Below, piece after piece: positions 1 to 64,000 of a DNA stretch of 64,000 bases. The translations under genes were made by a program, and so were the position numbers. The notes under the pieces were generated by a model, which saw only the letters and a program-made list of their open reading frames with translations, made no database searches and was not told where the DNA came from. How positions within the stretch are numbered: position 1 is the first letter of the stretch; every line of letters starts with the position of its first letter. The stretch is from a virus, in the IMG/VR virus record IMGVR_UViG_3300027719_000003, positions 1-64,000 of that record; one strand, written 5' to 3'.

Positions 1-177
1 AGCCCTACCGTGCTCTGATATCTCCTCTACTGAGCACCCACAGCCCCTAATCAGATCATACAGCACACCACCACTCTGTACATCAAAGCCAACGTCTCTA
101 ATGGCGTCAACTATCCGAAGAGCACATTCCTTAATAGTCTCAGCGCTCTTTTCCTTAATCTCAATCTGTAGTACCAT
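1..177 (-). CDS. hypothetical protein, cut by the left edge
   Basis: An open frame starts at ATG 177 behind a good ribosome site (AGAAGGGGGAG) and stays open for 59 codons to base 1, so the C-terminus is outside the window. The visible part begins MVLQIEIKEKSAETIKE and contains a GCGC patch. I recognise no family. The promoter at 206-234 lies directly upstream. Confidence 0.6.
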   Translation of the reverse strand, partial: MVLQIEIKEKSAETIKECALRIVDAIRDVGFDVQSGGVLYDLIRGCGCSVEEISEHGRA

Positions 178-205
178 TTTCTCCCCCTTCTAAAACCTTA
201 TAGAT

Positions 206-234
206 ACTATACTACTATTTCAGCTAGAAGTCAA
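206..234 (-). promoter_or_regulatory. sigma70-like promoter
   Basis: On the minus strand TTGACT (234-229) and TATAGT (211-206) are separated by exactly 17 bases. It overlaps the stop codon of the upstream gene and drives the gene starting at 177. Confidence 0.75.
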
Positions 235-431
235 GTATAATATCCGGCATAAATTATGTCGAGCTGTCTCATATCCATTCCCTTACTCTGTAAAAATGAA
301 ATAAATGACCACATTTCGCCTTCTGCGAATCCTCTAGGGGTATCGTATCCCTCTGTTTCTACATCTATGGACTTAGTGGCTATGTATTCCCTAATCAGCA
401 CAGATAGCCGCTCTTCAAAGGCATTATCCAT
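231..431 (-). CDS. hypothetical protein, 66 aa
   Basis: The start is ATG 431 (MDNAFEERLSVLIREY), chosen because GGAGGAGGT precedes it; longer versions of the frame have no ribosome site. The start overlaps the stop of the preceding gene (ATGGATAA), a sign of translational coupling. The protein is acidic and probably soluble. No family was recognised. Confidence 0.55.
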   Translation of the reverse strand: MDNAFEERLSVLIREYIATKSIDVETEGYDTPRGFAEGEMWSFISFLQSKGMDMRQLDIIYAGYYT

Positions 432-708
432 TCTGTACCTCCTCCCACAAATACTCAAATCTAACGATAGACGACGCTCTGAACGGCTGTATGATCCCCG
501 AAGGCATCCCTCGCCTATTCTTAGACGCCAACCCACCATTCCATATCTTGATGTGGAGCGATGGATCAAGCCCATTCTTTTTAGGCATGAGCACCTTCCA
601 TATCGTGCCTTCATACACCAATCCAGATGCAAGCGTCACCCGAACATCCTTGCCCTTATTGCGTTTACACTTCACCAAGTCTTCATAGGGTACTTTTGAT
701 CTGCCCAT
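424..708 (-). CDS. hypothetical small beta-rich protein, 94 aa
   Basis: The start is ATG 708 (MGRSKVPYEDL) behind GGGGAGAAGAGG. Residues around KDVRVTLASGLVYEGTIWKV, followed by further alternating hydrophobic strands, resemble a small beta-barrel such as an Sm-like fold. That is an impression, not a family assignment. It overlaps both neighbours and belongs to the leftward operon 913-231. Confidence 0.55.
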   Translation of the reverse strand: MGRSKVPYEDLVKCKRNKGKDVRVTLASGLVYEGTIWKVLMPKKNGLDPSLHIKIWNGGLASKNRRGMPSGIIQPFRASSIVRFEYLWEEVQNG

Positions 709-913
709 CCTCTTCTCCCCACCTGTCAATGGGACGAGATGTTGCATATTCATAGAACATCTTTTCGCCCATAGCAATCCATCCAGCACAAAAAGTTTCC
801 TCAGACCAATCGGAATAAAATGATGCAATGTCTACGTCGTCCCAGTCGTCGAAAGCGTTTCCAAGTAATCTAATAACAGCTATAGACTCAAGTTGGTATG
901 GTCGAAGTTCCAT
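683..913 (-). CDS. hypothetical protein, 76 aa
   Basis: The frame starts at ATG 913 with GAGGT upstream and begins MELRPYQLESIAVIRLLGN. It is aromatic and acid rich, overlaps the following gene by 26 bases, and sits 3 bases after the lipoprotein gene. No family was recognised. Confidence 0.55.
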   Translation of the reverse strand: MELRPYQLESIAVIRLLGNAFDDWDDVDIASFYSDWSEETFCAGWIAMGEKMFYEYATSRPIDRWGEEDGQIKSTL

Positions 914-916
914 ATT

Positions 917-1303
917 CTACCTCACATCTATACTCGGCACGATCACCGATGGCTTAAAGACCACCCTATAATGCGAAGTAGATACGGCACTAGCCTCAAG
1001 TGCCTCAGAAAAGTACGTCACGTTATCCGACAGGCCAAGGTAGTGCTTCAGGTACTCCCCACTATCCGTTTTTACCGTGACGACAAGATCACCGTCGCTA
1101 TCAACGATAATAGCAAGCCTACCCTCTATGGTGAGAATATACTCACCGTTGATGCCATTGTAGAACACAACACGGCGGTACACATTGAAATTCTGTTCCT
1201 CTCTCTCAAGATTAGCTCTAGCCACAGTTGCATCGTTGACGCAACCAGTGATGGATACTGCCACCATAACAGCCGCCAGAATCACAAAAATAACCTTCTT
1301 CAT
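917..1303 (-). CDS. phage beta-sandwich lipoprotein
   Basis: The 128-residue product has a lipoprotein signal peptide: MKK, a hydrophobic stretch and the lipobox SITGC near residue 21, so it should be lipidated and membrane anchored. The mature part (NGINGEYILTIEG, HYLGLSDNVTYF, HYRVVFKPS) matches my recollection of a lipoprotein family found in many tailed phages. Its role is unknown; superinfection exclusion or lysis are possibilities. The start ATG 1303 follows AAGGAGG. Confidence 0.75.
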   Translation of the reverse strand: MKKVIFVILAAVMVAVSITGCVNDATVARANLEREEQNFNVYRRVVFYNGINGEYILTIEGRLAIIVDSDGDLVVTVKTDSGEYLKHYLGLSDNVTYFSEALEASAVSTSHYRVVFKPSVIVPSIDVR

Positions 1304-1322
1304 CTTGTCCTCCTTATGTTTG

Positions 1323-1350
1323 TTTAGTCAGGTTGAAGCAGTTGTTATAC
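1323..1350 (-). other. half attC-like site at the end of the methyltransferase gene
   Basis: Bases 1323-1347 are identical over 25 bases to 52204-52228, the left half of the attC-like site behind the cassette gene at 52226. It contains the core GTTATAC (1344-1350) and CAGGTT-g-AAGCA (1329-1340) with the same extra G. The complementary right half is missing. The methyltransferase stop codon lies inside it, as is common for integron cassettes. Confidence 0.6.
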
Positions 1351-2119
1351 GTCTTTCTATTATCTTACAATATTCTTCTGATATTTCAGAACCGATCCAG
1401 TTACGCTTATTGAGCATTGCCATTTTAGCTGTGGTTCCTGAGCCCATGAAGGGGTCGTAAACCAAGTCTCCTTCATTGCTCCATGATATGATATGATCGT
1501 TAGCTAATTGTTCTGGAAATATAGCGGGGTGTTGAAAAGCGATTTTGTCTTGTGTAGAATGTCCTGCCCCGGCATTTATTCTCCAGATATTACCTTTTAT
1601 CTTATCTACACCAACAGGTTTCCTTTTCTTTTCTGATCGAGCCGCCCTGTTTACTTCATCTGTTTTAGAGAAATAGCTGTTTTGTCGTGCTGTTTCTTTT
1701 TCTGGGTACAAGCAAGGCACACGGATAGGATTAAATGTTTTTGGTGCTCCTTTAGAGAGCACAAACATATATTCAAAATCCTGCTCATATCTGTTATGGT
1801 TTTTAGGTAGGCAGTTTTTATGATATATCATAGTGTCATGCAGATTAAAACCACATTCCTTAAAAAATAATGCTTGTCTAAACGAAGTACCCGTTTCGCT
1901 TCTTTTAATCGTAGCATCACCAACAACCCAAACCACAACCCCGCCTTGCTTTGTCACTCTATATAGCTCTTTAGCTACTGCCTCAAAATCAAAACTATAG
2001 CCATTGTAGGTTCTCAGATTGTCATAAGGAGGGCTTGTCACAGTTAGGTCAATAAAGTTGTCTGGCATCCTTGCCATAGTGTCAAGGCAGTTTTCATTGT
2101 AGCATTTATTTATTTCCAA
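1328..2119 (-). CDS. site-specific DNA methyltransferase (SPPY type)
   Basis: This 263-residue enzyme transfers a methyl group from S-adenosylmethionine to DNA. Motif IV is TSPPYDNLR near residue 28 and the AdoMet motif I is DPFMGSGTTAKM near residue 220, which is the beta-class order. SPPY is typical of N4-cytosine or some N6-adenine enzymes. The start is TTG 2119 behind AAAGGAGAAAG. No restriction partner is visible, so self-protection or regulation is likely. It is flanked by the 39-bp repeat (2183-2221) and a half attC-like site (1323-1350), so it looks like an inserted gene cassette. Confidence 0.88.
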   Translation of the reverse strand: MEINKCYNENCLDTMARMPDNFIDLTVTSPPYDNLRTYNGYSFDFEAVAKELYRVTKQGGVVVWVVGDATIKRSETGTSFRQALFFKECGFNLHDTMIYHKNCLPKNHNRYEQDFEYMFVLSKGAPKTFNPIRVPCLYPEKETARQNSYFSKTDEVNRAARSEKKRKPVGVDKIKGNIWRINAGAGHSTQDKIAFQHPAIFPEQLANDHIISWSNEGDLVYDPFMGSGTTAKMAMLNKRNWIGSEISEEYCKIIERRITTAST

Positions 2120-2182
2120 TTCTTTCTCCTTTGCGGATTGTAGGCATAACTTGTTATGCCTTTTGCCGTCCGTATAACTATG

Positions 2183-2221
2183 ATTATACCTATCGGTATA
2201 ACTACATCCAAAAATCCCTAT
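2183..2221 (-). repeat. 39-bp direct repeat, attI-like copy 1
   Basis: All 39 bases match 52593-52631. The repeat contains the dyad TTATACC-gata-GGTATAA. In both places it sits just upstream of a leftward gene, followed within a few bases by a GTT core (GTTATAC here) and a shared leader containing ACAATCCGC before the ribosome site. Here it abuts the 3' end of a tRNA-like sequence. Confidence 0.8.
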
Positions 2222-2223
2222 AT

Positions 2224-2281
2224 ACGAGCAGTTGGGTTCGAACCAACGTCCACATGGTGCATTACCTAATGCTACGGTAGC
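2224..2281 (-). other. tRNA-like sequence 2 lacking an anticodon arm
   Basis: On the minus strand there is a perfect T-arm (GTTGG-TTCGAAC-CCAAC), a D-arm GCAT-TAGGTA-ATGC and an acceptor strand TGCTCGT, whose partner GCTACCG pairs only partly. Only 11 bases lie between D-arm and T-arm where about 23 are expected, so no normal anticodon arm fits. It is probably a degenerate tRNA gene. Confidence 0.45.
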
Positions 2282-2342
2282 GAACGGAGGACTCGAACCC
2301 CAATCTCCATGTGTGTCCTAGTCCTCGTAGACGATGCTCGCA
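2279..2342 (-). other. tRNA-Glu-like sequence 1 lacking an anticodon arm
   Basis: Acceptor strands TGCGAGC and GTTCGCT pair at six of seven positions. The D-arm TCGTCT...GGACAC closely resembles bacterial tRNA-Glu, and the T-loop is TTCGAGT. About ten bases are missing where the anticodon stem-loop should be, and the T-stem has one mismatch. It overlaps tRNA-like sequence 2 by three bases. It is unlikely to be a working decoding tRNA. Confidence 0.45.
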
Positions 2343-2348
2343 TGAACT

Positions 2349-2906
2349 CTACATCCTCCCAAAAATGATATTAACATACTCAATAGTCGATGCCGGAATA
2401 TCCCCACTAAGTACTCGTTCCAACCCGGCATTATACGAAGCGAATGCCAATTTCCAGTCCCCCGTTTGATCATATAGAAACGCCAAATGCTTTCCGGCGA
2501 ATTCCAATGCATCATTGACATTACTAGGGCAAAATCCCTCTATATTGTACTTCCACCCAAAATACTTCACATATTTGGAATTTACTTGCACCAATCCAAT
2601 ATCATAGGAGCCATTAGTATTAGGGCCACTCATCTTTTCTGGATCAAACCCTGACTCCCACTCTACCATATTGATAAAGTATTCAAGGGGGATATTATAC
2701 TCCATGCAAGTAAAAACCAGCTTTTCTCGAATGGCTTCCGGTACTCTGTCGAGAGGGGACGGAGTGAAGTCTACTATGCCAATATCATCCATTTTGTCTC
2801 CGTACACAACCTCAAATGGAAGAGGTAAGTATGCACTTGCCCCAATAGATGTCAGGATCGCCAGCACTACTAAGCCCACTCCTGTTTTACGCACTGGTGT
2901 CACCAC
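2349..2906 (-). CDS. membrane-anchored lytic transglycosylase (SLT fold)
   Basis: An N-terminal hydrophobic segment (about residues 8-28) is followed by an SLT-type muramidase domain. The motifs are VEWESGFDP with the catalytic Glu near residue 82, YDIGLVQVN and FASYNAGL. Such enzymes cleave peptidoglycan for genome entry or release. The start is GTG 2906, overlapping the previous stop; its ribosome site is weak, so a start a few codons later is possible. It is remote from the endolysin, which hints at a role in entry. Confidence 0.82.
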   Translation of the reverse strand: MVTPVRKTGVGLVVLAILTSIGASAYLPLPFEVVYGDKMDDIGIVDFTPSPLDRVPEAIREKLVFTCMEYNIPLEYFINMVEWESGFDPEKMSGPNTNGSYDIGLVQVNSKYVKYFGWKYNIEGFCPSNVNDALEFAGKHLAFLYDQTGDWKLAFASYNAGLERVLSGDIPASTIEYVNIIFGRM

Positions 2907-3364
2907 GAATCGATGGAATGGATAAACTCAACACCTTTGTCAGTGTCAAACCAGAATCTTCGACGCCATGCGCGCACTTCAATCAAATCTTTGGTCTGAA
3001 CTACTTCATCCTCCATCAGCATTGCAATGGCCAGTATCGACAGCCGATCAGAATGATCCACTGTTTTGATTATATAATGCTTTGTAACCTTTGGTTGTGT
3101 GTCCAATATATATGCCTTTTCAGTAGTCAAGGCAGACAATTTCCCTACACGCGGCCAGAATACATAGGATATTCCCGGAACCCGTATGAGATATGATTCG
3201 TCTTCCCGAATAGAGCCATTCAGTTTACAAAACATGCCTTCTGGAGTATGTTCATACGGATCGGCACCAGCAGGCACCACAGCCACTACAACTCCTGCCC
3301 GCTCTATATTCACCCCCCCTACTGGAATCTCCCAATAAACCTGATCGCCACAATTAAACTTCAT
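2900..3364 (-). CDS. hypothetical protein, 154 aa
   Basis: The start ATG 3364 follows CGAGGAGGC, and a consensus promoter lies at 3389-3417. The N-terminus (MKFNCGDQVYWEIP ... GVVVAVVPAG) looks like a small SH3-like barrel, and the rest has no recognisable motif. It overlaps the transglycosylase by seven bases and is probably co-transcribed with it. Confidence 0.6.
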   Translation of the reverse strand: MKFNCGDQVYWEIPVGGVNIERAGVVVAVVPAGADPYEHTPEGMFCKLNGSIREDESYLIRVPGISYVFWPRVGKLSALTTEKAYILDTQPKVTKHYIIKTVDHSDRLSILAIAMLMEDEVVQTKDLIEVRAWRRRFWFDTDKGVEFIHSIDSW

Positions 3365-3388
3365 GTACGCCTCCTCGTTGATATAAAT

Positions 3389-3417
3389 AGTGTACTACAA
3401 CTTCAGGGAAAAGTCAA
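3389..3417 (-). promoter_or_regulatory. sigma70-like promoter
   Basis: On the minus strand TTGACT (3417-3412), 17 bases, then TACACT (3394-3389). It lies at the end of the replication-initiator-like gene and drives 3364 and the genes beyond. Confidence 0.78.
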
Positions 3418-4724
3418 GCATAATCGTCTGGCCTCTGCTCAAACAATCTCTCTAACTGATCCCCTCGCTGGTCAGCCCTATTGTACAATGCTTCATCAAA
3501 CACGATCTTCACCCCTATCGACTTCTTCACCGACAATGCGAACTCATCCCAATACGGCGACCCTAGCACAAGGTCGGCAGGATATGGTGTCCTATTCTTT
3601 CTCGCCGCCATTCTCCCAAGGAATTCCGCAAGCCCCAGCATGGCATTCCTACCTATGATAGTGCCATACCGTTTATCCTGCTCAACCAAATCTTTCCTAT
3701 GTTCCAGATACCAGTTGTGGAGTTTCCATAATGCGGCCACTACCGGCTCACTAAAATCAAACCGTTGGTACATTCGCTTTATCATCTTCAGTGCATCTTG
3801 GAAAATCTGGTCAGCTACCATCTCATCCTTATCGCTCTTCTCGATCTTGGCAACCGGCTTGAAGGGAACCTTCTTTCCGGTACGCATCTCGGCTATCGCG
3901 TCGAGCAACGGACTCTTCCCTGACTTGAAGTTACGGAAGAAATTCGGTAGGGACGTGACATACGCTGGTATACGCTTACACGCTTCGGCTATCTCCTCTG
4001 CTGTCACGGGGCCTATCGTCGTATAGTCATAGCTCGGATTCTCTGGCTTGTACTTGGCTACGAAGGAACCATCGAGTAGGGCACCATACTGATTGTAGAC
4101 TGTAGTTATACCTTTATACGTCTTGCCATTACCATCCTGTATCTTCGGTTTAAGGTGTGATACTTCCTTAACATGATCTATAAACGAAATGAACCAATCA
4201 GGTAGTGGCTTGGATTTGGATTCTTCGGGGAATAAATTATCACCTGAAGGAGTGGGCTGGGGCACTACTGCACCTGTAGCCTTATACTGCAACCACTCCT
4301 TGCACACGGTCTCTGTATCAATGTCTGCCTTCGTTTGATAGAACAGAAAATGACGGACTTGCATGGGTATGTGAAAGTACACACGATGTCCCGTCTCGGG
4401 ATCATGTTGGTTATACTTTTCTAACAGGCCACGCTCTACCAGTTTACGTATCACTGTGCTAAGGTTATGCGTACTCGACACTGGTACCATTTTATAGTAT
4501 CGCAAAAAGGTTGAGTAACACATCCACGCATAGTCTTTACCATCTATAATGAGGATGTTAGTCTTAGTACCATCCAGCAACCACTTGATCCATCCTAACA
4601 ACGCGGCCTCAGTGTAGGATAGATTATATTCTGCGGCGACGGGGCCATAGATACCCCCACCACAGGGGTATCGAGCTGTCTCTCTCCATGAAGCACATAG
4701 CTCCTGTAACTCATCTGTAGCCAT
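3414..4724 (-). CDS. winged-helix replication-initiator-like protein
   Basis: The 436-residue product has an N-terminal winged-helix-like segment (about 25-120): YTEAALLGWIKWLL, then STVIRKLVERGLLEK. This pattern is seen in phage and plasmid initiator proteins and DnaD-like proteins. A linker and helical C-terminal half follow. It may bind the iteron-like repeats at 6020-6080 and recruit the phage helicase; that is inference from position and fold. The start ATG 4724 follows TTGGAGGAC. Confidence 0.55.
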   Translation of the reverse strand: MATDELQELCASWRETARYPCGGGIYGPVAAEYNLSYTEAALLGWIKWLLDGTKTNILIIDGKDYAWMCYSTFLRYYKMVPVSSTHNLSTVIRKLVERGLLEKYNQHDPETGHRVYFHIPMQVRHFLFYQTKADIDTETVCKEWLQYKATGAVVPQPTPSGDNLFPEESKSKPLPDWFISFIDHVKEVSHLKPKIQDGNGKTYKGITTVYNQYGALLDGSFVAKYKPENPSYDYTTIGPVTAEEIAEACKRIPAYVTSLPNFFRNFKSGKSPLLDAIAEMRTGKKVPFKPVAKIEKSDKDEMVADQIFQDALKMIKRMYQRFDFSEPVVAALWKLHNWYLEHRKDLVEQDKRYGTIIGRNAMLGLAEFLGRMAARKNRTPYPADLVLGSPYWDEFALSVKKSIGVKIVFDEALYNRADQRGDQLERLFEQRPDDYA

Positions 4725-4747
4725 ATTTGTCCTCCAATATACAGTGA

Positions 4748-4777
4748 GGGTACTGCCCTAAAATTGGAGCAGTACCC
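4748..4777 (-). terminator. intergenic hairpin
   Basis: GGGTACTGC (4748-4756) pairs with GCAGTACCC (4769-4777), nine perfect base pairs with a 12-base loop, between two leftward genes. There is no clear T-run, so it may be an mRNA-processing or pausing structure rather than a full terminator. Confidence 0.4.
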
Positions 4778-4787
4778 GCTTACTATA

Positions 4788-5714
4788 CTAGTCTGTGATT
4801 ATATCAGGGTAATATTCAGGGCACCCGTCATCAGGATTATTTACATAAGTGACTTTAACCCAATCACTATCTTCCGGGGGCATACCCTGCCAACACGCTT
4901 CATCACTGCATTTATTGTCGTCACACTCGGGGTGTTCTGCGGCCCATACAATAAGACTAGGCATCACAGACAGCAACCACTTCTCAAGTTGACGTATCTT
5001 CACAGCCGCCTGTAAGTATGTCTCATCCTCATCCATACGGGACACGAAAGCAAGAACATCTTCATCAATAGCTTTTTGCGTAGGCAGATCACTCTGATTT
5101 AGATACCCCTGTGCTCTAAGATAAGGGAATACAGCCTTCCATGGAACATTACTAAAATGTTTAACACATAAGCCAATACTAATAACACTCTCACACTGCA
5201 TCAAGGCATCATAATCTGCCAATTTAGAAGCAATATCTGTATCACTATCTAGTGGTACCTCTTGTGAAACTCCATTAATAGAAGTAGCTACAGTGTGCCA
5301 CCCATTAGTAAATCCGCCCTTAAATATGTCAAACGTAACCGATGCCCTTGTTTCCATTGTGCCACTCTCATCTAAAAACTGTAATGGGGGTACTCTGCTA
5401 AGGAATTCATCCAAAGAAAGTCTAAACAACTCCCCATTATTGACTCTGTAGGAACCAAACTCCTTGTGTAGATATTGCTCTATTTCTGCATGGTTAGTAC
5501 ACGCCTGAGTAAATGCGATTCGTCCAATAACAACATCAGAATAATTAAATGCAGAACTTTTAAGAGCACGTGATCTTTTTCTAAGATGAGTTGTGTGCCC
5601 TATTTTTATGCAGTCCCCATACTCTAGTGCATACACGTGCCCAAACCATACAGGGCTTTTCTTGGGTAAAGCCCCCACATCATCCACGATAGTCCAATCA
5701 GTCTGCTTATCCAT
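4788..5714 (-). CDS. T5orf172 / GIY-YIG-like domain protein
   Basis: The 308-residue product carries a T5orf172-type domain (about 22-105): GHVYALEYGDCIKIGHTT, then AEIEQYLHKEFGSYRVNNGE and LFRLSLDEFL. This is a variant of the GIY-YIG nuclease fold. The remaining 200 residues are unrecognised, with a Cys/His-containing acidic C-terminus (HPECDDNKCSDEACW). The start ATG 5714 follows AGGAGGAC. Its 5' leader carries the long stem at 5737-5805. Function unknown; DNA cleavage or antirepressor roles are known for relatives. Confidence 0.72.
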   Translation of the reverse strand: MDKQTDWTIVDDVGALPKKSPVWFGHVYALEYGDCIKIGHTTHLRKRSRALKSSAFNYSDVVIGRIAFTQACTNHAEIEQYLHKEFGSYRVNNGELFRLSLDEFLSRVPPLQFLDESGTMETRASVTFDIFKGGFTNGWHTVATSINGVSQEVPLDSDTDIASKLADYDALMQCESVISIGLCVKHFSNVPWKAVFPYLRAQGYLNQSDLPTQKAIDEDVLAFVSRMDEDETYLQAAVKIRQLEKWLLSVMPSLIVWAAEHPECDDNKCSDEACWQGMPPEDSDWVKVTYVNNPDDGCPEYYPDIITD

Positions 5715-5736
5715 ATAGTCCTCCTAGAAACGAAAA

Positions 5737-5805
5737 GGAGATTATAGAGTCCCCCGTGCAAGGGTTGGGGCTAGGTAGCGGCTAGCCTTGGACTCTATAA
5801 TCTCC
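5737..5805 (-). ncRNA. long structured leader hairpin
   Basis: GGAGATTATAGAGTCC (5737-5752) and GGACTCTATAATCTCC (5790-5805) form a perfect 16-bp stem. The 37-base loop holds a second hairpin, GGCTAG/CTAGCC. It lies between the promoters at 5862-5987 and the gene starting at 5714, so it is in that mRNA leader. A cis-regulatory element or small RNA is possible. Confidence 0.5.
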
Positions 5806-5861
5806 CTAATAACTCTGCTACTGCGAAGTATCATGACGGTTGCACCCGGCATGATGCAAGT

Positions 5862-5890
5862 AGTGTAGCACACTTTTTCGATTTTGTCAA
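5862..5890 (-). promoter_or_regulatory. sigma70-like promoter
   Basis: On the minus strand TTGACA (5890-5885), 17 bases, TACACT (5867-5862). It reads leftward into the structured leader and the gene at 5714. Confidence 0.75.
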
Positions 5891-5958
5891 GTACTATTTT
5901 CAATACCCGCCATACTGCCACTATGAGGGGGCACATCCCTCCACCGCAGTATAGCAGG

Positions 5959-5987
5959 AGTGTATCATGCAATCACAGATTAGTCAA
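5959..5987 (-). promoter_or_regulatory. sigma70-like promoter, upstream copy
   Basis: On the minus strand TTGACT (5987-5982), 17 bases, TACACT (5964-5959). It forms a tandem pair with the promoter at 5862-5890. Confidence 0.72.
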
Positions 5988-6019
5988 GCACTATGGAGGT
6001 ATAAACCATAGAGGGGGTA

Positions 6020-6080
6020 GGTCTTATAAATAGATGGGGTGGTCTTAAAAGTAAACCGACCCCGGTCTTAAAAGTAAACC
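6020..6080. repeat. iteron-like direct repeats
   Basis: GGTCTTAAAAGTAAACC occurs at 6041-6057 and 6064-6080, and a partial copy GGTCTTATAAA begins at 6020. Start-to-start spacing is 21 and 23 bases, about two helical turns, which suggests a protein-binding array such as an origin or operator. Confidence 0.55.
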
Positions 6081-6102
6081 TTCTTAATATAATCATATAG
6101 AT

Positions 6103-6144
6103 AATAAATAATATAGTATACTATCATATACTATATTATTTATT
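6103..6144. other. 18-bp perfect AT-only palindrome
   Basis: AATAAATAATATAGTATA (6103-6120) is the exact reverse complement of 6127-6144, with a six-base centre. Together with the iterons it could be an AT-rich unwinding element of a replication origin. The rest of 6145-6438 shows only short dyads (GTTATTCT/AGAATAAC and GGCGAA/TTCGCC) and no convincing gene. Confidence 0.55.
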
Positions 6145-6438
6145 GGAATGATAGTGTTATTCTTAACAGAATAACAGGCGAAAATTCGCCTTCTTCTTTT
6201 TTCAGTGGACTGTAAGAAGGTACAAGATGCTATCCACCTGAAGATAATCTATAAGTAGTTATTGCGTTTTTCGCCCATCGCACCCATCATTATGCCTCCA
6301 TCCCGTCGCTATAGCGGTTTCCTGCGTCACCACGGCGTTTTCTGAACGAGTGCCATAGTTTCCCTCTATATAATGGTGCATTGATTCTAGGGGCCTTCTC
6401 GTTGAATCTAGGATAGGTAGGAATTTGTAGGATTTTGC

Positions 6439-6467
6439 TTGACTTTTTGTATGAGTGGTAGTACACT
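6439..6467 (+). promoter_or_regulatory. sigma70-like promoter
   Basis: TTGACT (6439-6444), 17 bases, TACACT (6462-6467). Transcription would begin near 6474, only about 25 bases before the proposed AUC start at 6499. Confidence 0.78.
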
Positions 6468-6498
6468 CTGTTTAAGTTTTTGGAAGGAGGGTACAATC

Positions 6499-7251
6499 AT
6501 CTGTGACTTTATTTCTTGGATAGAGAAAGACGGAAAGCTCTACTGGTCTAGGGATGACGAAGTAGAGGCCGAATATGGTGAGATAACCAATCAACATTGT
6601 GGGCATGGTACCATACGGGAACTGCACAAGTTGAAGGGTGGTATTGAGTATGAGTCTGCCCTCAAGATTCCGCGAGAGATAGCGGCCTCAGTAAATCGTG
6701 GCGAGATGAAGAAACTTGCCAAGGCTGGTGGTTGGCACGGGGCACACTACACTGTTGGTGGTGCGAATAATACCACCTATTGGATTAGGTTCAAAAAAGA
6801 ATTGAAGAAGTATAAGGGAGTAACCTATATTTTGGATAACCACGGCCCCATTGATCCTGAGTGGAGGATATTTGACACGAGGGAACAGGCTAGGGAACAG
6901 GCTAGGGATCAGGCTAGGGATCAGGCTTGGGAACAGGCTTGGGAACAGGCTAGGGAACAGGCTAGGGAACAGGCTAGGGAACAGGCTTGGGAACAGGCTA
7001 GGGATCAGGCTAGGGATCAGGCTAGGGATCAGGCTAGGGATCAGGCTAGGGGTCAGGCGTGGTATCAGGCTAGGGATCAGGCTAGGGATCAGGCGTGGGA
7101 TCAGGCATATGTAGTGTCTGCCGTACTTCTTGAAGGCTACGAGACTTCAGAATGGTACGCCTATTGTAAGAAGCGTCTGGATATATGGGAAGCAGGATAT
7201 GGTGTACTATGCGATATCAACGGAGTCTTCTATGTGTATAAGAGCCTATAG
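6499..7251 (+). CDS. tetrapeptide-repeat protein with apparent AUC start
   Basis: The only ribosome site (GGAAGGAGG, 6482-6490) is eight bases before ATC TGT GAC at 6499. No ATG, GTG or TTG occurs in frame between the promoter and residue 70. I recall related phage proteins beginning MCDFISWIE; here the reading is ICDFISWIEKDGKLYW, so AUC probably serves as the start. The product (about 250 aa) has an N-terminal conserved-looking domain of about 125 residues, 19 tandem [RW]x-Q-A tetrapeptides, and a C-terminal segment ending GVFYVYKSL. Function unknown. Confidence 0.65.
   Translation: MCDFISWIEKDGKLYWSRDDEVEAEYGEITNQHCGHGTIRELHKLKGGIEYESALKIPREIAASVNRGEMKKLAKAGGWHGAHYTVGGANNTTYWIRFKKELKKYKGVTYILDNHGPIDPEWRIFDTREQAREQARDQARDQAWEQAWEQAREQAREQAREQAWEQARDQARDQARDQARDQARGQAWYQARDQARDQAWDQAYVVSAVLLEGYETSEWYAYCKKRLDIWEAGYGVLCDINGVFYVYKSL
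6880..7107 (+). repeat. 19 tandem 12-bp units encoding RxQA/WxQA
   Basis: The units are variants of AGGGAACAGGCT / AGGGATCAGGCT and code for R-E-Q-A, R-D-Q-A, W-E-Q-A and similar, 19 in a row over 228 bases. Most variation is at the first residue (R or W) and the second (E or D). Such near-identical 12-mers are prone to slippage, so copy number should vary between isolates. Confidence 0.95.
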
Positions 7252-7260
7252 ATAATATAG

Positions 7261-7294
7261 TTGTCAGGAGTATAACATATATTCCTGACAATTT
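7261..7294 (+). terminator. hairpin after the repeat-protein gene
   Basis: TTGTCAGGA (7261-7269) pairs with TCCTGACAA (7283-7291), followed by a short T-run. It closes the 6499-7251 transcript before the next promoter. Confidence 0.6.
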
Positions 7295-7296
7295 GC

Positions 7297-7325
7297 TTGA
7301 CTTCTAGGTAGGATTGCAGTACACC
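7297..7325 (+). promoter_or_regulatory. sigma70-like promoter
   Basis: TTGACT (7297-7302), 17 bases, TACACC (7320-7325), immediately before the gene at 7344. Confidence 0.7.
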
Positions 7326-7343
7326 ATTGGTACGGAGGAATTT

Positions 7344-7613
7344 ATGGTACAGGCTAGGCCGTTCGAGATTGGTGGCGTTGTGGTTCAGGGTCATTATGTT
7401 ATCATAGCTGATGACGTGGTGTTGCTTCAGGCTGATTACAACATCGTGGCTATGAAGCGGGATGGGAAGATGTATGTGGATAGATCACGAGTAGTGGATG
7501 GTATGCTACGAATAGGGTGCTACAATTCGATTGCATTCTTTTTTGGGCACCATGAATTACATACTAGGCAGTTTGAGTGTGCCGATCTAAACAACGGAGA
7601 CCTGATCCGTTAA
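7344..7613 (+). CDS. hypothetical protein, 89 aa
   Basis: ATG 7344 follows ACGGAGGAATTT; a TTG further upstream lies inside the promoter and is excluded. The protein (MVQARPFEIGGVVVQGHYVI) is rich in beta-type alternating hydrophobics. No family was recognised. Confidence 0.6.
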   Translation: MVQARPFEIGGVVVQGHYVIIADDVVLLQADYNIVAMKRDGKMYVDRSRVVDGMLRIGCYNSIAFFFGHHELHTRQFECADLNNGDLIR

Positions 7614-7699
7614 ATAAAATTTATTTTCCAGAAAACGGAAAACCGACAAATGCGCTCGGGATGGAAGATAAACCGACAAAGATACTAAGGAGAAAGACT

Positions 7700-7849
7700 A
7701 TGAAGAGATCAACCGAATACCGATTTGAACAGAAAATAAAGCATGGAGAACTGAAGAAAGTAATACTTTGTTCAGAAGCAGGAGAAGAAATTCTCTATCA
7801 GAAAAACAATTATCGGGAAAGAGATTACAGAAAAGAATGTAGAAACTAA
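7700..7849 (+). CDS. hypothetical basic protein, 49 aa
   Basis: ATG 7700 follows CTAAGGAGAAAG. The product, MKRSTEYRFEQKIKHGELKK onward, is short and strongly charged. It is followed by a strong terminator at 7901. No family was recognised. Confidence 0.5.
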   Translation: MKRSTEYRFEQKIKHGELKKVILCSEAGEEILYQKNNYRERDYRKECRN

Positions 7850-7900
7850 CAAAAGAACAAACATATTCTGCAAAGAATAAGTAACAAAGTGACAAAAGAT

Positions 7901-7943
7901 AAACGTGATATTGCCAGAAACAAAAGGTAATATCACGTTTTTT
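7901..7943 (+). terminator. rho-independent terminator
   Basis: A 15-bp stem (7901-7915 with 7926-7940, one G-U pair) and a ten-base loop are followed by T6. It closes the 7344-7849 transcript. Confidence 0.88.
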
Positions 7944-8540
7944 ATTAACTAAAATAAGTAATAAAACGATAATAAAGTTAGTAAATAATGTTAAATAAAA
8001 CTAATATATAGCTAATCTAATGTATAATTTAATTAACTTTATGGGTGTTTCTTAGCTCTAAGGGGAGGAGTAGCAGTGATACTATTATAATATATGGGAT
8101 GTTTTTATAACTTATTTTTGAGATGTGTTTGAACTTTTTCTTTTATGTTTGATGTGTTTGTTTGATGCACACGCGCGAGAGGTGTACTGGTTCCTTTTCT
8201 ATGATCTTAATATAACCAATACAGTCACCAGTATAGTCTATTCATATATATGGATTTTCATATTTAACGAATCCATATATAGTATAATCTTTATATAACA
8301 ATAGACTATACTAAAAGCCTATATAGTAATTATTCTATGTAAAGATTATATAATATATAGATTCTAGTAATTATCTATATATTATCTTTTAATCACCTTC
8401 TCTATTCGCTCATTATCATACATGGAACATATATAAAATTGATCGAATAGGCGATATGGATATATAAATATAGAAACGTAGTAAAAATATATGCCATATA
8501 TGGAAGAAAAAGAAAATCGATGAAAATGATTAAAAATCGC
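7944..8540. other. AT-rich non-coding stretch with nested inverted repeats
   Basis: There is no credible gene in this stretch. Nested dyads are present. AGTATAGTCTATT (8230-8242) pairs with 8300-8312 over 13 bp and encloses TATATATGGATT (8245-8256), which pairs with 8270-8281 over 12 bp. TATAATCTTTA (8283-8293), inside the outer stem, pairs with TAAAGATTATA (8340-8350) outside it, which would form a pseudoknot in RNA. A structured RNA or an origin is possible. Confidence 0.55.
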
Positions 8541-8569
8541 TTGACACGCCTTGAATACATGTATACAAT
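8541..8569 (+). promoter_or_regulatory. sigma70-like promoter
   Basis: TTGACA (8541-8546), 17 bases, TACAAT (8564-8569), 30 bases before the gene at 8600. Confidence 0.8.
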
Positions 8570-8599
8570 GCAGTATCTTATTAGTACGGAGGATCAATC

Positions 8600-8839
8600 A
8601 TGTTTATGACGGGAACGGTCAACGGAAAGCGTATAGCCTATGACAGTGACTATACGGAATTTCTCGTACAAGTCGGCAAGGGCACAAAGGGAAGCTATAA
8701 AACACACTATAGTTTTATAGGTAAATTGAATCAAGCCGTTATGTATTACAATGCTATCAATATCGGCAACGGTTACAAAAAAAGGCTTTATATGCCTTCG
8801 TGCTCTAAAAATCCAGTTATAGTGAAAGCGAGTAGCTAA
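8600..8839 (+). CDS. hypothetical protein, 79 aa
   Basis: ATG 8600 follows ACGGAGGATC. The product has a conserved-looking core (VQVGKGTKGSYKTHYSF, YYNAINIGNGYKKRLYMPSC) and is basic. I have an impression of similar orphan phage proteins but no function. It is the first gene of a small-gene island that runs to 12487. Confidence 0.6.
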   Translation: MFMTGTVNGKRIAYDSDYTEFLVQVGKGTKGSYKTHYSFIGKLNQAVMYYNAINIGNGYKKRLYMPSCSKNPVIVKASS

Positions 8840-8840
8840 A

Positions 8841-9026
8841 ATGTCAATACATACCTATAGTGTCAAAGTCGGAAGCGGCGAGGCTTATACGGGAACGGAT
8901 AGGACTAGGGCACTTGACGTATACTGTCAAGTCGTAGTACAATCACCGCGAGCGGAATATATAGAATTAGACCGTGACGGAAAAATGGTCAAGTTAGACC
9001 ATGGACGTATGACGATTAAGGCTTGA
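8841..9026 (+). CDS. hypothetical protein, 61 aa
   Basis: ATG 8841 comes one base after the previous stop and is probably coupled to it. The product (MSIHTYSVKVGSGEAYTGTD) looks beta rich. Its stop codon lies inside the next promoter. Confidence 0.5.
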   Translation: MSIHTYSVKVGSGEAYTGTDRTRALDVYCQVVVQSPRAEYIELDRDGKMVKLDHGRMTIKA

Positions 9027-9051
9027 CACGGTACGCCGTGACAAGTATTAT
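9023..9051 (+). promoter_or_regulatory. sigma70-like promoter
   Basis: TTGACA (9023-9028), 17 bases, TATTAT (9046-9051). It overlaps the end of the preceding gene. Confidence 0.7.
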
Positions 9052-9073
9052 CATAGGCAATGGAGGAACGAAC

Positions 9074-9496
9074 ATGATAGCGAAGATAGGAAAGCTAAAC
9101 GACAGTATAAGCGACGAGGGAGCAAGGGCTCGCGATAAAGGATTGATAAACGGTATAAAGGTTATCGATATCAATACTAGACAAGATATAGTAGACTGTC
9201 GGCTATACATGAGCAGGAGTAGCGCGGCGAGCACCATATACTGTAATATATGGATAAGGCGAGCGCCCTACGGCGCGGCGAGCGGAAAAGCGGGCGGATA
9301 CGGCTATGACAAAAAAAGTGCGGCTGTCGGCTCCGCGCTGGACAATCTCGGTATCAACCTCTATCAGGACGATGGTACAAAGCCCGTCAGTATAAACGGC
9401 GCTGGCGATACTGCGATACGCGAGGCACTACTCGCCGTAGCCGTAGCACTAGGGTATAGTGCGGATACCCTGATATACGTAGAGTGCTACGCATAA
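9074..9496 (+). CDS. hypothetical protein, 140 aa
   Basis: ATG 9074 follows ATGGAGGAACG; the upstream in-frame codon at 9023 lies in the promoter. The sequence (MIAKIGKLNDSISDEGARA ... STIYCNIWIRRAP ... AGGYGYDKKSAAVGSAL) is Gly/Ala rich at the centre with a helical C-terminus. No family was recognised. A terminator follows at 9512. Confidence 0.6.
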   Translation: MIAKIGKLNDSISDEGARARDKGLINGIKVIDINTRQDIVDCRLYMSRSSAASTIYCNIWIRRAPYGAASGKAGGYGYDKKSAAVGSALDNLGINLYQDDGTKPVSINGAGDTAIREALLAVAVALGYSADTLIYVECYA

Positions 9497-9511
9497 AGAT
9501 ATGCGAGGATT

Positions 9512-9537
9512 GCGCTATACTTTTATAGCGCTTTCTT
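9512..9537 (+). terminator. rho-independent terminator
   Basis: GCGCTATA (9512-9519) pairs with TATAGCGC (9524-9531) around a four-base loop, followed by TTTCTT. A second weaker hairpin with T7 follows before 9581. Confidence 0.75.
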
Positions 9538-9580
9538 AGCCTATTTTATAGGTTAATCTTTTTTTAGTGGAGGCGAGAAA

Positions 9581-9922
9581 ATGAAGCGACGATTAACGCG
9601 CACTAAACTGAACATCGGCATTTATAGTGAAGGCACGCTCAGGCCGTTAGACTTGTGCGATGCATTCGTTTATGAGCTGGCAAGCCTACGATTGTCACGG
9701 CGCGAACGTGCTACTATTCGCGATATACTAAAAAAGCTAGAAATTGAAAATGACAAGCCGTACATTGAACGAGATGGCTACGCACCGTATTTTCAGGACG
9801 CCTATTATGGGGATATGATCGATATTATCGATAGGCATTGCCCGAGAAACGCATATTTTGGGTCGAGCGAAGGCGACGGCGCTTGTATAGGCATATGGGA
9901 ATATATGGGAGAGGAGTATTAA
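9581..9922 (+). CDS. orphan phage protein with YFG..GDGA..G.W motif
   Basis: ATG 9581 follows GTGGAGGCGAG. The 113-residue product has an N-terminal R-R-L-T-R-T-x-LN-x-G segment and a C-terminal YFGSSEGDGACIGIWEYM. Both recall a widespread uncharacterised family of phage and plasmid proteins whose members end in YFG-x2-GDGA-x2-G-W. Function unknown. Confidence 0.65.
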   Translation: MKRRLTRTKLNIGIYSEGTLRPLDLCDAFVYELASLRLSRRERATIRDILKKLEIENDKPYIERDGYAPYFQDAYYGDMIDIIDRHCPRNAYFGSSEGDGACIGIWEYMGEEY

Positions 9923-9923
9923 C

Positions 9924-10325
9924 ATGCGCCGACTAACAATAGACGAGCAAGCGCGCTATAAAGAGTACGAAGGTATCGATATAGATATAGAGATATCGCT
10001 ATTCGAGTATGGTCGTATCTATAAACCGATATATAATGATAACGGCGAACTAATAGAGTATCATATAGTTTATGGAGTGGTACATAACGGTGAGGACTAT
10101 ACGGAATTTGATTATAGTTTTTTGTCAAAAAAAGATTATATAGACCTATTAAAAAAGGACTGGGTAAAAATCGACAGCGTGCTAGAGTATGCCAGTACCA
10201 CGCTGGAAAACATGCAAGAATTCAACGAATGTAATATAGATATATTAATAAATTATCATGGTATAGAAAATATCCTAGGAGGATCGTACAGTAGTAAAAT
10301 TATCGGCGTGGAGGAAACGGAATGA
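9924..10325 (+). CDS. hypothetical acidic protein, 133 aa
   Basis: ATG 9924 comes two bases after the previous stop, with GGAGAGGAG upstream. The product is acidic and Tyr/Ile rich (DIDIEISLFEYGRIYKPIY). It overlaps the next gene by four bases (ATGA). No family was recognised. Confidence 0.55.
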   Translation: MRRLTIDEQARYKEYEGIDIDIEISLFEYGRIYKPIYNDNGELIEYHIVYGVVHNGEDYTEFDYSFLSKKDYIDLLKKDWVKIDSVLEYASTTLENMQEFNECNIDILINYHGIENILGGSYSSKIIGVEETE

Positions 10326-10516
10326 AGTTTATTTTTTATAGCTCGTTAAGCCCGTATGTTAAGCGTATCTTACGGAAAGCGCTTAAAGAACATATGAACC
10401 ATCGGGGCAGTGAATACAACATTACCCTTGACGGCGGAAGCGTCTATATTACCGTCAAGGGTCAACGCCCCGCGCTACTCGTCAAGGGTGGAACGATAGT
10501 AAAGGGAGTGATATAA
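10322..10516 (+). CDS. hypothetical protein, 64 aa
   Basis: The ATGA overlap places the start at 10322, with GGAGGAAACG upstream. MKFIFYSSLSPYVKRILRKA is followed by a short beta-rich tail. No family was recognised. Confidence 0.55.
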   Translation: MKFIFYSSLSPYVKRILRKALKEHMNHRGSEYNITLDGGSVYITVKGQRPALLVKGGTIVKGVI

Positions 10517-10833
10517 TGATAACTACATTTGAGGCGTATTGTAAAGATTATTGTACAAAAGACAGTAAAGAAATATCGAGATTTTATGTCAAGCGCAATA
10601 GTGAAGTATTCTTAACGGCCTATGCGCTATCATGCGGTTATATCGATAACTGGAACGACGGTAAATATGAAATAACATTAGATTATAGCAATGAAACATA
10701 TAGATTAAGAATTCGTTACATTCCAAAGGAAGGCGAGATTATCGGCATGAAAGGGCTTGATTTTATGTCACGGCGGCTTGACATAATACGTAAAAAGCAA
10801 GTATTATATATCGATATGGTAAGAAAGCCATAA
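10516..10833 (+). CDS. hypothetical protein, 105 aa
   Basis: ATG 10516 overlaps the previous stop by one base (TAATG), with AAAGGGAGTG upstream. The product begins MITTFEAYCKDYCTKDSKE and is a mixed alpha/beta protein. No family was recognised. Confidence 0.55.
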   Translation: MITTFEAYCKDYCTKDSKEISRFYVKRNSEVFLTAYALSCGYIDNWNDGKYEITLDYSNETYRLRIRYIPKEGEIIGMKGLDFMSRRLDIIRKKQVLYIDMVRKP

Positions 10834-10845
10834 GGAGGCTAGAAA

Positions 10846-11160
10846 ATGAAGTATCAATTTATTATAACCGGGCGCCGATGGTTCCAAAAATCCTATGGTA
10901 ACACGTACCATACAGCGACGATGGAAGTACGAGACGAGAACGGTAATACGGTCTACACCTATAAATCAGGCGAGCGATACGGATATGGTGAACAGTTTAT
11001 TACTACGGCCATGGAGTATCTATTCAAGGCCGGATACCTTGACGGTATAAAAAATTATAGTAACGGAGGCACTGAGCCTTTGTGGGCCTACTGCGAGCGT
11101 ATGGGATATCCCGCGCCGATTATCAATACGATAGACGTGACAAGGGAAAAAGACTTATGA
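10846..11160 (+). CDS. hypothetical protein, 104 aa
   Basis: ATG 10846 follows AAGGAGGCTAG. The product begins MKYQFIITGRRWFQKSYGNT and is rich in aromatics and Gly. It overlaps the next gene by four bases. No family was recognised. Confidence 0.58.
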   Translation: MKYQFIITGRRWFQKSYGNTYHTATMEVRDENGNTVYTYKSGERYGYGEQFITTAMEYLFKAGYLDGIKNYSNGGTEPLWAYCERMGYPAPIINTIDVTREKDL

Positions 11161-11426
11161 AAACACATAAAGGCGAGCTAGTAAGTAATACAATGTTAAC
11201 GGAAGCAAGGCGCGCCGTCGCGGAAGATTGGCGAACTATGGCTTATGATATCAGGGTAGAAGACGCCTATGCAAGCCATATCACGGAAGAACAGAAAATT
11301 CAATTTTATCAGGATGAATTGAAATACGCCGATGAAATTGAACTAGGTGAGCATGATAGCAATTTCACTATATGGCAACGATTGAATACTTATATTACCG
11401 GGGAGTGTATAGCTTTACTATCATAG
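11157..11426 (+). CDS. hypothetical protein, 89 aa
   Basis: The ATGA overlap and GGGAAAAAG upstream favour ATG 11157 over an earlier in-frame start. The product (MKTHKGELVSNTMLTEARRA) is mostly helical and acidic. No family was recognised. Confidence 0.55.
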   Translation: MKTHKGELVSNTMLTEARRAVAEDWRTMAYDIRVEDAYASHITEEQKIQFYQDELKYADEIELGEHDSNFTIWQRLNTYITGECIALLS

Positions 11427-11441
11427 GAAGGATGGTACAGA

Positions 11442-11654
11442 ATGGATATGTTAGTAGATTATCACAATATGCACTCATTGACGGCTACAATCAAGGCGTT
11501 GACTATACCAGCGCGTAGTTTAATGCGATCAAATAGCCTTAATGAGTACAATGCCGATATAGGGCGAGGAATGGCTGAAGACTTCGCATTGTTTGCAATA
11601 AGGCGCGGTCTAAAAGTCACTGAAGTAAATAAGCATAAGGATAGTACGGAATAG
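11442..11654 (+). CDS. hypothetical protein, 70 aa
   Basis: ATG 11442 follows AGGAAGGATGG. MDMLVDYHNMHSLTATIKAL leads into a helical protein. It is the last gene before the terminator at 11676. No family was recognised. Confidence 0.55.
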   Translation: MDMLVDYHNMHSLTATIKALTIPARSLMRSNSLNEYNADIGRGMAEDFALFAIRRGLKVTEVNKHKDSTE

Positions 11655-11675
11655 ACTAAACAGTAGCGTTTCTAC

Positions 11676-11705
11676 GGCCCTATACATAACAGTATAGGGC
11701 CTTTT
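11676..11705 (+). terminator. rho-independent terminator
   Basis: GGCCCTATAC (11676-11685) pairs with GTATAGGGCC (11692-11701), ten perfect base pairs, followed by TTTT. It closes the 9581-11654 operon. Confidence 0.9.
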
Positions 11706-11780
11706 CTGTATATCTAGCTATTTAGACTATAGCACTGTATAAAACACAATAGTTGCAAAGTTTCCAAATATTGCAACTAT

Positions 11781-11891
11781 ATATCATTATGATATCTAAT
11801 TGATATAGATAATCATTATCAATTAGACATAGGTAAGGAATAGTGTATCATTTTGACACATATAGTTAGAAGAGTGTATCATTATGATACA
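11781..11891. promoter_or_regulatory. operator-like palindrome cluster
   Basis: There are three related dyads: ATATCATTATGATAT (11781-11795), TGTATCATTTTGACACA (11844-11860, imperfect) and TGTATCATTATGATACA (11875-11891, perfect). Their centres are 64 and 31 bases apart, close to whole helical turns. Other dyads are GTTGCAA/TTGCAAC (11752-11777) and CTAATTGATA/TATCAATTAG (11796-11826). They precede the promoter at 11974, so a dimeric repressor probably binds here. Confidence 0.55.
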
Positions 11892-11973
11892 GTGTAGGAT
11901 AGGGTATATAATAAGGTATAAGGCAGGTGGGGAGCAATCTTTCTTATTCCCTAACATATTTTCAAATTTATAG

Positions 11974-12002
11974 TTGACAAGCCTTCCCTATCGTGCTATA
12001 TT
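11974..12002 (+). promoter_or_regulatory. sigma70-like promoter
   Basis: TTGACA (11974-11979), 17 bases, TATATT (11997-12002), driving 12030-12487. Confidence 0.8.
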
Positions 12003-12029
12003 ATGTATATCAAGATTAGGGAGGATCAA

Positions 12030-12224
12030 ATGGACAAGACAGTAGCGATGGACGTAGCCGTGACTAACTTCGCCGACAAGCTAAGGCGCTTTAATGCTTC
12101 CAGCACTACCACTACCAAGGTAGTCAAGGATCGCCAACACGTCACGGCTATCTATCACAAAGAGGAGCGTAAAGCCATTATCTACGATAAGGCCGCTACA
12201 TTGCTAATTAAGCGGTCTAAGTAA
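12030..12224 (+). CDS. hypothetical protein, 64 aa
   Basis: ATG 12030 follows TAGGGAGGATC; the in-frame ATG at 12003 is at the transcription start and is unlikely. The product (MDKTVAMDVAVTNFADKLRR) is basic and may bind nucleic acid. No family was recognised. Confidence 0.58.
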   Translation: MDKTVAMDVAVTNFADKLRRFNASSTTTTKVVKDRQHVTAIYHKEERKAIIYDKAATLLIKRSK

Positions 12225-12226
12225 GC

Positions 12227-12316
12227 ATGGGGAGGCTTATAGCATACATACTAGGGTTTATAGCCCTATGTATTATATTGGATCGATTAGCCTACTACAT
12301 AGGCAGGAAGGATTAG
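12227..12316 (+). CDS. single-pass membrane microprotein, 29 aa
   Basis: A 30-codon frame from ATG 12227 encodes a hydrophobic helix (RLIAYILGFIALCIILDRLA) followed by a charged YYIGRKD tail. The ribosome site is weak, so translation is probably coupled to the gene ending three bases earlier. Its position in an operon with tightly spaced frames supports it. Confidence 0.45.
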   Translation: MGRLIAYILGFIALCIILDRLAYYIGRKD

Positions 12317-12319
12317 AAC

Positions 12320-12487
12320 ATGGACGGGCTAAACAGTACGGACAAGGTAGTCATAGAGTCGCTAAGGCGTAGAGGCTTCGCCGTGGCTATATGTACACCT
12401 GACGAAGTAGGCAAGGCGAGCGTGGATAGCATAGAAGGCTTTATGCAATTGGAAGGGCTTAGAGTAGCGGATACACTCAATAGATAG
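12320..12487 (+). CDS. hypothetical protein, 55 aa
   Basis: ATG 12320 follows AGGAAGGATTAG. The product begins MDGLNSTDKVVIESLRRRGF and continues to a short acidic helix. It is followed by the terminator at 12510. No family was recognised. Confidence 0.5.
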   Translation: MDGLNSTDKVVIESLRRRGFAVAICTPDEVGKASVDSIEGFMQLEGLRVADTLNR

Positions 12488-12509
12488 CTTACTGTACACT
12501 CTAGCATAG

Positions 12510-12541
12510 TACCCTAGCCATAATAGGCCGGGGTATTTTTT
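12510..12541 (+). terminator. rho-independent terminator
   Basis: TACCC-ta-GCC pairs with GGC-cg-GGGTA around ATAATA, followed by T7. It closes the 12030-12487 operon. Confidence 0.78.
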
Positions 12542-12967
12542 TATCCTAATGAGTGTAGGCATGGGCAGGGTATAGATAGGTATGAGTATGGACACTATGG
12601 ATGGTAGAGAAGGCAGGAATAGGGTATACCCCCCCCGCCCCCCTTACCCCACCGAACACCTCTGCTCTGTGTCGGCGTCAGGCTAGAGCTTCCGTGGGGC
12701 CAATATGCTCAACTAAAATTTTATACCCAAATATCGCTCCGTGTGGCCTATTGCATAATCCCTATGTGCAAATTCCATCCCCTGTATAAAATTCACTATA
12801 CCCCTATGCCCCTTCCCAAAATTTTATTCAAAAATCTGAGCATAATGGGTTTTTCTGTACCCTCTAGGTAATATCCCCAAAATAGCCCCCATAAGGCATA
12901 CCGGCATGAAAAGGTACGGCCTATAGGGGTAAAACGCCGTGGTGACAATCCTAGGGGCTATAGCGGG
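12542..12967. other. non-coding interval
   Basis: No credible gene was found. The stretch has C-rich runs (CCCCCCC near 12630) and several copies of AAAATTTTAT-like words. It separates the rightward small-gene island from the leftward pair 13009-13741. Confidence 0.4.
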
Positions 12968-13000
12968 CAAAATAAAAGCCCACCTTGTTACGGGTGGGCC
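12968..13000 (-). terminator. rho-independent terminator
   Basis: On the minus strand GCCCACC pairs with GGTGGGC (13000-12978 region), followed by TTTTATTTTG. It closes the 13741-13009 transcript. Confidence 0.85.
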
Positions 13001-13008
13001 TAAACAGA

Positions 13009-13596
13009 TTACAGATACTTGAGCATAAACTCCAGTGCTTCCTTACCTGTGTCGAATACATAGAGAATAGGCTGTTCATCACTGTCACACATACACGTCT
13101 GCGCCTCATCGAGTGCCCTTTGTCCTGAATCGACCGTATCTGATAGACGATGGGTAAGGCAGTACATCCCGACGAATGTATACAATAGCGTGTGGGTGTT
13201 TTCGTCAGTGGCGCACTTCAGGAGATAGGGTTCTTCCTCCCAAATTGCCACATAGTGCTTATCCGCGTTGTAGACAGTAGCATCATTCTGCTTCTGTCCT
13301 TCACCCTTGAGCTGTAGCACTTCAGCCTCCAGACGCTCTATACGCTTCTGCAAGGCTTCAATGTCATCCTCGAACATCTTGTCTATCCAAGACCACACAC
13401 CTCCGTCTATATCTATCCTATAGGATAGCTCATCGCGGTTTATTGCTTTAATAATGACGCGATCTCCAGCGTATGCAAACATTTCTGGAGGCATACACAA
13501 TTCACTGAACGGTATACTTCCAAACTCATCCTTTGGCTGTGCATCAATCCAAGCCTTCGACTTGATCCGTACCGTGTCCCCTACCTTGTACTTCAT
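13009..13596 (-). CDS. hypothetical SH3-like/coiled-coil protein, 195 aa
   Basis: ATG 13596 follows AAGGAGCTAGAAG. The N-terminus MKYKVGDTVRIKSKAW looks like a small SH3/KOW-like barrel (about 1-75). A short coiled coil follows (ALQKRIERLEAEVLQLKGE, about 80-100), then a mixed C-terminal domain. No specific family was recognised. It overlaps the preceding gene by about 50 bases. Confidence 0.6.
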   Translation of the reverse strand: MKYKVGDTVRIKSKAWIDAQPKDEFGSIPFSELCMPPEMFAYAGDRVIIKAINRDELSYRIDIDGGVWSWIDKMFEDDIEALQKRIERLEAEVLQLKGEGQKQNDATVYNADKHYVAIWEEEPYLLKCATDENTHTLLYTFVGMYCLTHRLSDTVDSGQRALDEAQTCMCDSDEQPILYVFDTGKEALEFMLKYL

Positions 13597-13741
13597 CTTC
13601 TAGCTCCTTCCTTGTAAATCGATATTGCTCCAGTGCTATGTTATAGGTCTCACACGCACATCCTTCACACTCCCGCACCTTGCTACATTGTGTGGCAGGG
13701 TCATAGGGACATTGTTCCAACTGCTCCGTAGGCACCTCCAT
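13544..13741 (-). CDS. small Cys-rich protein, 65 aa
   Basis: The frame has a Cys cluster (CPYDPATQCSKVRECEGCAC) that could bind zinc. The start is uncertain. ATG 13741 is only a few bases after the predicted transcription start, so it would be nearly leaderless; a TTG at 13720 is an alternative. The long overlap with the next gene lowers confidence slightly. Confidence 0.5.
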   Translation of the reverse strand: MEVPTEQLEQCPYDPATQCSKVRECEGCACETYNIALEQYRFTRKELEDEVQGRGHGTDQVEGLD

Positions 13742-13750
13742 GATTTGTAG

Positions 13751-13779
13751 AGTGTACTATAGGATTGTCGAAAAGTCAA
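13751..13779 (-). promoter_or_regulatory. sigma70-like promoter
   Basis: On the minus strand TTGACT (13779-13774), 17 bases, TACACT (13756-13751). It is divergent from the promoter at 13793. Confidence 0.75.
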
Positions 13780-13792
13780 GCGAAAAATATAC

Positions 13793-13821
13793 TTGACTTT
13801 TGTAAAAATTAGTGATACTAT
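13793..13821 (+). promoter_or_regulatory. sigma70-like promoter
   Basis: TTGACT (13793-13798), 17 bases, TACTAT (13816-13821), upstream of 13854. Confidence 0.75.
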
Positions 13822-13853
13822 CTGCATACAACGAAAACAAGGAGGGCAAGGAT

Positions 13854-14276
13854 ATGGTAGCGGCTATTATGTTGATTTGGCTTGTGTTGGCCTTGGTGTC
13901 ATGGGCGTTTATGTACGGAGCTACAGTGAATGATGATGAGGACGAGGATATGAGTTTGGAACTAAGCAGAGGATTGGATTGCAGAACAGCTTTAGGCTAT
14001 AGGGGTGCCGGTTTTGCCAAGGGCTATGGAATTAGGCTCGGTGAGGAATATATCACCCCCGAGGATTTCGTAGAGTTCGTCATGTATGTGATGACGAATA
14101 CCGACCTTGCTCCTAATGATCCCCGTAGGGAATTGAAGGAGAGGCTGTCGGGGCTGATGGAGGTACCGGGCTTCAATAAGGGTAACGTGCGGTATTCTCA
14201 GGCACCAGAGGAGTTTGGGCCGGATTATCGTGTGCTGGCCCCGGATGAGTTTCCTGAGCCGGGAATGGGGGCGTAG
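13854..14276 (+). CDS. membrane-anchored hypothetical protein, 140 aa
   Basis: ATG 13854 follows CAAGGAGGGCAAG. The N-terminus is one transmembrane helix (VAAIMLIWLVLALVSWAF), then an acidic linker and a soluble domain (EYITPEDFVEFVMYVMTNTD). No family was recognised. It is the first gene of the rightward unit leading to packaging. Confidence 0.62.
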   Translation: MVAAIMLIWLVLALVSWAFMYGATVNDDEDEDMSLELSRGLDCRTALGYRGAGFAKGYGIRLGEEYITPEDFVEFVMYVMTNTDLAPNDPRRELKERLSGLMEVPGFNKGNVRYSQAPEEFGPDYRVLAPDEFPEPGMGA

Positions 14277-14277
14277 G

Positions 14278-14787
14278 ATGGACGGTAATATCGACAAGGT
14301 GCTGGATGAGTTTGACACTTCTAAATATTTATACGATCCCAACACCGGAGTAATTACAAAGAATGGCAAAGGTTGTGGCGCTATCACTAAAAAGGGGTAT
14401 TTGCGTATACAAAATGATGGTAAGAGAATTATGGCACACCGACTTGCATGGTTTTTGTATTTCAAATCATGGCCTTCTGGATACCTCGATCATATAAATG
14501 GAGATAGATTGGATAATCGTATTTCTAACTTGAGGGTGTCGTCTCCTAGGTTGAACGGATTAAATAAATCGATTCATCGAGATGGAAGGTTGTCTGGATA
14601 CAGTAAACAGCCTAATGGTAAATATAGGGCGGAGATATCATTTTCTGGGAAGAAATATTCTCTAGGAAACTATTTTACTGTGGCTGAGGCACACGCGGTG
14701 TATGAAGACGCCTTGGGTAAGGTGTTGGCTGGGAAGAATCCTATCTCCGCCGTTGCCATCGCCAACGCCGAGAAGGACAAGCCATGA
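14278..14787 (+). CDS. HNH homing endonuclease with AP2-like domain
   Basis: The 169-residue protein has an HNH core (MAHRLAWFLYF, GYLDHINGDRLDNRISNLRV; about 55-100) and a C-terminal AP2-like DNA-binding part (KYRAEISFSGKKYSLGNYF). Such free-standing enzymes cut DNA to spread their own gene. ATG 14278 follows GGGGGCGTAGG and overlaps nothing upstream; the stop overlaps the next start by four bases. Confidence 0.85.
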   Translation: MDGNIDKVLDEFDTSKYLYDPNTGVITKNGKGCGAITKKGYLRIQNDGKRIMAHRLAWFLYFKSWPSGYLDHINGDRLDNRISNLRVSSPRLNGLNKSIHRDGRLSGYSKQPNGKYRAEISFSGKKYSLGNYFTVAEAHAVYEDALGKVLAGKNPISAVAIANAEKDKP

Positions 14788-15017
14788 CTTATCTATGTAG
14801 TCCCGGTCGGTATGAATTTCGTGGTGCTCATATCGAGATGTCTGGTATTGGCGGGCCTTGGGCTGTGAAGGATAGCGGTGATCCTTATATCCGCTTGCCA
14901 CGTTATGTGTCAGAGGCCCTTGATGTTTTCTGGAAACTGCCGGAAGAAGAATGGAAGCAGTATCGTGTTGGTGGCGGGTGCATAGGCATTCCAGATGAAG
15001 GAGACAAAGATGATTGA
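14784..15017 (+). CDS. hypothetical protein, 77 aa
   Basis: The ATGA overlap with the HNH gene sets the start at 14784. The product begins MTYLCSPGRYEFRGAHIEMS and ends in an acidic tail. No family was recognised. Confidence 0.55.
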   Translation: MTYLCSPGRYEFRGAHIEMSGIGGPWAVKDSGDPYIRLPRYVSEALDVFWKLPEEEWKQYRVGGGCIGIPDEGDKDD

Positions 15018-15258
15018 CATTGAAGAAGTCGTAGCCGATAATGGCAGTATGATGCGGGTATGGAGATATGCTGATGCCCCAGAACTACTCAAGGGTCTTG
15101 TACTCAATTCAGATTGCTGTGATCTGGTAGTCGCTGTGCCTAGTGAGAAGTTAGGCATACTGGTAGATACCCCATTCATGGATTGGATGTTCGGGGATTA
15201 TATTGTCCCTGAAGTACACGATCTGGGCGAGTGGGTTATTTACTTCGTATTCCATTAA
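15010..15258 (+). CDS. hypothetical protein, 82 aa
   Basis: ATG 15010 follows AAGGAGACAAAG; an ATG at 14995 lies before that site. The product begins MIDIEEVVADNGSMMRVWRY. It is acidic and its end overlaps nothing. A terminator follows at 15281. Confidence 0.55.
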   Translation: MIDIEEVVADNGSMMRVWRYADAPELLKGLVLNSDCCDLVVAVPSEKLGILVDTPFMDWMFGDYIVPEVHDLGEWVIYFVFH

Positions 15259-15280
15259 GCTATAGTTTCATTACTATCTG

Positions 15281-15306
15281 AGCACCCCTAACCGGGTGCT
15301 TTTTTG
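15281..15306 (+). terminator. rho-independent terminator
   Basis: AGCACCC (15281-15287) pairs with GGGTGCT (15294-15300), followed by T5. Confidence 0.88.
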
Positions 15307-15322
15307 TTGTCTACGGGGGTAC

Positions 15323-15351
15323 TTGACAAAGTTAAGAAAGTATGCTATGGT
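15323..15351 (+). promoter_or_regulatory. sigma70-like promoter for packaging genes
   Basis: TTGACA (15323-15328), 17 bases including an extended TATGC, TATGGT (15346-15351), upstream of the small terminase gene. Confidence 0.75.
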
Positions 15352-15394
15352 GTATTCTCATATATAGCACTTATCTTATATAGAGGAGTTTACC

Positions 15395-16066
15395 ATGGGA
15401 CGGACTAAGGGACTTACTGATGCGATAATTATAGAAAAAGAGGGCGGTATCGCCAACGCCGTCGAGATTATGGGTACTGATGAGAACGGAATACCGACGA
15501 CTATCTGTGGTGTAGATATACTCCGCTACAAGCTCACCAAGTTCGAGGTGGAGTTTGTCATCGAGTACATGAACAACGGCATGAATGCCGTTTCTGCCGC
15601 GATGAAGATATTTGGCTTAAAGCGTATGGCGGCGGCTAAGGCGAAGGCCGCATACCTTATGAACAACGGCAGGGTATTCCCCCTGCTTCAGCTATTGCTA
15701 AAAAATAGTGTTAGTTCTTCTTTACAGTACAGCCCCGCTTTGCTTATGACGAATGTTCAGACATGGTTACAGTATGATATCAATAAATATTATACATCCG
15801 ATGGTGATGCTATCCCCCTTGAGGATATTGAGGAAGAGGCTCGTCAACTTATCAGCGGTGTGGACTATACCGTCAACTCTAAAACAGGTGAGCGCTATGT
15901 CACCTATAAGTTACCGGATAAGTACAAGGTTCTGCAAGAGTTGTCGTCCATCGTGAAATTCCTCCAGACGCTTACGACAGTTAATGCTGAGGACGAATCT
16001 GATGCCGAGCAGAAGCGCAAGGAAATTTTTGGAAAGTTTACGAATCATACCCCGGAGATTGAATAA
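15395..16066 (+). CDS. terS: terminase small subunit
   Basis: The 223-residue protein lies directly before the large terminase and overlaps it by one base (TAATG). A helix-turn-helix-like segment near residues 50-75 (EYMNNGMNAVSAAMKIFGL) fits DNA recognition, and the C-terminal half is helical for oligomerisation. The assignment rests mainly on position, size and this motif. ATG 15395 follows AGAGGAGTTTACC. Confidence 0.75.
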   Translation: MGRTKGLTDAIIIEKEGGIANAVEIMGTDENGIPTTICGVDILRYKLTKFEVEFVIEYMNNGMNAVSAAMKIFGLKRMAAAKAKAAYLMNNGRVFPLLQLLLKNSVSSSLQYSPALLMTNVQTWLQYDINKYYTSDGDAIPLEDIEEEARQLISGVDYTVNSKTGERYVTYKLPDKYKVLQELSSIVKFLQTLTTVNAEDESDAEQKRKEIFGKFTNHTPEIE

Positions 16067-17376
16067 TGGCTATAAAATATTCATGGGATGATATTGCTAC
16101 TATCAGGGAACATCCCCATATCCTTGGATTATTGGGTGGCAAGACCCTCCTTACTGAAATGCACTCCGATTGGATTCGGTATATATGGGACACCAATCAG
16201 GATAGGGCGCTCAAGGCCCATCGTGGTTCGTACAAGTCTACATCAATTATCGAGTGTGGTGTTCCTTGGCACCTTATGTGGAACCCGAATGATCGTATTG
16301 CTATAGTCAGAAAAACTTATACCGCCGCCGCTGAAGTGGTGCGCTCCATTGCCAACCTCATGGAAAATCCACTTGTGCGTCCGGTGTTTGAAAAGGCATG
16401 GGGTTCAAAATGGAAGTTCACTACAAAGCGTGAGGGGAAGTTAAATCTTTCTGTTAAGGAAACATCCACCCCACAGCTTTCTATAGAGGCGCTAGGGCTT
16501 GATTCCAATATAACAGGAAAGCATTACGACCGTGTAATATGCGATGACTTCATTGATCTGAATGATCGTATCTCTGAGGCTGAACGGGAAAAGACAAAAT
16601 TACTTATTCAGGAAATTCGCGCCAACATCATCGACCGCGACAAGCCCACGTCATTTATTGGTACTCCGTGGCATAAGCATGATGCGTGGACGATTCTGCC
16701 TCCAGCGTTGGAATACCCCATAGACAAAGCCCATCTCGTTACGCAAGAGCAGATAGCCCGTATCAAGAGCACGACGACACCGATTCTGTATGCTTGTAAC
16801 TACGAACTGCGCTTTGAGGCAGAGGATGACCTTATCTTCAAAAATCCGCATAAGGGTACATGGCATTATGACGAAGTGAAGGATGTAAAGGCTCATGTCG
16901 ATGCGGCGTTCAAGGGCGATCACTGGAATGCTCTGACGATAATGGGACGGATGCCAAATGGTAGACTTAATGCAGTTGGCTTTGCCTTCCACGGGAATAT
17001 CAAGGAATGGCTTCCATTCATCTGCCAGAAACTTATTCAATACGGCGCGAAGAGCCTGTATGTGGAGGACAACGCCGACCGCGGATATTCCGCTGACATC
17101 ATAAGTCAGAACCCAAATGTGAAGCGCGATGGTATCTGGGTTGAGTCGTATTTCGAGAAAATGCACAAGGAAGTCAAGATACAGACCTACGGCTATGAGG
17201 TATGGCCCATAATAGAATGGGCGAATGATACCGACCCTGAGTATATGGAACAGGTGTGCGATTGGCGTGTGAAGCAGGAACCAGATGATGCCCCAGACAG
17301 TATGGCGTCATTGATCAGAGAAGCAGGGTTCAGCACTGTAAGTGACTGGTCAAAATCGGCTATTTGGGACTATTGA
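16066..17376 (+). CDS. terL: terminase large subunit
   Basis: The 436-residue packaging motor has an ATPase domain with Walker A-like AHRGSYKSTSII (about 44-56; the usual Gly before Lys is Tyr), Walker B VICDDFIDL (about 155) and a coupling motif SFIGTPWHK. The C-terminal nuclease domain shows HVDAAFKGDHWNAL and YVEDNADRGYSAD. It cuts and pumps DNA into proheads. A second promoter follows before the portal gene. Confidence 0.92.
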   Translation: MAIKYSWDDIATIREHPHILGLLGGKTLLTEMHSDWIRYIWDTNQDRALKAHRGSYKSTSIIECGVPWHLMWNPNDRIAIVRKTYTAAAEVVRSIANLMENPLVRPVFEKAWGSKWKFTTKREGKLNLSVKETSTPQLSIEALGLDSNITGKHYDRVICDDFIDLNDRISEAEREKTKLLIQEIRANIIDRDKPTSFIGTPWHKHDAWTILPPALEYPIDKAHLVTQEQIARIKSTTTPILYACNYELRFEAEDDLIFKNPHKGTWHYDEVKDVKAHVDAAFKGDHWNALTIMGRMPNGRLNAVGFAFHGNIKEWLPFICQKLIQYGAKSLYVEDNADRGYSADIISQNPNVKRDGIWVESYFEKMHKEVKIQTYGYEVWPIIEWANDTDPEYMEQVCDWRVKQEPDDAPDSMASLIREAGFSTVSDWSKSAIWDY

Positions 17377-17404
17377 GCACTATTACGGGTAGTAAATTGG
17401 GGGC

Positions 17405-17433
17405 TTGACAAAATGACGAAAGTATGCTATAGT
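17405..17433 (+). promoter_or_regulatory. near-consensus sigma70 promoter for head genes
   Basis: TTGACA (17405-17410), 17 bases, TATAGT (17428-17433), with an extended TATGC before the -10. It is one of the strongest-looking promoters in the window. Confidence 0.85.
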
Positions 17434-17474
17434 GATATAACATAAGAGATTCACTATATAGTGGAGGTGATACG

Positions 17475-18875
17475 GTGGACGATCTATTCCCCGATAATAA
17501 TACAAAGACAGATTCTACCGGAATCATCCCCATAAAGAGCAGAGTGCCGCGTGGGGATGGATGGGGAAACGTCTTTACCGGATTGGGCGGCAAAAACGAT
17601 AAGTCAATTTATACGAAGTTTGGTACATCGTATATGATTGATGACGATACACTATCCAATATCTATACAGGTGATGGTTTGGGTGGCCGCATTGTTGATG
17701 TAGTAGCTGATGATATGACCCGCGAGTGGGTATATCTTGGTGAAGATGAGGATGCAAGTGCTCTCAAGGTCATGGAAGAGCTTCAACGGCTCAATGCCGA
17801 AGAGACCTTTAACTTGGGTATTAAGTGGCAACGTCTTCTTGGTGGAGCTTTGATTATTGTTGGGGCTATGGATGGGCAGTCCCCAGAGAAGCCACTTAAA
17901 CTGGACAAAATCAAAACTATTGAATACCTCAAAGTGGTGGATAAGACCTGTATCCCCATAACAGAGTGTATCTTTGACACAGACCCCCGCTCTGCTACCT
18001 TTGGACAGGTACAAATATATAAGATAAACTACTATGTGGGAACGCAGGTTGTTCCCATGTATGTTCATGCCTCCCGAGTCATACCACTACACAACGATAC
18101 AGTGCCAACACGCATAAATGGTTTGGTGGACGCTTCTACCCGTTATTGGGGTATGAGTTCTCTACAGCGTGTATATGATAGTTTGAAGGATCTGGGCGGC
18201 ATAACACAATCCACGGTGAATATCCTTATGGAGTTCATCATTGGCAAGTTCAAGATCAGCCACTTGGCAGAAATGCTTGCATCCGGTCAGGAACAGAAGG
18301 TTGTTCAGCGGCTGGAAATAATGAATCGTTCCAAGAGTGTCATAAACGCTGTATTGCTTGGCGATGATGAAGAGTACACAAGGGACTATGCTACCTTAGC
18401 GGGACTACCAGAAGTTATAGACAGGTTCATGCTTCAGCTTTCTGGTTCTACAGGTATTCCAGTTACACGATTGTTTGGACGTTCTCCTGCTGGCCTTAAT
18501 GCTACGGGGGAAAGTGATCTCCGTAACTACTACGATTTGATTGAGGCCAATCAGCGAAATAAACTGCTTCCGGCAGTGCGGCGTTTGGTATCCTTTGTTT
18601 GTAGTTACTCAGGTATTGCCAAGGCTCCTGATGTCAAGTTCAATTCGCTATATCAGTTGTCAGAGGAAGAGAAGGCTAATGTCGCCAAGACGTATGCCGA
18701 GACAGAAAAGATCACCGCTGAAACTGAAAAGATATATACTGATATGGGGGCCAGAGACCCGGCTGATATAAGCTCGGAGTATGGTTGGGAACCCGTGGAT
18801 GCAGAAAACTTTCAAGACCCAGAAGCCGATCCCAATATAGAGGACATTCCAGATGACACCAACAAGCAAAAATGA
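17475..18875 (+). CDS. portal protein (DUF1073 type)
   Basis: The 466-residue protein fits the DUF1073 portal family: DGLGGRIVDVVADDMTREWV, HASRVIPLHND, RYWGMSSLQRVYD, SGSTGIPVTRLFGRSPAGLN and RNYYDLIEANQRNKLLPAV. It forms the dodecameric DNA entry ring. The start is GTG 17475 behind GGAGGTGA. It overlaps the next gene by 23 bases. Confidence 0.88.
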   Translation: MDDLFPDNNTKTDSTGIIPIKSRVPRGDGWGNVFTGLGGKNDKSIYTKFGTSYMIDDDTLSNIYTGDGLGGRIVDVVADDMTREWVYLGEDEDASALKVMEELQRLNAEETFNLGIKWQRLLGGALIIVGAMDGQSPEKPLKLDKIKTIEYLKVVDKTCIPITECIFDTDPRSATFGQVQIYKINYYVGTQVVPMYVHASRVIPLHNDTVPTRINGLVDASTRYWGMSSLQRVYDSLKDLGGITQSTVNILMEFIIGKFKISHLAEMLASGQEQKVVQRLEIMNRSKSVINAVLLGDDEEYTRDYATLAGLPEVIDRFMLQLSGSTGIPVTRLFGRSPAGLNATGESDLRNYYDLIEANQRNKLLPAVRRLVSFVCSYSGIAKAPDVKFNSLYQLSEEEKANVAKTYAETEKITAETEKIYTDMGARDPADISSEYGWEPVDAENFQDPEADPNIEDIPDDTNKQK

Positions 18876-19827
18876 ATTTCAGATACTCTTTAAGTATCGT
18901 TGGAACACTTTGACAAAGCGCCAACAAGAGATGCTATTGAAAAAGAAGCCAAAGCGTCGTTATTATCCTATCGCCATAGAGCATTCTTATGCGGAAAGTA
19001 TATCGGCTTCTATGAAGATAGTGACAGCCTCAGTGCTGGGCAGGCTTGAGGGAAAGTTGGCAACATGGATGAAGATGAATGACCGTGGTGTCAGAGTAGA
19101 TAGCCCCGATGATGAACTTGAAGCCATTCTAAAAGAAGTTGAAGAAGAGATAGCCGCTATGTTTACAACAGGGGCATCACTAGGCGCTGTGTTCGATTAT
19201 GTCGAATCAGTTGCTAATCGTATCTTTGGTTTTGAAGAGATACAGTGGCAGTCACAGATAGAAGTTGTGTTGGGTATCCCATTGAAAACTGGTGCTCCGT
19301 GGTGGCCAGAGACGCAGAAACTATGGGTAAACGAAAATCACCGGCTGATTAAGAGTCTATCACAAGAATATATTACGAAGCTCAATACACTATTGACTAC
19401 AGGCTTTCAGTCAGGATGGTCATACGAAGAAATGGTTGGGGCTATTCAAAAGTTATCAGACAAGATTACTGGTTATCGCGCACGACTCATAGCGCGTGAT
19501 CAGGTTGGTAAGCTCCAGTATGCAATAACTAGGAACCAATTTGAGTCAATAGGTATGGATGGATATATCTGGTTGACTGCTCGTGATGAGCGTGTGCGTG
19601 GAAATCCAAATGGAAGATACCCAAAGGCGATTCCTTCACATTGGATTATGGATGACAAGGTATGCAAGTTCAGTGATCCCCATGTGTTTTCCGAGACTGG
19701 TGACGAATGGTTGCCTCGATATGCGACAATGCCAGACGTACATCCGGGACAAGCCATTATGTGCAGGTGCACAAGCACTCCATACTGGCTTCCGGTTCTT
19801 AGAGAAGCAATAGGGTCAAAGATATAG
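18853..19827 (+). CDS. Mu F-like head morphogenesis protein
   Basis: The 324-residue product follows the portal and matches the phage Mu gpF / SPP1 gp7 type. A helical N-terminal half precedes ITGYRARLIARDQVGKLQYA, then GYIWLTARDERVR, and a C-terminal VHPGQAIMCRCTS. Family members are minor head proteins, possibly ejected with DNA. The start is ATG 18853, within the end of the portal gene. Confidence 0.82.
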   Translation: MTPTSKNEFQILFKYRWNTLTKRQQEMLLKKKPKRRYYPIAIEHSYAESISASMKIVTASVLGRLEGKLATWMKMNDRGVRVDSPDDELEAILKEVEEEIAAMFTTGASLGAVFDYVESVANRIFGFEEIQWQSQIEVVLGIPLKTGAPWWPETQKLWVNENHRLIKSLSQEYITKLNTLLTTGFQSGWSYEEMVGAIQKLSDKITGYRARLIARDQVGKLQYAITRNQFESIGMDGYIWLTARDERVRGNPNGRYPKAIPSHWIMDDKVCKFSDPHVFSETGDEWLPRYATMPDVHPGQAIMCRCTSTPYWLPVLREAIGSKI

Positions 19828-19836
19828 GAGGATACG

Positions 19837-20004
19837 ATGCGATGTACGCCGGAACTGCTAAACCGTATTCAAGAAGCCGTTGAAGGCATTGAGTATGGTA
19901 CAGTGAGAATTACAGTTAATGATAAAGGCACCTATACGGAGATTAGTGTAGAAAAGAAAGACCGCATATTCAAGGTCTCCACTGCACCATATCACGAAGG
20001 ATAA
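19837..20004 (+). CDS. YezD/DUF2292-like small protein, 55 aa
   Basis: ATG 19837 follows AGGAGGATACG. The pattern LLNRIQEAVEGIEYGTVRIT followed by a charged E-K-K-D-R-I segment resembles the DUF2292 (YezD) family of short single-domain proteins. Function unknown. The gene sits between head morphogenesis and prohead protease genes. Confidence 0.65.
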   Translation: MRCTPELLNRIQEAVEGIEYGTVRITVNDKGTYTEISVEKKDRIFKVSTAPYHEG

Positions 20005-20085
20005 ACAATTTGAGGCATTTGTTTAGTTTTTGTGCTATAGGCGAAAATAGTCTATATGCAAATCTGAATATATAGGAGGTGCTAT

Positions 20086-20148
20086 ATGTCTTGTGGTACG
20101 GGGAAGAAAAAGCCCAAACCCGATAGCCCAAAGCCTAAGAAGAAGTAG
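20086..20148 (+). CDS. Lys/Pro-rich microprotein, 20 aa
   Basis: A 21-codon frame starts at ATG 20086 with a perfect ribosome site (ATAGGAGGTGC) and encodes MSCGTGKKKPKPDSPKPKKK. The strength of the site and the position inside the head operon argue for translation. The very basic product could bind DNA or scaffold. The 80 bases before it show no other feature. Confidence 0.55.
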   Translation: MSCGTGKKKPKPDSPKPKKK

Positions 20149-20155
20149 GTGAAGT

Positions 20156-21385
20156 ATGGCAAACAGATTTGATACGATTTTGGCACCTGACTGGATGTAT
20201 ACAAAGTTTGAGAAAACACCAGAGGGGTTCCTGAAGGGTAGAGCAGTCATCTGTAGTACGGGTATTTATGAATACCGCAGAGCTGACGGCTCCATTGTGA
20301 AGGAGCTAAGGCTACCTGAAGAGGTATTTGCCCCTGCCTTCCTTGAATCACTTAAACTCAAACCAGTTACGCTTGGTCATCCTGATGAGATGGTTACAGT
20401 AGATAATGTCCAAAAGTACCAGAAGGGTACACTAGGCGACAATCCTTCCAGTCCAAGTGGTACAGAGGGTAAACCCAACATGGTTGGTGGACAAGCTGGG
20501 TACCAGTTTTATAACACCGATATGTACCACGTGTCTATCGATATGATAATTCACGATGCCGACACCATTCGCGCTATTGAAGATGGCACGGATGAGTTGA
20601 GTGTGGGATATAGTTGTGATCTTGAACCGGCTACCCCCGGTGCTAGATTTTTGGGTCAGACCTATGATTACATTCAACGGCATCTTATCGCTAATCATGT
20701 TGCTGTGGTGGATACAGCTAGGGCCGGAGATGCCGCTAGAATACGTTTGGATTCCGACGATGCTATACTGGTAGATGCCAGCGAGCACGTTGAGGTTAAT
20801 ACAGGAGGAAACAATATGCCCGATCTGAAGATGTTCAAGATCGACGGAGTAGAATACTCTGCTGAGGCTAGGGTGCTGGAAGAGCTTCATACCGTTACGG
20901 TTAAGGCTGATGGGCTCAAAACGAGTCTTGATGCGCTGACTACGGAGAAGACTCAGCTCGAAGCAAAGTGTGATTCAGAGAAGGATCGTGCTGACATCGC
21001 TGAAGCGAAGGTCAAGGAGCTTGAGGCCAAGAAGATAGATCAGGCCGTGATTGATGTCGCCGTAGCGCGTAAGCTCCGTATTCTTGACGCGGCACGAGTG
21101 GCTGAGGTCGAGGTTACGGATGGCATGGCCGAGGTCGATATTCAGAAGGCCGTCATTACGAAGGTATTCCCCAAGGCAATCCTTGATGGCAAGGACAGTG
21201 TATACGTGGATGCCCGTTTTGATGGAGCGATCGAGACACTTGTCACTGTAGCCGAAATTACAGCGGATGCGTCTGTTCGCAATCTGAATGGTCATGTGGA
21301 TAGTGTTGAATTGGTGGATGCGTCTAAGGCTCGTGAAAAGTACATTGAGAGGCTTCAGCACGCTCACAACGTCTCTAAAGAATAA
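20156..21385 (+). CDS. prohead protease/scaffold fusion (DUF2213 type)
   Basis: Residues 1-190 match the DUF2213 protease family: LPEEVFAPAFLESLKLKPVT, then HVSIDMIIHDADTI, ELSVGYSCDLE and HLIANHVAVVD. Residues 225-310 form a charged coiled coil typical of scaffolds, so protease and scaffold are one chain. It should shape the prohead and cleave itself or the capsid during maturation. ATG 20156 follows AAGTAGGTGAAGT. Confidence 0.82.
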   Translation: MANRFDTILAPDWMYTKFEKTPEGFLKGRAVICSTGIYEYRRADGSIVKELRLPEEVFAPAFLESLKLKPVTLGHPDEMVTVDNVQKYQKGTLGDNPSSPSGTEGKPNMVGGQAGYQFYNTDMYHVSIDMIIHDADTIRAIEDGTDELSVGYSCDLEPATPGARFLGQTYDYIQRHLIANHVAVVDTARAGDAARIRLDSDDAILVDASEHVEVNTGGNNMPDLKMFKIDGVEYSAEARVLEELHTVTVKADGLKTSLDALTTEKTQLEAKCDSEKDRADIAEAKVKELEAKKIDQAVIDVAVARKLRILDAARVAEVEVTDGMAEVDIQKAVITKVFPKAILDGKDSVYVDARFDGAIETLVTVAEITADASVRNLNGHVDSVELVDASKAREKYIERLQHAHNVSKE

Positions 21386-21396
21386 GGAGGAATAGC

Positions 21397-21843
21397 ATGG
21401 GTGCTTATGGAACTATGGATGTCGCTATTCTCGGTCTGCCCTATGGTCTGGACTTTGAAGTTGAGAGCTTCCCTGCCGCCGCCGCGATAACGGCTGGTCG
21501 GCCTGTATATCAGACTCCGGGTACTCCGGGTTCGGTTCACCCGACGTATGCGTCTGGTGATGTGTTTATCGGTATTGCGTTGTTTGATCAGCGGGCCTCT
21601 GTTGATACTGTAGGAACTTACGATCAGTATGATGTCGTGAATGTTCTTACTGAGGGGCAGATTTGGGTGCAGGCTTCTGCGGCGGTTTCGACTGCTCCGG
21701 TTGCCGCGTATGCTACGTCTGGCGGTCTTTTTTCGCCGACTGCTTCTGGTAACTACAACGGTGGTTGTATGTTCCGTGGTAATCAGGCGACGGTCTCTGG
21801 TCTCGTGCTTGTTGAAGTCAACGGCCCGAAGCTGGTTGCGTAA
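21397..21843 (+). CDS. capsid decoration/cement protein
   Basis: The 148-residue Gly/Ala/Val-rich beta protein sits between protease and capsid genes. GDVFIGIALFDQRASVD and YDQYDVVNVLTEGQIWVQA resemble the phage cement (Gp24-like) proteins found at this position in DUF2213/DUF2184 phages. It probably stabilises the capsid surface. ATG 21397 follows AAGGAGGAATAG. Confidence 0.7.
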   Translation: MGAYGTMDVAILGLPYGLDFEVESFPAAAAITAGRPVYQTPGTPGSVHPTYASGDVFIGIALFDQRASVDTVGTYDQYDVVNVLTEGQIWVQASAAVSTAPVAAYATSGGLFSPTASGNYNGGCMFRGNQATVSGLVLVEVNGPKLVA

Positions 21844-21862
21844 GTTGAAGGAGGAATAGAAT

Positions 21863-22795
21863 ATGGCTACTAAGTACGACGCTTTCAACATCGACGCCAA
21901 CGAGTCGGCTTTCTTCAAGCGTGAGCTTGAGGTGGTTAAGTCTAAGACGTTTGATGTTAAGTATAAGCCTAACATGGCTTTCAGTCTCTTTCCTGTTTCC
22001 AGCGAGGCCAGTCCAGCCGCTGAGGTTATTACTTGGCGGCAGTTTTCCCGCGTTGGTATGGCCAAGATGGTTGCTGACTATGCTACGGACTTCCCCCGTG
22101 TGGACATCTATGGGGTAGAGTATTCGGTTAAGCCCAAGGACATTGGTTCTTCGTATGGTTACTCCATAGCGGAGATTCGCCGTGCGGCTATGGCTGGTCT
22201 GCCCCTTGAAACCCGCAGAGCTGAAGCGGCTCGCAGGGCGATTGAGGACAAGCTGAACAGTATTGCCTTTAGTGGTGATTCGGCTACCAACCTGAAGGGC
22301 TTCATTAACTACTCTGGTATTACAGAGTACACTGTTGCTTCCGGAGGCACAGGTGGCACCAAAACTTGGAGCACCAAGTCTGCGGATCAGATTCTGGATG
22401 ACATGAATGGCATCGTCCACGCTGTAGTGTCAGCGACGAATGGCATTGAACAACCTGATGTGATGTTGCTTCCGCTGGAGCAGTACAATCTGATTTCTAC
22501 CAAGCGCCTCGGCACTGATTCGGATACCACTGTTCTGGAATACTTCCTCAAGACCAACCGCTATATCAAGCGGGTGGAGTGGGTTACGGAATTGGCGGAT
22601 GCTGGTGATAGCACGACAGATAGAATGATGGTGTACGTGAACGACTCCAATCATCTCAATCTTGAAGTGCCCCTTATGTTTGAGCAGTACGATGCCGATA
22701 AGTCGGGCCTTAGCTACTCAATCCCGTGCATGGCGAGAACCGCAGGTATAATAATTTTCTACCCGGCCAGCGTTTCTTATGCGGATGGAATCTGA
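21863..22795 (+). CDS. major capsid protein (DUF2184 type)
   Basis: The 310-residue protein follows the cement gene and has the DUF2184 pattern: AEVITWRQFSRVGMAKMVAD, YGVEYSVKPKDIGSSYGYS, RAIEDKLNSIAFSGD and DVMLLPLEQYNLISTKR. It should form the HK97-fold shell. ATG 21863 follows GAAGGAGGAATAG. A strong hairpin follows the gene. Confidence 0.85.
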   Translation: MATKYDAFNIDANESAFFKRELEVVKSKTFDVKYKPNMAFSLFPVSSEASPAAEVITWRQFSRVGMAKMVADYATDFPRVDIYGVEYSVKPKDIGSSYGYSIAEIRRAAMAGLPLETRRAEAARRAIEDKLNSIAFSGDSATNLKGFINYSGITEYTVASGGTGGTKTWSTKSADQILDDMNGIVHAVVSATNGIEQPDVMLLPLEQYNLISTKRLGTDSDTTVLEYFLKTNRYIKRVEWVTELADAGDSTTDRMMVYVNDSNHLNLEVPLMFEQYDADKSGLSYSIPCMARTAGIIIFYPASVSYADGI

Positions 22796-22827
22796 GTAAT
22801 TCCTTTTAGTATAAGGAATTAGATGTG

Positions 22828-22858
22828 GTTGGGTCAGCACAAAAACTGACCCAACTTT
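22828..22858 (+). terminator. hairpin after the capsid gene
   Basis: GTTGGGTCAG (22828-22837) pairs with CTGACCCAAC (22846-22855), ten perfect base pairs, followed by TTTAC. A smaller dyad AATTCCTT/AAGGAATT precedes it. It probably lowers expression of the connector genes relative to the capsid. Confidence 0.75.
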
Positions 22859-22900
22859 ACTTCTTTACAGAACAGTTAGTGGATATACCACAAGGAGAAC

Positions 22901-23356
22901 ATGATGATAGTAAACTGGGCAAAAAATAACATGAAAGTTATTCCCGCGCACGCACCTACGGCACTTGATCCTAGTGCGAATTCGCGTTTCTGTACGCTGG
23001 CTCCCGGCTATAATGAAATAGCTGATGAGTTGTGGCATGATGCCCGCATGTTTGTTGCCGATGACATAGCCTCCGGCAAGATCGTTGAGGAGTGGGTGAA
23101 GGCCCCCCGGCCCGAGAAGCCAGAAGACCTTCCGCTGATATGGTGTGAGCTTGAGGATGGTCGTGAATCCAAGTCGATTCGTATACCGGCAAAGCTCCTC
23201 GATATAGCTCGCCCCGGTGTAATCAAGCGCGTCGTAGAAGGAACCTTCCATCCGGCTACGCTGGCCAAGTGGGCTGATGAAGAGAGTCGCCCCGATGTAC
23301 AGGCCGCGCTTCAGAAACAGATCAAGGCTGTTGATGCCGGTGAGATTGTAGGATAA
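22901..23356 (+). CDS. hypothetical protein in the head module, 151 aa
   Basis: ATG 22901 follows AAGGAGAAC. The product is charged with a Pro-rich middle (KAPRPEKPEDLPLI) and a helical C-terminus. No family was recognised. Its place between capsid and connector genes suggests a virion or assembly role. Confidence 0.6.
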   Translation: MMIVNWAKNNMKVIPAHAPTALDPSANSRFCTLAPGYNEIADELWHDARMFVADDIASGKIVEEWVKAPRPEKPEDLPLIWCELEDGRESKSIRIPAKLLDIARPGVIKRVVEGTFHPATLAKWADEESRPDVQAALQKQIKAVDAGEIVG

Positions 23357-23369
23357 GTAGGAGAGTGCC

Positions 23370-23735
23370 ATGACACCGGAAGAGTACATCGAGCTAGTCT
23401 GCCCTGCACTGTATACCAGCACAGTAATGTCAGGTTACATTACGATAGCGTCTGGCTTGACCTCTCCCGCGTTTTTTGGCGATCAATGGGGGCTTGCGAC
23501 TGCGTTGCTTGCCTCCCATGAATACTTCCTTAGTATATCGCGTGGTGGTCAAGCTGGAGTTGAAACCTATAAGATGGAGGGGCGTTTGGCGCTGTCTACG
23601 GGCGGTGTGGGCGTTCTTCGTGACCCGCTTGACCTAACCAACTACGGTATGCGATATAAGGCACTAAGGCAAAGTAGGATGGCAGGAGTATCCATTACGG
23701 ACTCCGCTATTGTGCAAGCCTTTTTAGGGGGCTAA
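23370..23735 (+). CDS. head-tail connector (DUF4054-like)
   Basis: The 121-residue product begins MTPEEYIELVCPALYTSTVM and has AFFGDQWGLATALLASHEYF, features I associate with DUF4054 adaptor proteins that sit under the portal. ATG 23370 follows TAGGAGAGTGCC. Size and gene order agree with a first adaptor. Confidence 0.7.
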   Translation: MTPEEYIELVCPALYTSTVMSGYITIASGLTSPAFFGDQWGLATALLASHEYFLSISRGGQAGVETYKMEGRLALSTGGVGVLRDPLDLTNYGMRYKALRQSRMAGVSITDSAIVQAFLGG

Positions 23736-23738
23736 CCT

Positions 23739-24077
23739 ATGGTGTTTAATGAGTTTCAGGAAACACTACAGGTATGGCGACGGATGCCGCCCTCTGGTCT
23801 GTATGATGATGCAGTATGGACATTACATGCGACGATAAGCGGTAGAATAGAGCCAATGTCTGTTAAGGATTCTTTCTTGAACGATCAGACATTGGCGAAT
23901 GCAACGGATATAGCTTTGATCCCCTATGAGTATCGAGATTCAGTACAGACAGGGGATGGTATTATAGATACAGACGGAATACAGCGGAAGATCATCGGAC
24001 AGCCTGAACGGTGGAAGTGGATGATTCCTCATGTTGTGTGTACGCTAGAGCGGGCACAGTGGGATTTGGGGGGCTAA
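23739..24077 (+). CDS. head closure protein
   Basis: The 112-residue product contains TLQVWRRMPPSGLYDDAVWT, ISGRIEPMSVKD and a C-terminal IDTDGIQRKIIGQPERWKW, the pattern of head-tail joining/stopper proteins. It follows the connector by three bases. Function is inferred from pattern and order. Confidence 0.68.
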   Translation: MVFNEFQETLQVWRRMPPSGLYDDAVWTLHATISGRIEPMSVKDSFLNDQTLANATDIALIPYEYRDSVQTGDGIIDTDGIQRKIIGQPERWKWMIPHVVCTLERAQWDLGG

Positions 24078-24078
24078 G

Positions 24079-24681
24079 ATGGCTTCGTACACACATAAGG
24101 TTGGGAGTGCCGTAAAGTTCACTGGTGCTTTGGCTAAGGCGAACTTTGAACGTGAACAGTCTATTGTTATGCTCGGTATGCTTCAGCGGGCGGGTGTAGA
24201 AATTTCGGCGCTCATGCGAAAAGAAACCGAGCCGTATGATTTTGAGAAAACACTATCACAGTCCATTACATGGCGTACTTCCAAAAATAGTGGCAAGATT
24301 TCCAATCCAGAACACATGATAGATGCCCCCTCTGCCAATAATGCAGTGGATGTAGGTAGTCATGCTCCCCATGCGTGGTATCGTGAATATGGTGCTGGTA
24401 CCCATATAAGTAAAGAGGGTTCTGAAGCGTTTCTTGCCAATATGCGTGCGTGGGTACAGGAGAAGATTGGGATAAACCCGGATGGCTCTGATGAAGAGCG
24501 TGGCATATTCTGGGCAATCGTAAAGAGCATACGTAATGGCCCCGATGCACAGAGAAGTGAGCAGGGTAAGAAACCGTTTGTAGCTCCTGTTGAGCCGGAG
24601 ATACCGGGGATTGCTTCTCAGATATCACAAGATGCTCTAACACAGATGTGGGCGAAACTGGAAAGGAAGTACAAGCCATGA
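24079..24681 (+). CDS. HK97 gp10-like neck/tail protein
   Basis: The 200-residue basic protein has RAGVEISALMRKETEPYDF, DVGSHAPHAWYREYGAGTHI and a charged C-terminus. These resemble the HK97 gp10-like tail-completion group. It follows the stopper and overlaps the tail terminator gene by four bases. Confidence 0.65.
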   Translation: MASYTHKVGSAVKFTGALAKANFEREQSIVMLGMLQRAGVEISALMRKETEPYDFEKTLSQSITWRTSKNSGKISNPEHMIDAPSANNAVDVGSHAPHAWYREYGAGTHISKEGSEAFLANMRAWVQEKIGINPDGSDEERGIFWAIVKSIRNGPDAQRSEQGKKPFVAPVEPEIPGIASQISQDALTQMWAKLERKYKP

Positions 24682-25097
24682 TACTACAAGATTTGTACGT
24701 GTACTTCAAAACAGACGCTACACTATCTGGCCTTCTCGGCAGTTCTGATTCGATCTATAGGATACAGGTTCCAACGATAACTGGCACTCCAAAGATGCCG
24801 TGGGTACTGATGGAAGTTACTAGCGGTTCTCGTACGAAAATCTCACAGACGAAAATGGAAGAGATAGCGTACGCGAGGATATCGGTGGATGCTGGCCCTA
24901 CGCAGATAAACAAAGGTCAGCAGATAATAGAACGGTGTCAAGTAATGCTAGAGAATCTTCGGGGGGTAATTACTACGGCTACGGATGTGCATGTAGTGGT
25001 TGGGGCTATACGAGGGTGGGCTGGTTTTAACGAGGCTTATAGGTATCAGTTTGATGCCACAATACGTTTTACAGAGGATTACACTCAACCTAGTTGA
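24678..25097 (+). CDS. tail terminator protein
   Basis: ATG 24678 overlaps the previous stop (ATGA). The 139-residue product (MILQDLYVYFKTDATLSGLL, then VLMEVTSGSRTKISQTKMEE and YRYQFDATIRFTED) has the fold pattern and position of proteins that cap tail-tube polymerisation. Inferred from order, immediately before the tube gene. Confidence 0.68.
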   Translation: MILQDLYVYFKTDATLSGLLGSSDSIYRIQVPTITGTPKMPWVLMEVTSGSRTKISQTKMEEIAYARISVDAGPTQINKGQQIIERCQVMLENLRGVITTATDVHVVVGAIRGWAGFNEAYRYQFDATIRFTEDYTQPS

Positions 25098-25113
25098 GTA
25101 ACAGGAGGACTAT

Positions 25114-25767
25114 ATGGCCGAAAGCGCTTTGAACCGTCTCATTGGGGCGGACGCATCTCTTTACAAGATGACGTTCGGTACCCCCCTAGCCACTGGTACA
25201 ATGACAAGTGGTTCGTGGTACATGATCGCATCAATTTCTGGAACTGCTACGTTCCCGTCTGGATATGTAGTTGGTGATCTATTCTTGGGTAAGGGTCAGA
25301 CACTTAATGCTGGCAATACCGCTTCGCTTGCTACTTCAACGATAGTGTCTGACTGTAGCTCATTCTCGATGGAATTCTCTCGTGATGAGATTGATGTCAC
25401 GGTTCTCGCCGATGACATCAAGAAGTATCGTCCCGGTAAGACTGACCTTTCCGGCACGGTTGAGGGTATCAACTTCATTTCTGAAATGAATAAGGATGGC
25501 TCGATTCTTAGTCGCTTTATGAAGTCTGTTTCTGCTACCGCCGATAACACTTCTACGCTTCGTGAGGTGGATGCTTCAGCGCTGTATGGTCAGTTCTTCA
25601 TTCAGGACAACACGACTGCCTCTGGTGAGACAAGCGCTTTCCTGTTCGGCCAGATTGAGCTTTATGGCTACAACCTTGGTGCGTCGGTTGGCGATGCACA
25701 GTCGTGGTCTTCAAATGTTCGATTCATAAACAACGACCCTGTGATGTATTTCAAGGCTAACAGCTAA
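25114..25767 (+). CDS. major tail tube protein
   Basis: The 217-residue Ser/Thr/Gly-rich beta protein lies just before the frameshifted chaperones, the standard place for the tube subunit. Motifs include TMTSGSWYMIASISG, FSRDEIDVTVLADDIKKY and LSGTVEGINFIS. ATG 25114 follows AACAGGAGGAC. Confidence 0.78.
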   Translation: MAESALNRLIGADASLYKMTFGTPLATGTMTSGSWYMIASISGTATFPSGYVVGDLFLGKGQTLNAGNTASLATSTIVSDCSSFSMEFSRDEIDVTVLADDIKKYRPGKTDLSGTVEGINFISEMNKDGSILSRFMKSVSATADNTSTLREVDASALYGQFFIQDNTTASGETSAFLFGQIELYGYNLGASVGDAQSWSSNVRFINNDPVMYFKANS

Positions 25768-25801
25768 CAACCTTTCATATCCATAAGGAGGATATACCCC
25801 T

Positions 25802-26176
25802 ATGATTATTTCAGTTTCAACCAAGCGTGAGTTTACCCCCGAATTCAACGGTAACCGTAAACTTCCTGCCAATGAGCAGATGAAAATTACTCACCGTGCC
25901 CCCACCGTAGCCATCAAGGAAAAGCTCTTCCCGAGGAAGTTCGAGTTCGATGGCAAGGGTGAGGTTTCTGGTTCTTTTGAGGTTGACCGCAAGAAGATCA
26001 TCGGCGAGCTTACCATCGATCTCATCAATATCGAATATGAGAGTGATGATGAGAAGAAAAAGGTTACTACGGTCACGCAGTTGTTTGGTGCGCCGGTAGA
26101 GTTTGATCCTCTTATTGAGGAATTGTACAACTACTACAACAGCATACTGAACGCAAGGCCGAATGAAAAAAACTAA
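25802..26176 (+). CDS. tail assembly chaperone, short form (G-like)
   Basis: The 124-residue product is made when no frameshift occurs and ends with ...NEKN and TAA at 26174. It begins MIISVSTKREFTPEFNGNRK. In lambda-like phages the G protein binds tape measure during tail assembly. ATG 25802 follows AAGGAGGATATA. The end carries a -1 slip site. Confidence 0.85.
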   Translation: MIISVSTKREFTPEFNGNRKLPANEQMKITHRAPTVAIKEKLFPRKFEFDGKGEVSGSFEVDRKKIIGELTIDLINIEYESDDEKKKVTTVTQLFGAPVEFDPLIEELYNYYNSILNARPNEKN

Positions 26177-26535
26177 GAATAGCCTACCGTCTCTTCCACG
26201 ACGGTAGGCACAAGGACGTGTACCGCAAAGAGAAGGGACACGTCCTTGTTCTAGCTAAAGAGATCAACGGTGAAGATGTCCTTGTGACTCGTGATGAGGT
26301 GCAAGGATATGTAGCCGATAAAGAGTTCCTGTACTTCCTCTCCATCTACCAATATACGAAGCTGTGGGGGATGCCTAACGGCAATGGATGGGCGAATGAG
26401 CCTACGGATGTATTGGACGGACTGACGGCATTGGAACTGGAAGCCAAGTCTATAGAACATGAACAGATGGAGAAAAGCAGGAACAAGGGTGGGGCTAGTG
26501 GAAAGTCGCTAAACACTCGGTCACAGCAGATTTAG
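25802..26535 (+). CDS. tail assembly chaperone, -1 frameshift product (GT-like)
   Basis: A -1 slip at 26167-26173 joins the first 124 codons to 120 further residues read from 26173 (LRIAYRLFHDGRHKDVYRKE and on to the stop at 26535), giving 244 residues. The downstream frame has no convincing start of its own at the natural join. This is the G/GT arrangement conserved in long-tailed phages; the GT form recruits the tube protein to the tape measure. Confidence 0.85.
26167..26209 (+). promoter_or_regulatory. -1 programmed ribosomal frameshift signal
   Basis: The heptamer A-AAA-AAC (26167-26173) is in the correct phase and stands directly before the zero-frame stop. Eight bases later begins a perfect ten-bp hairpin: GCCTACCGTC (26182-26191) with GACGGTAGGC (26200-26209). 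Confidence 0.92.
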
Positions 26536-26542
26536 GAGGCCC

Positions 26543-29500
26543 ATGATGGCGGCTGGTGCAGTTTATACACGACTTTACATTGAGGGCAATGAGTATTTTA
26601 TGACCCTCAAGAAAGCACAAGCTCAGACGCAAGAATGGGCTAAAGATACTACCAAGAATGTTAATACTGTCGGGCGGGATTTTGCCAATCTCGCCCGTTC
26701 TGTTATAGGGATCACGGCATCGTTTCAGGCAGTAAAAAAAGTAGTATCGGAAGGTATTGATTTTAATAAGTTTGTTTCGGAGCAAACCGCCGCCTTTGCT
26801 GTGATGATGAAGTCTACCGATGATGCCAGAGCAAAGATGGCAGAATTGTATAAGTTTGCTGTTGAGAGTCCGCTGACGTTCAAGGAAACGGTTAGTGCCT
26901 CGAAGCAGTTATTGGCGTATGGATTTTCTGCCGAGAGTCTAGTAAATAATATGGAAATGCTGGGAACAGTGGCGAAGGCTACTGGACATTCCCTTGATGA
27001 TATATCGTATGTCTATGGTACCTTGAAGACACAGGGTAGAGCGTATAGCCGCGACCTTATGCAGTTCGCTATGCGTGGTATACCCATTTATGATGAACTA
27101 GCCAATGTTATGGGAACTACAACGCAAGCAATAAAGAAATTGACTGAACAAGGCGCTGTTGGTTTTGAGGAAGTAGAAAAGGCGTTCAAGAACATGACCG
27201 GTGAAGGTGGGCGCTTCGCTGGTATGATGGACGCATACATGAAGACCCTAAGTGGCCAGTTGAGTATGTTTGGTGATATTGCCCAACAGAGTGCAGGAAA
27301 GATAGCATCTGGCACAACCACGGCACTCACAGAAGGTATTGGGGGTGTCATGGACGCCCTGAAGGATTCTAGTGGAGCATTTACCAATCTAGGTACAGAC
27401 TTGGGTATGGTCGCTTCTGCCATGTTAAGTGTGGTCGAGGCGGCAATCAGACTGACCCCCGCCATTGTATTGATTGTAAAGACACTTATAGTTGGTAAGA
27501 TGCTTCAGATGATAACAACATTGCCGAAGCTAGTATTGGCTGGAAGTGCCGCGTTAAAAGCAATGACGATAAGCATTATGAGTGTCAATGCCGCGTTTAG
27601 CACATTAGGAACTGGTGCTGTGTGGTCTCTGAAGCTAATAGGCGGTCAACTTGCTGTACTAGGTACGGAACTTTTAGCACTTATGGCCAATCCTGCATTC
27701 CTAGCTATTGCTGGACTAGCGGCTGGTCTAGCAGTCACGGCTACCGCTATGGCACGCGCTAAGGCCGCTGATGTATCATTACGAGAGACCAATCCTAGAG
27801 AAGCACTCCGGCAAAATGTTATAGGAAATATGCAGGGGTCGTTTGCGGCGGATGCAACTGGAGCTACATCCAGCATTCAATATACCACTACACAGGTAAG
27901 AGATGCCGCTAAAGAATTTGATCTTAGCTTATCCGACACCGTAAAAATTCTGCGTGATCTTGGTGTGGTGACGAATGGAACATATACCGAGATACAGAAC
28001 GCAATCACCAAGGGTGAGGATAAGTTACTTCAGACCGCCTCTCGTGCTATGAAGTCTCGATGGGAGATTGAGGCGCAATGGTACGCTACTTTTGCTGGTA
28101 AAAGTGCGGCAGATTATACGAACCCCACTGAAAAAATATCCAAAGGTGTTCTGGCCGCAAACGATTACATCTCTACATTTGAGGCTGATCGTCAGGCGAT
28201 GAAGGATGCCCTTGGATACGTTTTTAACAACGATGATCTTACTGATACCCTGACAAAAGAAATGACTGCTCTTAAAGAAAAACTCATTGAGGGCGCGTCT
28301 GTGCTGAATTATGATGATACACAGTTTGATGATATCCTTCGTGCTAGAATCAAGGCAATAGAGAAACTTATAGCTGATGGTGCAGAAAAAGCAAAGACTA
28401 TAGAGCATGACCTTTGGTTTACAAGAGAATGGCAAGCCAAGGCTTCTATTGATAAATTGGATGACCTAGACTTGGAACGAGATAAAGCACAGGCTACCGC
28501 TATTCAGAAAATGCAGAAAAAGGAAATAACAGAAAAAGAGTATGCTGATGCTTCTTTGGCAATAAATGAGTGGTATTACAACGAACGGCAAGCAATGGAG
28601 AAAGAGCGACTGGAAAAATTGTATACTACATTGAAAGATGGTAATTCAGAAATGTTTTCTTTATACCGTCAATGGGCCGCACAAGATTTTTCGGCAGGAG
28701 ATTATGGGTCTGGCTTGAATAATTCTATTATGGCTGGGTTTGAAGGCACTACCATAGGCAAGTTTATCACTTCTACCGACAAAGCCGCACAAGCTCTAAT
28801 CAATTTGGGTGAAGCGGCGGCAAAGGCCGCAGATGATTTTGTAAGCCAATTACTTGATAAAATAGAAGGCATAAACATCTCACAGTCTATAGATAATATA
28901 ACTACAGGAATAGCGGACTTCGTAAATAATATATTTGGCTGGGGGGATGATGCCGCTGATAGTGTAGAAAATCTTCAAGATGCAATTTCCAATTTAGAGG
29001 ATTTGCTTGGTAGGTTACAGGATGAATTTGATGCCCTGATTGCCAGAGCAGAAGAATTGATAGGTATACAGGTTGACTCCATGCAAGCTCTGTACGAAGT
29101 TGGAGCCATGTCGGGTAGCCAGTACGAAACCGCTGTCAATGATTTGTGGGCACAAAATGCAGAAGAATTAAAGGCGGCGTATGAGTTGGCGGGGCAGACT
29201 TATCCCGAAGACTATGCTACTGAAGGCACGTTGACGGATGTATACGCCGCACTTGAAGCAGTGGCATACAAACTTGGGGTGACACAAACACAATTAACTA
29301 CAACACAGGCACAGTTGGATACCGCCCAAGGAGATACTTCGGGGCTATCTGATGCGGCGTCCGGGGCATTAGCTGGAGCCGGAATTGGAGCTGGAATCGG
29401 CTCAATCATCCCCGGTATTGGTACAATAATCGGTGGCGCGGTAGGAGCTGGTGTTGGTGCCATTGGTGGTTTTGTGGGCGATCTCTTTGGTTGGTGGGAT

Positions 29501-29755
29501 GTTGGATCAACTAACATCCCCAAAGATCAAATGGGTACGGTACACAAGGGTGAGGCCATCATACCGCAGACCTTTGCAGAAGGTATCCGCTCTGGAGAGA
29601 TGGTGCTGTCAGGCAATGATGGGGCTGGAAACAGTGGAAATCCAGTATATGTTTCTGTCAATGTTAGCGGAAATGTGCTCGCTGAAAAAGATTTGGCCAC
29701 CTCGGTTGCACAGGCGATATATACTCAGCGTAAGCGTGGATTGCTTACAGTTTAG
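26543..29755 (+). CDS. tape measure protein
   Basis: At 1070 residues it is among the longest products and follows the chaperones directly. Residues 60-270 resemble the TP901-type tape-measure core (VEGIDFNKF-like start, ESPLTFKETVSASKQLLAYG, RGIPIYDELANVMG). Hydrophobic segments lie near 300-405, a long coiled coil at 580-900, and a Gly/Ala-rich segment near 940-970. Using about 0.15 nm per residue, the tail would be roughly 160 nm. ATG 26543 follows TTTAGGAGGCC. Confidence 0.92.
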   Translation: MMAAGAVYTRLYIEGNEYFMTLKKAQAQTQEWAKDTTKNVNTVGRDFANLARSVIGITASFQAVKKVVSEGIDFNKFVSEQTAAFAVMMKSTDDARAKMAELYKFAVESPLTFKETVSASKQLLAYGFSAESLVNNMEMLGTVAKATGHSLDDISYVYGTLKTQGRAYSRDLMQFAMRGIPIYDELANVMGTTTQAIKKLTEQGAVGFEEVEKAFKNMTGEGGRFAGMMDAYMKTLSGQLSMFGDIAQQSAGKIASGTTTALTEGIGGVMDALKDSSGAFTNLGTDLGMVASAMLSVVEAAIRLTPAIVLIVKTLIVGKMLQMITTLPKLVLAGSAALKAMTISIMSVNAAFSTLGTGAVWSLKLIGGQLAVLGTELLALMANPAFLAIAGLAAGLAVTATAMARAKAADVSLRETNPREALRQNVIGNMQGSFAADATGATSSIQYTTTQVRDAAKEFDLSLSDTVKILRDLGVVTNGTYTEIQNAITKGEDKLLQTASRAMKSRWEIEAQWYATFAGKSAADYTNPTEKISKGVLAANDYISTFEADRQAMKDALGYVFNNDDLTDTLTKEMTALKEKLIEGASVLNYDDTQFDDILRARIKAIEKLIADGAEKAKTIEHDLWFTREWQAKASIDKLDDLDLERDKAQATAIQKMQKKEITEKEYADASLAINEWYYNERQAMEKERLEKLYTTLKDGNSEMFSLYRQWAAQDFSAGDYGSGLNNSIMAGFEGTTIGKFITSTDKAAQALINLGEAAAKAADDFVSQLLDKIEGINISQSIDNITTGIADFVNNIFGWGDDAADSVENLQDAISNLEDLLGRLQDEFDALIARAEELIGIQVDSMQALYEVGAMSGSQYETAVNDLWAQNAEELKAAYELAGQTYPEDYATEGTLTDVYAALEAVAYKLGVTQTQLTTTQAQLDTAQGDTSGLSDAASGALAGAGIGAGIGSIIPGIGTIIGGAVGAGVGAIGGFVGDLFGWWDVGSTNIPKDQMGTVHKGEAIIPQTFAEGIRSGEMVLSGNDGAGNSGNPVYVSVNVSGNVLAEKDLATSVAQAIYTQRKRGLLTV

Positions 29756-29762
29756 GTTGACG

Positions 29763-29789
29763 GCATGGGAAATGAATTCCCATGCTTTT
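29763..29789 (+). terminator. rho-independent terminator
   Basis: GCATGGGAA (29763-29771) pairs with TTCCCATGC (29777-29785), nine base pairs, followed by TTTT. It lies between the tape measure and the tail-tip gene. Confidence 0.78.
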
Positions 29790-29825
29790 ATTGAGTGGGT
29801 GTGCCACCATTAAGAGGGGGATATA

Positions 29826-32800
29826 GTGCTGTATAGACGAGTTTTCTTTGACTTCCAAACTGGAGATAGTTTTGAGGAGGTCACGAGTTTAGTCAAGTTT
29901 GACGATTTCACCTTTTCTATTAGAGCTGGTTCGGATACTTTTCACTATTCTCAAAATGTAGCTAATATCTCCCTTGTGTATGATGCGGCCATATATACAA
30001 AGATTATGGGTGCCACTAATGATATTATAGTAAAAATTATCGATACCGATGAAACGGCCAGTGATCCCATAGTATACACCCCACTTTTTCAAGGGCACAT
30101 TGCCCCCTCCAAGTCACATTCATATGACGGCATTATAGATAATGTTATTCTGAATCTTGAAGCATTGGATGACGGCGACTACTTAGATAAAGAAATAGGC
30201 GATATATGCTATAGGCATTATACTGTAATGAATCCAGCAAGTCCAGAGACATCTATAGTTCATCAGCTTGCATATATTGCTGGCTTCACTGTGGGACAGA
30301 TAGACGGTAGTGTTACTATTCCCGTAGAACTGAATGCATATTCTCCCCCTTCCACTTCTGATACAATAAAAGATTTATTGGATACCGTGTTATTTGAGTA
30401 TGGGTATGTTCTACACTTTAACGAGCTGGGACAGATATCCCCAACTTTGTGGATGCATACAGATGCCGTTGATGCATTGACATTCAATGAAGACAATGTT
30501 CTTGATGGTTCCTTTGATATTGCCGATGGCCTAAAGGAATATGACGGTGCAGAGATAACCTATTATGAACTAGGAGAAGGCATCACCACATCAGGCCAGA
30601 CTGATATCCTTCTCTATAGGGACGGCGATTTGCCATATGCCAGTGATGGCTCGTTCTTGGGGTACGCTGTTCTTAGCGGATACACTTATCCGCCTCTTAC
30701 TAATGTCATAGATGAGACTACAGGCAACCCAACTCTAGTTTACCAAAAATACGAAGATACCGCCATCAAATATTGGACGAATAAAGCTATCACTGAAAGG
30801 CTTGATTACAATTATAAGGCGTTTACCTCTGATTTTTCCAGTATTGTGGCTACGTCCGGTTGGTATCTTGATTACAGTGCTGATGCTGGAGTTGAACTTA
30901 TAACGTCAGAGTTTGAGAACACACAGGCCCGTATAGTATTTTCTGGTCTAAACAACGACGCGAACTTGCTGTACTACTGCAATGTGTATGGAAAGATTCT
31001 GTATAAAACATCAGAAAGAGTTTGTGCAGTAACGACTATTTCAGGTTCGGAAGATTTGGATAAATACGTCAGTACCTTTATTTTTGAGAAAGAACATGCT
31101 GATATATTGTGTAAATTTTTGGCCCTTCAACATTCTACAAACAACCTCAATATAGATTTAGAGTCAGAACAATTGGTAGAAGTGGGGGAACTGGTTTACG
31201 TCATAACAGGAGACGGCACCAATGAGCTATGTTATGTAGCTGAACGAAAGTATACGGAAAAAACGAAACTCTATACTTATTCGTTGCGGTCATATATGTA
31301 TGGTGATGAAGTCACACTTCCAGCCTTGACCAGTCAATCAGTGACATCTCCATCCAGAATTAACGGTGTTACATCCAGCTCTACACCAGACGCAAAAGAG
31401 ATGATGGGTGGTGCTTTGTTTGTATCCACCACAAATATAGTTCGTAATCGTTTGGAAGAACTCACCCCTTCTGGTATAAGTATGTATGCTAGGTATGCCT
31501 ATGATGGAACCGATTATCTTGGAAGATTCACAGTAGAACTGTCACATGATGGCGTGACATATCAAGACCCGGTGTACACTTCCGCCTCTGATGAAACCAG
31601 TTATGTGTATGCTGTGCCAACAACCATGATTGTTACAGCTTCGTCTTATTATGTTGCGTCTGTCCGAATAAGATTGTATCCAACTGGTGGGGTGGGGGTA
31701 TATAAGCAACAGGCACTGTGTGCTGTTACCGCTGATCCATCAATAGCTCCCATGTATCTTGGAATTGGTATACTATCTGCATTGGGGACTATGGAATATG
31801 AAGCGGCGGATGTCAATGAAACTGGTGATATAACTGTAATTGGTGCTTTTGATCAAGTATACGTCGGCGATACTGTTGTCAATTACTCCGCTACTGGTGG
31901 GGTTGCTACACTAGGTATGTTCAAGTGGAATGGTTCAGCATGGGTCAAGACAACATCAATAAAGGATTTGACTCCTGCAATGAATGATCTATTTGGACTA
32001 TCAGTTGCGGGGATATCCATTGCTGATGCTACAGTTTTGTCTCTGCTTATAGCCAAGCAGATACTTGCTGAGAACGTCGATGTGACCGGCCAGCTCACGG
32101 TACAGGCCGGTGGAAGGATGCGATATGAAACAGGCGCGGGCGTTCAGAAACGCTGTGTGCAACTCGCAGATGAAAAGATCGATTGGCTTGATACTCCTGA
32201 TACTACTCCTGCATCAGCTGAGCAGTTGCGATTTAGATTCGGCAGGCTTGGGGTAAGTGGTGCCGTCCTCGCTGACGGCGAATTCTATACTAATTGCGAT
32301 CAAGGTCTTTCTGCTGAGACAATCATCAAAACGTCTACCGGCTACTCGCCTGCGTATCGATTCGACGCCGCTGGCGATTTGTGGATAGGATACGGCATTT
32401 ATGAAAAAAAATACAGCGCGGGAGCATGGGGGACTGAGGTTTCGACAGCGTCCGATGTTTCAGGATACAAATCTGGCTTTATAACTTTACAAAACGGAGA
32501 CGGGTTATTGGTGTATATAGATTATACAGCCTCAAGCCTCAAGCAATGCTTAAAAATTGGCGGCATATGGGGGACGCCGACCACCATCCGCTCCGTTTCT
32601 TTTTCATCTCATGTTGCGGCAGTTCAAGAAAATAACGGGGCTATACGTGTAGTATATCAAGAAATCCCATCATTAAAAATATTTGAGATAGTAAACACGG
32701 GGAGCGGGTTTGGCACTCCTGTGGAAATTGTAGCAAGCGCCAGCCTGTGCGCCCCTGCCTACTTACTGGCGACAGACGGAACGCTCAGGCTTGCGTACTC

Positions 32801-33875
32801 AGACGCGAGCGGCTACCTTACGGAAATAATCTACACGACCACATGGAGTAGTGCGAGCGTGATAACGTCGGCCGCTTCAGGCTATCCGGCGTATTATCAG
32901 AAAATAAACGGGAGCATATACATTGCGTACCGGCGCGAAGCTGATGGGTACATCGTCGAGAAAATGCTGAACAGTACCTGGGGCTCGGAAAGCGTGCTAA
33001 ACGCCGCATCGTCCAACGCTCCTGCTTTGATCCAGCAAATTAACGGCGATATACACTTCGCATATACGACTACCGACCTAGTCGAGCGTATTCACCGGAA
33101 CTACGCCCGAGTCGGCGGTGGTTTTATCGCCAAAGGCGCTACCGACTACACCCTGTTCGATGGTGCAAAAATTACAGTTTCTGGTACCAGCTTGACTGGA
33201 TATATCGGGCCGCAAGGACCAACTGGACCGACGGGGGATCAAGGTGAGCAAGGAATTCAGGGAGATGCCGCTACCATCGCAGTCGGCACGGTTGTACCAG
33301 GAGATAGTCCAGAGGATGCGAGTGTCATAAACTCGGGGACGTCTGGGGATGCGGTGTTTGATTTCACTCTCCCGAAGGGCGACCCCGGTACGACAGTCCC
33401 CGATATTTCCGCCTTGACTGTGTGCACCGATCCGGACCCGGTGAATGACAGCCTCATCATATACGACGCAAGCGCGGGCAGCCACAAGAGACTGGCGCCA
33501 GAAAAGGCGTTCAGTCCGCCGATCGGATTCATCTATGCTCAGTTCCCCGGAAAGTCAGATCCTGCGACGTTGTTCGGTCTAGGCACATGGAGCAATGTAT
33601 CATCATCATTCGCTGGAGACTTCTTCAGGGCCGAAGGCGGGAATGCAGGCGCATTCAAGAGTGGTGAGCAGGCGCAAATGATACTCAACCACGTTCACAC
33701 CACATACATGCCATTCGGTAACGCAACTGCCGGGTCCGGTGCGCCATATCAAGTACGCGCAGCGAGCAATATTGTAGCCTCGTACAATGCCTCGTCCGGG
33801 AATCCAACTGTAAATGGGGGAGTCGAAAATAGGCCGGCGAACCAAACTATTCGTATATGGGAGAGAACAGCATGA
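29826..33875 (+). CDS. tail tip/receptor-binding protein, 1349 aa
   Basis: The start is GTG 29826 behind GAGGGGGATATA. Residues 1-500 look like a tail-hub domain. A beta-rich middle follows, then from about 828 to 1095 repeated sialidase-like blades (DLWIGYGIYEKKY, GLLVYIDYTAS, GSIYIAYRREADGY). A short collagen-like stretch (GPQGPTGPTGDQGEQG, about 1127-1148) leads to a C-terminal tip (FFRAEGGNAGAFKSGEQAQ ... NRPANQTIRIWERTA) shared by many fibres. It fuses hub and adhesin. From about 32100 the DNA looks more GC rich, suggesting a swapped-in adhesin. Confidence 0.82.
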   Translation: MLYRRVFFDFQTGDSFEEVTSLVKFDDFTFSIRAGSDTFHYSQNVANISLVYDAAIYTKIMGATNDIIVKIIDTDETASDPIVYTPLFQGHIAPSKSHSYDGIIDNVILNLEALDDGDYLDKEIGDICYRHYTVMNPASPETSIVHQLAYIAGFTVGQIDGSVTIPVELNAYSPPSTSDTIKDLLDTVLFEYGYVLHFNELGQISPTLWMHTDAVDALTFNEDNVLDGSFDIADGLKEYDGAEITYYELGEGITTSGQTDILLYRDGDLPYASDGSFLGYAVLSGYTYPPLTNVIDETTGNPTLVYQKYEDTAIKYWTNKAITERLDYNYKAFTSDFSSIVATSGWYLDYSADAGVELITSEFENTQARIVFSGLNNDANLLYYCNVYGKILYKTSERVCAVTTISGSEDLDKYVSTFIFEKEHADILCKFLALQHSTNNLNIDLESEQLVEVGELVYVITGDGTNELCYVAERKYTEKTKLYTYSLRSYMYGDEVTLPALTSQSVTSPSRINGVTSSSTPDAKEMMGGALFVSTTNIVRNRLEELTPSGISMYARYAYDGTDYLGRFTVELSHDGVTYQDPVYTSASDETSYVYAVPTTMIVTASSYYVASVRIRLYPTGGVGVYKQQALCAVTADPSIAPMYLGIGILSALGTMEYEAADVNETGDITVIGAFDQVYVGDTVVNYSATGGVATLGMFKWNGSAWVKTTSIKDLTPAMNDLFGLSVAGISIADATVLSLLIAKQILAENVDVTGQLTVQAGGRMRYETGAGVQKRCVQLADEKIDWLDTPDTTPASAEQLRFRFGRLGVSGAVLADGEFYTNCDQGLSAETIIKTSTGYSPAYRFDAAGDLWIGYGIYEKKYSAGAWGTEVSTASDVSGYKSGFITLQNGDGLLVYIDYTASSLKQCLKIGGIWGTPTTIRSVSFSSHVAAVQENNGAIRVVYQEIPSLKIFEIVNTGSGFGTPVEIVASASLCAPAYLLATDGTLRLAYSDASGYLTEIIYTTTWSSASVITSAASGYPAYYQKINGSIYIAYRREADGYIVEKMLNSTWGSESVLNAASSNAPALIQQINGDIHFAYTTTDLVERIHRNYARVGGGFIAKGATDYTLFDGAKITVSGTSLTGYIGPQGPTGPTGDQGEQGIQGDAATIAVGTVVPGDSPEDASVINSGTSGDAVFDFTLPKGDPGTTVPDISALTVCTDPDPVNDSLIIYDASAGSHKRLAPEKAFSPPIGFIYAQFPGKSDPATLFGLGTWSNVSSSFAGDFFRAEGGNAGAFKSGEQAQMILNHVHTTYMPFGNATAGSGAPYQVRAASNIVASYNASSGNPTVNGGVENRPANQTIRIWERTA

Positions 33876-34387
33876 TGTACGCAAAGATTGAGAATGAGAT
33901 AATTACTCATATTTATTGTGGTGATAAGCCTGAAGGCACCATTGATATTCCTGATACTTTTGATGGATGTGTTGGACAGAGCATCCATGAGTTCAACGAC
34001 AAGTGGGAAATGTACCCACTGTCAAAACGATATGCAGATGGGTTTGTCAAAGCTCCAAAAGGGTTCAAGCTCGACGGGGAGGAGTGGAAAGAACTAACGC
34101 AGATCGAGAAGTACCGGAATGGAATCTATCCCGTTCCGCTGGGAGCAATCCTTGAAGGCAACGAGGTTCGCCCGATGACCCGTGAAGAGAAAGTAGTCAG
34201 TAAGTTGATGACGAAGGAAGAAGCCGACGAAGAAATACGGCTTGAAGAAATAGCCGAGCTGTCAGCCTTTCTGACCTCGACAGACTGGTACGCTACGCGC
34301 ATGGCCGAAACAGGCAAGGCAATACCGGAGGAGATGATCGCAAAGAGACAAGCGGCACGAGAGCGAATATCAGAACTGAAAGGGTAG
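33872..34387 (+). CDS. tail fibre assembly-like protein
   Basis: ATG 33872 overlaps the fibre stop (ATGA). The 171-residue product has a small N-terminal domain (MMYAKIENEIITHIYCGDKP), then EMYPLSKRYADGFVKAPKGF and a helical acidic C-terminal half. Gene order and layout fit fibre chaperones of the Tfa type, but no signature is decisive. Confidence 0.55.
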   Translation: MMYAKIENEIITHIYCGDKPEGTIDIPDTFDGCVGQSIHEFNDKWEMYPLSKRYADGFVKAPKGFKLDGEEWKELTQIEKYRNGIYPVPLGAILEGNEVRPMTREEKVVSKLMTKEEADEEIRLEEIAELSAFLTSTDWYATRMAETGKAIPEEMIAKRQAARERISELKG

Positions 34388-34390
34388 ACT

Positions 34391-35146
34391 ATGGAGTTTT
34401 TGTCTTCCCCTTGGGGATTTGCTTCTATAGCTTTTATTGCCACGGCAGTTGTGGTGATTGTCTATAGAGTTGGCTTTATGTCCATATCAAGGGGCAATAT
34501 ACTTGTAGGGAGGGGGGAGCTGAAAAAAGTCTCCCCTCATAGCACCTGTCCATACGCGAAAGACATCATGGAGTTAATACACCGGACAACGGAGCACATG
34601 GAGCGTAGGCAAGAACTAAAAACCTTTCTTATTGAAGAACAGATGAAATACTATGAGGAAACAGAAGAAGAGGTTTTAGGATTAATGCGCAAAACCTACC
34701 TATCCTTATTGGCGGACAAACTGCAAGGGGACGTATCGTATGCCCAGCATCCAGAGTATACCGCCTATATTGTAACACTAAAAGCCATTGCATCGGAAGT
34801 TAAGTCATATATGCGTGGGTGCTTCAAAGCAAATCATTATGCGGAACGCTCTATAGAGGAACAACGTGTCTATGTTGAAAAAAAGAAAACAGTAGTAGTG
34901 CAGAAGATCACAGAATTACTTAATATCTACTGGAGAGGCGTTGTTGTTACGCGCTCTGAACTATATAAAGAGCACACTACTCTTTTGCCGGAATTACAAG
35001 AGTATGTGGAGACCATCTTTAACGAAGCATTTTTGTTGGCTAGGAACAGTAGTACCAAAATGCAACAGTTGGAAGAGGCTTACAATACATACCTGATTGC
35101 GGTACTTGGAGCCAATAAAGTAGGAGGGTGCTATGGGGATTGTTAG
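34391..35146 (+). CDS. membrane-anchored helical protein, 251 aa
   Basis: One N-terminal transmembrane helix (FASIAFIATAVVVIVYRVGF) is followed by about 220 mostly helical, charged residues. No family was recognised. Its position before the endolysin suggests a role in lysis or in the envelope. It overlaps the endolysin gene by 14 bases. Confidence 0.6.
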   Translation: MEFLSSPWGFASIAFIATAVVVIVYRVGFMSISRGNILVGRGELKKVSPHSTCPYAKDIMELIHRTTEHMERRQELKTFLIEEQMKYYEETEEEVLGLMRKTYLSLLADKLQGDVSYAQHPEYTAYIVTLKAIASEVKSYMRGCFKANHYAERSIEEQRVYVEKKKTVVVQKITELLNIYWRGVVVTRSELYKEHTTLLPELQEYVETIFNEAFLLARNSSTKMQQLEEAYNTYLIAVLGANKVGGCYGDC

Positions 35147-35582
35147 AGATATTGGTAAATTGGTACCGGAAATGCAAAGCAAGTGTACATTGTTTTTAGC
35201 ACACTGCCAAGCTGAGAACTTTCCGGTAATGATAAATGAAACTTTTCGAGAGAGTATAACTCAGTGTATTTACTATATGCAGGGGAGAGTGGATGCTAGA
35301 CTCAATACAAATATTGTCAAGGAACTGAACTCCCTGCGTAAAGTACACGGTTTCTGGGAACTTACTGAAACAGAGGCCAAGTCTAAAATTATCACTTGGA
35401 CACTTGCCAGCAAGCATATGCTTGGCAAGGCTTTTGACGCCGTGCCTCTAAAAGATGGAAAGCCATGGTGGAACGCTCCTCAGGAAGTATGGGATAAAAT
35501 GGGGAATATAGGCGAAGGTGTTGGACTGATGTGGGGCGGTAGGTGGAAGAACAAAGATTCCCCCCACTTTGAGATTGTATAG
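35133..35582 (+). CDS. endolysin, M15 peptidase type
   Basis: The 149-residue enzyme has the zinc-peptidase motifs SKHMLGKAFDAVP (about 88-100), then IGEGVGLMWGGRWKNKDSPH with FEIV at the end. These match L-alanyl-D-glutamate/VanY-like peptidases of family M15, which cleave peptidoglycan cross-links. The Zn ligands are the two His and the Asp in these motifs. ATG 35133 follows AGGAGGGTGCT. It has no signal peptide, so it needs the holin. Confidence 0.88.
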   Translation: MGIVRDIGKLVPEMQSKCTLFLAHCQAENFPVMINETFRESITQCIYYMQGRVDARLNTNIVKELNSLRKVHGFWELTETEAKSKIITWTLASKHMLGKAFDAVPLKDGKPWWNAPQEVWDKMGNIGEGVGLMWGGRWKNKDSPHFEIV

Positions 35583-35588
35583 GAGGGT

Positions 35589-35840
35589 ATGATGGGCGAT
35601 ATAGTAGAGAAGCCGAGCAAGATTCCATCCGCGAAAGGTTCCAGTAAAGTGGCACAGATATTCGCCGCACTCTGGATAGCTGGCTGGAGTGCATACAAGT
35701 TCATTAGTGGCGGCGGTGCGGAATTACGAATTGAAGATATTATGCTTTCTGGTATAGGTATAGCGGCTACGTTTACTCCTGTATACTTTAGTATTATCCT
35801 TGATAAAATAAAGGATATACGTCTAGGAAAGGCGGACTAA
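35589..35840 (+). CDS. candidate holin
   Basis: The 83-residue protein has two hydrophobic segments (AQIFAALWIAGWSAYKFI and IMLSGIGIAATFTPVYFSII) separated by a short polar turn, with a charged N-terminus and basic C-terminus. This fits a class II holin directly after the endolysin. The start is ATG 35589 or 35592 behind AGGAGGGTATG. Confidence 0.62.
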   Translation: MMGDIVEKPSKIPSAKGSSKVAQIFAALWIAGWSAYKFISGGGAELRIEDIMLSGIGIAATFTPVYFSIILDKIKDIRLGKAD

Positions 35841-36202
35841 TGTGGCATACCTTATCGAAGCTATTGTTGTGTTTCTTGTTGGGTTCGTTTGCGGCATCCT
35901 CATATGCCGAAGACCGAAAGATATGGATATACGAGAGCGAGCTAGTGGAGTTGAAGCAAATATCAATAAACTTGGAGAACAAGAATCAGAAATTAGAAAG
36001 CGACTTGAAGACCACGTTGGAGAAATCGAAGGAATGGGAACAGACATCGGTAGACTTAAAGAAATCTTGGGAAATATTCAAGCTCGAAATGGAAGCGGAA
36101 GTGGCGAAGAAGGATAAACAGATAAAGACTAGGAATATAGTTATCGGGATACTTGCAGTAGCTGTGCCAATAGGTTTTATTGGTGGTGCTATTGTATTTT
36201 GA
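35840..36202 (+). CDS. candidate spanin-like protein A: signal, coiled coil, C-terminal TM
   Basis: ATG 35840 shares its A with the holin stop. The 120-residue product has a cleavable-looking signal (LLLCFLLGSFAASSYA), a charged coiled coil (about 35-90) and a C-terminal membrane helix (IVIGILAVAVPIGFIGGAIV). This two-membrane layout resembles a unimolecular spanin, although a lipobox is absent. It ends at the bidirectional terminator. Confidence 0.55.
   Translation: MWHTLSKLLLCFLLGSFAASSYAEDRKIWIYESELVELKQISINLENKNQKLESDLKTTLEKSKEWEQTSVDLKKSWEIFKLEMEAEVAKKDKQIKTRNIVIGILAVAVPIGFIGGAIVF
35842..36117 (+). CDS. candidate spanin-like protein B, overlapping frame
   Basis: GTG 35842 lies two bases after the start of frame A and reads another frame for 91 codons. 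The product has an N-terminal membrane helix (LIEAIVVFLVGFVCGILIC) followed by a charged coiled coil (VEANINKLGEQESEIRKRLE) and a Gly-rich end, an i-spanin-like layout. Both frames give plausible envelope proteins, so either one is fortuitous or the pair is truly nested. Confidence 0.45.
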   Translation: MAYLIEAIVVFLVGFVCGILICRRPKDMDIRERASGVEANINKLGEQESEIRKRLEDHVGEIEGMGTDIGRLKEILGNIQARNGSGSGEEG

Positions 36203-36208
36203 AGATAA

Positions 36209-36246
36209 GTAAAGCCCCCACCGATGTGATGGGGGCTTTACTTTAG
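36209..36246. terminator. bidirectional terminator between late and replication arms
   Basis: GTAAAGCCCCCA (36209-36220) pairs with TGGGGGCTTTAC (36230-36241), twelve perfect base pairs with a nine-base loop. T-runs lie on both sides, and convergent genes end on either side. Confidence 0.9.
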
Positions 36247-36851
36247 CCATCCTGCCGTTTGACTACCGATGCACCTTTATTTAAACTAATTTCAAAAACT
36301 CTATCCGCACACCCTATGATATCCGGTACGTGGCTCACCATGATGAACTGTATGTGGAGCTTATCGGATATCTCCTTCAATATCTCCCCTGCCCGTGGCT
36401 GTAGATCGCGGGAGAGGAACTTCATCGGCTCATCCAAGCATATCGTATTATCGGACTTCCCGAGGCTCCACGCCGCTATACGAAGTGCGAATGACGCCAC
36501 ATCCACTACACCCCCACCTGATGCCTCCATAGGATCAATCTCGAAGCCGTTCTTCATAAAGACTAAGCGAGCTTCGGTCTTGTTCCGCTTTATCTCAAAG
36601 ACAAGCTGGAACTGATATTCACCGGGAAAGCACGTATCTAAAGCCGTGTTCACTACGTCCTGAATATGGATGGTAAGCTGTTCCTGTGTCTTCTGTGCTA
36701 CATTCTGCACCAAAGCCAAGGCTTGCTCTAGGTTAATAGAACGGGTGGCGTTCTTCTCTATCTTGTCTCGATAGTCGGATGCTTCCTTGTCCATTGCCTC
36801 ATAGCGGCCCCGTGCTTGGTTGGTAGCTTTGTCATATTGCGCTAGTGTCAC
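36243..36851 (-). CDS. SbcC/gp46-like ATPase, C-terminal half
   Basis: The 202-residue product has a short coiled coil (about 1-70), the ABC signature ASGGGVVDVASFAL, Walker B NTICLDEPM and the H-loop MVSH. It lacks Walker A. It therefore supplies the C-terminal half of an SMC-like nuclease ATPase whose N-terminal half is the gene at 38439-39515. The two halves must associate to form one ATPase site. Confidence 0.85.
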   Translation of the reverse strand: MTLAQYDKATNQARGRYEAMDKEASDYRDKIEKNATRSINLEQALALVQNVAQKTQEQLTIHIQDVVNTALDTCFPGEYQFQLVFEIKRNKTEARLVFMKNGFEIDPMEASGGGVVDVASFALRIAAWSLGKSDNTICLDEPMKFLSRDLQPRAGEILKEISDKLHIQFIMVSHVPDIIGCADRVFEISLNKGASVVKRQDG

Positions 36852-37126
36852 AATACTTCCTCATAAGTCTTTGCGAAGATATCTGGTTTACAGGGATAAA
36901 ACTCACCATTAACGCCCTTGATGATAAAATCACCTGATATTGCAGTCATAATCCCCTCAAGAGTATCAATCTGCCAATAAACACCAGAAGGATTATGCTC
37001 TGTTGGTTCTAGTACTGGAGAAGAGTACACTTTTCCACTAGACCATCTTTGTACTTCAAATTCTGTCTTTACATTTATCTCTACAGCTTCGATCACGACA
37101 GGCTTCTTTCTGTATTGCTTAATCAT
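36848..37126 (-). CDS. conserved phage protein (PGDYG-like)
   Basis: The 92-residue protein (MIKQYRKKPVVIEAVEI ... IDTLEGIMTAISGDFIIKG, then GEFYPCKPDIFAKTY) belongs to a very widespread phage/prophage family of unknown function, characterised by YRKKPVVIEA and a GD-x-I-I-x-G-V-x-GE-x-YPCKPDIF end. It overlaps both neighbours by four bases. Confidence 0.8.
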   Translation of the reverse strand: MIKQYRKKPVVIEAVEINVKTEFEVQRWSSGKVYSSPVLEPTEHNPSGVYWQIDTLEGIMTAISGDFIIKGVNGEFYPCKPDIFAKTYEEVL

Positions 37127-37365
37127 ACCGCCGCCCAGTTCGTAAGCCCCTCAAGTTCAGTGTAGTATTCATCTATCTCTGCCTTGAGCTTGGACTGTTT
37201 ACCATCCATATCAGTCAATGCTGTGTCCGCTTCCTCTACTGTATCAAATTTATAGTCGGCCTTCCACTGCGCCACTATCGTCTCTACGGCACCTTCAGCA
37301 CGGGACTTCTTGGCCTTGAGTGTTTCGATCTTCGACTTGATGCCTTCAAACGTTCGAGCATCCAT
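37123..37365 (-). CDS. small coiled-coil protein, 80 aa
   Basis: The product (MDARTFEGIKSKIETLKAKK) is almost entirely charged helix and likely a coiled coil. It lies between the two halves of the SbcC gene and could replace part of the missing SbcC coil; that is speculation. ATG 37365 follows GGGGGTAATGTAGT. Confidence 0.6.
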   Translation of the reverse strand: MDARTFEGIKSKIETLKAKKSRAEGAVETIVAQWKADYKFDTVEEADTALTDMDGKQSKLKAEIDEYYTELEGLTNWAAV

Positions 37366-37366
37366 A

Positions 37367-37507
37367 CTACATTACCCCCTTAATCTGCGTGATAAAGAAC
37401 TTGAAAGCCATAATTACAAGCCCACCGAGACCCGCAAGCATAGCCAGTGAGATGAGCGCCGAGTATACTGGTGTCAATACTTTGCTTAACAATGAGTCTG
37501 GTTTCAT
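37367..37507 (-). CDS. single-pass membrane protein, 46 aa
   Basis: ATG 37507 follows GGAGGAGGAAGT and overlaps the SbcD stop. The product is MKPDSLLSKVLTPVYSAL leading into a membrane helix (SLAMLAGLGGLVIMAFKFF). It is too short for most gene finders. Its role is unknown. Confidence 0.6.
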   Translation of the reverse strand: MKPDSLLSKVLTPVYSALISLAMLAGLGGLVIMAFKFFITQIKGVM

Positions 37508-38454
37508 ACTTCCTCCTCCACTTCCGTAATGATATCCCGTACCGCTTGGCTAACCTTCGTGGCAAGTATAGTCGCCTTGAGGTTGTCTTCAAACGATAGC
37601 CCTATCTGCCCATCGTGCATAATCGTCTCTACGAACGACGATATCCGCTCATCCCGTTCCTGCTTCTGATCCAAGTGATCCCGCGTTAGCATCGTCTTGT
37701 TATTCGGCATCGGAATCACTTCCATCTCAAACCCTGTGCGCCTATACACCGGGAACTTGTCAGACTTCACACTTACGTCAATAGCATCCCCTGTATCCAC
37801 ATAGACAATGATCGGGCTATAGTCGATCAGGTCAGCGGCTTGAACATTCATACATCCCGGATTGATAACGTATCGACCTTCTTCCTCCACCTTGAAGTTG
37901 TGGTGATAGTCCCCCGTGAAGATGAACTGTGCATCAGGATATTTCTCAAGAAGCGTATAGGCACTCGTTCCTTCTATGCCGAACGGTATATCCGCTGTAC
38001 TCGGGAAGGTGAGCGTATGCGTAACGTATACTCCTACCGCTTCCGGTATATAGTCTTCCAGCTTACACGTATGCTCAAAGCGCCCATTCTCAGTGTACTC
38101 TGTGGCACCCAGATATACAATCTTCTCATTCGTCTTGGCCATGGCCTTGAGGATACCTACGGAACTACTATCGACGTTCTCCAGCTTATGCCACGGCAGA
38201 CTATGGTTCCCAGCTATCACGTAGCACTTACCGATCAGCACTGCCATAGCGTTAATAAATAGAGACACCACTTCAGGTGGCACCCTCGGTACGTCGAACA
38301 AGTCCCCCGTGCAGATAATGTCCGCATCCCGGAGGTTCGCCTGATCCACAATGAAGTCAAGGTGCTTCTTCTGCGTAGCCATCCAATCCTCGTCAAGCCT
38401 ACATAGTGGCAGGTCAGGGCGGAGGTGATTATCCCCTGTTACAATGAATCGCAC
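37504..38454 (-). CDS. SbcD/gp47-like DNA repair nuclease
   Basis: The 316-residue metallophosphoesterase carries the metal motifs FIVTGDNHLR (start), ICTGDLFD, VIAGNHSLPW, VTHTLTFP and FTGDYHHNF. It pairs with the split SbcC halves to process DNA ends in recombination-dependent replication. GTG 38454 is preferred because AAAGGAGC lies eight bases before it; a longer version from 38484 lacks a ribosome site. Confidence 0.87.
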   Translation of the reverse strand: MRFIVTGDNHLRPDLPLCRLDEDWMATQKKHLDFIVDQANLRDADIICTGDLFDVPRVPPEVVSLFINAMAVLIGKCYVIAGNHSLPWHKLENVDSSSVGILKAMAKTNEKIVYLGATEYTENGRFEHTCKLEDYIPEAVGVYVTHTLTFPSTADIPFGIEGTSAYTLLEKYPDAQFIFTGDYHHNFKVEEEGRYVINPGCMNVQAADLIDYSPIIVYVDTGDAIDVSVKSDKFPVYRRTGFEMEVIPMPNNKTMLTRDHLDQKQERDERISSFVETIMHDGQIGLSFEDNLKATILATKVSQAVRDIITEVEEEV

Positions 38455-39515
38455 TCGTCTAGCTCCTTTCCACATGTAGGGCATGTCTTAGGTAGGGATG
38501 CTACAGCTTCAGTAAGCTCTGCCGTAGTGGTCTTTATGGCTCTTGTGGTATCCCTGTACTGCTCGATGCTATCCCGAAGAGAATCGATCTGCTGTTCGGC
38601 CTCCCTGTAGTATTCCTTCTTGGCCTCGATCTTCTTGATAACTCTTTCGGCGTAGTCGGTGCTTACTCCATTATCGATAATCTCCTTGGCTACATTATAG
38701 TTGTCGATGGAATTCTCAAGAGAAGCAATGGTCTTATTAACCTCAGCCAGTTCTCCAACGGATATATCAATGAGCTTTATGAGCTTCGCTGATCGATCTA
38801 AAACCCGTCTGTATTCTGGGAGTTTATCCATAGCAGAACGATAATCCCCAATGCTAACACGTAAGCTAGTGATTGTGGCATCAAGCTCATTGAGTGCCCC
38901 CTCCTTCTTCTTTATGATCTCGACAAGCTCTTCTGCACGGTCTAGCCACGAATAGCCCGCTATAGCGGTTTCTAGCCTCGCCAGCGCGTCCGCGCAATGT
39001 TCTGTATCAACCCTCGTCTTACGCTTCTTGGACTCAATGCTGGACATGTATCGGTCTATAGCGTCGAAGTGAACAATCTTATTAAAGAACCGCGCCACTT
39101 CCCCCGGCGTTTCACTAAGAAGGAACGGGGCGTCATGCTGGCGCTGGGTATTCACCTCCGTGAAGTTGATCGCCTTGTCTACTTCTTCGGGCACATCAAG
39201 GCCGATAGCCTCAAGCACCTTATCGTCAATGCTATAGGTGTTACCTGTAGTCACTGACTTGATGCGAGTGATGATGCCTGAATCCTTTACGAGAGAAGCG
39301 AGCGTATCGGAAGTCTGCTTCCCTTTTTCGTTCCTAGCCCAGTGGGACACGAAGGCATCCCCGGATGGCCGGTTATGCACCACCCAGTTTACTGCTCGGA
39401 GGATAGACGACTTACCGGAATTGGATGATCCGGTAATGACGTTGACTCCGGGATGCAGTTCTAGGGTTGTGTCCTTATGGGCTTGAAAGTTCTCTAGTCG
39501 TATCTCTTTTACCAC
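38439..39515 (-). CDS. SbcC/gp46-like ATPase, N-terminal half ending at the zinc hook
   Basis: The 358-residue product has Walker A VITGSSNSGKSSILRAVNWV (about 28-47), a Q-loop region, about 180 residues of coiled coil, and ends in CPTCGKELDECDSL, a zinc-hook CxxC. It stops right after the hook. The remaining ATPase half is encoded separately at 36243-36851, after SbcD. The start ATG 39515 follows AAGGAGGTAACGT. Confidence 0.86.
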   Translation of the reverse strand: MVKEIRLENFQAHKDTTLELHPGVNVITGSSNSGKSSILRAVNWVVHNRPSGDAFVSHWARNEKGKQTSDTLASLVKDSGIITRIKSVTTGNTYSIDDKVLEAIGLDVPEEVDKAINFTEVNTQRQHDAPFLLSETPGEVARFFNKIVHFDAIDRYMSSIESKKRKTRVDTEHCADALARLETAIAGYSWLDRAEELVEIIKKKEGALNELDATITSLRVSIGDYRSAMDKLPEYRRVLDRSAKLIKLIDISVGELAEVNKTIASLENSIDNYNVAKEIIDNGVSTDYAERVIKKIEAKKEYYREAEQQIDSLRDSIEQYRDTTRAIKTTTAELTEAVASLPKTCPTCGKELDECDSL

Positions 39516-39530
39516 GTTACCTCCTTAAAC

Positions 39531-39562
39531 AAAAAGACTACAGGGCGCTATACCCTGTAGTC
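39531..39562 (-). terminator. terminator overlapping the next promoter
   Basis: GACTACAGGG and CCCTGTAGTC form a ten-bp stem (39536-39562) followed on the minus strand by T5. It ends read-through from the HNH gene, while the promoter at 39565-39593 restarts transcription essentially at its base. Confidence 0.78.
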
Positions 39563-39564
39563 AT

Positions 39565-39593
39565 AGTGTATCACATTATTCTACAGAAGTCAA
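39565..39593 (-). promoter_or_regulatory. sigma70-like promoter for the SbcCD operon
   Basis: On the minus strand TTGACT (39593-39588), 17 bases, TACACT (39570-39565), upstream of 39515. Confidence 0.78.
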
Positions 39594-40279
39594 GCCCTAC
39601 AACAATGCTCTGCATACATCTGTTGAATTTTATCAATCTGCACATGTTCCTGTCTATATTTTTTCCAGAAGTACATGTACGGAACTCCAATTGTATCTGC
39701 CCATTGTGATAATGTCTTTGTTTCTCCATTAAATGTTACTAAAATGTTCGAACGTTTATTATTATTTTGTGTTTTGAAGGTCGCCCACCGGCAGTTTTCG
39801 GGCGTGTAGTCCCCATTTACATCTATTCGATCTACTGTCATCTTGTGGGGGCAATCCCCCATATCTTCCAAAAAATTTTCAAACTTGAGCCATCTATCAC
39901 ATATTTTAATACCCCGCCCCCCATAATCATCCCATGCAGAATTATGGGGGCACAGAGTTCGTTCTTTAATAGAACGCCATGCTCTATATGTTTTAGATTG
40001 GCCATGAGCGGCGTATCCATGGGTTGTATTCACACGGAGTAACGCCGCCTTATTTACGCACCCACATGATGATGGATTTCCGTTAATAATTGTAGAAAGC
40101 GTTGTTTCGTATATATTCCCACAAAAACACTTCACAGAGCACCTGATTCGACACCTAAGTCTGCCTCCACGTAAAATTCTATCCCTGTATACCCGCAAAA
40201 TAGTTAGCCCATTAAAACATGCCCCGATATATGGGCTGTTCATATTCCCCTCTTTTGAGGGAGGTCTACCTGTTCTCAT
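39590..40279 (-). CDS. HNH-family homing endonuclease
   Basis: The 229-residue protein has an N-terminal Cys-rich zinc module (CFCGNIYETT, SSCGCVNK). A central core typical of phage mobile endonucleases follows (TYRAWRSIKERT, WDDYGGRGIKICDRWLKFEN, MTVDRIDVNGDYTPENCRW), then a C-terminal helix-turn-helix-like DNA-binding part (KTLSQWADTIGVPYMYFWKK). It interrupts the replication arm and is probably an independent mobile gene. Confidence 0.85.
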   Translation of the reverse strand: MRTGRPPSKEGNMNSPYIGACFNGLTILRVYRDRILRGGRLRCRIRCSVKCFCGNIYETTLSTIINGNPSSCGCVNKAALLRVNTTHGYAAHGQSKTYRAWRSIKERTLCPHNSAWDDYGGRGIKICDRWLKFENFLEDMGDCPHKMTVDRIDVNGDYTPENCRWATFKTQNNNKRSNILVTFNGETKTLSQWADTIGVPYMYFWKKYRQEHVQIDKIQQMYAEHCCRA

Positions 40280-40282
40280 ACA

Positions 40283-41611
40283 CTATTTCCCGTGACAATG
40301 TTTAAATTTCTTACCGCTAAGACAGGGGCAGGGCGCATTGCGATCAGCTTCCATCTTGATTCGCATGATCCGTAGCTTCTCCTCGGCCTTGAGGAATACA
40401 GCCTTCCACTGCTCACCTACCTGTTTCCACGTCCAGATTTCATTATAGGCACGTTCAGCTTTGGCACTAGCCTCTTCTGGGTGGTCATATATTTCCTCCA
40501 GTTTAATCGCCATATTATATATATCTACTGTAGGACGAAGGATGTTATTGTCCCCCGGCCCCATAAATGTAAATAAATTCTCTTCAGTGCCTGAGTCTAT
40601 GAAGTACCCCCGTGCTTCATATTCACCGATCATTTCAGTGAGTGAAGTATTACGCGGGAATAGAAGAGGCTTCTTACACGCCGCGCCTTCAGAAAAGCTC
40701 AGGCCCCAACCCTCACCAACTGTCGTAGACACCACCACGTCACAAGCCCCATATATCTGATTGACTATCTCTATAGGATACCCCTGATTAGCCCCATAGG
40801 AACCGGGAGCAGGGCAAGCCCAATCCACATCCCACTTGAGGCCATAGTGTTCGGCGATCTCTACGAGGTTACCACCCACATCGTCCATTTGACACAGCAT
40901 GAACAGGAACGAATCGGGGTGTTTCTCGTGAAACAATTTGAATCCGGCGAACGTGCGCCACAAATCCTTCCGTGGTTGGTTCCGGTTCACATTGAGTACA
41001 ATGAATTTATCTTTGTGCGATGAGAAAAATTTATCACGGAATGACGTATCAGATGGCGGGAAGAAGATATCCTTATCGACACCGTGATAGATTACGTCCA
41101 TATCCTTGAGCGTATCCATGATCTTCAGGCACTCGTTCTTGGCGTAGTTCGTATACGCCACCGGCACATCCATCTTGGCGACGACACCTTCTACCCACGA
41201 CTTCTTCGGCGTACCGTCAATCGGGAAGTAGTGGATCATGGCGAACTTTTTCTCAAGCGGAAGCCCTTCCCTGACCTTGATAAGCGCGTCAATGAACGTC
41301 TGCACAATGAACGTATCCTGAATCATAAAGACCAGATCGAAGTGCCCTGTCCTCGCCATATCAACGAGAAGCTGACGCCCATAGACATCCTTGTACCGCT
41401 CGTCATGCGTAAGAGCATTAGCGGCAGGATAGATGTCATAGGGGAACTTCACCCGGTCATACGGCGCACCAGAATGGTTAATGCCGACGAGAGTGAAGTC
41501 ATACTTCCCTGTCTTATAGAGAACATTCAACAGATTCCTTGCTACCGTGGCGAACCCAGTCGCGGTAGTAGGAGAATCAGAGTACCACAGAACCTTTAGC
41601 TTTTCACCCAC
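40283..41611 (-). CDS. GT4-type glycosyltransferase with SEC-C motif
   Basis: The 442-residue enzyme has the GT-B layout: LKVLWYSDSPTTATGFATVA at the start, IVLNVNRNQPRKDLWRTFAG and a late VVSTTVGEGWGLSFSEGAAC, where E-x7-E binds the nucleotide-sugar. The last 20 residues form a SEC-C zinc motif (APCPCLSGKKFKHCHGK), unusual on a glycosyltransferase. With the genes at 41963-44501 it forms a sugar cassette that may glycosylate DNA, virion protein or host surface. Confidence 0.82.
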   Translation of the reverse strand: MGEKLKVLWYSDSPTTATGFATVARNLLNVLYKTGKYDFTLVGINHSGAPYDRVKFPYDIYPAANALTHDERYKDVYGRQLLVDMARTGHFDLVFMIQDTFIVQTFIDALIKVREGLPLEKKFAMIHYFPIDGTPKKSWVEGVVAKMDVPVAYTNYAKNECLKIMDTLKDMDVIYHGVDKDIFFPPSDTSFRDKFFSSHKDKFIVLNVNRNQPRKDLWRTFAGFKLFHEKHPDSFLFMLCQMDDVGGNLVEIAEHYGLKWDVDWACPAPGSYGANQGYPIEIVNQIYGACDVVVSTTVGEGWGLSFSEGAACKKPLLFPRNTSLTEMIGEYEARGYFIDSGTEENLFTFMGPGDNNILRPTVDIYNMAIKLEEIYDHPEEASAKAERAYNEIWTWKQVGEQWKAVFLKAEEKLRIMRIKMEADRNAPCPCLSGKKFKHCHGK

Positions 41612-41951
41612 GCTTCTTGCCTCCCTTTGTAACTTTCTTTATTGGTGAATAGTCGCTCGTCACCAATGCCTGATGGAGTAGCTGTGCGAACCCATCCACA
41701 AAGCCCTCTTCCTCATTGAGATCATTCTGGCCCATGTGGTGCAGGATGAAATGGACTAGCTCATGGAGATAGGTCTCTTCAAGCTGAGACTGGATACGGG
41801 CAAAGCCATTCGCATTGCTCTGAATCGCTATGGTATTCGTAGCAAGCCGAGCCTCACCAAGCGTACCATTCTCTGCCCCTATGTGATCCTCAAGAACCAC
41901 ATTGATCTTTTGCCCGTGTAGGAGAAACGATGCCGGAATCTTCATGCTCAT
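41604..41951 (-). CDS. small zinc metallopeptidase-like protein
   Basis: The 115-residue protein carries an HExxH motif in ETYLHELVHFILHHMG (about 60-75), followed by EEGFVDGFAQLLHQ, which may supply the third ligand. The N-terminus (MSMKIPASFLLHGQKINVV) is a beta-rich lead. Small HExxH proteins of this type are common in phages; the substrate is unknown. ATG 41951 follows GGAGGCATTG. Confidence 0.68.
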   Translation of the reverse strand: MSMKIPASFLLHGQKINVVLEDHIGAENGTLGEARLATNTIAIQSNANGFARIQSQLEETYLHELVHFILHHMGQNDLNEEEGFVDGFAQLLHQALVTSDYSPIKKVTKGGKKRG

Positions 41952-41962
41952 TCAATGCCTCC

Positions 41963-42646
41963 TTAATTTCGACTCAGCGTACCTCGTGCATACGGGTCTC
42001 TGCTGGTTTCTTCTCCCGGCATACCACCCCATATATCCTTGTAGATCGCCCCATGATGCGGGAAAACAATGTCATTCACCCTGCGTGCTACTGGATCGTT
42101 CTTTATCGTGTGGCTCCCTTCATGTAGTACCAGATCATTCTCCGTATGGTAGATCGTCCAACCCCTAAGCTCCATCAGCCTGTGCATCGAGTTATCCATA
42201 TAGTACATTGGGTACAGGATGGGGTTATGCCACACATTCTCCGTGAAAAAGAACTCAGGATTCCATAATACAAAGGCATCTCCGTTATTGTGCCCGAGCA
42301 TTATAGCCGCCCACCTAGGATCATTATACTGAACTTCGTTCCACTTGTCAAGTATTTCCTGCAAGGCACCCGGATGAAGCATGGCATCATTGTGAAGAGA
42401 CATACAGAAGGCATCCTTGACCCGTCTGGTCTGTCGAATCATCCAATTGATAGACTGCCCATGGAGAAGGCGCACCGGCATATTGATGACATCAGCCCGC
42501 ATCTCGCCTATAGGGGCTTCGGTGTTATTGATGACCACCAGCTTGGCCTCATGCTCAGTTCGCCCGATCTCATCCCAAAAGGATTTGATGGCCCGTTCAG
42601 TTAGCTGAAGATCACCACCGCAGGGGATGTAGCATGTTACTTTCAC
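41963..42646 (-). CDS. GT2-like glycosyltransferase
   Basis: The 227-residue product starts MKVTCYIPCGGDLQLTERAI, has VVINNTEAP and AFCMSLHNDAMLHPGALQEI (a D-x-D-like HNDA) and ends with a conserved His/Asp-rich region. This is the GT-A fold pattern. It overlaps the dehydratase gene by four bases, so the sugar genes form one operon. Confidence 0.75.
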   Translation of the reverse strand: MKVTCYIPCGGDLQLTERAIKSFWDEIGRTEHEAKLVVINNTEAPIGEMRADVINMPVRLLHGQSINWMIRQTRRVKDAFCMSLHNDAMLHPGALQEILDKWNEVQYNDPRWAAIMLGHNNGDAFVLWNPEFFFTENVWHNPILYPMYYMDNSMHRLMELRGWTIYHTENDLVLHEGSHTIKNDPVARRVNDIVFPHHGAIYKDIWGGMPGEETSRDPYARGTLSRN

Positions 42647-43641
42647 AGGATTCCCGCCTTTTCTATCAACTGAATAGTCTCCTCATCCGAGAGACGTTTG
42701 GTGTTTTCAGAAGTAAGCCCTTCTGGGAATTTCATGCACCCTTCATTCGGGAAAGATGGGTATAAAGCCCACTCATGCTTTGACACAATCTCTACCCACC
42801 TAGAATCACGGCAGTGTACACAACGCTCCCCCTCCTCTGAAGTAATTAGCGTTTCGTGTATTTTCTCTCCCGGACGTGGCCCTATTACTTTTATGTCAAT
42901 TTTAGCTGTATCTGCAATTATAGCCGCCACTGCATAGGCCACATCTATAATCTCTGAGGCGGGGGCATTGTATACATAGGTACTTCCATTACTTCCGTAC
43001 TCCAGCGCATATTCCACAAGTTCTACGGCTTCTTGCAGTGTCATCATAAAGCGGGTCATTTTTCCATTAGTAATGGTAACTGGGGCACACTCCCTGATCT
43101 GCTGTTCAAATCTAGGGATAACTGATCCTCTTGACCCCATAACATTACCGTACCGCGTTATACAGATTGTTGTTCCGTAGGCATCAGCCTTCTTAGCCAC
43201 CGCAAGCCCCAGCTTTTCCATGAGTGCCTTCGTCATCCCCATGGTATTGACAGGCATAACGGCCTTATCTGTACTCAGCAGAACAAGATTATCCACCCCC
43301 GCCTTTACTGCCGAATTGATGACGTTAGCTGATCCAAGCACATTCGTAGCGAATGCCTCTTCCGGGTGCTCCTCACACGACGGCACTTGCTTCATAGCGG
43401 CGGCATGGAACACAGCATCGATGTCCTTCATCGCCGCATCTACACTAACGCGATTCCGTACATCCCCTATGACATACGTTATACGTGGATCATCATAAAG
43501 GTTCTTCATATCGTCCTGCTTCTTTTCATCCCGACTGAAGATACGAATTTCTTTCAGATCAGAACGTAGAAGCATTCTCTTGAGCATGGCATTCCCAAAG
43601 GAACCTGTGCCCCCCGTGATTAGCAGTCTAGTCACAACCAC
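42643..43641 (-). CDS. nucleotide-sugar 4,6-dehydratase (PseB/CapD-like)
   Basis: The 332-residue SDR enzyme has an NAD motif LLITGGTGSFGNAM (about 6-19), GDVRNRVSVDAAM, HAAAMKQVPSCEEHP, and the active-site STDKAVMPVNTMGMTK in which Met-x3-Lys replaces Tyr-x3-Lys as in PseB/FlaA1. It likely converts a UDP-HexNAc to a 4-keto-6-deoxy sugar. The start is GTG or ATG near 43641, overlapping the previous gene by ten bases. Confidence 0.85.
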   Translation of the reverse strand: MVVTRLLITGGTGSFGNAMLKRMLLRSDLKEIRIFSRDEKKQDDMKNLYDDPRITYVIGDVRNRVSVDAAMKDIDAVFHAAAMKQVPSCEEHPEEAFATNVLGSANVINSAVKAGVDNLVLLSTDKAVMPVNTMGMTKALMEKLGLAVAKKADAYGTTICITRYGNVMGSRGSVIPRFEQQIRECAPVTITNGKMTRFMMTLQEAVELVEYALEYGSNGSTYVYNAPASEIIDVAYAVAAIIADTAKIDIKVIGPRPGEKIHETLITSEEGERCVHCRDSRWVEIVSKHEWALYPSFPNEGCMKFPEGLTSENTKRLSDEETIQLIEKAGIL

Positions 43642-44501
43642 TCCTTTCCGTATATCGGAATATAACGTTCTTTATTCTTAACCATATAGTTATAGAGATC
43701 ACCGAGCTGGGTGAAGATATCGGGGGACGCAAAATCAGGTACTAGCGTCTTGTCACTATGCTCTTCAGCCCGGTCTATGATCGGTACACTCTTCTTCCAG
43801 ATGCCGCTAATGAAGGCAAGGATCATGCTCTTCGATACAGTGTCAGAGGCGAGCTGAACTATACCTGATGACATCCCCGGCCCATCCTCACCAATCTCCA
43901 TGCGAACATCATCCTTAATCTGCTTGAGGATAAAGTTAGCCAACGTCAGCGTCGTCACTCCATTCCAGAATACATTTGTATATCCATTAACCTTTTCATT
44001 CTGGTGCATAAACCAGTTAAAGAGACCAACGCCACCAGCACGAAGCTCAGGGCCAATAACAGAAGTACGAATGGTAAGGTGCTTCGGGCTATCCACTTCC
44101 CCGAGTATCTTGGACTGACCGTAGACTGAAGTAGCATCCGGCTTGTCCTTGGTGGTATACTTCCCCCTAGTACCTTCAAAGACACAATCGGTAGAGATAT
44201 GAATGAGCTTCGCCTTAATCTGTACAATCTGAGAAGCAATGGAGAATGGAAGGTGCCCATTCGTCCATATAGCCAAATCAGGGTTAGCATCACAGTCCTT
44301 CGGCAGAAGCCCAATGCAATTCACCACATACTTCGGCCAAAGAGACATAAGCGGCTGGCGGCCATCATAGAACACTTCATTACCCTGTGGCCGTCTATTA
44401 AGACGTAGTACCTCAAACTCGCCAGACTTCTCCAGCACGTCAGCCACAATGTGACCGACCATGCCGTTTGATCCCAGTACCAATACCCTAGGACGCTCCA
44501 T
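43632..44501 (-). CDS. RmlD-like nucleotide-sugar reductase
   Basis: The 289-residue SDR enzyme has VLVLGSNGMVGHIVADVL, FSIASQIVQIKAKLIHISTD, CVFEGTRGKYTTKDKPDATS and the catalytic VYGQSKILGE. This is the dTDP-4-dehydrorhamnose reductase pattern. It would reduce the 4-keto product of the adjacent dehydratase. ATG 44501 overlaps the nuclease gene. Confidence 0.85.
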   Translation of the reverse strand: MERPRVLVLGSNGMVGHIVADVLEKSGEFEVLRLNRRPQGNEVFYDGRQPLMSLWPKYVVNCIGLLPKDCDANPDLAIWTNGHLPFSIASQIVQIKAKLIHISTDCVFEGTRGKYTTKDKPDATSVYGQSKILGEVDSPKHLTIRTSVIGPELRAGGVGLFNWFMHQNEKVNGYTNVFWNGVTTLTLANFILKQIKDDVRMEIGEDGPGMSSGIVQLASDTVSKSMILAFISGIWKKSVPIIDRAEEHSDKTLVPDFASPDIFTQLGDLYNYMVKNKERYIPIYGKEWL

Positions 44502-44985
44502 CGTTAGCTCTCCTTACCAGCTTTTCAAACGTATCCCACGCCATAATGACGAGGGTTTCTGATATCGCTTTCTTGTTATGAACTATCAACCAATCGGTAT
44601 CCTTGTACATATTGCTCTTAGCTTGATCTACCGTGTCCTTGAGGTTCAGGGATTCACATGCCTTGCACTCCACCGAGAAGGGGAAGCGCTTTACAGCCTC
44701 TCCCCGTAGGACAATATCAGTTCCGGCTTGTCCCATCTCCCGTGAATGGATATCGCAGGTATCATCAGACTGCTCATACGGGATGCCGGTGATATCAGAT
44801 ATCTTTCGGCACACCCACTGCTGTAGATTACGCCCCTTGGCCTTGGCGCTAGATGTAGTAATCTTCTTCTGGGTCTTCTGAAACTTATGAATCAGGGTAT
44901 CAAGGGCGGCACTGGGGGCAATCTCATTAAGGCTTTGAAGCATTTCTATATCGGCAGTATCTATTGTAACCCACTTCTTACTCAT
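44488..44985 (-). CDS. Holliday-junction-resolvase-like nuclease
   Basis: The 165-residue product has a PD-(D/E)xK pattern: GRNLQQWVCRKISDITGIPY, EMGQAGTDIVLRG and FSVECKACESLN (Asp then E-x-K), followed by DQAKSNMYKDTDWLIVHNKK. This matches archaeal-type Hjr/VRR-like resolvases or similar phage nucleases. Adjacent to the RecA-like gene, a role in resolving recombination or packaging intermediates is likely. Confidence 0.75.
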   Translation of the reverse strand: MSKKWVTIDTADIEMLQSLNEIAPSAALDTLIHKFQKTQKKITTSSAKAKGRNLQQWVCRKISDITGIPYEQSDDTCDIHSREMGQAGTDIVLRGEAVKRFPFSVECKACESLNLKDTVDQAKSNMYKDTDWLIVHNKKAISETLVIMAWDTFEKLVRRANDGAS

Positions 44986-46087
44986 CCTCTACCCCGAACT
45001 TCTTGGGCCTTACCTCAGTGATACTATCCTCAATCTCTTCCCACGAGGCTATAACCCGTCGTTTCAGTTCCCCTTTGAGCTTATTTTCTTCCACGAAAGT
45101 GATAAGTTCCTCGCGGCTCATCGGCTCCTTGCCGTCTTCCCAAATGATAGACTTGGAGCTTTTCAGAAGCTCACCAGTCTTATCAGAACGGAGATTGAAC
45201 AGGAAGTCTATGTTCGCCGCCACATCATCCATGCCATACGTGAAATTGATCGGAATGAAACAGCTACGGAACGGGCGGGGGTGCCTAACCTTCTCAGCAG
45301 TGGTCTCAATCAGTACACCAATAGCACGGCCCTTACGCTCTTCCTTTTCCTTGAGCTTACTATAGATACGGGCAGTCTCATAGAACCCCACAGCACGTCC
45401 ACCACCGAGGCGATTCTTCTTGCCATACATACCGGCGTTAGCGTTGTCACGTTCCTGTGATATGATATAAAGTAGAGCGTTCTTTTCGGCTAACTTCGCA
45501 GATAGGCCACGGAACATCTCTTGGCTGAGGAATTTTGCGGCGGACATGTTGTAGGAACCTTCATCAAATTCCTTATCCTTGTCATACGCCGCATGACGCT
45601 TATCCTTGCGGGCTTCAAGCTCATCGGAACCCAACGCATCCAATGAGTCCAGAACATATATACCGCACTCATCTTCTTTCAGACTATCAAGGAACTTATT
45701 GACATCATATTCCCACTTCTCTACCGTCTGGGGCATCTCATCCCGGTTCATCTTGCTCGTAGGTATGATCTCAAAGCCATAGAGTCCTACACTGTCTATC
45801 GTGTTGCCGAATTCCACATCGGCATACTTCCACTTAAATTTGTCCTTATACTTATAGTAATTCGCCGCGATCATTTCTACGGCTTTAAATGTCTTCGTCG
45901 AACTAGAACCACCCCAGTCCCGTACTATAGTTCCGGCTTCATACCCCATGCCGTAGCCAGCCTTCTCCCCGCCACCCACGACAAGATCAAGCAAGGTACT
46001 TCCTGTGGAGAAATACAACCCACGCTTCGGCACCTCTATCTGCTTCTTAGCCAATATCGTCTCCTTTATACTTGCAAGGTTCAACAT
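44978..46087 (-). CDS. RecA/UvsX-like recombinase
   Basis: The 369-residue protein has a RecA core. Walker A-like WGGSSSTKTFKAVEM (about 59-73) has Thr where Gly usually precedes Lys. Walker B is CGIYVLDSLDAL, and a later segment is LLYIISQERDN then AGMYGKKNRLGGGRAVGFYE. It should drive strand exchange for recombination-dependent replication with the single-strand binding protein upstream. ATG 46087 follows AAAGGATGGT. Confidence 0.87.
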   Translation of the reverse strand: MLNLASIKETILAKKQIEVPKRGLYFSTGSTLLDLVVGGGEKAGYGMGYEAGTIVRDWGGSSSTKTFKAVEMIAANYYKYKDKFKWKYADVEFGNTIDSVGLYGFEIIPTSKMNRDEMPQTVEKWEYDVNKFLDSLKEDECGIYVLDSLDALGSDELEARKDKRHAAYDKDKEFDEGSYNMSAAKFLSQEMFRGLSAKLAEKNALLYIISQERDNANAGMYGKKNRLGGGRAVGFYETARIYSKLKEKEERKGRAIGVLIETTAEKVRHPRPFRSCFIPINFTYGMDDVAANIDFLFNLRSDKTGELLKSSKSIIWEDGKEPMSREELITFVEENKLKGELKRRVIASWEEIEDSITEVRPKKFGVEDE

Positions 46088-46102
46088 ACCATCCTTTGAA
46101 AC

Positions 46103-46143
46103 AAAAACTGCACAGTAGCATACGACATGATACCGTGCAGTTC
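46103..46143 (-). terminator. terminator between SSB and RecA-like genes
   Basis: On the minus strand ACTGCAC pairs with GTGCAGT around a partly structured loop, followed by T5. It could reduce recombinase expression relative to the abundant binding protein. Confidence 0.75.
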
Positions 46144-46152
46144 TATTGTTAC

Positions 46153-47193
46153 TTACTTAGCGGCGCGAGCACAATCCTTCCACTTTCCGGGAGGGCAATC
46201 GTTCTTGCACTCATCGAATTCGTCATTGTCCTTGCCGAACCTGTGACCATACGGGCAGGGATTTTCCTCCTTGTCCTTGGCGGGGGGTTCATCTTCATCG
46301 TCATCGCCCTTCTTGGCGCGAGTACGTGCAGGAGGGGTCTCATCTTCTTCTACCGCCTTACCCTTAGCGGTGTTGTCAAAAGGGATATCGTCCTCGTCGT
46401 CATCCTTGGCAGAGCGGCGAGGGGCTTCCTCATCTTTCTTCGACCTAGCGGGAGCCTCGTCCTCATCGTCATCCGAGCCGTTCATAATCTCCATCATTTC
46501 GGCGGGCGTATACAGGATCATAAGCTCATCGAAAGAGATAGCGTTCGCGGCGGCTTTCTTCACTGGCTTCTCACGATCAAGGAACTGGAAGTCCTTCGGC
46601 TCCTGTGTCACCTTCCCCATGAACTTATTCGGAGAGCCACGGAACTTGACGGTTTTACCCTTGTCCAGATCAGCGAACGGAATAATCGATTTGCCTTCAG
46701 AATTATACCGAGCAGACTCAATCAGTTCCTTCTCGAACTTGAAGTGGGACTGATCCAGTACCAGCACCTCATTGGGGTCATCGGCCAGCAAATCCCGCAC
46801 GTTGTACATCACACGGCGCTTAGCCCTGTATGCATCGTACTCGTCCTTCTTCCCGTCTTCTTTGTACTCTTCGGCCTGATCGCAACAAGGACAGGGCTTA
46901 CCATAAGTTTTCTTCAGGCAGATAATGTCCGTCTCGCTCGGGCCTATGTTCTTGTGTACCCACACATCGAAGACATAATCTTCATCTCCGATTTCAAGAA
47001 CGCCGCGTTTGACAAGGGGGTGATTCTTCGACTTCACCGCGAAGGGAAGAATATCGATTTTGTTCACACCCTCCTTGATCTTATAGAACTTCGGGCGCTC
47101 ATCCAGCTTCGTCCAATCAAGGATGCCATTGCGGGAAGAACCGCCGTCATTCCGGCTATCATACGACTCGCTGTACCTCTTATCCATACCCAT
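46153..47193 (-). CDS. gp32-like single-stranded DNA-binding protein
   Basis: The 346-residue protein has a basic-aromatic N-terminal OB region (LDWTKLDERPKFYKIKEGVN), a zinc site CLKKTYGKPCPCCDQAEEY near residue 96, and a long Asp/Glu-rich tail typical of SSBs. It ends in an extra Cys-rich module (PCPYGHRF, ECKNDCPPGKWKDC). Its place beside UvsY-like and RecA-like genes supports the call. It coats replication intermediates. Confidence 0.8.
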   Translation of the reverse strand: MGMDKRYSESYDSRNDGGSSRNGILDWTKLDERPKFYKIKEGVNKIDILPFAVKSKNHPLVKRGVLEIGDEDYVFDVWVHKNIGPSETDIICLKKTYGKPCPCCDQAEEYKEDGKKDEYDAYRAKRRVMYNVRDLLADDPNEVLVLDQSHFKFEKELIESARYNSEGKSIIPFADLDKGKTVKFRGSPNKFMGKVTQEPKDFQFLDREKPVKKAAANAISFDELMILYTPAEMMEIMNGSDDDEDEAPARSKKDEEAPRRSAKDDDEDDIPFDNTAKGKAVEEDETPPARTRAKKGDDDEDEPPAKDKEENPCPYGHRFGKDNDEFDECKNDCPPGKWKDCARAAK

Positions 47194-47195
47194 AC

Positions 47196-47660
47196 TTACT
47201 CATCCCTTCCTTTCTTCTCGTTGAGGCCCCTACGAACCTCATCGCTTCCATCCTTGCGGACACCGTTATAGTAGTCCTTGCTCCACATAGAAACCAGATT
47301 ATCAAGCATCCCCTTGCGATGGTCTAGGGCAGTCGTAGCCGCATAGAGGATGTCCACCTTAGCCTGAGCCTTACGAAGCGCTTCACGGGCCGTCAGCACC
47401 TCGGTATCCTGCACCAGCAGGGCGGTAACGACAGCTTCCGTTACCTTCATATCATCCGGGGGATTCCGGCGTATATATATCTCACGCTGGCCGAGTATAA
47501 GCTCTAGCTTGTCCTTGCACGCATCCCGCTCGGCCCTCGCATTGGCCTGTTCCTCGGCGTAGAAATGGTAGAGACTCGGCTGAAGTTCACAATCCTCATC
47601 GAGCTGGAAACGGTTGATCTTTACATCTTCCGCGAAATCGTCACCAAACGTAATGCTCAT
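47196..47660 (-). CDS. UvsY-like recombination mediator
   Basis: The 154-residue helical protein has IYIRRNPPDDMKVTEAVVTA, then TAREALRKAQAKVDILYAAT and ALDHRKGMLDNLVSMW. I recall this pattern in phage proteins next to SSB and UvsX, where UvsY helps load the recombinase. The role is inferred from pattern and order. It lies two bases before the SSB gene. Confidence 0.65.
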   Translation of the reverse strand: MSITFGDDFAEDVKINRFQLDEDCELQPSLYHFYAEEQANARAERDACKDKLELILGQREIYIRRNPPDDMKVTEAVVTALLVQDTEVLTAREALRKAQAKVDILYAATTALDHRKGMLDNLVSMWSKDYYNGVRKDGSDEVRRGLNEKKGRDE

Positions 47661-47663
47661 ATA

Positions 47664-47861
47664 CTACCTCTCATTGAGATCCCAGATAATAAGTATGACT
47701 ATCAGAAATAGTATACCCAGTATGGTCGAGAAGATAAGGGGGCTAAGTACCCAGAACCACGACCAGTGTATGATGCCTCCCAGTTTAAGGCCAATGAACA
47801 GAACAGTAAGCAGTCCTGAAAAACCAATGCCCCCTGTGGAGACTTGCCTAGAATCGCTCAT
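47664..47861 (-). CDS. two-helix membrane protein, 65 aa
   Basis: Two hydrophobic helices (GFSGLLTVLFIGLKL and FWVLSPLIFSTILGILFLIV) flank IIHWSW. Such small TGGIGF...W-S-W-x-WVL-x-PL proteins are common in phages and prophages, with unknown function. ATG 47861 overlaps the next gene by four bases. Confidence 0.7.
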   Translation of the reverse strand: MSDSRQVSTGGIGFSGLLTVLFIGLKLGGIIHWSWFWVLSPLIFSTILGILFLIVILIIWDLNER

Positions 47862-48139
47862 TCATCCTCCTCCATGTAATCGTCATCATCATAATCGAGG
47901 AAGTCAGCATCGTACTCATCCTCGATTTCCGCATCCAACGCTCGCCGCTCCTCTTCGGGGTCAAAGCAATCGGCACATACCATACTCGCTACCCCCCATC
48001 CATCTGCCTCAAGGGCCTCCTCTATTGCTTGTTCTATCGACATAGGGTTAATACCACTAAACGATACCATATGTTTCACACCACACCGTGAGCACTCTAC
48101 CGGGGCTTCCCCTTCAAAGCAATACCGTTCTGGAATCAT
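47858..48139 (-). CDS. small zinc-ribbon protein with acidic tail
   Basis: From ATG 48139 (MIPERYCFEGEAPVECSRCG) the 93-residue product has CSRCG and later CADCF, a likely zinc site, then a very acidic C-terminus. The start overlaps the RNA ligase stop. A longer start at 48151 is possible. Function unknown. Confidence 0.58.
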   Translation of the reverse strand: MIPERYCFEGEAPVECSRCGVKHMVSFSGINPMSIEQAIEEALEADGWGVASMVCADCFDPEEERRALDAEIEDEYDADFLDYDDDDYMEEDE

Positions 48140-49278
48140 TATAGCCCCCACTGAAGAAGATATGAAGGAGAGACAACCTTTAGCGAAAAACGTTTCCCAT
48201 TCATCTTAGAAACACCATACGGTTTATTGTCCAGAGACCGCACCACAATACCCTCATTAAAGGTATCAGGATTGAATCGGTTCTTAGTAGTGGCATACTT
48301 TATCCACTCATCTACTGTCGTTCCTATAGCACCTATCGTCGTATTGGATTCAAGTTCATCTATATACTGAAGCGCTTCAGGATTGCCAAGGAGAGAATGG
48401 AAGCTCTCTACGGCGAATCGAAGTTCGTTAGGATTCAAATACTCTCGCTGTACCATGTCCCACATACCATAGACAAATAGAACGGGTCTTTCTAGTTTGT
48501 ATTTATTGCCCTGTATTCCCGGCCCACAAAGTTCACCCTGAAGAGCGAAGTCCTTTAGCTTCATAGACTTCAGGAACTTCTCGGTAAACCCAATCTCCTT
48601 GATGATGTTCCAGAACGCATTATCCTTATACGTCGGAAACCAAACATTCCGGGAACACACAGACAACTTGCCCTTATGCCAGATCATCGTCAGAGAGGAG
48701 CCATCCATCTTCTGCGTAATGGAAATCGGCAAGTCCTTGTACGTCTCAAGAAAATTAGGGCCGAAAGCCTGTAGTCGTGTCTCATCCGTCTTCGGAACAA
48801 GATGAGTGGGGAATGAGTACCCGCCGCCGCCTCTGACCTTTCTTAGTATGAGATCACGAACAAACGGAATCCTCACTAGAATGTAGAACCACCACGGACG
48901 CTTTTTAGGCTGAGTAGACTGCCCTACAATCTCTTCAGGATCGTACTTGGTGACGCCTAGTTTCTTTGATACATCCTGTCCTTCAGCTACACGCTTCAGT
49001 TCGGGGAAGGCAGACAATGGCATAAAGAGTCCCTGTGAGGTAACTCCACGTAACTTTATTGTCCTAATTCTAAACTTGCGCTCCTTGAGGAATTCAAACG
49101 CCGGAGTGTTGGGGACAATGCTATCAATCTCAATATAGACACCAAGATCGCCTACCTTGAACTCGTCGCGTTTCACGACACATTCCCACCCAAGAATCGT
49201 AGCCTTCTCTATCTTGTCTGCCCCATCGATAGGGCTAAGGGCTACACATTTTTGAATACTCGCCATTTGTCTATCCAT
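48139..49278 (-). CDS. RNA ligase (DRB0094/Rnl5-like)
   Basis: The 379-residue enzyme has an N-terminal beta-barrel (ILGWECVVKRDEFKVGDLGV) followed by a nucleotidyltransferase domain: motif I TQKMDGSSLTMIW with the AMP-accepting Lys near residue 190, FALQGELCGPG, FNEGIVVRSL and FSLKVVSPS. It is a covalent-nucleotidyl ligase that probably repairs RNA nicks, for example after host anticodon-nuclease attack. ATG 49278 follows AAGGAGGTAATGT. Confidence 0.85.
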   Translation of the reverse strand: MDRQMASIQKCVALSPIDGADKIEKATILGWECVVKRDEFKVGDLGVYIEIDSIVPNTPAFEFLKERKFRIRTIKLRGVTSQGLFMPLSAFPELKRVAEGQDVSKKLGVTKYDPEEIVGQSTQPKKRPWWFYILVRIPFVRDLILRKVRGGGGYSFPTHLVPKTDETRLQAFGPNFLETYKDLPISITQKMDGSSLTMIWHKGKLSVCSRNVWFPTYKDNAFWNIIKEIGFTEKFLKSMKLKDFALQGELCGPGIQGNKYKLERPVLFVYGMWDMVQREYLNPNELRFAVESFHSLLGNPEALQYIDELESNTTIGAIGTTVDEWIKYATTKNRFNPDTFNEGIVVRSLDNKPYGVSKMNGKRFSLKVVSPSYLLQWGL

Positions 49279-49289
49279 ACATTACCTCC

Positions 49290-50192
49290 TTATAACATAC
49301 ATGAATCATAGCACGCTTTGACCAATCCCGCCTTACCACTTGTGTAAAAGGGTTCACTAAAATATCCGATAAACGAAGCGATCCGTCTATCCGCTTTCCT
49401 TAGTAACACACTAGTCATATATCCAAGCACTGCGTATCGAATGGACTCCCAATCGGTAGTCTCCAAAGCAGATATTATTGCAGACACTTCCTTCCATCGA
49501 GGCTTATCCTCCATAAGTATTCGGCACAGATTGATTGCGGCTGAACTAGCTACATCAGCTTCTATCGCCTCTAGTGCCTCCTCTTCCGTAAGCCCTATCA
49601 CCTTTTCCAGCAGAACAAGTGCCCTCCTTGGTGAACCTTCAGCCTTAGTAATAAGCGATTCTAACACATCAATCGAAACTTTTTTCTCTTCCGCGTTCAG
49701 TACACGTCGGCACAATATAAGCAACTCGTCCTCGGACAACGGCTTGAACTTTACCTCAGTGCATCTTGAGCGGATAGCAGAGATAATCTTTGTCGGTTCA
49801 GAGCTACAAAGAATGAAGTACACATTCTCAGGAGTATCTTCCAGAATCTTGAGCATCGCATTCTGGAAGTCATTAGAGGCTTTATGCACCTCATCCAAGA
49901 TGTATACGAGAGGGGCCGTTACAACGTATTTGGTATCATCGATAATGTTACGGGCGGTTTCAATACCACGATTATCAGCAGAATTGATTTCTATGATTGT
50001 ATCGGATTTTACGAAACTTGTCAATACCCTCGCCATAGAAGTTTTACCAGTTCCAGCAGGGCCGGAAAAAAGGTATACTCGTACCGGATTAGGCTTACTC
50101 AGATTTTGCTTTAATGATTTTATCTCGGAAGCATTACCTACGAATTCCTCAAACGTCGTCGGTCGGTATTTGTTGTATAGACTCACTAGCAC
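49290..50192 (-). CDS. clamp loader small subunit (RFC/gp44-like)
   Basis: The 300-residue AAA+ protein has YRPTTFEEFVGN, Walker A YLFSGPAGTGKTSMARVL (about 40-57), Walker B VYILDEVHKAS and sensor/arginine finger IRSRCTEVKFKPL. It should load the sliding clamp encoded at 59171. Only one clamp-loader gene is visible. Confidence 0.9.
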   Translation of the reverse strand: MLVSLYNKYRPTTFEEFVGNASEIKSLKQNLSKPNPVRVYLFSGPAGTGKTSMARVLTSFVKSDTIIEINSADNRGIETARNIIDDTKYVVTAPLVYILDEVHKASNDFQNAMLKILEDTPENVYFILCSSEPTKIISAIRSRCTEVKFKPLSEDELLILCRRVLNAEEKKVSIDVLESLITKAEGSPRRALVLLEKVIGLTEEEALEAIEADVASSAAINLCRILMEDKPRWKEVSAIISALETTDWESIRYAVLGYMTSVLLRKADRRIASFIGYFSEPFYTSGKAGLVKACYDSCML

Positions 50193-50808
50193 CTCCTACA
50201 GATGAATAGAATTTCATACGGTCTTCTAACTCCATACCTCTATATTCTTCCTCCATCCTATTCCAGTAACAGCATGTACGCTTACCTTCAGGGCATCCAC
50301 CACGATAAACGCAGGAGGGTACCATGCCATAATGCATTGCCCAAGCGAATTCAGCGGGGTCATCCTTAATCGTGTCCCCGAATAGCTCTCGGAATGCAAC
50401 CTTCACATTCATAGCCCAAGTTCTCGTCCACTTAGAGGCAAGGTGGCAAAGCCTTTGATGTGACATAGAAAGAAGAGCATCAGCAGGCCACGTACTTACA
50501 TAGATGCGGGGAGCAGAGGAGCTAGATGGCCTCGGCTCTCCTGTCCAATCAGGGCGCTTCGATTGCACGTAATGACGGGGATGCCCTTTCGTATGACGTA
50601 CAAGATGTGACACGACATCAGAGCGGCAGTTATCATCCGTTATGCGTATCCTCGCTTCGGCAAGGACAGAATGTTCAGCTATGACGGCCTCCATAGCGAA
50701 ACGCTCCATGTCCTTGGGTGACTGTAGGCTCAACTTGCCCTTAGTCGCCAAAGCGGCATAACGGATATCAGCCAGTGGTGAGGCGTTTAGAATCTCTAGT
50801 TTTAGCAT
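50149..50808 (-). CDS. ThyX-like flavin thymidylate synthase, divergent
   Basis: The 219-residue product has EAVIAEHSVLAEARIRI, then SHLVRHTKGHPRHYVQSKRP, which resembles the ThyX signature RHRxxSx5SxR but is altered, and LLSMSHQRLCHLASKWTRTW. A Cys-rich C-terminus (CVYRGGCPEGKRTCCYW) is extra. ThyX makes dTMP from dUMP with FAD; the altered motif leaves room for a different C5-pyrimidine reaction. Confidence 0.68.
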   Translation of the reverse strand: MLKLEILNASPLADIRYAALATKGKLSLQSPKDMERFAMEAVIAEHSVLAEARIRITDDNCRSDVVSHLVRHTKGHPRHYVQSKRPDWTGEPRPSSSSAPRIYVSTWPADALLSMSHQRLCHLASKWTRTWAMNVKVAFRELFGDTIKDDPAEFAWAMHYGMVPSCVYRGGCPEGKRTCCYWNRMEEEYRGMELEDRMKFYSSVGGASESIQQIPTDDV

Positions 50809-50817
50809 TATTCCTCC

Positions 50818-50997
50818 TTACTTAATGCACACCTTGGGCTTATAGAATATAGCCAACCCCGCAATGAATAGTCCAACCTGTATACAGAAGTTACGGAGCA
50901 GGGTCTCTGCTGTAGACGGAAGTAATGGGAGCATTATCCCAAGGGTAAACGTCGCACCCAGAGAAAAAACCAGCGATCGCCAACGATAATCGTTCAT
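50818..50997 (-). CDS. two-helix membrane protein, 59 aa
   Basis: ATG 50997 follows AAGGATGATTTT. The product (MNDYRWRSLVFSLGATFTLG) has two hydrophobic segments, the second being FCIQVGLFIAGLAIFY. A longer start at 51036 lacks a ribosome site. Function unknown. Confidence 0.55.
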   Translation of the reverse strand: MNDYRWRSLVFSLGATFTLGIMLPLLPSTAETLLRNFCIQVGLFIAGLAIFYKPKVCIK

Positions 50998-51007
50998 AAA
51001 ATCATCC

Positions 51008-51283
51008 TTATCTTTTTTCAAACAAATGGAACACAAGAGTACCTGCTCTCATCTGAAACGTCCCTACGAATTCAGAAGCATCACAGACACAGGGGTGCCC
51101 AGTTCCATGAATGATAAAAGTTCGGTTAGTGGTGTCTGCTTCCGTGTCAACCAGTGCCCACATACATGGTATGCCGTCCTGCATCTGAACAGACAATACT
51201 TCCGCACCTTCTGGCATAGCGATTATCTGTTCATCCGTTATGGCAAGCGGGAACTTCCATATACTCTTCGTGATACTCTCCAT
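51008..51283 (-). CDS. conserved phage protein (DUF7352-like)
   Basis: The 91-residue product (SIWKFPLAITDEQIIAMPEG, VQMQDGIPCMWALVD, FIIHGTGHPC, EFVGTFQM) matches a very common phage/prophage family of unknown function. ATG 51283 follows AAGGAGGATTTT. Confidence 0.78.
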   Translation of the reverse strand: MESITKSIWKFPLAITDEQIIAMPEGAEVLSVQMQDGIPCMWALVDTEADTTNRTFIIHGTGHPCVCDASEFVGTFQMRAGTLVFHLFEKR

Positions 51284-51293
51284 AAAATCCTCC

Positions 51294-51500
51294 TTACTTT
51301 CGCTTCACCATGAAACGTTCTCCATCGAACCCATCCTTTCCTTGCTTACATGCTTCCTCAATTTGTAGTTCATAAAATTCAGTGGATTCTTGAAGTCGTG
51401 CTACTTGTTCCCTCAACTGCTGTAGCTGTCGAGAATATGTAGCAAGAGAGGCCGTCATATTCCTAAGACATTCTCGATGCCATTTTATGGACATTTTCAT
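51294..51500 (-). CDS. small coiled-coil protein, 68 aa
   Basis: ATG 51500 follows AAGGAGCATC and is driven by the promoter at 51519. The sequence (YSRQLQQLREQVARLQESTE) is a coiled coil. No family was recognised. Confidence 0.6.
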   Translation of the reverse strand: MKMSIKWHRECLRNMTASLATYSRQLQQLREQVARLQESTEFYELQIEEACKQGKDGFDGERFMVKRK

Positions 51501-51518
51501 ATGATGCTCCTTATCAAG

Positions 51519-51547
51519 AGTGTACTACATTTTTACATAGAAGTCAA
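51519..51547 (-). promoter_or_regulatory. sigma70-like promoter
   Basis: On the minus strand TTGACT (51547-51542), 17 bases, TACACT (51524-51519), directly after the cassette array. Confidence 0.78.
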
Positions 51548-51558
51548 GTTATTATGAA

Positions 51559-51786
51559 TCAGGTTAAATCTGTGTTAGCCACCCCATTGGAACTGCGTTT
51601 CAATCCCAACTGTTCCGGGTCTAGGTAAAACACGGGGCCACGAAAACCGCAAGCGCACCACACGTTTACTATTTGTCGCCCGTTTTCGTCCGTGTATCCT
51701 TCCGGCCCATGAAGCTCATGCCCACAATCTTTTGGAAGATGCGAAAACGGGCACTCGTACTGCGAATAATCGAAAATGTTTTTCAA
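51559..51786 (-). CDS. cassette gene C: small Cys/His protein, 75 aa
   Basis: TTG 51786 follows TTGGAGGAACAC and is preferred over an earlier TTG. The product has CPFSHLPKDCGHELHG and WCACGFRGPVFY, a probable zinc site, and ends VANTDLT within a half attC-like sequence. It is the third gene of the array. Function unknown. Confidence 0.58.
   Translation of the reverse strand: MKNIFDYSQYECPFSHLPKDCGHELHGPEGYTDENGRQIVNVWCACGFRGPVFYLDPEQLGLKRSSNGVANTDLT
51560..51580 (-). other. half attC-like site behind cassette C
   Basis: CAGGTT (51560-51565) and the core GTTAGCC (51574-51580) match the left half of the attC-like sites. The matching right half (AACCTG and outer core) is absent, as if the array was truncated next to the promoter at 51519. 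Confidence 0.5.
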
Positions 51787-51856
51787 GTGTTCCTCCAATG
51801 GGGCTTGGGCAGTAATCGGTATAAGCGGCCCCAAGCGCTTATACCGTGGACGATCT

Positions 51857-51915
51857 GGCTAACATTTGCTTAACCTGCAAGGCCGTTAGGACTTGTCAGG
51901 TTCAAGCTGTTATTG
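51857..51915 (-). other. attC-like site 2
   Basis: GCTTAACCTG (51868-51877) pairs with CAGGTT-c-AAGC (51897-51907), ten base pairs with one unpaired base. Outer cores are GGCTAAC (51857-51863) and GTTATTG (51909-51915). The loop carries its own CAAG/CTTG hairpin. The architecture and the position of the extra base are those of integron attC sites. The stop of the DUF551 gene lies inside it. Confidence 0.75.
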
Positions 51916-52112
51916 GGTGCTATGGGCGCTTCCGGTATATGCATCCAATGGGTGTATCCCTTAATAAGCATACACTCACGACGAAAATCATCATCCCAAG
52001 GCCCAGTGAAAGCGCCATGATCTGCCAGACGTTTTTTATGATGATCGTCCCATACGTCGAAACGCGTATTAAGCGGTGGAAGTTCTTCTGTGACGCTAAT
52101 CCATCCAGACAT
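51870..52112 (-). CDS. cassette gene B: DUF551 protein
   Basis: ATG 52112 follows ACAGGAGGAATT. The 80-residue product has WISVTEELPPLNTRFDVWDD and GYTHWMHIPEAP, the DUF551 pattern common in phages and gene cassettes. Its last 14 residues (NNSLNLTSPNGLAG) are read through the attC-like site, a typical cassette feature. Function unknown. Confidence 0.8.
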   Translation of the reverse strand: MSGWISVTEELPPLNTRFDVWDDHHKKRLADHGAFTGPWDDDFRRECMLIKGYTHWMHIPEAPIAPNNSLNLTSPNGLAG

Positions 52113-52181
52113 AATTCCTCCTGTAATCTCGCCCGTAGCTTGGCGCGTGTCCGCGTAACTTGTTACGCGGCTAAAGCGTCC

Positions 52182-52231
52182 ATCCAACATTTGCTTAACC
52201 TGCTTTAGTCAGGTTGAAGCAGTTGTTAGGA
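52182..52231 (-). other. attC-like site 1
   Basis: TGCTTAACCTG (52192-52202) pairs with CAGGTT-g-AAGCA (52210-52221): eleven base pairs, one extrahelical base and a seven-base loop. The outer core ATCCAAC (52182-52188) reads GTTGGAT on the minus strand and fits GTTRRRY; the other core is GTTAGGA (52225-52231). The base order parallels the aadA-type attC. The stop codon of cassette gene A is inside the core. Confidence 0.8.
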
Positions 52232-52519
52232 ACTATTGTATTTGTCACACAACGCTTTGATCTTTTCTGCGACTTCACGGAATCCATTTTCCTTTCCGCC
52301 GTATTCGCGATCAATAATAACCTGAGCCATTTCCGGCGCAAGAGCAATCAAGCGCATGTTTATTTCGCGCTGTTCGTCGTCGCCGTATCCTGTATAATCG
52401 TCTCCGCATACGTCGAGCGAGTACGCCATTCCCGGAGCTTTATCTGCCTCAACAAACGGCGCTAGACCGTGCGAACTTTCACGAATCTTCCACGGCCCTT
52501 TAGTCCACGGTGTTTTCAT
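52226..52519 (-). CDS. cassette gene A: NxRLIAxAPE-type protein, 97 aa
   Basis: ATG 52519 follows GAAAGGAAGAAAG; the upstream extension contains the attI-like repeat and is excluded. The product begins MKTPWTKGPWKIRESSHGLA and has EINMRLIALAPEMAQVIID, a signature of a common phage protein group without known function. It is the first gene of the array, driven by the promoter at 52645. Confidence 0.72.
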   Translation of the reverse strand: MKTPWTKGPWKIRESSHGLAPFVEADKAPGMAYSLDVCGDDYTGYGDDEQREINMRLIALAPEMAQVIIDREYGGKENGFREVAEKIKALCDKYNSS

Positions 52520-52592
52520 GCTCTTTCTTCCTTTCGCGGATTGTCCGCGTATTGGCGTAGCCGATATGCGGCTGTCCGTCGTCCTAACAAGT

Positions 52593-52631
52593 ATTATACC
52601 TATCGGTATAACTACATCCAAAAATCCCTAT
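52593..52631 (-). repeat. 39-bp direct repeat, attI-like copy 2
   Basis: All 39 bases match 2183-2221. It lies between the promoter at 52645 and the core GTTAGGA (52590-52584 region) that begins cassette A, the position expected for an integron attI site. It contains the dyad TTATACC-gata-GGTATAA. Confidence 0.8.
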
Positions 52632-52644
52632 GTTCTTGCCATAA

Positions 52645-52673
52645 GTATACCGCATCTCCCTGCAAAAGTCAAG
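52645..52673 (-). promoter_or_regulatory. sigma70-like promoter for the cassette array
   Basis: On the minus strand TTGACT (52673-52668), 17 bases, TATACT (52650-52645). It is in the position of a cassette promoter, immediately before the 39-bp repeat. Confidence 0.78.
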
Positions 52674-52676
52674 CAC

Positions 52677-53270
52677 TTATGGCAGTTCCTCCACCGATTT
52701 CACCATAGGAATTCCCACCCCTATAGCCACGGCTTCCTCCACCAAAGCACCCTTAGACTTATCATATCCCGGCAGAAGCAACACCCAGTCTGCATCCATC
52801 ATGGCCCGAATATCTTCCCGCATATAATCCTGCCACGTCTTCCATTTAGAGACGATAGACAGATCAAATGGGCTTATTGCCGTGTACCCCTTAGCCTCTA
52901 CCGCCTTTACCGCTTCAGCGAACGCTTCACGATTGTAGTTCACTATCCCCGTAATAGGGCCGGATATATACACCCGCTTCCCATTCACATGGCCTTGGTG
53001 ATCGAACCAGCCTATATAGTATAAACAGCATATAGCGTGGGCAATGTGGGGAAGACCAGACTCCCTATCGATGACTTGGCCCATAGCCCGCTTCCATAGA
53101 TGCCGGAAGGCGGCGGCTATATAGCGTAGCTTGGCGTTGGGCACCTTCTTCCAATTATCGGGGGAATACTTCTTAGCCCCGAACGTGAGCACCTTGGCTA
53201 CGTCCTCGTGCGGCTCTGCCGGGATGAGATCGTAGCGTAACTTGTCCTGATCGTATTTTACACCCTGCAT
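52677..53270 (-). CDS. DUF5664 (dNTP pyrophosphohydrolase-like) - DUF4406 fusion
   Basis: Residues 1-95 (GVKYDQDKLRYDLIPAEPHE, VLTFGAKKYSPDNW, YIAAAFRHLWKRAMGQ, DRESGLPHIAHAICCLYYI) fit the DUF5664 MazG-like dATP/dGTP diphosphohydrolase group. Residues 103-197 (RVYISGPITGIVNYNREAFA, AISPFDLS, MMDADWVLLLPGYDKSKGAL) fit DUF4406, a deoxyribosyltransferase-like fold. One chain with two nucleotide-handling domains implies a role in phage dNTP pools. ATG 53270 follows AAGGAGGCAAC. Confidence 0.8.
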   Translation of the reverse strand: MQGVKYDQDKLRYDLIPAEPHEDVAKVLTFGAKKYSPDNWKKVPNAKLRYIAAAFRHLWKRAMGQVIDRESGLPHIAHAICCLYYIGWFDHQGHVNGKRVYISGPITGIVNYNREAFAEAVKAVEAKGYTAISPFDLSIVSKWKTWQDYMREDIRAMMDADWVLLLPGYDKSKGALVEEAVAIGVGIPMVKSVEELP

Positions 53271-53279
53271 GTTGCCTCC

Positions 53280-54224
53280 TTATTTATAGAACGGATACCA
53301 CGTAACGGTGAACTGAAGTATTTCCCCGTCACGAACTTTACCACTAATGATCCAGAAACCAGTATGGGCGGCGAGACGTTTATAACGCATAAAGCCAGAT
53401 TGTTTCTGGATACACCCCGTGCTGACGGCATGGATGTTGCGGTCAAACACGTAGAACGCCTTATGCGTATGGGATGCCAGTAACACCTTTGGCTTCTCTC
53501 CACCAGTAAAGGCTTCTATGATCTTCTGAACGCGGTAGCTATAGGCGTAGCTAGAAGAATCTTCACCATGCCACAACATAAATGTTGCGCCATTAACGGT
53601 GACAATGCCTTCGTGTATTCCAAGATAGGTAGCATGGGGCAATCGCAATGCCAAATCTTCCCCTATATCCATTCCTACACCAGACTTCGTGTTTCCCCAC
53701 AGATCGTGATTTCCGATAATAAAATATAACGGAAGTTCCCATTGCTTCAAAAGTTCTACAGCCTTGTTTCTCTGTGCCGCATACCCTATTTCGGATAGCT
53801 CATATATCTGCCCCGGCCTTGTGCTCATCCCTTCCAGCACATCGCCCCCATGGAGCATAGCAGTACACCCCTGCTTCTTGCCCTCCTCCATAGCAGACAG
53901 CAGTAGTTTATCTTCAAAATAAATCGAACCTATATGCGTATCAGACAGTACAAGGAATTTGAAGTCTTCCCCCTCAAAAGTAATAATACCTTTTTCTCTC
54001 GGGCGCTTATCCATGTTCATAGTCAACAGGGTCTCTAGCTCACTATCGCTAAACTTATCCCTCACCCTACCAACAATGTCAGCGGTATCTCCGAACTTCT
54101 TCCTGTATTCCCGCTTGTACCTATTAAACGTTTCTTCAGGAATACCGTAGGTCTCAAGCGTCTTAGTGGTGCCGTTCGTAGCCGCTGACTCCACTATCTC
54201 TTTAATACGTGCTTCGCTCGTCAT
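53280..54224 (-). CDS. metallophosphoesterase with N-terminal HTH
   Basis: The 314-residue product has an N-terminal helix-turn-helix-like segment (LETYGIPEETFNRYKREYRK) and a calcineurin-type core: VLSDTHIGSIYFED, MLHGGDVLEG, YFIIGNHDLWG, FMLWHGEDSS and LLASHTHKAF. It is a metal-dependent phosphoesterase or nuclease, distinct from SbcD. ATG 54224 is coupled to the preceding stop. Confidence 0.8.
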   Translation of the reverse strand: MTSEARIKEIVESAATNGTTKTLETYGIPEETFNRYKREYRKKFGDTADIVGRVRDKFSDSELETLLTMNMDKRPREKGIITFEGEDFKFLVLSDTHIGSIYFEDKLLLSAMEEGKKQGCTAMLHGGDVLEGMSTRPGQIYELSEIGYAAQRNKAVELLKQWELPLYFIIGNHDLWGNTKSGVGMDIGEDLALRLPHATYLGIHEGIVTVNGATFMLWHGEDSSSYAYSYRVQKIIEAFTGGEKPKVLLASHTHKAFYVFDRNIHAVSTGCIQKQSGFMRYKRLAAHTGFWIISGKVRDGEILQFTVTWYPFYK

Positions 54225-54493
54225 CAGTCCTCCTTATTCTTAACGTACAAACACCGTAAGAAGCAATCCGTAGATCCGAATAAAATATCGTAACAATAAT
54301 ATGGTGGGCTAAATACTACTCGACGTTGTACATCTGTACACACCCCTTCTGTGCTACCATAGTAATCAGGGTATATTGCGCCGATTACATGTTTCCCTAT
54401 CCATTTAGATTTTTCTGCTTCAAGGGCGGATTTGGACATAAATACTTTAATAATCCATTTCTGTATATCCATCAAATACCATTGTATAGTCAT
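54224..54493 (-). CDS. hypothetical protein, 89 aa
   Basis: The frame starts at ATG 54493 (MTIQWYLMDIQKWIIKVFMS), overlapping the previous gene by four bases, with GGAAGGGGGACGT upstream. It is aromatic rich. No family was recognised. Confidence 0.55.
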   Translation of the reverse strand: MTIQWYLMDIQKWIIKVFMSKSALEAEKSKWIGKHVIGAIYPDYYGSTEGVCTDVQRRVVFSPPYYCYDILFGSTDCFLRCLYVKNKED

Positions 54494-54672
54494 ACGTCCC
54501 CCTTCCTTACCTCGATCTCATTCCAATCTTTTTGATTAGCTAAAATAGTTGCACATGCATAACAAAGATGAACTGTTCGTTTTTTACCATTTTTTAATGT
54601 AAGAAGCAACTCACCCTTACTCTGCCAAAACCATACAAATTTTTTGCATATCTTACATACATGAAAAAACAT
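54490..54672 (-). CDS. zinc-ribbon microprotein, 60 aa
   Basis: The product begins MFFHVCKICKKFVWFWQSKG and has a second pair in HLCYACATI, giving CxxC-x(n)-CxxC. It probably binds zinc. ATG 54672 follows AAGGAGACAAGAAG. Function unknown. Confidence 0.6.
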   Translation of the reverse strand: MFFHVCKICKKFVWFWQSKGELLLTLKNGKKRTVHLCYACATILANQKDWNEIEVRKGDV

Positions 54673-54684
54673 CTTCTTGTCTCC

Positions 54685-55140
54685 TTATCTTCCCGTACTA
54701 CCAAACCCAGCCACACCGCGTACCGACGGCCCTAGCTCATCCACCTCTTCTATCCCCACTATATCCGGTAGCAGATACACAATACCTTGCGCTATCCGGT
54801 CGCCATGGTTTATTACATACGTTTCATTCCCATGGTTATAGAGCTTCACGCTAATGTCACCGCGAAAACCCATATCCACCACACCGGCGTTGGAAGCCTC
54901 TATCCCAGCCTTAAACGCTAGACCAGAACGGGATTGCACAATCAAGGCACAGCGGCTACCAGAAATTGGTTCCCATGCTATGCCCGTGGGAATAACAGCA
55001 CTACCACCCACGGGAATCTCTACCTACTGCTTATGCGCTGGTAGGCAAGCGTAGAGGTCTAGCCCTGCGTTCAATCCGTCACCGCCACCGAAAGACGGTA
55101 TGGTAGCACGGGGGTCAAGTTTTTTGAAGAGTAGTTTCAC
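54685..55140 (-). CDS. dut: dUTPase interrupted by an in-frame UAG
   Basis: GTG 55140 follows TTAAGGAGGCAC and opens VKLLFKKLDPRATIPSFGG, then GLDLYACLPAHKQ, a proper dUTPase N-terminus. Codon 39 (55026-55024) is TAG. The same frame resumes VEIPVGGSAVIPTGIAWEP with motifs RSGLAFKAG, NAGVVDMGFRGDI, RIAQGIVYLL and GVAGFGSTGR, so the rest of the 151-codon trimeric dUTPase is intact. Either UAG is read through or suppressed, the gene is freshly inactivated, or there is a sequence error. The enzyme hydrolyses dUTP to dUMP. Confidence 0.85.
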
Positions 55141-55315
55141 TGGGCTGTGCCTCCTTAAATATACTTAGTCCTGTCTTTGTCTTTTTAACATAAAAGGTAG
55201 AATCATCTCGAAAAGTGTAGACACAATCTTTGTGTTCATTTTTTAACATGTCATCTATCATGGCGCTTATCTTTTCTGAATCATAGGACTCCATATTGTT
55301 AATAATTACTCGCAT
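55115..55315 (-). CDS. hypothetical protein, 66 aa
   Basis: ATG 55315 follows GAAAGGAGATGC; the ATG six bases earlier lies within that site. The product (MRVIINNMESYDSEKISAMI) overlaps the polymerase stop upstream and the dUTPase start downstream. No family was recognised. Confidence 0.55.
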   Translation of the reverse strand: MRVIINNMESYDSEKISAMIDDMLKNEHKDCVYTFRDDSTFYVKKTKTGLSIFKEAQPSETTLQKT

Positions 55316-58300
55316 CTGCATCTCCTTTCAGCGTTCCTGCTTCACTCATCTCTGCCCATGATCCATCGATCTCGGACTGCTCCTTTTCGATAGTCAGTGG
55401 TACGTTAATCCAGTCCCAATGCTCCCGTACCTTCTGCGTCCCATAATCCCAATACCAGTAATCAATCAAGTCCTGTTCACTTGGATGGGCGTCGAAAATA
55501 CAACTATCGTGAATCTCTCCAATGATCCTAGAGCGCTCCAGCCGCATGACCTTTTTATTGACTTGATTCATCGTCCATTGTAAAATATGGTACGAACTGC
55601 CTTGCACTGGTGTATTGAATGTATTATTTCTACTCATAGGCCCATAACACTTGAACCCCGTCTTCAGCTCGACATACCCGTGCTTCTGGTAAAATTTCCA
55701 TTGTGACTCACGCCATTCATTATGTACAGGAAAGCGGTCTTCCCACAGGATACGTTCTGCTTCCTGTATATGTCTCTCGAAATCATCGAAATTCTTTACA
55801 CCCTTGTCAAAAAGATGCTGGCGTAAATTATGTACCTCGGCGGTTTCCCACAAGTCCTTAGCAACCTGTTTGTAGAAAGAGCCATAGAACTCGGCAAAAA
55901 CAAATTGGCCCTTCACATCTCCACGTAATGCTTTTGTAACCTCCTCTGGTTTAAGCATGAAGCAATCGGCGGCAGAGTCTCGATGCATGTCGGTAGTAGG
56001 ATCGAGCAGATACTTAATAAGTGTCGGGTCTTTTGAGAACATGCAATTCCCGGAAACTTCCAAAGATTTGTAGTCCATTTCTACAATCCTATTACCTTTA
56101 GAGGGAGTTATGAACTCTCGCAGTAACTTTTTAGCGTTTTTGTCCCGCTTAGGTTGGTTTTGAACGTTTGGAGCGTTGGCAGAATTATGCACGCAAATCT
56201 CATTGGCGATAAAGTTATGCGTATCCTCTACTTCCAGATCATACACATCCACTGCATCAGGAAGGACTTCTACAGCATAAACTGTTCTTACGCCGTCTGC
56301 CAAATACTCATAAGGCAAAATGACTCCTCCTAGCACTAGTTGGAATTTCTTCTCCTTCAGAAGCCTCCCTGCCTCAATATAATCCCCATCATTTTTACGA
56401 ATCAAATGCTCTGGAGTTACATCGAGATGAATTTCATAAATGCCGTCCTCGTTATACCCTCCAATATAATGTAGCCGCACTACATTACGATGCCCAGTCT
56501 TTCCTGCCCACAGGACACGTTTATGTGTCATGGTGTACTTATCCGAATACGTTATAGCGTATGCGTTCTCTATATCCTCTACATTCTCTATACACACTTC
56601 CCTAACATTATTTCCATTAGAGTCGCATATCAGTACCTTACTCCCCCTAGCCACGCAAGACCTAAAAGTATCTACCCTATTGATATTAAAGTACGGATGA
56701 ATCTTCCCACCAATCACCTCAGTCTTGTACTGTGCTATATATGTATTCCGCATCTTGAACAGCTTACGATACGCCAATATATCCTTTATGATCGGCACAT
56801 CCAACTTCGCCAACGTCTCCTCATCCACGCTAGGCTTCTTGGCGTCGGTGTATTTTGTCGGTGTAAGCCCCATAATCTCATAGAGAAGTTTTGATAACTG
56901 TGGAGATGACTGATAATTAAACGTCCCATCTGTCCACTGTCCCAATAAGGGGCTTCCCATGATCTTCTGGTGCTGTACAAGCATCTGCGTGTCCAGTTCT
57001 TCCTGTACCTCCTGTAGCTTGTCAAGAGTGACATTGAACCCATTGGCCTGAGCAATCGTTAATGTCTGTGCCGACTCCATAAAGAATTCAAAACCTTTAC
57101 GCTGAAAGGCAGACATACGGGCAGACTGGCGATCAGCCAGCTTGAAGGTGTAGAGAGAATCCAAGGCACCATAGGTAAGTAAAGGTTCCATGGGGGCACG
57201 ATGTATCTGGTTGATAGCGTTGGCACCATGTAGTTTCTCCTCTGCGGCAGTTGCCTTGAGATATTCATCCACCTCATCATCATACCCAGAGTGGCCGAAT
57301 TCAGTATAGACCATGAACTTGAGGCCCGTAGGCTTTTGGTTACTCAGGCAGTGTTGAGCAAGCATCGTATCCCAATCCCAGTTCGCTACCCAATAGCCGC
57401 ATTGTACATACGTCCATAGCATCTCGAATGAAAGGTTCTGTGCTATTTTCTTGACATCTGAAAGCATAAGAGCCTTCCATGCGGCTTTGAACTTATCACT
57501 CGTAAAGAACGGGAATGAATAGGAAGCATAGCCATCGCTAATCGATACTGACCATATCTTCTGGCCTTCCCGGTGCGGCTTCCTTCCCGTGGTCTCATAG
57601 TCGAACGCCATACGCTTCCAGCTCATAGCCTGTTCAATCCACTCGATAGCCTTTGACTCATCCTGCGTGATGGCAGTCTGGTCTCTATAATCTATTAAAG
57701 ATACTGGCTGTAGATTAAAGGCTTTATAGAGATGATCTTTCCACATACCATAGAAGGCTATGTCTCGTTCATACCGTGGCTTTGATTCATTGCCATCATC
57801 ATACGACTTCCGCTCCATCATAGACGCTACAGACCAGATCGGCGTGAGCCATGTCTTATATTCCTGATCGGGAATATGTTCTCCTACAAAGGCAGAAAAC
57901 GCTAGTCCGGTAATACGTCCAGAAAGGCGTGGCTCAATAAGCGAATCAAAGCCGGTTTCACCAAGAAGAATGATAGACACCGGCTTCAGCTTATTGATAA
58001 GGCTAAGAAGCCTAGAACGACAAGCGCTGATCTCCGTGAAGTTCGGGGCACGATTCTTTGATGGGGCACAATTGATAGCCGTAGTGTAGTAGCAATCCTT
58101 CGCCATGTCAATACCAAGCTGACGAAGGGTATCATGGATGAAACAATACTCTAGGCCAGAACCAAGCTCCCCAGCGTCGTCTTCATCATAGGAAGGCCGA
58201 GTGCCAACGATAAGTACTTGCTTCTGGCCTTCCCCGGTGAAACGGAGCTTAGGGCTATGGCACCCCTCGTTCAGCCTACAATCTTCACACGACAAGGTAG

Positions 58301-58382
58301 AGCGTTTGACTGCTACCTTGGAGGACACCCGCTCATCGCCCCGAATGGTTGGGGCGTCCTCAAGTAAGTTAAAAAACCCCAA
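55299..58382 (-). CDS. DNA polymerase A with N-terminal UDG-like domain and intein
   Basis: The 1027-codon product has four parts. Residues 28-190 resemble family 4 uracil-DNA glycosylase: Cys 32, 35, 105 and 121 have the 4Fe-4S spacing, with INCAPSKNRAP and IILLGETGFDSL. The catalytic GEAPG motif reads GTRPS, so activity is doubtful. A DEDD 3'-5' exonuclease follows (FDYETTG, Asp 261 and Glu 263). The polymerase has motif A VEMDYKSLEVSG, motif B around KGQFVFAEFYGSFYKQ and motif C GEIHDSCIFDA. An intein occupies 576-733. SPO1-type phages also fuse UDG-like domains to PolA. Mature extein is about 869 residues. Confidence 0.93.
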   Translation of the reverse strand: MGFFNLLEDAPTIRGDERVSSKVAVKRSTLSCEDCRLNEGCHSPKLRFTGEGQKQVLIVGTRPSYDEDDAGELGSGLEYCFIHDTLRQLGIDMAKDCYYTTAINCAPSKNRAPNFTEISACRSRLLSLINKLKPVSIILLGETGFDSLIEPRLSGRITGLAFSAFVGEHIPDQEYKTWLTPIWSVASMMERKSYDDGNESKPRYERDIAFYGMWKDHLYKAFNLQPVSLIDYRDQTAITQDESKAIEWIEQAMSWKRMAFDYETTGRKPHREGQKIWSVSISDGYASYSFPFFTSDKFKAAWKALMLSDVKKIAQNLSFEMLWTYVQCGYWVANWDWDTMLAQHCLSNQKPTGLKFMVYTEFGHSGYDDEVDEYLKATAAEEKLHGANAINQIHRAPMEPLLTYGALDSLYTFKLADRQSARMSAFQRKGFEFFMESAQTLTIAQANGFNVTLDKLQEVQEELDTQMLVQHQKIMGSPLLGQWTDGTFNYQSSPQLSKLLYEIMGLTPTKYTDAKKPSVDEETLAKLDVPIIKDILAYRKLFKMRNTYIAQYKTEVIGGKIHPYFNINRVDTFRSCVARGSKVLICDSNGNNVREVCIENVEDIENAYAITYSDKYTMTHKRVLWAGKTGHRNVVRLHYIGGYNEDGIYEIHLDVTPEHLIRKNDGDYIEAGRLLKEKKFQLVLGGVILPYEYLADGVRTVYAVEVLPDAVDVYDLEVEDTHNFIANEICVHNSANAPNVQNQPKRDKNAKKLLREFITPSKGNRIVEMDYKSLEVSGNCMFSKDPTLIKYLLDPTTDMHRDSAADCFMLKPEEVTKALRGDVKGQFVFAEFYGSFYKQVAKDLWETAEVHNLRQHLFDKGVKNFDDFERHIQEAERILWEDRFPVHNEWRESQWKFYQKHGYVELKTGFKCYGPMSRNNTFNTPVQGSSYHILQWTMNQVNKKVMRLERSRIIGEIHDSCIFDAHPSEQDLIDYWYWDYGTQKVREHWDWINVPLTIEKEQSEIDGSWAEMSEAGTLKGDADASNY
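56184..56657 (-). mobile_element. mini-intein in the DNA polymerase
   Basis: Residues 576-733 (158 aa) form a HINT domain: Cys1 in CVARGSKVLICD, block B HLDVTPEHLI, block F VYDLEVEDTHNFIANEI, terminal His-Asn (CVHN) and Ser+1. Removing it restores VDTFRS-SANAPNVQNQP, a conserved polymerase motif. There is no homing-endonuclease domain, so the intein should splice but cannot home by itself. Confidence 0.93.
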
Positions 58383-58392
58383 TCAGTCCTCC

Positions 58393-59160
58393 TTATGCTT
58401 CTTCTATCCGTTTCTTAGCGATCTCAAAGTAAGTATCGTCTTTTTCTATACCGATGAATCTTCTGTATAGGTTCTTGCAAGCTACTCCTGTACTGCCCGA
58501 ACCCATAGCATTGTCTAACACAATCTCGCCTTCAAGCGTGTAGGTCTTAATCAGGTATTCAAGAAGGGCTACTGGCTTTTGAGTTGGATGCACTTTTCCA
58601 CGTGCATCCCTAGCAAAGTATATAAGTTGTTTGGCTAATAGCTTATCTGGTTCGTAATCTCTACCATGATAATTCTGGGTTTCATCCATCACTGTCTCTG
58701 ACCAAGAATCCCCCATCACATCTTTCACATTTTTAGTAATCTTACTGGGATTTTTAGAAAGATGCCTACGGGATACCCCTGCTGGATTTATGGTTTTCTG
58801 TGAATTATACGTGGGCTGATGCGCATAAAACACACTTATAATTTCTATTATTTTTATGGGCATTTTATTACCAAAAAGAAAGTTTGCCCCTTTGTCTTTC
58901 TCCCAGTACCAGTCATAGCGGTAATCCTTTATATTACTCAGCCTCAAAGAACTTGAAAACGGCTCACTACCAAACAAAACTATAGCGCCATCGTTCTTAA
59001 TGATTCTCTTATATTGCTCCCATAGTGGCTCAAACGGGATAACCGCGTCCCACTTACATTTTGTAGTGCCATAAGGAAGATCACATAGAATCATATCGAC
59101 GCTTTTATCTGCTATGCTTTGCATTTCAACAAGACAGTCACCATGAATTAGTGTCGCCAT
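58393..59160 (-). CDS. DNA adenine methyltransferase (DLPY type)
   Basis: The 255-residue enzyme has motif IV LCDLPYGTTKCKWD near residue 25 and motif I VLDNAMGSGSTGVACK near residue 225, the beta-class order, with VHPTQKPVALLEYLI before it. DLPY is a variant of the D-P-P-Y catalytic tetrad of N6-adenine enzymes. It likely protects phage DNA from host restriction. ATG 59160 follows AAGGAGGTAGGA. Confidence 0.87.
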   Translation of the reverse strand: MATLIHGDCLVEMQSIADKSVDMILCDLPYGTTKCKWDAVIPFEPLWEQYKRIIKNDGAIVLFGSEPFSSSLRLSNIKDYRYDWYWEKDKGANFLFGNKMPIKIIEIISVFYAHQPTYNSQKTINPAGVSRRHLSKNPSKITKNVKDVMGDSWSETVMDETQNYHGRDYEPDKLLAKQLIYFARDARGKVHPTQKPVALLEYLIKTYTLEGEIVLDNAMGSGSTGVACKNLYRRFIGIEKDDTYFEIAKKRIEEA

Positions 59161-59170
59161 TCCTACCTCC

Positions 59171-60208
59171 TTACTTCAACGTATTCAGCATCAACGTACT
59201 TCGTTCTCCATACAGCACCAGCATCAGATACTCATGTGTATCCCGCTGTATATGCTTCACACCCATCTTCGTACTCTTCTTGAGGCCATACAAGAACTGT
59301 GTATAGTCTACTTTGAGCGTCACCGGCTCTACATCCAACGGCTCATCAAACTCCACCAATTCCTCATAAGCATCAGAACCGCTATGCGTTTTCACCTCTA
59401 TACCTTCAGGAGATATCGTAATCTCTATCGGGTGTAAATTCTCTTCAGTAGCAGTAAATGGTGCCGCCCTGTTCGCCGCTTCGAGTAGCCCTACCGGGAT
59501 ATCAAAGTTCGGCACTTCTTCGATCTTACACATACCGTAGTACGTCCTTATAAGGTCAGTCTGGTACTGCTCATCATTCAAGCGCCTAAACGCCATCACA
59601 GTAGCACCATCAGTAATCCAGAGATGTGATTGTGATACACCATACGAGCTGAAGATATTCCCCGCTTTAATGATGACCTTGACACCAGAATCGTTAATCC
59701 AGAACCTCGGGGAATCCTTGGAAAGCTCCACGAAGTTTATCCTATTGCGATCAGTGGACATGGCTGAGAACCCATCGAACAGGATACCGGCAAAGGTAGT
59801 CTTGTTGCCGGGGATAAGGCACGATACGAAAGCATCGTAGTAATCTGACGGCAGATCAATCATAGGCGGCGGGGCCAAGTAGAGAACAGAATTCTTCGTT
59901 ACCGGGAACGTCTTGAGAGACGCCTTAGCCTTGCCACCCTTGAGTATAAGCACCGCATCCTTTAACTCTATGCTTACTTCCGGCACGGCGTAACGCTTGA
60001 GCGTCGTGAGAAGGTCATAGATGGAAACGCTTACCTCAAGCTCTTCAGAGAACTTGAATTTGGTTTTGATTGCTATGGTATCAGAGAATGTGTAGAGGTG
60101 GCCGTTGAAGGCTGTAACCCTATCACACCCGCTGATCTGCGTACTGGTAGAAGCCCCCGGCACTACAATCTCCAAAGCCGCTATTAGTTTTAGTCGATCT
60201 ACTTTCAT
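59171..60208 (-). CDS. sliding clamp (DnaN-like)
   Basis: The 345-residue protein shows the repeating beta-alpha layout of clamps: VDRLKLIAALEIVVPGA, VSIYDLLTTLKRYAVPEVSI, LKGGKAKASLKTFP and a final HEYLMLVLYGERSTLMLN. There is no catalytic motif. It fits a DNA polymerase processivity ring loaded by the gene at 49290. ATG 60208 overlaps the next gene. Confidence 0.75.
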   Translation of the reverse strand: MKVDRLKLIAALEIVVPGASTSTQISGCDRVTAFNGHLYTFSDTIAIKTKFKFSEELEVSVSIYDLLTTLKRYAVPEVSIELKDAVLILKGGKAKASLKTFPVTKNSVLYLAPPPMIDLPSDYYDAFVSCLIPGNKTTFAGILFDGFSAMSTDRNRINFVELSKDSPRFWINDSGVKVIIKAGNIFSSYGVSQSHLWITDGATVMAFRRLNDEQYQTDLIRTYYGMCKIEEVPNFDIPVGLLEAANRAAPFTATEENLHPIEITISPEGIEVKTHSGSDAYEELVEFDEPLDVEPVTLKVDYTQFLYGLKKSTKMGVKHIQRDTHEYLMLVLYGERSTLMLNTLK

Positions 60209-60399
60209 TCGTCATCCTCATCACAATCGTTATGGTGCTCTTCCTTCACTTCAACCGAAGTATCCCACTCTATCGCCGTGCTCACATCTAAGATACTACC
60301 ACAGTCAGGACACTCCAGTTCCTCATTGCTCAATTCAGTGTCGCCCCACATGGTATGGTCGCACACCGGGCACTCTATAGTCCAAGATGACATTATCAT
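60205..60399 (-). CDS. zinc-ribbon protein, 64 aa
   Basis: CPVCDHTMW and ELECPDCGSI give a CxxC/CxxC zinc ribbon, followed by an acidic tail. ATG 60399 follows GGAGGTTGGT and overlaps the clamp start by four bases. Function unknown. Confidence 0.65.
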   Translation of the reverse strand: MIMSSWTIECPVCDHTMWGDTELSNEELECPDCGSILDVSTAIEWDTSVEVKEEHHNDCDEDDE

Positions 60400-60408
60400 A
60401 CCAACCTC

Positions 60409-60597
60409 CTAGTCTGTTATAACGCTACAAACCTCATCTATAGATGAACCAAACAACCCCTCATTGTCTCTATAGAAGTGCCGTAGTCGATCACACGCAT
60501 ACTGAATAATCTGTGCTTCAAATGCGTCCACGGCCATCAGTGTATACACGTTCTCACTAACACCTAGCTTACTCAATAGGCGCTCTGTATCATTCAT
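60409..60597 (-). CDS. hypothetical protein, 62 aa
   Basis: The product MNDTERLLSKLGVSENVYTL is helical and acidic. It lies in a tightly packed run of very small genes. No family was recognised. Confidence 0.55.
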   Translation of the reverse strand: MNDTERLLSKLGVSENVYTLMAVDAFEAQIIQYACDRLRHFYRDNEGLFGSSIDEVCSVITD

Positions 60598-60605
60598 GCT
60601 GGCTC

Positions 60606-60797
60606 CTACTTGTCATAAAGACAATCCCCATTAGAATTGTACCCATCATACGCCAGCGAACATATTGTCACAGCGGCACACTGGTCACAGGTACACTCTA
60701 CTGACCCTTCATGTTCTTTATGAAATCGTCCACGCATTACTATCAATTCAGTAAAGGAATTATGCCGCGCCCACTCGTCAAGTATCTCTGTTTTCAT
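60606..60797 (-). CDS. Cys-rich microprotein, 63 aa
   Basis: VECTCDQCAAVTICSLAYDG contains four Cys that could bind zinc. The start overlaps the previous gene by four bases (ATGA). Function unknown. Confidence 0.55.
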   Translation of the reverse strand: MKTEILDEWARHNSFTELIVMRGRFHKEHEGSVECTCDQCAAVTICSLAYDGYNSNGDCLYDK

Positions 60798-60976
60798 GTC
60801 GGAATCTCTATCCTTTCGTACCCATCACCTTTTTGACGAAGCTGAAACACTATAGCGGGCCTCCTACAATGAGAGCATCGCCACCCATTGAGTACGTCGA
60901 AAGTAGCCAGATTAGCAGGGCCTTCACGATGACAATAAGGACAAACATAGACATAAGCATTACACTCGTCATTCAT
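60794..60976 (-). CDS. zinc-ribbon microprotein, 60 aa
   Basis: YVCPYCHREGPANLATFDVL followed by WRCSHCRRPAIVF is a classic CxxC/CxxC ribbon. It overlaps both neighbours by four bases. Function unknown. Confidence 0.65.
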   Translation of the reverse strand: MNDECNAYVYVCPYCHREGPANLATFDVLNGWRCSHCRRPAIVFQLRQKGDGYERIEIPT

Positions 60977-61203
60977 ACTTGTCCCCCCTTAATCATCTCA
61001 TCCCACACCTTATCACGAAAACGGCGCAATATCGCTATCTGTTCGTCAAAATCAGTAAGATCACGTTGTAGCCGTTTCTTAACATTGTCCTTTTCTCGTT
61101 CAATCATTTGTATTTCATCATGGATGCCATACACAATAACTTCACGTCGTTTCTCTATTGGGAGTGCATTAAACAGATCACTCCATGCCTTTTCTGTGTT
61201 CAT
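60973..61203 (-). CDS. helical protein, 76 aa
   Basis: The sequence (MNTEKAWSDLFNALPIEKRR ... MIEREKDNVKKRLQRDLTDF) is a charged coiled coil. It overlaps the next gene at one end by a single base. Function unknown. Confidence 0.58.
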   Translation of the reverse strand: MNTEKAWSDLFNALPIEKRREVIVYGIHDEIQMIEREKDNVKKRLQRDLTDFDEQIAILRRFRDKVWDEMIKGGQV

Positions 61204-61409
61204 TAGTCCCCCTCTAACTTCTTACTGGTCTCTATTACTATTTCTAGGTATGTTTGCAATCTAAAAGTATTTCCACAAATATCACATTTTACTTTTTGGT
61301 CTATGTGATTAGTTGGCCCAGAAAAACGAGCGTAATAATTGTCATATTGAGCATCGCAATATGGGCAATAAAACTCGAACTCGTAAATGGAATCACTAGA
61401 GTTTGTCAT
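61203..61409 (-). CDS. zinc-ribbon protein, 68 aa
   Basis: FYCPYCDAQYDNYYARFSGP followed by VKCDICGNTFRLQ forms a CxxC/CxxC ribbon. It overlaps the helicase stop by four bases. Function unknown. Confidence 0.65.
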   Translation of the reverse strand: MTNSSDSIYEFEFYCPYCDAQYDNYYARFSGPTNHIDQKVKCDICGNTFRLQTYLEIVIETSKKLEGD

Positions 61410-62803
61410 TCTGCCATCTCCTCAGCCAACCGGCTATCCAACACAAACTTGCCTATCCGCAGACACGTCAAGGCACACGCCTCATCCCATCGACTTTGTT
61501 CATCTCGATCAAGTAAGACCTTCCACCTCATTATGCCTTTCGGCTTCTCTAGGTTCGTCTGGTTCAATGCTATGAACTTGCTTACGTGTGCCAGCTTACG
61601 CATATCTTCAGCCACGTTGTCGCTCGTAAGATCATCCCCACTCAAACCTGCCCTGTTCGTCTGCGTTGCGGTTAGTACAAGGATATTGCGTTCCTGCGCC
61701 AACCGCTTCAGATTCGACCAGATATCATCAAGCTGGTGCCTATACTCATTATTTTTAGCACCCATAAGGTCAGCATAATCGATTATCAAAATATCAGTTT
61801 CGTAGTCATTATAATATAACAGATTATCCAGAACCGTCTCAATGTCCTTTACCGTTGTAGCTTTGGCGGGCATAGGGATGAACCTACAATCACCACCACG
61901 AAACATACGCTTGATCGTGGACTGCACTTCTGCTACATTCTGAAGGTTCGTTGCTTCCTTGTACACGTCCTTACTCTGTATGCGCCACTTCGTATCTTCC
62001 GTGATCCCCTCATCCACTTCCTTATCCGGTACAAAGTATGGCATAGAAACTGTCGCGTCGATCTTGGGGCTTCCCGTGAGTGACTGCCACGCCCTTCTTA
62101 GTATCTGTGCCTTGGGCATTTCCAACGTTATGAAAACACAACGCTGTCCCTGTGACATCGCCGTCTCTGCACTATAGAGAAGCCCCCACGTCTTACCGCG
62201 CTTCACCGGCGCTATAAACGATATCAAGTCCCCTCTACGGCACGGCCCTACTACCTTACCAACAGCACCCGGAAATGTCAAGGCCACTTCAGCTTCTTCT
62301 ATGAACGCCGATATGATATCACCCGGACGATGCAGGATAGAGTAGCCATCACCTTCGGGCTTCCCCACTCGCTTATAGTTCGCTATGGCACTTTCACCAG
62401 AAGCAGGATCGCCAGAAGCAATGGAAGCATTCAGCTCCTCTACGGTAAGCTCTAGTGAACGGGTCTTGAGGTAGTTGATAGCCTGATCGATATAGAAGTC
62501 GATATTGGAATCATAGTTCGCATCGTTGGAAAGGTTCTGTAGAAATTCTGCTACTGACTCCTGCTCCTCCTCATCACGTAAAGCCTTTCGGCGCTCAATG
62601 TATATATCCTGTATAGCCGCTCCCGGAACGTCATCAAATCGATCTACATATTCTTGTACCCATTCTGACACCACTTGCGCGTAACGAGTCTTGAGCGCCC
62701 GTGGCTTCAAGAGAGGCAATACTTCTTTAGCAAATTGCTTTGATGTGATTAGATGCGTTATTAGTTGTCGTTCAGGAGATAAGTCAAGTTTTGTTCGCGT
62801 CAC
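61406..62803 (-). CDS. DnaB-like replicative helicase
   Basis: The 465-residue protein has an N-terminal helical domain and a RecA-fold motor: Walker A-like SFIAPVKRGKTWGLLYSAET (about 190-210), GQRCVFITLEMPKAQILRRA, Walker B ETDILIIDYADLMG and LVLTATQTNRAGLSGDDL. It unwinds DNA ahead of the polymerase and clamp. The start is GTG 62803 behind AGGGGGATGC. Confidence 0.9.
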   Translation of the reverse strand: MTRTKLDLSPERQLITHLITSKQFAKEVLPLLKPRALKTRYAQVVSEWVQEYVDRFDDVPGAAIQDIYIERRKALRDEEEQESVAEFLQNLSNDANYDSNIDFYIDQAINYLKTRSLELTVEELNASIASGDPASGESAIANYKRVGKPEGDGYSILHRPGDIISAFIEEAEVALTFPGAVGKVVGPCRRGDLISFIAPVKRGKTWGLLYSAETAMSQGQRCVFITLEMPKAQILRRAWQSLTGSPKIDATVSMPYFVPDKEVDEGITEDTKWRIQSKDVYKEATNLQNVAEVQSTIKRMFRGGDCRFIPMPAKATTVKDIETVLDNLLYYNDYETDILIIDYADLMGAKNNEYRHQLDDIWSNLKRLAQERNILVLTATQTNRAGLSGDDLTSDNVAEDMRKLAHVSKFIALNQTNLEKPKGIMRWKVLLDRDEQSRWDEACALTCLRIGKFVLDSRLAEEMAE

Positions 62804-62811
62804 GCATCCCC

Positions 62812-62985
62812 CTATTTCCCACGTGTATCCCTCTCACTAGGATTGTTGTCTCCACAGTATATACAACAATACCCCAAAATCACGGGACTTCCACACTTCT
62901 GGCACTCTTCAATGTGCAAATACATATCTGATAATTCAGCTTTTTTCTTTTTCCACTCTTCCTCTGTTAACTGCTTATACGGCAT
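62812..62985 (-). CDS. zinc-ribbon microprotein, 57 aa
   Basis: A short frame from ATG 62985 begins MPYKQLTEEEWKKKKAELSD and contains ECQKCGSPVI and CCIYCGDNN, a CxxC/CxxC ribbon. The start overlaps the next gene's stop, with GGGAGGACATGAACG upstream. It fills the gap before the helicase. Confidence 0.6.
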   Translation of the reverse strand: MPYKQLTEEEWKKKKAELSDMYLHIEECQKCGSPVILGYCCIYCGDNNPSERDTRGK

Positions 62986-63682
62986 CGTTCATGTCCTCCC
63001 GTTTCGGCTCCTTTGATAGAACAGAATACAATTTCTGTAGCTGAGACCTCCCAACCTCATCGAATTCCTCTGGCACCAACCCCAAATCCACCGCATCAAG
63101 CTGATCCTTGAAGTCTTCATAGGAAGTAAATCCACGTTCTACAATAGCTCCGATGATATTCAGTACAGAATAAATGTGGGAATTCCCCGCAAAGTTCCCC
63201 CGATCCTTGTACTTGTAGCTTCGTATAAGGGAACTCAAGGGATATTCTGAACCGCAGAACCATGTATCCTCCAACAGATGCGCATTCCTCCAATGATCGC
63301 TGTAGTATACTGATGTTACATTCCTATCGTTGATTTCAGCCCCTATTTGAATATGGGCGTAATCGAATGAATCCACAAGCTCTTTGAGAGAAGGATGAAG
63401 ATAATTACATAGCTGTACTATGGTGCCCCCAAGTCTTATTGTAGTGGCATTTTTAGTGGTGGATAAAACAGGAATGTTATCGAAATCCAAACGTTCAAAA
63501 GACGATTTTCCCAAAGATAGCTTTCCTGTAGGGTAAATATCAATATCATTCGGAGGAGACTTGTTAAGTGAATTGCCCCCAACATAAAAATTAAGAATAC
63601 CCAAATCCTGCAAAGCAGCTATTGGTACACGCTTATGAACCCTATCGATAATCCTAGTAGCAATCGTTTCAGTTATCTCCAC
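62975..63682 (-). CDS. nucleotidyltransferase-fold protein
   Basis: The 235-residue product has NFYVGGNSLNKSPPNDIDIY near residue 30, matching the GG[S/N]...D-x-D core of the polymerase-beta superfamily. The second Asp pair and a downstream helical domain agree. It may add nucleotides to RNA, protein or antibiotic-like substrates, or act as a toxin-like enzyme; the substrate cannot be told. GTG 63682 follows ATGGAGGTACAAA. Confidence 0.68.
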   Translation of the reverse strand: MEITETIATRIIDRVHKRVPIAALQDLGILNFYVGGNSLNKSPPNDIDIYPTGKLSLGKSSFERLDFDNIPVLSTTKNATTIRLGGTIVQLCNYLHPSLKELVDSFDYAHIQIGAEINDRNVTSVYYSDHWRNAHLLEDTWFCGSEYPLSSLIRSYKYKDRGNFAGNSHIYSVLNIIGAIVERGFTSYEDFKDQLDAVDLGLVPEEFDEVGRSQLQKLYSVLSKEPKREDMNDAV

Positions 63683-64000
63683 TTTGTACCTCCATTATAG
63701 CCGAACGAATTGAATCCTGTGTCCATACATATGATCCAAGTACCTTATCATAGGAAGTAGGATTACGGAGATGAGCTATAGCCTTGTCCGCACATTCTTG
63801 TCGGACTCTCTCCCGATCTGCTATAATAGCCATAATCGATTCATTAAGGGTAAGCTCATTGCGAATATCAAGAGCCAAGGACATACCTTCACAAGCCTCG
63901 TTACAGTGTAAATAATCACGTGGCATCCTTTTGGCAGTAGTGACACGACTACGCCCCTCTTCAAGTTCTGCGGACTCAACAAATGCACATACTCGATCTT
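63669..64000 (-). CDS. hypothetical helical protein, possibly cut by the right edge
   Basis: The frame ending at 63669 is open without a stop to base 64000 (reading DRVCAFVESAELEEG at the edge), so it may begin outside the window. Internal starts at ATG 63926 (MPRDYLHCNEACEGMSLALD) or ATG 63884 are possible. The visible C-terminus has DRERVRQECADKAIAHLR. No family was recognised. Confidence 0.5.
   Translation of the reverse strand, partial: DRVCAFVESAELEEGRSRVTTAKRMPRDYLHCNEACEGMSLALDIRNELTLNESIMAIIADRERVRQECADKAIAHLRNPTSYDKVLGSYVWTQDSIRSAIMEVQSGDN

Follow-up and report, generated by a model that had tools for sequence, protein, structure and literature searches.

Integron-type cassette arrays behind two copies of an attI-like site in a tailed-phage genome

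The genome of a tailed phage, deposited as IMG/VR record IMGVR_UViG_3300027719_000003 (73,585 bp, possibly incomplete), probably holds a CALIN that has an attI-like site of its own, present twice, to which cassettes would be supplied in trans by a host IntI. Positions 1-64,000 of this record, a stretch of 64,000 nucleotides referred to here as the window, were analysed. The structure and family of the attC sites, the closure of the cassettes, an attI-like motif shared among phages, and duplicated platforms with different cassettes were established in this study; recombination by a host IntI, the identity of the host and any benefit to the phage are inferred.

The phage record

Terminase, portal, protease, tape measure and family A DNA polymerase genes were recognised in the window, indicating a tailed phage. 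No counterpart of its terminase was detected in 21 other records, many of which are fragments. The promoter-like sequence TTGACT-N17-TANACT was matched 17 times in the window with at most one mismatch, against 1.4 expected, and is likely the phage's own promoter family, an inference made from sequence alone. In addition, the family A DNA polymerase ORF (55299-58382, minus strand) has an apparent intein-like insertion, as judged by eye, and a tandem repeat of 12-bp units (about 19 registers) lies at positions 6833-7156.

As the record is a metagenomic contig, and the left junction of the array described below is present in one contig only, a chimeric assembly, in which phage contigs were joined with contigs of a bacterial integron, has to be considered. 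However, contig L001, also from IMG/VR, shows no difference over a stretch of 8454 bp that begins within cassette 1 and reaches into phage genes, although it may come from the same sample, and arrays with this anatomy are found again in many contigs and in TJE1, an isolated phage. We regard a chimera as very unlikely.

attC sites and cassettes of platform A

Platform A is read on the minus strand. A member of the phage promoter family (TTGACT-N17-TATACT, 52672-52644) is followed by a 39-bp leader, found by a repeat search (52631-52593), and by three cassettes, the first core being GTTAGGA at 52588. Cassette 1 (52188-52587) extends from G|TT to G|TT and contains an ORF of 97 aa without a Pfam family (52519-52226); it is closed by the site attC1 (52231-52182). 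Cassette 2 (51863-52187) contains an ORF at about 52112-51870, whose product belongs to DUF551 (PF04448, 35.6 bits), and is closed by the site attC2 (51918-51857). Cassette 3 (51559-51862) is truncated at its own attC; its ORF (51786-51559) has no Pfam family, and a half attC retaining only R'' (GGCTAAC) and L'' closes the array at 51580-51559. The stop codons of all three ORFs lie inside the attC or half-attC sites, and another phage promoter (51547-51519) is located directly after the half attC.

The attC sites were evaluated with a covariance model (R1) built from 45 sites in viral and bacterial (MAG) contigs, none of them from the window. The model matched attC1 with 66.6 bits (E=9e-14) and attC2 with 56.5 bits (E=3e-11). 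The same model detected the class 1 attCs after aac(6')-IIa (44.9 bits) and aadA16 (31.2 bits), which ties the phage attC family to the textbook attCs. The stem pairs covary, and this includes pairs that were not forced by the search pattern, which had imposed pairing on part of the stem. When folded as single-stranded DNA, attC1 and attC2 each give the hairpin of an attC, with a single extrahelical base; the bottom-strand z-scores were -4.6 and -5.4, respectively, and none of 200 shuffles folded equally well. Both sites have the R''/R' boxes (RYYYAAC/GTTRRRY), paired L''/L' boxes, an extrahelical base and a variable tip. No attC fold was obtained for the half attC at 51580-51559 as single-stranded DNA. 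The 20-mer AACAACTGCTTCAACCTGAC was found in 28 IMG/VR DNA stretches, and about 24 IMG/VR contigs have a model-supported attC of this family. A model from class 1 and Vibrio sites alone was dropped because these sites are too diverse, and an Rfam scan, which was empty, is uninformative because Rfam has no attC family.

These results show that the two dyads are real attC sites; their recombination by an integron integrase is inferred. The dyads are imperfect palindromes 3' of genes and could as such be ordinary terminators or regulatory hairpins, but this explanation is all but excluded by the model matches, the cassette closure described below, the GTT borders, and the absence of any terminator-like site in region 51400-52800. 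With at least two attCs close together and no intI, array A meets the CALIN criterion.

Closure of the cassettes

The R'' box of a true cassette matches its own start because both were joined in the circle. R'' was complementary to the start of its own cassette at all four variable letters in 33 of 47 attC-bounded cassettes, most of which hold one small ORF; across 5000 shuffles the mean was 3.6 and the maximum 11. In the window, the genes meet the integron-cassette test of R'' closure and G|TT borders. R'' matched the cassette start at 7/7 letters in cassettes 1 and 3 and at only 5/7 in cassette 2, where the R'' of attC2 (ACCCAAT) is atypical.

An attI-like site shared among phages and present twice in the window

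Locating the first core of each array solely through its match to R'', we compared the 24 nt upstream. They align without gaps across phages as approximately TTATRC-n6-GNATAAT-n4-GTTRRRY, a motif common to the heads of 14 arrays. In a leave-one-out ranking that ignored the core letters, the true head ranked first in 12 of the 14 contigs; in the remaining two, the only sequences to score as high or higher were the second copy of the same head or that head's palindromic reverse. In contigs fetched later, the motif scored 27-38 at array heads (L086, L087 and L088) and at most 9.0 in contigs without arrays. At least 16 contigs retain it, with phage-specific letters. Class 1, Vibrio and Shewanella integrons scored at background, as expected if attI is integrase-specific. 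An exact 20-mer of the window's leader occurred in no other IMG/VR contig, since the letters of attI are particular to each phage.

In platform A, the site is located at 52582-52612 on the minus strand (gttatacc-gata-ggtataat-actt-GTTAGGA). A second copy of the 39-bp leader, about 50 kb away (2221-2183, minus strand), heads platform B (2221-1323), which has the same leader-to-core spacing; its attI-like site, identified by the same motif ranking, lies at 2172-2202 on the minus strand (gttatacc-gata-ggtataat-cata-GTTATAC). The two sites differ at four bases just left of the core. The cassette of platform B encodes an N6_N4 DNA methyltransferase (1328-2119, minus strand; PF01555, 161 bits) and ends in a half attC (1350-1323, minus strand; GTATAACAACTGCTTCAACCTGACTAAA); the R'' of this half site (GTATAAC) fits the start of the cassette (GTTATAC) at 7/7 letters. 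One leader thus precedes different cassettes in the two platforms. Having only a half attC, array B alone would not count as a CALIN. A tRNA-like remnant (2281-2223, minus strand; 27.7 bits, gathering score 29) was observed immediately 5' of platform B.

A conserved primary site at the array head with L and R boxes, as is expected of an attI, is present, the boxes being named by analogy. It is therefore likely that the 39-bp leader region holds a site in the attI position, its use by an integrase being inferred.

Most of the preliminary description of this region was supported by these results. The promoter-led array held, with the promoter at 52672-52644 instead of 52673-52645, and so did the proposal of a 39-bp repeat in the attI position, through the motif ranking. 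The attC hallmarks claimed at 52182-52231 and 51857-51915 were upheld by the covariance model and by single-strand folding, with coordinates right to within a few bases; the stop codons inside the sites and the DUF551 gene were both confirmed. Of the attC-like ends described for the three genes, the third is a half site only. Platform B (2221-1323) and the termination of the arrays in half attCs had been missed.

Half-attC ends and a hairpin at the cassette start

At least 12 arrays terminate in a half attC in which R'' and L'' are kept and L' and R' are missing (both window arrays and those of L004, L005, L007, L008, L013, L015, L018, L022, L024, L028 and L087), and other arrays end in a full attC. 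The half sites are cut near the hairpin tip, and several directly precede a ribosome-binding site. A nuclease acting on the hairpin tip was considered as the cause of the half sites but is not proven: the break in L087 lies further on, and sites whose left half is intact were favoured by the search pattern. Orphan L' halves, which would mark insertion into the attC tip, were not found in the window, and none that was convincing was found beside the phage half sites. Loss of the terminal attC might lock the last cassette in place, and the half site could conceivably provide homology for exchange; both are inferences.

In nearly all cassettes, a stem containing a bulged A comes after the start GTTRRRY-N-GA-Y (GA in 55 of 56); in the window, examples are located at 52188-52131, 51863-51806 and 2178-2119, and others are found in L005-L036. 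Among 37 non-redundant cases, pairing of the stem with its own partner was seen in 34, compared with 18.7% for cross-pairs, and the mean leader fold z-score was -1.86 at cassette starts versus -0.15 mid-cassette. An inner hairpin is added in the phage cassette starts, and several bacterial cassettes carry only the short form. No description matching this conserved, covarying hairpin at the cassette head was found in the literature searched. It might serve as an RNA leader or as a second folded DNA site.

Cassettes shared between dissimilar phages

Window cassette 1 and a cassette of contig L008 are 97.1% identical over 383 bp, from GTT core to GTT core except at the attC tip, and in the 13 kb compared nothing else was common to the two loci except other cassette parts. 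In L022, two copies of one attI lead into different cassettes, as in the window. L007, L022 and L024 share a downstream gene preceded by differing cassettes, with the borders at GTT or inside the half site. Cassette sharing between dissimilar phages and the G|TT borders are thus shown; recombination itself was not observed.

Two plain genes of the window have cassette homologues elsewhere: a DUF7352 gene just downstream of array A (51008-51283, minus strand), whose homologue is the first cassette behind attI in L012, and an N6_N4 DNA methyltransferase gene (58393-59160, minus strand), whose homologues are cassettes in L016 and L019. An exact empty site was not seen; in L069, the closest relative found (76% aa identity in a neighbouring gene), the array is absent, but the neighbouring genes also differ. 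No relatives were found through the transglycosylase gene near platform B.

An alternative that remains possible is that homologous recombination by phage or host recombinases now shuffles the cassettes through the short, near-identical attC halves (about 20 nt) and cassette heads, IntI having acted only in bacterial ancestors. In its favour, L022 and L024 carry different last cassettes before the same half attC and gene, with identity beginning inside R''; the R'' of attC2 misfits its own cassette in a hybrid-like manner; the attC tips differ between the 97%-identical cassettes; and identical 20-nt half sites recur across phages. Against it, the cores that form the left borders are preceded by a conserved attI-like motif, for which homologous recombination would have no need, and closure holds for most cassettes.

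Integrase genes in phages and hosts

No tyrosine recombinase (PF00589) was found anywhere in the 73,585 bp of the possibly incomplete record, so that the criterion of a complete integron, an intI beside the array, was not met in the record of the window. Nor was any found in 22 sister records, most of which are fragments, and an integrase elsewhere cannot be excluded.

The absence of an integrase, the broken last attC in both arrays and the entry route proposed for TJE1 (see below) would also suit an inert relic, in which pieces of a host integron had entered by rare illegitimate recombination. We consider this unlikely, as the attI-like motif is kept with phage-specific letters in so many contigs, duplicated attIs lead into different cassettes, and a 97%-identical cassette is present in a dissimilar phage.

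In bacteria, a spirochaete-like MAG contig (L075) carries a broken intI, an attI-like site (19.8, the best in the contig), a cassette and an attC in this order. This intI is transcribed toward the attI-like site, which is the published Treponema arrangement (PMC3607928). L076 has a weak match to the attI-like motif near intI. Among MAGs with phage-type attCs, four intI scored above the cut-off, mostly not adjoining attCs of that type. The cassette of L075 is a methyltransferase cassette; the contig also carries ccdAB-like genes, and its title, Borreliella garinii, looks misassigned.

A Spirochaetales chromosome contig (L036) has, at 1512-7275, an attI-like site with cassettes side by side with an SbcC-like gene and with an SSB gene that is shared with the phages L008, L009 and L011; the region could perhaps be a prophage and a clue to the host. 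Phage record L015 (IMGVR_UViG_2751185592_000001) and L032 (LVBK01000060.1, from the MAG Spirochaetales Spiro_09) are apparently one 23,964-bp contig, and this MAG also contains an intI.

The earlier statement that no integrase is visible held and was extended to the full record, and the dependence on an integrase of the host or elsewhere remains an inference. The outcomes that would have refuted the cassette interpretation, namely no hit by an attC model, dyads that proved to be terminators, or no boundary changes at the GTT cores, all came out the opposite way.

Proposed mechanism and its implications

In the explanation that we prefer, the phage carries two copies of an integron without an integrase. 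Each copy has an attI-like site, behind it between one and three promoterless cassettes with attC sites and, at the far end, a half attC by which the last cassette would be fixed; platform A is headed by a phage promoter. The cassettes would be captured in the host cell by a host integron integrase acting in trans, perhaps of spirochaete type, which would recombine the folded bottom strand of the cassette attC with the phage attI at G|TT. Once in place, the cassettes would be transcribed by the phage as an operon and carried between cells. Several points weigh against this explanation, among them the lack of any observed recombination and of an exact empty site, the four bases that differ between the two attI-like sites of the window, and the position of most intact intI genes away from attCs of this type. 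In addition, intI is broken and the motif score weaker in the best example from a host, and the host of TJE1 is an actinomycete, which means that Spirochaetes alone do not account for the hosts.

A bolder reading is that many dissimilar phages keep attI platforms, often two per genome, share a phage-specific cassette pool marked by the hairpin head, load the platforms with host integrases, and convert methyltransferase and DUF7352 genes into cassettes or the reverse. We are inclined to doubt this reading, narrowly; if it were true, phages would count among the places in which integron cassettes are formed. Resistance genes and others are carried from one bacterium to another by integrons, and the origin of their cassettes is an open question. 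With phage landing sites, shared cassettes, and genes that occur now as a cassette and now as a plain gene, the transfer of cassettes, and perhaps also their formation, becomes testable in phages, and the short attI-like motif provides a handle for finding platforms in phage collections.

Comparison with known systems

Phage CALINs, including those of lytic phages such as TJE1, have been published before, and as a general concept they are not new. In 2023, Qi et al. (PMC9892861) described 17 phage CALINs, some with methyltransferases, and five of six phage attCs tested were IntI1 substrates; attC1 and attC2 of the Tetrasphaera phage TJE1 were recombined by IntI1 in E. coli, and off-target or illegitimate events were proposed for their entry. 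We identified TJE1 from the literature, as a short attC query had returned no isolated phage at E 0.01. This isolated phage carries the attC family of the window (48-67 bits) and resembles the window in having a DUF551-like cassette, a methyltransferase cassette with a similar start, and no integrase. A palindrome in TJE1 (TGTTAGACCGATCGGTCCAAC), read as a terminator by Qi et al., occupies the place of the window's attI-like site in a similar layout, but it lies three rather than four bases from the core and is scored poorly by the motif model. Furthermore, TJE1 shows one array, whereas the arrays studied here show an attI-like motif common to several phages, two platforms in a genome, and ends formed by half attCs. 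No description of the shared phage attI motif, the duplicated platforms or the half-attC ends was found in the literature searched, which left out most subscription journals.

The chromosomal integrons of Treponema and other spirochaetes (PMC3607928) resemble the phage arrays in that this attC type occurs in spirochaete MAGs and in that L075 has an attI-like site between the broken intI and the cassette. The phage arrays differ from them in being short, in lacking intI and in having a half attC as their last site. Class 1 mobile integrons share with the phage arrays the attC fold with an extrahelical base, the G|TT borders, and promoterless cassettes behind a promoter; in contrast, they have no intI1, no attI of the attI1 type and no resistance genes in the phage. 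The Shewanella prophage M16-3 and the Vibrio phage Va_90-11-286_p16 likewise have integron parts in a phage record, but encode an integron integrase next to the array. What is likely new in comparison with these systems are the attI-like platforms common to phages, often two in one phage, and, with similar confidence, the recurrent half-attC ends and the covarying hairpin at the cassette starts.
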